Below are positions 1 to 13,419 of a stretch of DNA of 13,419 nt, in pieces. Location of the stretch: the NCBI GenBank assembly GCA_003157595.1, contig PMKB01000186.1:3552-16970 (forward strand), read 5' to 3'. This DNA comes from Solirubrobacterales bacterium. GTDB taxonomy: Bacteria > Actinomycetota > Thermoleophilia > Solirubrobacterales > Solirubrobacteraceae. Within the stretch, counting starts at the first letter, position 1, and every line of letters begins with the position of its first letter. A program made the translations under genes and the position numbers. The notes beneath the pieces were generated by a model that saw only the letters and a list, made by a program, of their open reading frames with translations, searched no databases and was not told the origin of the DNA.

Positions 1-2
1 GC

Positions 3-65
3 GGCCTGGTCGCGCTGTCCGCCGGCCACGCAATTATCGCTGCGTATCTGCACCTCTTGGGCTGA
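3..65 (+). CDS. C-terminal end of a probable prepilin peptidase (partial)
   Basis: Only the last 20 codons are inside the window, ending in TGA at 63-65. The visible tail reads GLVALSAGHAIIAAYLHLLG, a hydrophobic segment ending just after a Tyr-Leu pair. This resembles the end of actinobacterial A24 prepilin peptidases (PilD), which usually close with a Gly/Ala-rich helix and a WYL-like tail. The position directly upstream of pilM, 81 bases before its preferred start, fits a pilus locus. PilD cleaves the leader of type IV prepilins in the inner membrane and methylates the new N-terminus. The identification rests on 20 residues plus context; another polytopic pilus-related membrane protein is possible. 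Confidence 0.45.
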   Translation, partial: GLVALSAGHAIIAAYLHLLG

Positions 66-146
66 ATCTCCTAATGCCGTCTAGCCAAATGGTCGATGAG
101 GTCACTGGGCTTGGCGGACATCGCTGCTGAAGCCCCCGCGTTAGAA

Positions 147-1484
147 ATGTTCGAACTTCTCAAACAGCCGATTTCGTTCAAGCGGAAGCCGTTTGCGGCG
201 AGCGCCGATGCCTCGGCACCCGCCCAGCAGTCCGCTCCCGCCGAGCAGTCTGGCGCCGAGCAGCCTGGCGCTGCCGAGCGGTCTGCTCCTGCTGAGCGGG
301 CGCAGCGCCGGCTCGTGGTTCCCCACGGGCGCCGGCTTGCCGTTCCGCACGGGCGCCGGCTTGCGGTTCCGCACGGGCGGCCTCGGGTCGCGGTTCGCCG
401 CGGGCGACGCACGCAGAACCTGGTCGGGCTCGAGATCGAGCCCGGGCAGTTGGTTGCCGTGCAGAGCCGGCTCAACGGCCACGTCGTCGTCGAGCGGGCA
501 GCCGGCAGGCCGATCCCGCCGAGCCTGGTGCGTGACGGCGAGGTCAGCGACGTGTCGGCCCTCAGCGAGGCGCTGGCGGACCTGTTCGAAGGCAGCGGTC
601 TCGACCGCCGGGTGCGGATCGGCATCGCCAACCAGCGCATCGTGATGCGCCAGATCGAGCTGCCCGCGATCACGGATCCGAAGGAACTTGAAAGCGCCGT
701 GCACTTCCAGGCGCAGGACGAGATCCCGATGCCGATCGAGAGCGTCGTGCTGGACTACCACTCGCTCGGTATCGCGGAAACGGAGGCCGGGCCGCGGATG
801 CAGGTGCTGCTGGTCGCCGCTCGCCGTGACATGGTCGAGCGCATGCTGTTGGCGGCTCGTCAGGCCGGACTGCGACCCGAGGGAGTCGACCTCGCGGCCT
901 TCGGCATGATCAGGGCGCTGCGACCGCTGGATGCGCTCGAAGGCGAACAGGTTCTCTACCTTTCGATCGGCGGCCTGACGAACCTCGCGATCGCGAACGG
1001 ATCGACATGCCAATTCACTCGTGTGATCACCACCGGCGTCGAGCAGATCGTCGGCGAGGTCGCGGCGAGCGCCGGCGTGCCGCTGCCCGAGGCGCGCCGC
1101 CTGGTCAGCTCCGTGGCGGCCAACGGCTTGGCTGTGACGCCGCCGCCGGTGATGCGGACCACTGCCGGCCCCGTCCCCGCCACGGGCGAACAGCTCGAGC
1201 TCGCCCGCACCGGGCTGTCCGACGGGATCCGCCGGATCGCGGCGGAGGTGCGCAACTCGCTCGACTTCCATCGCGTCTCGCGCGGTGAGCAACCGGTTTC
1301 CCGGGCCATCCTGACGGGACCGGCGCTCGACCTCACAGGCTTTGACGTGGCGCTTGCGCGCGAACTCGATCTGCCGATCACGCGGGGCGCGGTCGCGCTC
1401 GCGTCGCCCGAAGCCTCCGGCCACGTGCCGATGAGCCGGCTCGCGGTCGCGGCAGGCCTGTCGCTCTCGGAGGGCGCGCAATGA
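147..1484 (+). CDS. pilM: Type IV pilus assembly protein PilM (actin-like ATPase)
   Basis: PilM is a cytoplasmic actin-like protein that binds the N-terminal tail of PilN and links the pilus alignment complex to the assembly motor. From the ATG at 147 it is 445 residues. The actin-like fold begins near residue 94 (GLEIEPGQLVAVQ), and an SHS2-type segment with the sequence AVHFQAQDEIPMP lies near 184-196. The C-terminus (ELDLPITRGAVALASPEA) is typical of the family. Residues 18-91 are an Ala/Pro/Gln/Arg-rich linker containing three copies of RRL(V/A)VPHG. The in-frame ATG at 96 would add 17 residues; 147 is preferred because MFELLKQPISFKRKP looks like the usual start of PilM in related actinobacteria. 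Neither start has a clear ribosome binding site. The stop overlaps the pilN start by ATGA. Confidence 0.88.
   Translation: MFELLKQPISFKRKPFAASADASAPAQQSAPAEQSGAEQPGAAERSAPAERAQRRLVVPHGRRLAVPHGRRLAVPHGRPRVAVRRGRRTQNLVGLEIEPGQLVAVQSRLNGHVVVERAAGRPIPPSLVRDGEVSDVSALSEALADLFEGSGLDRRVRIGIANQRIVMRQIELPAITDPKELESAVHFQAQDEIPMPIESVVLDYHSLGIAETEAGPRMQVLLVAARRDMVERMLLAARQAGLRPEGVDLAAFGMIRALRPLDALEGEQVLYLSIGGLTNLAIANGSTCQFTRVITTGVEQIVGEVAASAGVPLPEARRLVSSVAANGLAVTPPPVMRTTAGPVPATGEQLELARTGLSDGIRRIAAEVRNSLDFHRVSRGEQPVSRAILTGPALDLTGFDVALARELDLPITRGAVALASPEASGHVPMSRLAVAAGLSLSEGAQ
306..377 (+). repeat. Three tandem 24-bp repeats inside pilM
   Basis: Three head-to-tail 24-bp units lie at 306-329, 330-353 and 354-377. 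The last two differ at one position (CCGGCTTGCCGTTCC against CCGGCTTGCGGTTCC); the first differs at a few more. The unit is a multiple of three, so pilM stays open and gains the repeated peptide RRL(V/A)VPHG. It sits in the linker before the ATPase fold, where changes of length should be tolerated. Confidence 0.85.
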
Positions 1485-2236
1485 GAGCCGTAAACCTGAT
1501 TCCAGCCGAGGAGCGCCGCGGCGCCGGCGGCATCGCCGGACGCTCCGGCGGCGTCGTCTATGTCCTCACGGGCGGGCTCGCCGTGCTCGTCCTGCTGGGC
1601 GTCGTCTACGCCTTCGCTGTGCACACTGTCGCGAGCCGCAAGGGCGAGCTGGCATCGCTGAGCGCACAGGTCGCCGCCGTCAATGCCGAGACCCAGTCGC
1701 TCGCGCCCTACGTGGAGATCGCCGCGATCAGCGCGGAGAAGGTCCAGCAGGTTGCGACCCTCGCCGAGCAGCGCTTCAACTGGCCGACGGCAATGCAGCA
1801 GCTGGCGCTGGCGCTGCCCGACGACGTCTCGTTCGTTTCGCTCAGCGCCTCCGCCGGTGGCTCCGGGACCGGAGGATCCTTCAGCCTGGCCGGGTGTGCG
1901 AACTCCCAGGGTGAGGTCCCGAGCGTGTTGACGGACCTCGCATCGGTTCCCGGCGTGACCGACGTCCAGCTCGCCAGCTCGGTTGAGAGCAGCGCCATGC
2001 GCTACCACGCGCTGCCGACCAAGCTCAACCACGGCGGCACGCCGCGCGCGGACGAGCCGGCGGCTGGGGCGTGTCCAAAGATCACCTGGAACATCGGCCT
2101 CGCCTACGCGGCGTCCTACACGGTGCCCAAGGTCAAGCTGCCGCAAGGCTCCTCGAGCGGCGCCCAGACGGTGTCGACCTCCTCGGGCGCGAAGAGCTCG
2201 ATCGTGCAGACGGCCAGCAAGCGGGTGACGCCATGA
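1481..2236 (+). CDS. pilN: Type IV pilus inner-membrane protein PilN
   Basis: PilN is a bitopic inner-membrane protein. Its short cytoplasmic N-terminus docks into PilM and its outer part pairs with PilO. This 251-residue protein opens with MRAVNLIP, the PilN signature that PilM recognises. One membrane segment follows at about 25-47, then a heptad-like, probably coiled region (about 52-95), then the family pattern FNWPTAMQQLALALPDDVSF at 99-118. Two cysteines, C139 and C198, lie in the outer part and could form a disulfide. The C-terminal tail is Ser/Thr/Lys-rich and probably disordered. The start overlaps the end of pilM (ATGA, 1481-1484) and the end overlaps pilO in the same way, so expression is probably coupled. 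It is somewhat longer than the usual ~180-200 residues because of the cysteine-bearing insert and tail. Confidence 0.87.
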   Translation: MRAVNLIPAEERRGAGGIAGRSGGVVYVLTGGLAVLVLLGVVYAFAVHTVASRKGELASLSAQVAAVNAETQSLAPYVEIAAISAEKVQQVATLAEQRFNWPTAMQQLALALPDDVSFVSLSASAGGSGTGGSFSLAGCANSQGEVPSVLTDLASVPGVTDVQLASSVESSAMRYHALPTKLNHGGTPRADEPAAGACPKITWNIGLAYAASYTVPKVKLPQGSSSGAQTVSTSSGAKSSIVQTASKRVTP

Positions 2237-2865
2237 GAGTGCGCGACCGGCTCGTCGCCGCAGTGATCGTTGCGCTTGCGCTCGTGGGTCTGATGTGGCT
2301 GGCGCTCGTGTCACCGGAGCGCGCTCAGGTGACTTCGCTCTCCTCCCAGATCAGCACCGAGCACACCGCGCTCGCCGGCGCCGAGGCTCAGGTCGCCAGC
2401 GCGCGCCGCGCCGTGACCGGCTACGTCGGCCACCTGCACCAGATCGACGAGGTCATCAAGGCCGTTCCGCAAGCTCCCGCCGAGGCCGAGGTGGTCGCGA
2501 CGATCGACAAGCTGACCGGCACCAAGGTCGAGCCGGACTTTCGCGAGATCGACGTGGGCGCCGACACGGCGACCGGCGCGGGCCCGGTTGCGCTCGGGCT
2601 GACCTTCACCTACTGGGCCACATACCAGGGGCTGCAGACCTTCCTGGCGAGGCTCGACAGCCTGACGGCGACCGACGGCCTCAATGTGAACGCACCCGGC
2701 CGCCTGTTCACGGTCACGGCGGTTTCGCTCGAACCGCTCGGTAGCAGCCAAGCGCCGGCCGATGCGATGAGGGTGACGGTCACCGCTCAGGTGTACCTGC
2801 AGGGCGGCGTGAGCAGCGCGACCCCCAGCACGGGCGCAACCGGCTCAACGGGAGCAACCTCATGA
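2233..2865 (+). CDS. pilO: Type IV pilus inner-membrane protein PilO
   Basis: PilO is the partner of PilN in the membrane alignment complex. The chosen ATG at 2233 overlaps the pilN stop (ATGA), giving 210 residues; the reading frame is open further upstream, but that stretch codes for nothing PilO-like. A short positive N-terminus (MRVRDR) precedes a single membrane helix at about 7-26, a coiled segment (about 28-75), and a ferredoxin-like domain with the family pattern TYWATYQGLQTFLARLDSL. The last residues form a low-complexity tail, PSTGATGSTGATS, with a match in the tail of the next protein. The stop overlaps the next start by ATGA. The PilO call rests on position after pilN, topology and this domain pattern. 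Confidence 0.82.
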   Translation: MRVRDRLVAAVIVALALVGLMWLALVSPERAQVTSLSSQISTEHTALAGAEAQVASARRAVTGYVGHLHQIDEVIKAVPQAPAEAEVVATIDKLTGTKVEPDFREIDVGADTATGAGPVALGLTFTYWATYQGLQTFLARLDSLTATDGLNVNAPGRLFTVTAVSLEPLGSSQAPADAMRVTVTAQVYLQGGVSSATPSTGATGSTGATS

Positions 2866-3995
2866 ACTTCTTCAAGACACTCCAGGCCGACCTGCGCGAA
2901 CGGCAGATCTTCCCGGCGGTCGTGGTGCTGGCCGTGCTCGCGATCGGGATCCCGCTCGCTGCGCCGATCCTGTTCGGCAAGGTCACGACTCCGGCGGCCG
3001 GCTCGACCGTGGTCCCGCAGGTTCGGCCGCCCGCCGGCGTAGCGACTCCGCAGCAGGAGCTCGCGGACCTGGGCACAGCTCCGGCCACGCGGTCGATTCT
3101 GCGCCGCGGGACCGAGCCGGATCCGTTCCGCCAGTCGAGCTCGGCGTCCGGCAAGACCGCTGCGTCCTCAGGTGGCTCGAGCGCCGGCTCGACGTCCACC
3201 TCGACGACGCCCGCTAAGACGACGACCAAGACGACCACGACCAAGACGACCACGACCAAGACGACCACGCCCAAGACGACCACGCCCAGCACGACCGGAA
3301 GCACAGGATCGACGGGAAGCACCTCGACGCCCGCCCAGGGGAGTCCCGTGACCGGCCCGGCCTCGCTCAAGTCCGATCAGGCCTACACGGTGGACATTGA
3401 CACCAAGGACGCGCAGGGCGTGCACACGCTCAGCGACGTGGTTCGCCTCGCGCCCCTGCCCGCCGCGCAGTCGCCCGAGGTCATCTACCTCGGCGTCCTG
3501 AAGGGCGGCAAGAAGGCCGCGTTCCTCTTTACCAACACGATCGCTGTCTCGAGCAAGTCCGCCGCCGGGTTGACCTGCCTGCCGAGCAACAGCGCCTGCC
3601 AGATCATCGAGCTTTCGCCCGGCGATGGGATGAGCCTCTACCCGACCTCGAACTCAGCTCTGATCGCCACCTTCAGCTTCGAGCTCGTTTCGATCGGCGC
3701 AAAGAGCTACTCTTCGGCCGCCGCCGCCACACAGGCGCGCGACGCCGTCTCGACGGCGGGTCAGACGCTGCTGCCGCTGTCGAACTCGAGCGAGCTGTCA
3801 ACCCTCACCTTCAGCGACAAGCTCGGCGCCCTGGTCCATCATGCGGCCCCCTCCGGCGGCTCCGGCGGCGGATCGCGTGGTTCGTCGGGCCCGAGCGGCG
3901 CGACCGGAAGCACGGGATCCACAGGCGCCACGGGCGCCTCAGGCGGCGACAGCGTGTCAGTCGGCATCGCGTTCGCAGTCACCAAGGGCGACTAG
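2862..3995 (+). CDS. Single-pass pilus-locus protein in the PilP position, with Thr/Lys repeats
   Basis: This is a 377-residue protein of unproven function. A short basic N-terminus is followed by one membrane helix (about 17-38). A linker contains EPDPFR at 85-90, reminiscent of the DPF motif of PilP. Next comes a low-complexity stretch at 110-160 built on TTTTK units. A folded domain follows at about 167-325, with YLGVLKGGKKAAFLF near 209-223 and two cysteines, C239 and C246. The C-terminal tail is Gly/Ser/Thr-rich (GATGSTGSTGATG) and ends AFAVTKGD. It is the fourth gene of the coupled pilMNO set (ATGA overlap with pilO) and occupies the usual place of pilP. A PilP/GspC-like role in extending the alignment complex outward is therefore an inference from position and the weak DPF and YLGVL similarities. 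Actinobacteria lack a PilQ secretin partner, so its contact would differ from that of Gram-negative PilP. Confidence 0.6.
   Translation: MNFFKTLQADLRERQIFPAVVVLAVLAIGIPLAAPILFGKVTTPAAGSTVVPQVRPPAGVATPQQELADLGTAPATRSILRRGTEPDPFRQSSSASGKTAASSGGSSAGSTSTSTTPAKTTTKTTTTKTTTTKTTTPKTTTPSTTGSTGSTGSTSTPAQGSPVTGPASLKSDQAYTVDIDTKDAQGVHTLSDVVRLAPLPAAQSPEVIYLGVLKGGKKAAFLFTNTIAVSSKSAAGLTCLPSNSACQIIELSPGDGMSLYPTSNSALIATFSFELVSIGAKSYSSAAAATQARDAVSTAGQTLLPLSNSSELSTLTFSDKLGALVHHAAPSGGSGGGSRGSSGPSGATGSTGSTGATGASGGDSVSVGIAFAVTKGD
3216..3287 (+). repeat. 15-bp tandem repeat coding for Thr/Lys units
   Basis: One 12-bp unit (3216-3227) is followed by four 15-bp units at 3228, 3243, 3258 and 3273, each AAGACGACCACG(A/C)CC. 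They encode KTTTT or KTTTP. Copies 1-2 and copies 3-4 are identical within each pair, which suggests recent slippage or duplication. The peptide is a probable extended, possibly glycosylated or wall-spanning linker. Confidence 0.9.
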
Positions 3996-4129
3996 CCCGC
4001 TTCCCGCCGAAGCTCGGTCGCGAGCCAGGCGAGCAAAAGCCGGGGACGGCAAGGGCGTGCCGGGCGACGCTCTCGAAGCAGCGCGGTTTGCAGCCGCCGA
4101 GGCTGGTTCGAGCTTTCGGCAGCGACCAC

Positions 4130-4135
4130 TAGACT
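4130..4135 (+). promoter_or_regulatory. Probable -10 box (TAGACT) of a leaderless aroC promoter
   Basis: TAGACT fits the actinobacterial -10 pattern TAnnnT. It ends nine bases before the aroC ATG, so transcription would begin at or almost at the start codon. No Shine-Dalgarno sequence is visible before that ATG. The same hexamer lies eight bases before the efp ATG at 12214. No convincing -35 box was found. It sits in the 149-bp gap after the pilus genes, the only gap in this half of the window long enough for a promoter. Confidence 0.5.
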
Positions 4136-4144
4136 CAGCGGCCG

Positions 4145-5305
4145 ATGGCGCTGCTGCGCATGATCACCGCCGGCGAGTCGCACGGCCCCGGTCTAACCTG
4201 CGTGCTCGAAGGGCTGCCCGCCGGCCTCGAGCTCGACCGTGAGGCGATCAACCGTGACATGGCGCGGCGGCAGCTGGGCCACGGTCGCGGCGGGCGGATG
4301 AAGATCGAGCAGGACACGGCGGAGCCGACGGCCGGCGTACGCCACGGCCGCACGCTGGGGTCGCCCGTCGCGCTGAGCGTCGTCAACCGCGACTACGCCA
4401 ACTGGGAGGAGCGGATGAACCCATGGCCGGTCGCGGCGGCGCTCGAGGAGGTGCACCTGCCCCGTCCCGGTCACGCGGACCTCGCCGGCCTGAAGAAGTA
4501 CGGCTTCAGCGACGTGCGCGACGTGCTCGAGCGAGCCTCGGCCCGCGAGACCGCCGCGCGGGTGGCCGGGGGCGCGCTCTGCAAGGCGTTCCTGCGGGCG
4601 CTGGGGGTGGAGGTCGTCTCCCACGTGCGCCAGATTGGCGCCGTGACCGCACCCGATTACCCCGAGCCGCTGGCGCTGGAGGCCTTCGCCGAGGTCGATT
4701 CCTCGCCGGTGCGCTGCCTGGATGCCGGCGCGTCGCGGGCGATGGTCGAGCACATCGATGCCCAGCGCAAGGCCAACGAGTCGCTGGGTGGTGTGTTTGA
4801 GGTGCGTGCCTACGGCCTCGTGACCGGTCTGGGCTCGCACGTCTCGTGGGAGGAGCGCCTCGACGGCCGCCTGGCGGGGGCGCTGTGCTCGATCCAGGCG
4901 GTCAAGGGCGTGAACCTGGGGGAGGGCTTCGAGCTCGCCGGCAAGCCTGGCTCGCAAGCCCACGATGAGATCTTCCACTCCGAGCAGCGCGGTTTCTACC
5001 GCGAGACCAACCACGCGGGAGGGCTCGAGGGCGGCATGACCAACGGCGAGACGCTGATCGCCGGCGCCGCGATGAAGCCGCTTCCGACCCTCACCAAACC
5101 GCTGCGCTCGGTCGACATCGCGACCCTGGAGCCGGCTCAGGCGCTGCGCGAGCGGACCGACTCCTGCACCGTGCCTGCCGCGGGAGTGGTGGGCGAGGCG
5201 ATGGTCGCGTTTGTGCTGGCCGACGCCTACAGGCGCAAGTTCGGCGGCGACCACATCGAGGACGTGCGCGGCGCCCTCGCCGCGTACCGAGCGCGGATCC
5301 GGTGA
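4145..5305 (+). CDS. aroC: Chorismate synthase AroC
   Basis: AroC converts 5-enolpyruvylshikimate-3-phosphate to chorismate, using reduced FMN; this is the last step of the shikimate pathway, in the cytoplasm. The 386-residue protein is of normal length. The first signature, GESHG, is at 10-14 with the conserved His13. The family pattern RRQLGHGRGGRM follows, then RPGHADLAGLKKYG, the SAR-x-T segment in ERASARETAARVAGGA, NHAGGLEGGMTNGE, and the C-terminal RTDSCTVPAAGVVGEAM. The ATG at 4145 gives the standard short lead before ITAGESHG and lies just behind a TAGACT -10 box, so translation is probably leaderless. It heads an operon: its stop overlaps the aroKB start (GTGA, 5302-5305). Confidence 0.97.
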   Translation: MALLRMITAGESHGPGLTCVLEGLPAGLELDREAINRDMARRQLGHGRGGRMKIEQDTAEPTAGVRHGRTLGSPVALSVVNRDYANWEERMNPWPVAAALEEVHLPRPGHADLAGLKKYGFSDVRDVLERASARETAARVAGGALCKAFLRALGVEVVSHVRQIGAVTAPDYPEPLALEAFAEVDSSPVRCLDAGASRAMVEHIDAQRKANESLGGVFEVRAYGLVTGLGSHVSWEERLDGRLAGALCSIQAVKGVNLGEGFELAGKPGSQAHDEIFHSEQRGFYRETNHAGGLEGGMTNGETLIAGAAMKPLPTLTKPLRSVDIATLEPAQALRERTDSCTVPAAGVVGEAMVAFVLADAYRRKFGGDHIEDVRGALAAYRARIR

Positions 5306-6837
5306 GCGCACACGGCGCGATCGTGCTTGTCGGGTTCATGGGGGCCGGCAAGACGACCGCCGCGCAGCGCGTCGGAGCCGAGCGGGGCCTTCGCGTCACC
5401 GACGTCGACAGGGTGATCGAGAGCCGCGGCGGCGCGACGATCGCCGAGATCTTCGCGCGCGACGGCGAACCGGCATTCCGGGCACTGGAGGAGGAGGTTG
5501 TCTGCGAGCTGCTGGCGGGCGCGCGCCAGGGCGAGATCGTGTCCCTGGGCGGAGGTGCCGTGACCTCCGAGCGCGTCCGCGCGGCGTTGGCCGAGCACCT
5601 CGTCGTCTGGCTCGACGTCGATCCGGCCCTCGCGTGGCGCCGGGCAGCTGACTCGGACCGGCCGCTGTCGCGTGACCGGGCGTCGTTTCATGCGCGCCAC
5701 GCGGAGCGGCTGCCGCTGTACGCACGGGTCGCCGACGCCGTGGCCCCGGCGCACGCGCGCGTCAGCTTCGGGCGTCTGCACGACGCGGTCGAGCAGCTGC
5801 GCCACGCGCCGGTCGCCACCCGGCTGCTGTGGGCCGTTAGCGGTTCGGCCGAGTACCCGGTCTGGATCGGGCGCGGCCTGCTCGGCTCTGGGCTGTGGCC
5901 GCTGCCGCGGAGCCCGGCGCGACGCTTCTGCGTGACCGACGAGCACGTCGCGGCGCTCTGGCTGGACGCCGCTGGCGAGCTTGACGAGGTCATCGTCATC
6001 GCCGCCGGGGAGTCGAGCAAGTCGATCGAGGAGGCCCAGCGGATCTGGCGCGAGCTGGCGCAGCGCGGCATGACGCGCGCCGACCACCTGGTCGCGCTCG
6101 GCGGCGGCGTCGTTGGCGACCTCGCCGGGTTCTGCGCGGCGACCTATCAGCGGGGCGTGCCGGTCGTTCAGGTGCCGACCACGCTGGTCGCCCAGGTCGA
6201 CTCCGCCTACGGCGGCAAGACGGGCGTCGATCTTCCGGAGGGCAAGAACTACGTCGGCGCCTATCACCATCCGGCCGGCGTCCTCGTCGACCCGGCGACC
6301 CTACAGACCCTCCCGGCGCAGGAGAGCAGCGCGGGGTACGCTGAGGTCATCAAGACCGCAATCATCGCCGGAGGCACACTTTGGGAGCGGATCGTCGCCG
6401 ATCAGCCGATCGATGACGGCGTGATCTTCGACTGCGCGTGGTGCAAGCTCTCGATCGTCGCCACCGATGAGCGTGACGAGGGACGCCGGCAGGTGCTCAA
6501 CCTCGGGCACACTGTCGGACACGCGCTCGAGACCGTGACCGAGTACCGGCGCTACAGCCACGGTGAGGCTGTGGGGCTGGGGCTGCTGGCCGCGCTATCG
6601 CTGTCGGGGCGCGGCGATCTGCGCGCGAGGGTCGCCGAGCTGCTGTCGGCCCACGGACTGCCGACCCGCGCCGACGGGGTCGATCCGGCGGCTGTTGCGG
6701 CGGCGACGCAGCGCGACAAGAAGCGGCTCGGCGGTGCCGTGCCGTTCGTGCTCGTGGACGCCCCCGGCGCCGTGCGACACGGCGGCGAGGTCGCGCCCCA
6801 CCAGCTCCGGTCCGCGCTCGCGGAGCTGTGCGCATGA
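5302..6837 (+). CDS. aroKB: Fused shikimate kinase / 3-dehydroquinate synthase AroKB
   Basis: This single 511-residue protein carries two shikimate enzymes. Residues 1 to about 170 are shikimate kinase: P-loop GFMGAGKTT (11-19), the shikimate-binding Asp segment TDVD (33-36), GGGAV near 83-87, and the lid segment SDRPLSR (118-124). From about 175 to the end is dehydroquinate synthase: the nucleotide-binding segment with AAGESSKS (234-241), GGGVVGDLAGF, VPTTLVAQVDSAYGGKTGVD (291-310), and predicted zinc ligands Glu348 (AEVIK), His403 (NLGHTVGH) and His420 (HGEAVGLG). All visible catalytic motifs are intact in both halves, so both activities are expected: DAHP to 3-dehydroquinate, and shikimate to shikimate-3-phosphate. 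Start and stop overlap aroC (GTGA) and aroQ (ATGA). The same fusion order is known in other bacteria, for example Thermotoga. Confidence 0.95.
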   Translation: MSAHGAIVLVGFMGAGKTTAAQRVGAERGLRVTDVDRVIESRGGATIAEIFARDGEPAFRALEEEVVCELLAGARQGEIVSLGGGAVTSERVRAALAEHLVVWLDVDPALAWRRAADSDRPLSRDRASFHARHAERLPLYARVADAVAPAHARVSFGRLHDAVEQLRHAPVATRLLWAVSGSAEYPVWIGRGLLGSGLWPLPRSPARRFCVTDEHVAALWLDAAGELDEVIVIAAGESSKSIEEAQRIWRELAQRGMTRADHLVALGGGVVGDLAGFCAATYQRGVPVVQVPTTLVAQVDSAYGGKTGVDLPEGKNYVGAYHHPAGVLVDPATLQTLPAQESSAGYAEVIKTAIIAGGTLWERIVADQPIDDGVIFDCAWCKLSIVATDERDEGRRQVLNLGHTVGHALETVTEYRRYSHGEAVGLGLLAALSLSGRGDLRARVAELLSAHGLPTRADGVDPAAVAAATQRDKKRLGGAVPFVLVDAPGAVRHGGEVAPHQLRSALAELCA

Positions 6838-7283
6838 GCCCGGTGCGCAATCGGGTCGCCGTGCTGCACGGCGTCAACCTGAACATGCTCGGGCGCCGCG
6901 ATCCTGCGCAGTACGGGACGCTGACGCTGCTCGATCTGGAACGCCGCGTCACCGACTTCGGCCGCGAGCTCGAGCTGGAGGTGCACTGCTTCCAGACCAA
7001 CTCGGAGGCCGAGTTCGTCAAGCATCTGCACGAGCTGCCGGCACGAGCTGACGGCATCCTGCTGAACCCGGGCGCCTGGACCCACTACTCCTGGGCGATC
7101 CACGACGCTCTGGAGATCGCCGCACTGCCGGCGGTCGAGGTGCACCTCTCCAACATCGACGAGCGCGAGCCGTGGCGCAGTATTTCGGTCATTCGCGATC
7201 TCGTCCTCGCCTGCGTCAGCGGGCAGGGCGTCGAGGGTTATCGCGAGGCGCTCGTTCGGCTCAGCAAGGAGCTCGACGGGTGA
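6834..7283 (+). CDS. aroQ: Type II 3-dehydroquinate dehydratase AroQ
   Basis: AroQ dehydrates 3-dehydroquinate to 3-dehydroshikimate, normally as a dodecamer. The ATG at 6834 overlaps the aroKB stop (ATGA); a GTG two codons earlier is also open but less likely. The 149-residue length is standard. Aligned to the Mycobacterium tuberculosis enzyme, the catalytic residues are all present: Arg22 and Tyr27 (LGRRDPAQYG), Asn78 and His84 (NPGAWTH), Asp91, His104, Arg111 and Arg115 (HLSNIDEREPWR). Several neighbouring positions depart from the common form: QTNSE in place of QSNHE, and NPGAWTHYS in place of NPGAYTHTS. These look like a lineage variant, not a loss of function. The stop overlaps the start of the peptidase gene (GTGA). 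Confidence 0.93.
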   Translation: MSPVRNRVAVLHGVNLNMLGRRDPAQYGTLTLLDLERRVTDFGRELELEVHCFQTNSEAEFVKHLHELPARADGILLNPGAWTHYSWAIHDALEIAALPAVEVHLSNIDEREPWRSISVIRDLVLACVSGQGVEGYREALVRLSKELDG

Positions 7284-8356
7284 GCGGCGGGCGGCCGGAG
7301 CGCCTCGGCCGGCTGATCGCCGATGCGCAGCTCGACGCGCTGATCGTCGAGGGCGCAGCCAACCTGCGCTACCTCGCTGGTTACACGGGCTCCAACGGGC
7401 TGGCGCTCGTGCGCGCGGACGGCGGCGGGCGCTTTTACACAGACTTCCGTTACGCCTCACAGGTCGCGGAGGAGGTGGACGACGCGTTCGAGTGCGAGAT
7501 CGTGACCGGCGAGCTCCTCGACGCGATGGCCGGCGCGCTGGGCGCCGGCCGTGTGGGGTTCGACGACACCAGAACGACCGTCAGTCGGCGAGCGAGGCTC
7601 GGCGAGCTGGCAGCTGCGAGCGTCGAGCTGGTCGCGGCCGTGGGCTTGGTCGAACGCATGCGGGCGGTCAAGGACGAGCGTGAGGTCGAGTTGATCGCCG
7701 CCGCGGCAGCGCTGATCGACGAGCTGTTCGGATGGCTGTTCGGCGGGCGCCTGAGCGGTCGTACCGAACGCGAGCTGGCGATCTCGCTGGAGCATGAGAT
7801 GCGGCTGCGGGGGGCCAGCGCGCCGAGCTTCGCATCGATCGTCGCCGGCGGCGCCCACGCCGCGCTGCCGCACGCCCAGCCGCGCGAAGCACCGATCGAG
7901 CCCGGCACGCTGGTGACCTTCGACATCGGCGCCCTGGTCGACGGATACTGCTCAGACTGCACGCGGACCGTCGCCGTCGGGGAGCCCTCCGGGCGGGCCC
8001 GCGAGGTCTACGAGGTCGTGCTGCGCGCCCAGCTCGCCGGACTGGAGGCGATCGCGCCAGGGGTCAGCGGACGCGACGCCGACGCGCAGGCACGCACCGT
8101 GATCGAGCAGGCAGGCTACGGCGAGTTCTTCGGACACGGACTCGGCCACGGTGTGGGACTGGAGATCCACGAGGCGCCACGGCTCTCGCGCATCAGCGGC
8201 GAGCAGGAGCTGGTTGCCGGCAACGTCGTCACGGTCGAGCCCGGGATCTACTTGCCGGGCGAGCTGGGTGTGAGGATCGAGGACCTGACGGTCGTTCGCG
8301 CCGACGGGCCGCAACTACTCAGCAGTTTCACGAAGGAACTGCTGGTACTCGATTGA
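7280..8356 (+). CDS. pepP: M24B-family Xaa-Pro peptidase
   Basis: This is a metal-dependent cytoplasmic peptidase acting on peptides with proline in the second position. The GTG at 7280 overlaps the aroQ stop and gives 358 residues; the frame is open upstream, but that part is out-of-frame aroQ. An N-terminal creatinase-like domain covers about 1-125, and the pita-bread catalytic domain about 130-358. The five metal ligands are visible: Asp215 (TFDIG), Asp226 (CSDCTRT), His290 (GHGLGHGVG), Glu320 (VEPGIY) and Glu334 (VRIEDL), with the conserved His193 and His198 ahead of them. The length suits the short aminopeptidase/dipeptidase (PepP/PepQ) type common beside aroQ and efp; sequence alone does not decide between those activities. 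Its last 29 bases overlap the convergent gene on the - strand. Confidence 0.9.
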   Translation: MSGGRPERLGRLIADAQLDALIVEGAANLRYLAGYTGSNGLALVRADGGGRFYTDFRYASQVAEEVDDAFECEIVTGELLDAMAGALGAGRVGFDDTRTTVSRRARLGELAAASVELVAAVGLVERMRAVKDEREVELIAAAAALIDELFGWLFGGRLSGRTERELAISLEHEMRLRGASAPSFASIVAGGAHAALPHAQPREAPIEPGTLVTFDIGALVDGYCSDCTRTVAVGEPSGRAREVYEVVLRAQLAGLEAIAPGVSGRDADAQARTVIEQAGYGEFFGHGLGHGVGLEIHEAPRLSRISGEQELVAGNVVTVEPGIYLPGELGVRIEDLTVVRADGPQLLSSFTKELLVLD

Positions 8357-9590
8357 GCAGCGTGGCAGTGCGCTCCGCTCTACGCAGCGGGCGCAGCCGG
8401 TAGACGGCCGCCGCCAGCGCCGCGAGCGTGAGCGTCGCCGGGAGCAGGAACGAGACCGCCTGGGCGTCGACTCCGATGTGGTTGGGGAGATACCAGAAGA
8501 TCAGCCACGTCGCGGCGGTCGCTGCGGCGGCGCCGATCGGCAGGCGCCGCGCGACCGTGGTCTCCCAGGCAAGCAGGGCGAAGATGAACGGGAGCGGGTA
8601 GTAGACGACGTCCCACGGGTCCAGCCAGCAGCGCAGCAGCATCAGCAGGGCCAGCAGCAGCAGCGCGTCGGCCGGGCGCGTGCGGCGCCGCACCGCCAGC
8701 AGCGTCAGTGGCAGGCCGAGCCAGACGATCAACATGTGCGCTCGGCCCCCGAGCCACGGCGGAGGAATGCGGAAACCGCGGGCGATCGAGCCGAGCATCG
8801 ACCCCACCCAGTGCCCGCGCGAGCCGAAGAACCAGAACACTTGCCACGGGTGAAAGATGGCGCCCGTGTCGGCCACGACCAGCCGGCCGGTGCCGGCGGT
8901 CACGCTCACCGACGACAGCAGCATCGGCGCGACCAAAGCAGCTGCGACGGCGCCCGCGACGATCAGGCTGCGCCAGCGGTGGGCCGGCAGCGCAACAAGC
9001 ACCGGGCCGATCGCCAGCAGCGCCCACTGCTTGTTGGCGATCGCCAGTCCGAGCGCCACGGCCGCCAGGTTCGCGCGGCCGCGCTGTGCCAGCAGCACCG
9101 CCGCCACGCACAGCGCCCCGCCCAGCAGCTCCTCCGGGTGCCCGGTCTGGAGCGCTCGGTAGCTGATCGGGTTGGCGGCGCACAGAAGCAGCGCCAGTGC
9201 GGCGGCGGCCAGGCGTCCGCCGGCCAGGCGCAGATTCACGGCCAGCCAGACGCCGAGTGCGCCGATCGCCAGCAGGCAGGGCAGAGCGCCGAGCCGATAG
9301 ATCAGCAGAGCGCTGCCGCCGGTCAGGCTGCCGGGGAGCGCGAACGGTGCCCGCAACAGCAGCGAGGCGCCGTAGGAAGGCGCGCCCTGGAGAAATTCGG
9401 TGATGTGGCCGTGGAGCAGGGCCGTCATGCTCGGCGCCGCCTCCGTGGCGTAATCGTTCAGCGCGACGTTCCACCACCACCCCCACAGCAGCGCGACCGT
9501 CGTTCCCACAGCAAGCGCGCTCCACAGCGCGATCTCACGACGCGAGACCGCTCTGGCCACGGGCAGCTGGTCGCGATGGCGCGCGGTCAC
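8328..9590 (-). CDS. Multi-pass membrane glycosyltransferase, GT87-like (downstream paralogue)
   Basis: A polytopic membrane protein of 420 residues starts at GTG 9590. It has roughly 10-12 hydrophobic helices. The first outer loop carries NDYATEAAP (Asp46, Glu50), where GT-C glycosyltransferases place their catalytic acidic residues. HPEELLG lies at 151-157, NKQWALLAIGP near 186-196, and DPWDVVYYPLPFIFALLAWE towards the C-terminus. The run of helix, Arg-Gly loop, Gly-rich helix, Lys and RWR resembles family GT87 (DUF2029), whose known members transfer mannose from polyprenyl-phosphate-mannose outside the membrane; the substrate here is unknown. It overlaps the upstream paralogue by GTGA (9587-9590), so the two are probably translated together. 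Its 3' end overlaps pepP tail to tail. The frame stays open further upstream, but that part is a shadow of the paralogue. Confidence 0.62.
   Translation of the reverse strand: MTARHRDQLPVARAVSRREIALWSALAVGTTVALLWGWWWNVALNDYATEAAPSMTALLHGHITEFLQGAPSYGASLLLRAPFALPGSLTGGSALLIYRLGALPCLLAIGALGVWLAVNLRLAGGRLAAAALALLLCAANPISYRALQTGHPEELLGGALCVAAVLLAQRGRANLAAVALGLAIANKQWALLAIGPVLVALPAHRWRSLIVAGAVAAALVAPMLLSSVSVTAGTGRLVVADTGAIFHPWQVFWFFGSRGHWVGSMLGSIARGFRIPPPWLGGRAHMLIVWLGLPLTLLAVRRRTRPADALLLLALLMLLRCWLDPWDVVYYPLPFIFALLAWETTVARRLPIGAAAATAATWLIFWYLPNHIGVDAQAVSFLLPATLTLAALAAAVYRLRPLRRAERTATLLNRVPAVPS
8971..9047. repeat. Near-identical 77-bp segment shared by the two paralogues (copy 1)
   Basis: These 77 bases differ from 10251-10327 at only three positions, while the flanking coding sequence is clearly diverged. 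It encodes the NKQW to RWR portion on the - strand. Such a sharply bounded identical patch points to gene conversion or to very strong constraint at the nucleotide level. Confidence 0.85.
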
Positions 9591-10837
9591 ACAGTCGATA
9601 TCGGCGCGGTGTTTGGAGCGCTTGAGCGCTGCCGAGGTGCCGTGCTCAGGACTCGGCGCGATCGCACGCCGGGGGCAAACAGCGCGATTGCCAGTGCGAG
9701 CAGCGTGGGCATCGCGGCGATCAGGAAGACGGCGGCCTGGGCGTCCGCCGAGATGTGCTCGGGAGCGACGATGAACACCAGCCAGACGACGAGGCTTGCG
9801 GCCAGTGCCAGGACCGGCGGGCGGCGGCGGTCGAGGCACTCCCAGGCGAGCAGGGCAAAGATGAACGGGAGCGGGTAGTACACCGTGTCCCAGGTGTCGA
9901 ACGCGAAGCGGATCGCCAGCAGGAAGGCGAGCAGGAGCATCGCGTCGGTGCGTCGGCGGAACACCGCGAGCAGGGTGACCGGCACCGCGAGCGCGACGAT
10001 CAGGGGGTGGTCGATGCTCTGGATCCAGGCGGGAGGCATTCGATAGCCGACCTTGACGACACCAAAGGTGTCGCGGACCGTCTGCCCGTGCGACCCGAGA
10101 AACCACCACAGTTGCCACGGCTGGAAGATCGTGCCGCCGCTCGAGACCGCCAGTGCTCCAGGCACGCCTGAGGACGTCTGGCCGACGTGGGCCGAGAGCC
10201 ACAGCGGAAAGTAGAAGCATGCGGCGAGCGCGCCCGCGATGGCGCTCGCGCGCCAGCGGTGGGCCGGCAGCGCAACAAGCACCGGGCCGATCGCCAGCAG
10301 TGCCCACTGCTTGTTGACAATCGCCAGGCCGAGCAGGATGCCCGACCAGCTCGCATGGCCACGCTGAGCGGCGAGCACCGCAGCCACGCACAGCACTGCG
10401 CCGAGCAGCTCCTCGGCGTGCCCGTCCTGCAGCGCGTAGAGCGTCACCGGGTTGACGACGCACAGCCCCAGGGCTGTGGCCCGGGCGAGCCGTCCGTGGC
10501 CGATCTCCCGCATCCGCGCGACTAGCCACACCGCCAGCAGCGCCGCGGCGGCCAGACACGGAATCGACACTGCCTGGTAGACGGCGAGGGCGCCGCCGCC
10601 CCACAGGCCGGGGATCAGCGCGAACGGGGCACGCAGCTCGAGCGAACCGCCGTAGCCGGGTGCCAGTTGCAGGAACTGCAACACATGGCCCGCGGTGAGC
10701 GCGTCGTAGGCCGGCGCGACCTCGGAGGCATAATCGTTCCAGCCGAACCCGTACAGGGTGAGGAACGACATCGCCCACACGCCCAATGCCGCGAATGCGA
10801 GCGCGGGTCCGTGGTCGCGCACGCGCAGCCTGGTCAC
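9587..10837 (-). CDS. Multi-pass membrane glycosyltransferase, GT87-like (upstream paralogue)
   Basis: This is a 416-residue polytopic membrane protein starting at GTG 10837 (MTRLRVRDHG). It is clearly a paralogue of the gene that follows it: both share the outer-loop motif NDYA-x-E-x-AP (Asp35 and Glu39 here), LRAPFAL, H-x-EELLG, NKQWALLAIGP, PAHRWR and YYPLPFIFALLAWE in the same order. The hydrophobic profile and acidic first loop fit a GT-C fold, with GT87 the closest family by pattern. A role in extracytoplasmic glycan or lipid-linked sugar assembly is an inference. It is the first gene of a two-gene - strand unit, divergent from the presenilin-like gene, with a 104-bp shared upstream region. 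No Shine-Dalgarno sequence is evident before the GTG. Confidence 0.62.
   Translation of the reverse strand: MTRLRVRDHGPALAFAALGVWAMSFLTLYGFGWNDYASEVAPAYDALTAGHVLQFLQLAPGYGGSLELRAPFALIPGLWGGGALAVYQAVSIPCLAAAALLAVWLVARMREIGHGRLARATALGLCVVNPVTLYALQDGHAEELLGAVLCVAAVLAAQRGHASWSGILLGLAIVNKQWALLAIGPVLVALPAHRWRASAIAGALAACFYFPLWLSAHVGQTSSGVPGALAVSSGGTIFQPWQLWWFLGSHGQTVRDTFGVVKVGYRMPPAWIQSIDHPLIVALAVPVTLLAVFRRRTDAMLLLAFLLAIRFAFDTWDTVYYPLPFIFALLAWECLDRRRPPVLALAASLVVWLVFIVAPEHISADAQAAVFLIAAMPTLLALAIALFAPGVRSRRVLSTAPRQRSSAPNTAPISTV
10251..10327. repeat. Near-identical 77-bp segment shared by the two paralogues (copy 2)
   Basis: This is the partner of the copy at 8971-9047, in direct orientation about 1.28 kb away. 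Three mismatches were counted by eye, one near the middle and two close together near the right end. Confidence 0.85.
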
Positions 10838-10903
10838 GCAGTCCTTATCGGTGTAATCGCGGGCTCGCTTGAGGTGCCTGGGCCCGCCGGCCGGGCGTTT
10901 GCG

Positions 10904-10925
10904 CGCCGGCCGGCGCCGGCCGGCG
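10904..10925. promoter_or_regulatory. Perfect 22-bp GC-only palindrome in the divergent intergenic region
   Basis: The 22 bases are their own reverse complement, centred on GGCGCC, and consist only of C and G. A smaller hairpin lies just before it (GCCCG at 10882-10886 pairing with CGGGC at 10892-10896). The palindrome ends 16 bases before the start of the presenilin-like gene. It lies between two divergent units, so it could be an operator for both or a hairpin in the leader of the + strand transcript. No T-run follows, so it does not look like a classical terminator. Confidence 0.45.
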
Positions 10926-10941
10926 TGCGGCGATCGCCGCG

Positions 10942-11739
10942 GTGCTCCATCCTGGGTTCGTGCCCTCGTTCGCAGTCTCGATCTGCGTGCTGTCGCTCGT
11001 TCAGGCCGGACTGGTCATGTGGCCGGCACCGCGCGAGATCCCGGCGCTCGCGCGCTTGCGCAGCGGCTGGTGGGCGGCGATCCCGGCCGCGTCGGTTGCC
11101 GGCTTCGTGTTCGCTGAGCGGGCGCTCGGAGGCCTGGCCGACGGCCTCACCTACCTCGCCCTGATCGCCGTGCCGCTTCTTGCGGCGCTGGGTCTCGGCT
11201 GGGCAATGCGGCGCAGCCGGCCGTGGTTTGCGCCCGTCGCCGCGCTGCTCTTCGCGCTGGCCTGGGCCGACCGCCAGGGCCTGGCAGGTGAGACTGCCGG
11301 CCTGGCGCTGGACGCGCTGTCCTGCGTTTCACTGGCGGTGTTGCTCGTGGCGGTCAGCCCCCGCGTTCTGGTCAAGCTCGGGATCGTCGCGATGGCGGTC
11401 GTGGACAGCTGGCTGGTGCTCAGCGACCTGCTGGCGGCCCCCAACGGAGCGCTCAATGCCGCGGCGCCCCTCGCGCACCTGCCGCAACTGCAGCGGGTTG
11501 TGTTCGGCTCGGCGGTGATGGGGTACGGCGACGTCTTCGTCGCCGCGTTGCTCGGGGCTCTGCTCGCGACCCAGCCCGGGCTCGCCCGCCGTGGTGCGGC
11601 GGTCGCGGCGCTCATCGGCCTCGCCTTCGACCTGCTGTTCCTGGCGGTCCGCGAGTTGCCTGCGACCGTGCCGATCGCGCTGACGCTGGCGATCCTCGAG
11701 CTGGGCGCGATCGTCGCACGGGGTCGCGCCCAGCGGTAG
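10942..11739 (+). CDS. Nine-helix presenilin/SPP-like intramembrane aspartyl protease candidate
   Basis: This is a 265-residue, almost entirely hydrophobic protein with nine predicted membrane segments (about 6-27, 43-64, 69-89, 95-109, 121-139, 142-164, 186-209, 216-237, 240-258). Features of clan AD (GxGD) proteases sit in the right helices: Asp155 in TM6 (MAVVDSWLVL), GYGD at 194-197 in TM7, and LPATVPIALTL at 239-249, matching presenilin LPALPISI with its PAL motif before the last helix. The GYGD-to-PA gap is 43 residues, close to the 48 of human presenilin 1. Such enzymes cut membrane helices inside the bilayer. The usual Tyr before the first Asp is Val, and PAL is PAT. The alternative is the A24 prepilin peptidase family, which also has GxGD, but the nine helices and PAL-like motif favour A22. 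GTG 10942 is the longest start; GTG 10960 is also possible. Confidence 0.6.
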   Translation: MLHPGFVPSFAVSICVLSLVQAGLVMWPAPREIPALARLRSGWWAAIPAASVAGFVFAERALGGLADGLTYLALIAVPLLAALGLGWAMRRSRPWFAPVAALLFALAWADRQGLAGETAGLALDALSCVSLAVLLVAVSPRVLVKLGIVAMAVVDSWLVLSDLLAAPNGALNAAAPLAHLPQLQRVVFGSAVMGYGDVFVAALLGALLATQPGLARRGAAVAALIGLAFDLLFLAVRELPATVPIALTLAILELGAIVARGRAQR

Positions 11740-11822
11740 CCGTGCCACCAAGCCCGATCAGAATGCGACTACGGGCGCACTTCTACCAGCCGCGCCTCGC
11801 GGCCCGCGCTTACCGGGCGCAG

Positions 11823-11836
11823 GCCGTCCGGACGGC
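11823..11836. terminator. 14-bp palindrome between convergent genes, possible bidirectional terminator
   Basis: GCCGTCCGGACGGC is a perfect inverted repeat in the 102-bp gap between the stop of the presenilin-like gene (11739) and the stop of the - strand ABM-like gene (11842). A hairpin here could end transcription from both sides. There is no T-run on either strand, so an intrinsic terminator is uncertain. Confidence 0.35.
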
Positions 11837-11841
11837 GCCGC

Positions 11842-12120
11842 CTAGTGAGGGAAGTACTCGTGCACCGAGAACTCGTGCACCTCCGGCTGGCTGGTGATAC
11901 CGGTTGCAGCCGCCGCGGGTCCGATGCGCTCTGCCGCGAAGCGGTCGAAGTGTGCGCGCGACTCCCAGAAGTCGAGGACCCCCCAGCCGCCATCCACGGG
12001 ACCGGACGCGTGAAAGATGAGTCCGTCCGGGGGATTGCCGCCCGGGTCGATTGCCGCGTTGAGCCGGTCGACCTGCTCGGCCGTCCACCCGTCGCCCTTC
12101 AAGCGAATTCCTACAGCCAT
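11842..12120 (-). CDS. Small ABM-like dimeric alpha/beta-barrel protein
   Basis: The protein is 92 residues with no membrane segment or signal peptide. The pattern GLIFHASGPVDGGWGVLDFW at 33-52, followed by ES-RAHFDRFAAERIGPA and a C-terminal strand ending EFSVHEYF, is typical of small stand-alone proteins of the antibiotic-biosynthesis-monooxygenase-like (dimeric alpha/beta barrel) superfamily. Members include quinol and haem mono-oxygenases and many of unknown role. No cofactor residue can be named here, so the activity is open. The ATG is well supported by a GAGGAGA ribosome binding site at 12125-12131, the clearest Shine-Dalgarno in this window. It is transcribed divergently from efp across a 93-bp gap and stands alone. 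Confidence 0.7.
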   Translation of the reverse strand: MAVGIRLKGDGWTAEQVDRLNAAIDPGGNPPDGLIFHASGPVDGGWGVLDFWESRAHFDRFAAERIGPAAAATGITSQPEVHEFSVHEYFPH

Positions 12121-12124
12121 CGTG

Positions 12125-12131
12125 TCTCCTC
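12125..12131 (-). promoter_or_regulatory. Ribosome binding site of the ABM-like gene
   Basis: GAGGAGA on the - strand lies about five bases before the ATG at 12120 and fixes this start. It contrasts with aroC and efp, which have no such site. A possible -10 box, TACAGT, is at 12147-12152 on the same strand, which would leave a leader of about 20 bases. Confidence 0.6.
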
Positions 12132-12199
12132 AGTTTGGATGGCGCGACTGTACGCCGATCGAGAACCCGCGTTGGAATAAGTTCGCGACGCCCCGCGCG

Positions 12200-12205
12200 T
12201 AGACT
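12200..12205 (+). promoter_or_regulatory. Probable -10 box (TAGACT) of a leaderless efp promoter
   Basis: TAGACT ends eight bases before the efp ATG, which lacks a Shine-Dalgarno sequence. The identical hexamer at nearly the same distance lies before aroC. Transcription would start at or within one or two bases of the ATG. A -35 element is not obvious. Confidence 0.5.
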
Positions 12206-12213
12206 GGCGCGAC

Positions 12214-12774
12214 ATGATCAACACGAATCAGTTCAAGAACGGCAATCACATCGACGTGGACGGTGTGGTCTTCAAGATCCTCGAGTTTCAGCACGTCAAG
12301 CCCGGCAAGGGTGGTGCGTTCGTGCGAACCAAGCTGCGCCGCACCTCCGACGGAGCGGTGATCGACCGCACCTTCCGCGCCGGGGAGAAGTTCCGCGCGG
12401 TTCGCACCGAGACGCGCCACATGCAGTTCCTCTACGCCGAACGGGGAGGGGCGCATTTCATGGATCTCAGTTCCTACGAGCAGCTCGAGATTGCGGAGAC
12501 CACGCTGGCCGAGGCGCTGCAATGGACGCGACCGAATGACGAGGTCGACGTTCTGTTCATCGACGGGGAGCCGGTCGACCTGCAGCTGCCCAGCGCCGTC
12601 GACCTCGAGGTCCGCGACACCGAGCCCGGCGTGCGTGGCGATACGGCGTCGGGCGGCGGGACCAAGCCCGCGCTGCTCGAAACTGGGGCCGAGGTGAACG
12701 TGCCCCTGTTCGTCAACATCGGCGACCGCGTCCGCGTCGACACGCGCAGCGGCGACTACGTGTCGCGCGCGTGA
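12214..12774 (+). CDS. efp: Translation elongation factor P
   Basis: EF-P binds ribosomes stalled on consecutive prolines and promotes peptide bond formation. The 186-residue protein has the standard three beta-barrel domains: I about 1-64, II about 66-126 and III about 128-186. The tip loop of domain I reads [10 protein letters not shown], with Lys32 at the position that reaches the peptidyl-transferase centre. No modification enzyme gene (epmA, earP or ymfI-type) is visible in the window, so whether Lys32 is modified cannot be judged. The C-terminal domain ends with the typical [12 protein letters not shown]. It starts directly behind a leaderless promoter box and is followed, after 173 bases, by nusB, a conserved neighbour in Gram-positive bacteria. 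Confidence 0.97.
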
Positions 12775-12809
12775 TCTAGTGGGCTTCCCTGGAATGTTTC
12801 AGAGTGAAC

Positions 12810-12829
12810 GGCGGCGTCTGGGCGCCGCC
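12810..12829 (+). terminator. GC-rich hairpin between efp and nusB
   Basis: GGCGGCG at 12810-12816 can pair with CGCCGCC at 12823-12829 around a six-base loop. No T-run follows. It could be a weak terminator after efp or a structure in the nusB leader. The rest of the 12775-12947 gap is GC-rich with short inverted repeats such as AGGGC/GCCCT, and no clear promoter. Confidence 0.3.
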
Positions 12830-12947
12830 TGGCGGCGTCTTCGGTCCCGGCAGGGCAACCGCCCTTGCCCGTTCCCCGCGTCCCACCCAGTCGACGCCGG
12901 CCAGTCGCCGCTTCCGGCACAACGTCCCGGGAAGACCGACTAGGCCC

Positions 12948-13364
12948 GTGCGCCGCAGCGAGCAACGGCGCGCGGCGGTGATTGCGGCCTACCAGCACGA
13001 CCTCACCGGGCAGCCGCTCGCGGAGGCGCTGGGTCGGGACGCGGCGCCGTTCACCCGCGCCCTGGCGTGGGCGGCCGTCGAGCGGGCGCCCGAGTTCGAT
13101 GAGCTGATCGGCGACCACGCCCACGGCTGGACGATCGAACGGATCGCGCCGCTGGAGCGCAACATCCTGCGTGTGGCGCTGGTGGAGATGCTCTACGGCG
13201 ACGCTGTCCCCGCCGATCAGCCGATCTCGCCTGAGGGCGCGATCGACGAGGCGGTGCAGAGCGCCAAGACCTTCTGCGGTGCGGACGCGCCGGGCTTCGT
13301 CAACGGCATTCTCGATGCGATCCTCCGCGAGGTGCGCGAGAATGCTCGGTATGAGCACTCCTGA
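12948..13364 (+). CDS. nusB: Transcription antitermination factor NusB
   Basis: NusB pairs with NusE (ribosomal protein S10) on boxA RNA and supports antitermination in rRNA operons. From the GTG at 12948 it is 138 residues, a normal length, beginning MRRSEQRRAAVIAAYQHDLTG, the usual first helix of NusB. The C-terminal half carries the family core: W-x-IERIAPLERNILRVALVEM, followed by GAIDEAVQSAKTFCGADA and FVNGILDAI. An in-frame ATG at 12804 would add 48 Pro/Arg/Gly-rich residues that do not resemble NusB, so it is rejected as the start. No Shine-Dalgarno sequence is evident before the GTG. The end overlaps the next gene by 14 bases, which suggests coupling. Confidence 0.92.
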   Translation: MRRSEQRRAAVIAAYQHDLTGQPLAEALGRDAAPFTRALAWAAVERAPEFDELIGDHAHGWTIERIAPLERNILRVALVEMLYGDAVPADQPISPEGAIDEAVQSAKTFCGADAPGFVNGILDAILREVRENARYEHS

Positions 13365-13419
13365 GAACCAGCTCGACGCGCTGATCGCGCGGCTCGAGCG
13401 GGCCGGTGAGCAGTTGCGA
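13351..13419 (+). CDS. Start of a small protein, possibly exonuclease VII small-subunit-like (partial)
   Basis: Only 23 codons are in the window, beginning at ATG 13351 inside the end of nusB (14-bp overlap). The visible part, MSTPENQLDALIARLERAGE, is a charged amphipathic helix. The pattern L-x-x-L-x-RLE at the N-terminus resembles the small coiled XseB subunit of exonuclease VII, and small proteins of that kind occur after nusB in related actinobacteria. The evidence is too short for a firm name. Confidence 0.4.
   Translation, partial: MSTPENQLDALIARLERAGEQLR

Follow-up and report, generated by a model that had tools for sequence, protein, structure and literature searches.

A Candidate Bacterial Branch of the Presenilin/Signal Peptide Peptidase Fold in the Thermoleophilia

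Genes of the Locus

The window, by which we mean the whole stretch of 13,419 nucleotides analysed here, is from a Solirubrobacterales bacterium. Type IV pilus genes lie at its left end (96-2865): pilM, pilN and a pilO/T2SSM-like gene that scores under its Pfam cut-off. A match to the A24 prepilin peptidase, at G000:C33:3317-3580, overlaps the left edge. There are two tandem repeats in this region, one of 24 bp x 3.1 within pilM (305-379) and one of 15 bp x 5.3, Thr/Lys-rich, at 3218-3296 within the gene at 2862-3995. At 5302-6837, shikimate kinase and 3-dehydroquinate synthase are fused in one frame (aroK-aroB), and the fusion sits between the genes for chorismate synthase and type II dehydroquinase.

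The gene of interest occupies 10942-11739 on the forward strand. It is an open reading frame of 265 codons with a GTG start. Its G+C content by codon position (0.78/0.52/0.89) resembles that of the neighboring genes, a gene-like codon composition. Upstream on the opposite strand are two tandem genes for GT87-type membrane glycosyltransferases (8328-10837), of which the right-hand one, 9587-10837, falls below the Pfam cut-off. Between this divergent pair and the gene of interest, dense G+C-rich inverted repeats are found at 10876-10947. Downstream there is a 92-residue frame without a Pfam match on the reverse strand (11842-12120), followed by efp and nusB.

Part of this arrangement recurs in the closest named relatives (L071-L073). 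In all three, two genes of one cluster (c52), the counterparts of the GT87-type genes of the window, precede the family gene on the opposite strand. Clusters c53 and c54 lie downstream in L071 and L072 and not in L073; we take these, by place and length, to be efp and nusB. A wider survey covered 96 distinct loci of L031-L150, with the gene called in 98, L001-L030 being left out. No conserved neighbor hinting at a substrate was found among the 96 loci. The neighbors that recur, namely PEPCK, heme A synthase and MgtE- and NRAMP-like transporters (all named by eye), are bound to single lineages. Because the neighbors change from lineage to lineage, we rejected an assignment of substrate by operon. 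A link to type IV pili was likewise not seen at the other loci.

Predicted Structure

The AF2 model of the window protein has a mean pLDDT of 93.0 and a pTM of 0.90. It was made from alignment A3, consisting of the window protein and 71 relatives (72 sequences). For A3, 88 relatives were found and 80 kept; from these we dropped eight loci whose matches were incomplete and then one of the remaining 72, L124, which carries the same strain label as L123. Nine membrane helices can be read off the model, at residues 10-26, 42-62, 65-88, 96-109, 114-137, 141-160, 195-208, 212-234 and 242-264, in agreement with the nine hydrophobic segments that a first-pass annotation had counted. That annotation proposed a presenilin-like intramembrane aspartyl protease from three landmarks, and the model puts each of them where it should be. 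First, Asp155 (codon 11404-11406), the first putative catalytic aspartate, is within helix 6 (11362-11421). Second, the GYGD motif (residues 194-197; 11521-11532), ending in the second putative catalytic aspartate, Asp197, runs into the start of helix 7. Third, PATVP (residues 240-244; 11659-11673) leads into helix 9, where presenilins and SPPs have PAL. The segment linking helices 6 and 7 is modelled as a short helix (residues 165-173; 11434-11460) and then a beta hairpin (residues 185-188 and 191-194; 11494-11523) leading into GYGD.

The predicted structure is of the nine-helix presenilin/signal peptide peptidase (SPP) fold. In a Foldseek search of the PDB, of which the best 50 of 204 matches were considered, ranks 1 to 5 are human SPPL2a (two entries) and the presenilin-1 of gamma-secretase (three entries), with probabilities of 0.99-1.00 and query TM scores of 0.57-0.60; rank 6 has a probability of 0.06. 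The best match is SPPL2a, 9k93. Further down, gamma-secretase chain 5fn5_B is at rank 16 (probability 0.60) and the archaeal presenilin homolog PSH, 4y6k_B, is at rank 25 (probability 0.57, TM 0.50). Other folds reach at most 0.12 in these best 50 matches. Among viral predicted structures, the first match is a giant-virus signal peptide peptidase at a probability of 1.00, and the next is at 0.20.

A second AF2 model was made for a family member from Patulibacter medicamentivorans, which shares 41 percent identity with the window protein (pLDDT 91.0). Its PDB ranks 1, 2, 3 and 5 are SPPL2a, gamma-secretase, SPPL2a and gamma-secretase, with probabilities of 0.97-1.00. Rank 4 is an unrelated structure (0.16), and among the best 50 of 92 matches the highest value for any other fold is 0.44. 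The two models are not independent, since alignment A4 comes from the loci that also supplied A3, and the two share sequences. The Foldseek E-values are modest for both models, the best being 0.005 and none passing 0.001. With SPPL2a first and presenilin-1 close behind for both, the models support the earlier suggestion of a divergent bacterial branch.

Conserved Residues

Some genomes, including that of the window, are counted more than once in the merged set of 138 family sequences. The final counts therefore use the 112 rows that are distinct over residues 10-257. The three residues whose conservation the first-pass annotation had singled out are kept almost throughout: Asp155 in 112 rows, Asp197 in 111 and Pro240 in 110. 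Thr242 is also present in all 112, and Pro244, Pro181, Gln21, Pro78 and Gly205 are each in 111. Ala241 is in 108, and the two glycines of GxGD, Gly194 and Gly196, are in 106 and 101. Both aspartates are retained in 111 rows, and both together with Pro240 and Thr242 in 109, among sequences that share as little as 24 percent identity with the copy in the window's genome. The aspartates and PAT..P are among the lowest-entropy columns of the whole protein, as judged over the 138 rows. The sole member seen with Glu for the second aspartate (GWGE) is at L040, 4449-5261 on the reverse strand.

The first-pass annotation also pointed out two departures from the presenilin pattern, and both are properties of the family. 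The residue preceding the first aspartate is Ala, Val, Ile or Leu in 105 rows and Gly, Ser or Thr in 7; it is Tyr in none. PMC13252537 writes this motif both as a hydrophobic residue followed by D and as YD. At the PAL position, PA is kept and the next residue is always Thr, so that a literal PAL is absent.

The order and spacing of the landmarks was tested with the pattern [hydrophobic or Gly]D-x(36-75)-GxGD-x(36-60)-PA[LT]. It is found in 83 of 98 called family members. Outside the family, none of the 98 multi-TM genes compared has it, while 2 of the 1057 non-family genes of the examined loci do, as do 36 of 20,000 shuffled versions of the window protein. This bears out the order noted at the start. 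In the window protein, the distance between the aspartates is 42 residues and that from the second aspartate to the proline is 43. For human SPP these distances are 46 and 52, and for presenilin-1 they are 128 and 48.

Family and Distribution

The window protein belongs to a real family. Of 399 genomes sampled from its class, 118 have a relative, and these are spread over 29 of 128 genera. With the distant member L037 as the query, 116 of the 399 genomes are found, and these include the window's own genome at E=7e-20. The named relatives are Solirubrobacterales, Conexibacter, Solirubrobacter and Patulibacter, besides bins labelled Actinomycetota or Actinomycetes; judging by these names, the class is Thermoleophilia. 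Three relatives with odd labels, L130 (Chlamydiae), L141 (Marmoricola) and L138 ("bacterium"), may be mislabelled.

For profile searches, 70 of the listed class matches were aligned (A1), comprising the 30 best loci and 40 chosen for divergence. A smaller alignment of 24 rows (A2) takes 23 of the A1 loci and substitutes the window protein for L001. Run against 396 genomes of the phylum, the A1 profile gave eight strong matches, all within the class, and three weak ones with E from 3e-4 to 9e-4. In the one weak match examined, L162, the frames resemble, by eye, an MgtC-type protein and a kinase. Phyla beyond Actinomycetota were searched by narrow peptide patterns, and the phage and plasmid records searched had no family match.

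A tree of the 112 distinct rows has several branches and includes paralogs. One paralogous branch consists of L033, L034, L064, L066 and L067; four of these five have, at most two genes downstream, a small gene of NAD(P)-binding type (cluster c33, named by eye). In the freely accessible literature that we searched, no Thermoleophilia protein is described as being of presenilin/SPP type. In 2021, Raut et al. reportedly described archaeal roots for the presenilin/SPP enzymes.

Comparison by Sequence

Sequence alone does not prove the relation to presenilin and SPP; the fold and the residue conservation carry it. Neither Pfam nor NCBIfam gave the window protein a match at E<=10. Among the 70 A1 members, no profile of A24 or of any other aspartyl protease was matched in Pfam or NCBIfam, and the weak matches are scattered, each confined to one or two members. 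The best of these are IcmT/TraK (0.0022) and a PTS transporter model (0.005) in NCBIfam and AKAP28 (0.015) in Pfam. The first-pass reading came through this comparison without a competing family, although the matches to PF01080, PF04258 and PF06550 that it had sought did not appear in any of the 70 members at E<=1. For comparison, human SPP matches PF06550 at 8e-5 and PF01080 at 0.016. A search with PF06550 found nothing in the window's genome; in the 396 genomes of the phylum no match passed the cut-off, and one weak match was seen at 0.004.

With phmmer against the PDB sequences, the sole match at E<=10 is the C-terminal fragment of presenilin-1, 2kr6, at a nonsignificant E of 0.31. Here GYGD aligns with GLGD and PA-T-VP with PA-LP, the Thr being treated as an insertion. 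This is the same stretch in which the flanks of the motifs had been said to match presenilin; the resemblance was recovered, but it is not significant by itself. As a yardstick, human SPP finds the 2kr6 chain at only E=0.18. The 70-row profile matched no A22 chain in the PDB and lost the 2kr6 match, leaving the transporter PnuC at E=6.8 as its only match.

Comparing the 138-row family with hhalign gave nonsignificant probabilities of 0.4 percent with presenilin-1, 1.3 percent with SPP and 2.6 percent with SPP plus SPPL2a. In all three A22 comparisons, the best segment is on GxGD. Sixteen families from neighboring genes, membrane and soluble, served as controls. The family has the best E-value against SPP and against SPP plus SPPL2a, with one control having a higher raw score against SPP, while 4 of the 16 controls outscore it against presenilin-1. 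Two accepted relatives, presenilin-1 and SPP, reach 33.5 percent in the same test. With one to two sequences on the A22 side, the hhalign result is not significant, and we count it as neutral.

Membrane Orientation

The positive-inside rule is used to orient membrane proteins. With loop boundaries taken from the AF2 model, the side with loops 1-2, 3-4, 5-6 and 7-8 and the C-terminus has an average of 11.5 Lys plus Arg per protein, and the other side has 2.4. The bias is to the same side in all 112 distinct rows (and in all 138 of the merged set). By this rule, the charge indirectly indicates an N-terminus outside and a C-terminus inside. That is the orientation of A22B, and the N-in/C-out orientation of presenilin (A22A) is not indicated. 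The presenilin likeness originally proposed stands for the fold and the order of the motifs, but the orientation by charge is that of SPP. In PMC7768045, SPP is described as N-out/C-in and presenilin as the reverse, cutting type II and type I substrates, respectively.

Relationship to Known Proteases

The closest resemblance is to SPP and the SPP-like proteins (A22B, PF04258). Shared features are the nine helices, an aspartate in helix 6, GxGD in helix 7, a PA motif leading into helix 9, a short helix followed by strands ahead of GxGD, and, by charge, the N-out/C-in orientation. The window family differs in lacking a profile match, in having PAT(V)P with an invariant Thr for PAL, in having mostly Ala, Val, Ile or Leu for the Tyr before the first aspartate, and in being bacterial and smaller (265 aa). 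Presenilin (A22A, PF01080), the catalytic part of gamma-secretase, shares the fold and motif order. It differs in its opposite orientation and in a large loop between helices 6 and 7, missing from the window protein, as seen in the Asp-to-Asp distances given above. Archaeal PSH (4HYG/4Y6K; PF06550 SPP) is, like the window protein, a single-chain prokaryotic protein of the same fold, but it is the weaker structural match and the PF06550 profile is not matched. The catalytic aspartates of PSH are roughly 7 A apart, according to PMC9282858.

Substrate-bound human SPP offers a further comparison. A preprint (PMC13252537) describes the two aspartates as sandwiching an unwound stretch of the signal peptide, the AMPH1 helix after helix 6 as becoming ordered, and two strands of SPP as pairing with the substrate. 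In the window protein, the short helix 165-173 is at the place of AMPH1, and the hairpin 185-194 may correspond to the substrate-pairing strands; both likenesses go by order along the chain and not by superposition.

Because a literal PAL and all three Pfam profiles fail, and because sequence similarity alone is not significant, we do not file the window protein under A22A or A22B. In fold, key residues and orientation it resembles SPP, whose way of working it would share, and the most fitting description is that of a candidate sister branch within the presenilin/SPP fold.

Proposed Function and Alternatives

Very probably, the family represents a divergent and so far unannotated branch of the presenilin/SPP fold in bacteria, whose members would cut N-in/C-out helices in the manner of SPP. 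We consider it likely that the window protein is a single-chain intramembrane aspartyl protease of that fold, one of an unannotated Thermoleophilia family. The predicted fold, the conserved residues and the orientation by charge are computational results; the substrate is inferred from the orientation, and the protease activity by analogy with known enzymes. By the same analogy, Asp155 in helix 6 and Asp197 in helix 7 would jointly activate a water molecule, with acid-base chemistry as in those enzymes. PATVP ahead of helix 9 would shape the active site, and the short helix 165-173 and the hairpin after it may take up the unwound substrate.

With its N-terminus outside and its C-terminus inside, like SPP, the protein should cut N-in/C-out transmembrane segments. 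This choice of substrate class, taken from the orientation, is a tentative one, to which we give a little less than an even chance. Targets might include signal-anchored proteins and leftover signal peptides, the latter being the simplest N-in/C-out substrate, and the physiological role would then be membrane clean-up, which we suggest only weakly. Of 389 genomes of the class, 27 gave a match to S49 (SppA); the window's genome, which is 73 percent complete, gave none. We considered whether the family and SppA exclude each other, but there is no anti-correlation: the family is in 7 of the 27 S49 genomes versus 118 of 399 overall, an overlap counted by hand across draws of 389 and 399 genomes. 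The M50 site-2 protease is present in the window's genome, and this protease also clears signal peptides in E. coli (PMC8144685). The missing anti-correlation and the patchy distribution call for caution about clean-up. A reading that we keep, as less likely than not, is that a separate bacterial branch of the fold, marked by PAT(V)P and the SPP orientation, clears leftover signal peptides in mostly SppA-less Actinomycetota.

Within the preferred reading of an active protease, the enzyme could instead have a dedicated regulatory substrate, as in regulated intramembrane proteolysis. Its patchy occurrence in the class is unlike that of a universal housekeeping enzyme; however, no conserved neighbor presents itself as the cognate substrate, and we rate this variant as rather unlikely.

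Outside the preferred reading, the protein might have the presenilin/SPP fold and no longer be a protease, or never have been one, serving for example as a membrane chaperone or in lipid handling. The alteration of PAL to PAT(V)P, the missing Tyr before the first aspartate and the one member with Glu at position 197 would all fit. Retention of both aspartates in all but one row at identities down to 24 percent is hard to explain without catalysis, and we think a noncatalytic protein improbable. Less probable still is a chance ordering of the three motifs in some unrelated membrane protein, such as a multi-helix transporter. That would agree with the nonsignificant scores from sequence, with PnuC as the only PDB match of the family profile and with the weak matches of single members to transporter models, but not with motifs conserved over 112 rows, nor with two models whose top PDB matches are presenilin/SPP proteases, other folds staying at or below 0.12 and 0.44 among the matches listed. 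Least credible is a divergent A24 (prepilin/preflagellin; PF01478) peptidase serving the pilus genes at the window's left end: A24 peptidases also carry GxGD, but the absence of an A24 profile match in 70 members and of an A24-titled entry in the best 50 structural matches of either model, the separate canonical A24 match at the window's left edge and the lack, by eye, of a pilus gene in the 30 commonest neighbor clusters of 96 loci largely refute it.

Presenilin and SPP have been studied mainly in eukaryotes and archaea. If the family does clear leftover signal peptides, bacteria too would have the SPP mode of clean-up. A compact single-chain bacterial branch, present in named strains of Solirubrobacter, Conexibacter and Patulibacter, would be new material for structural work on proteases of the gamma-secretase type. 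It would show which parts of PAL are needed and would bear on the origin of the fold. For the class itself, in which so few genomes have S49 (SppA), it would supply a candidate enzyme for clearing signal peptides.
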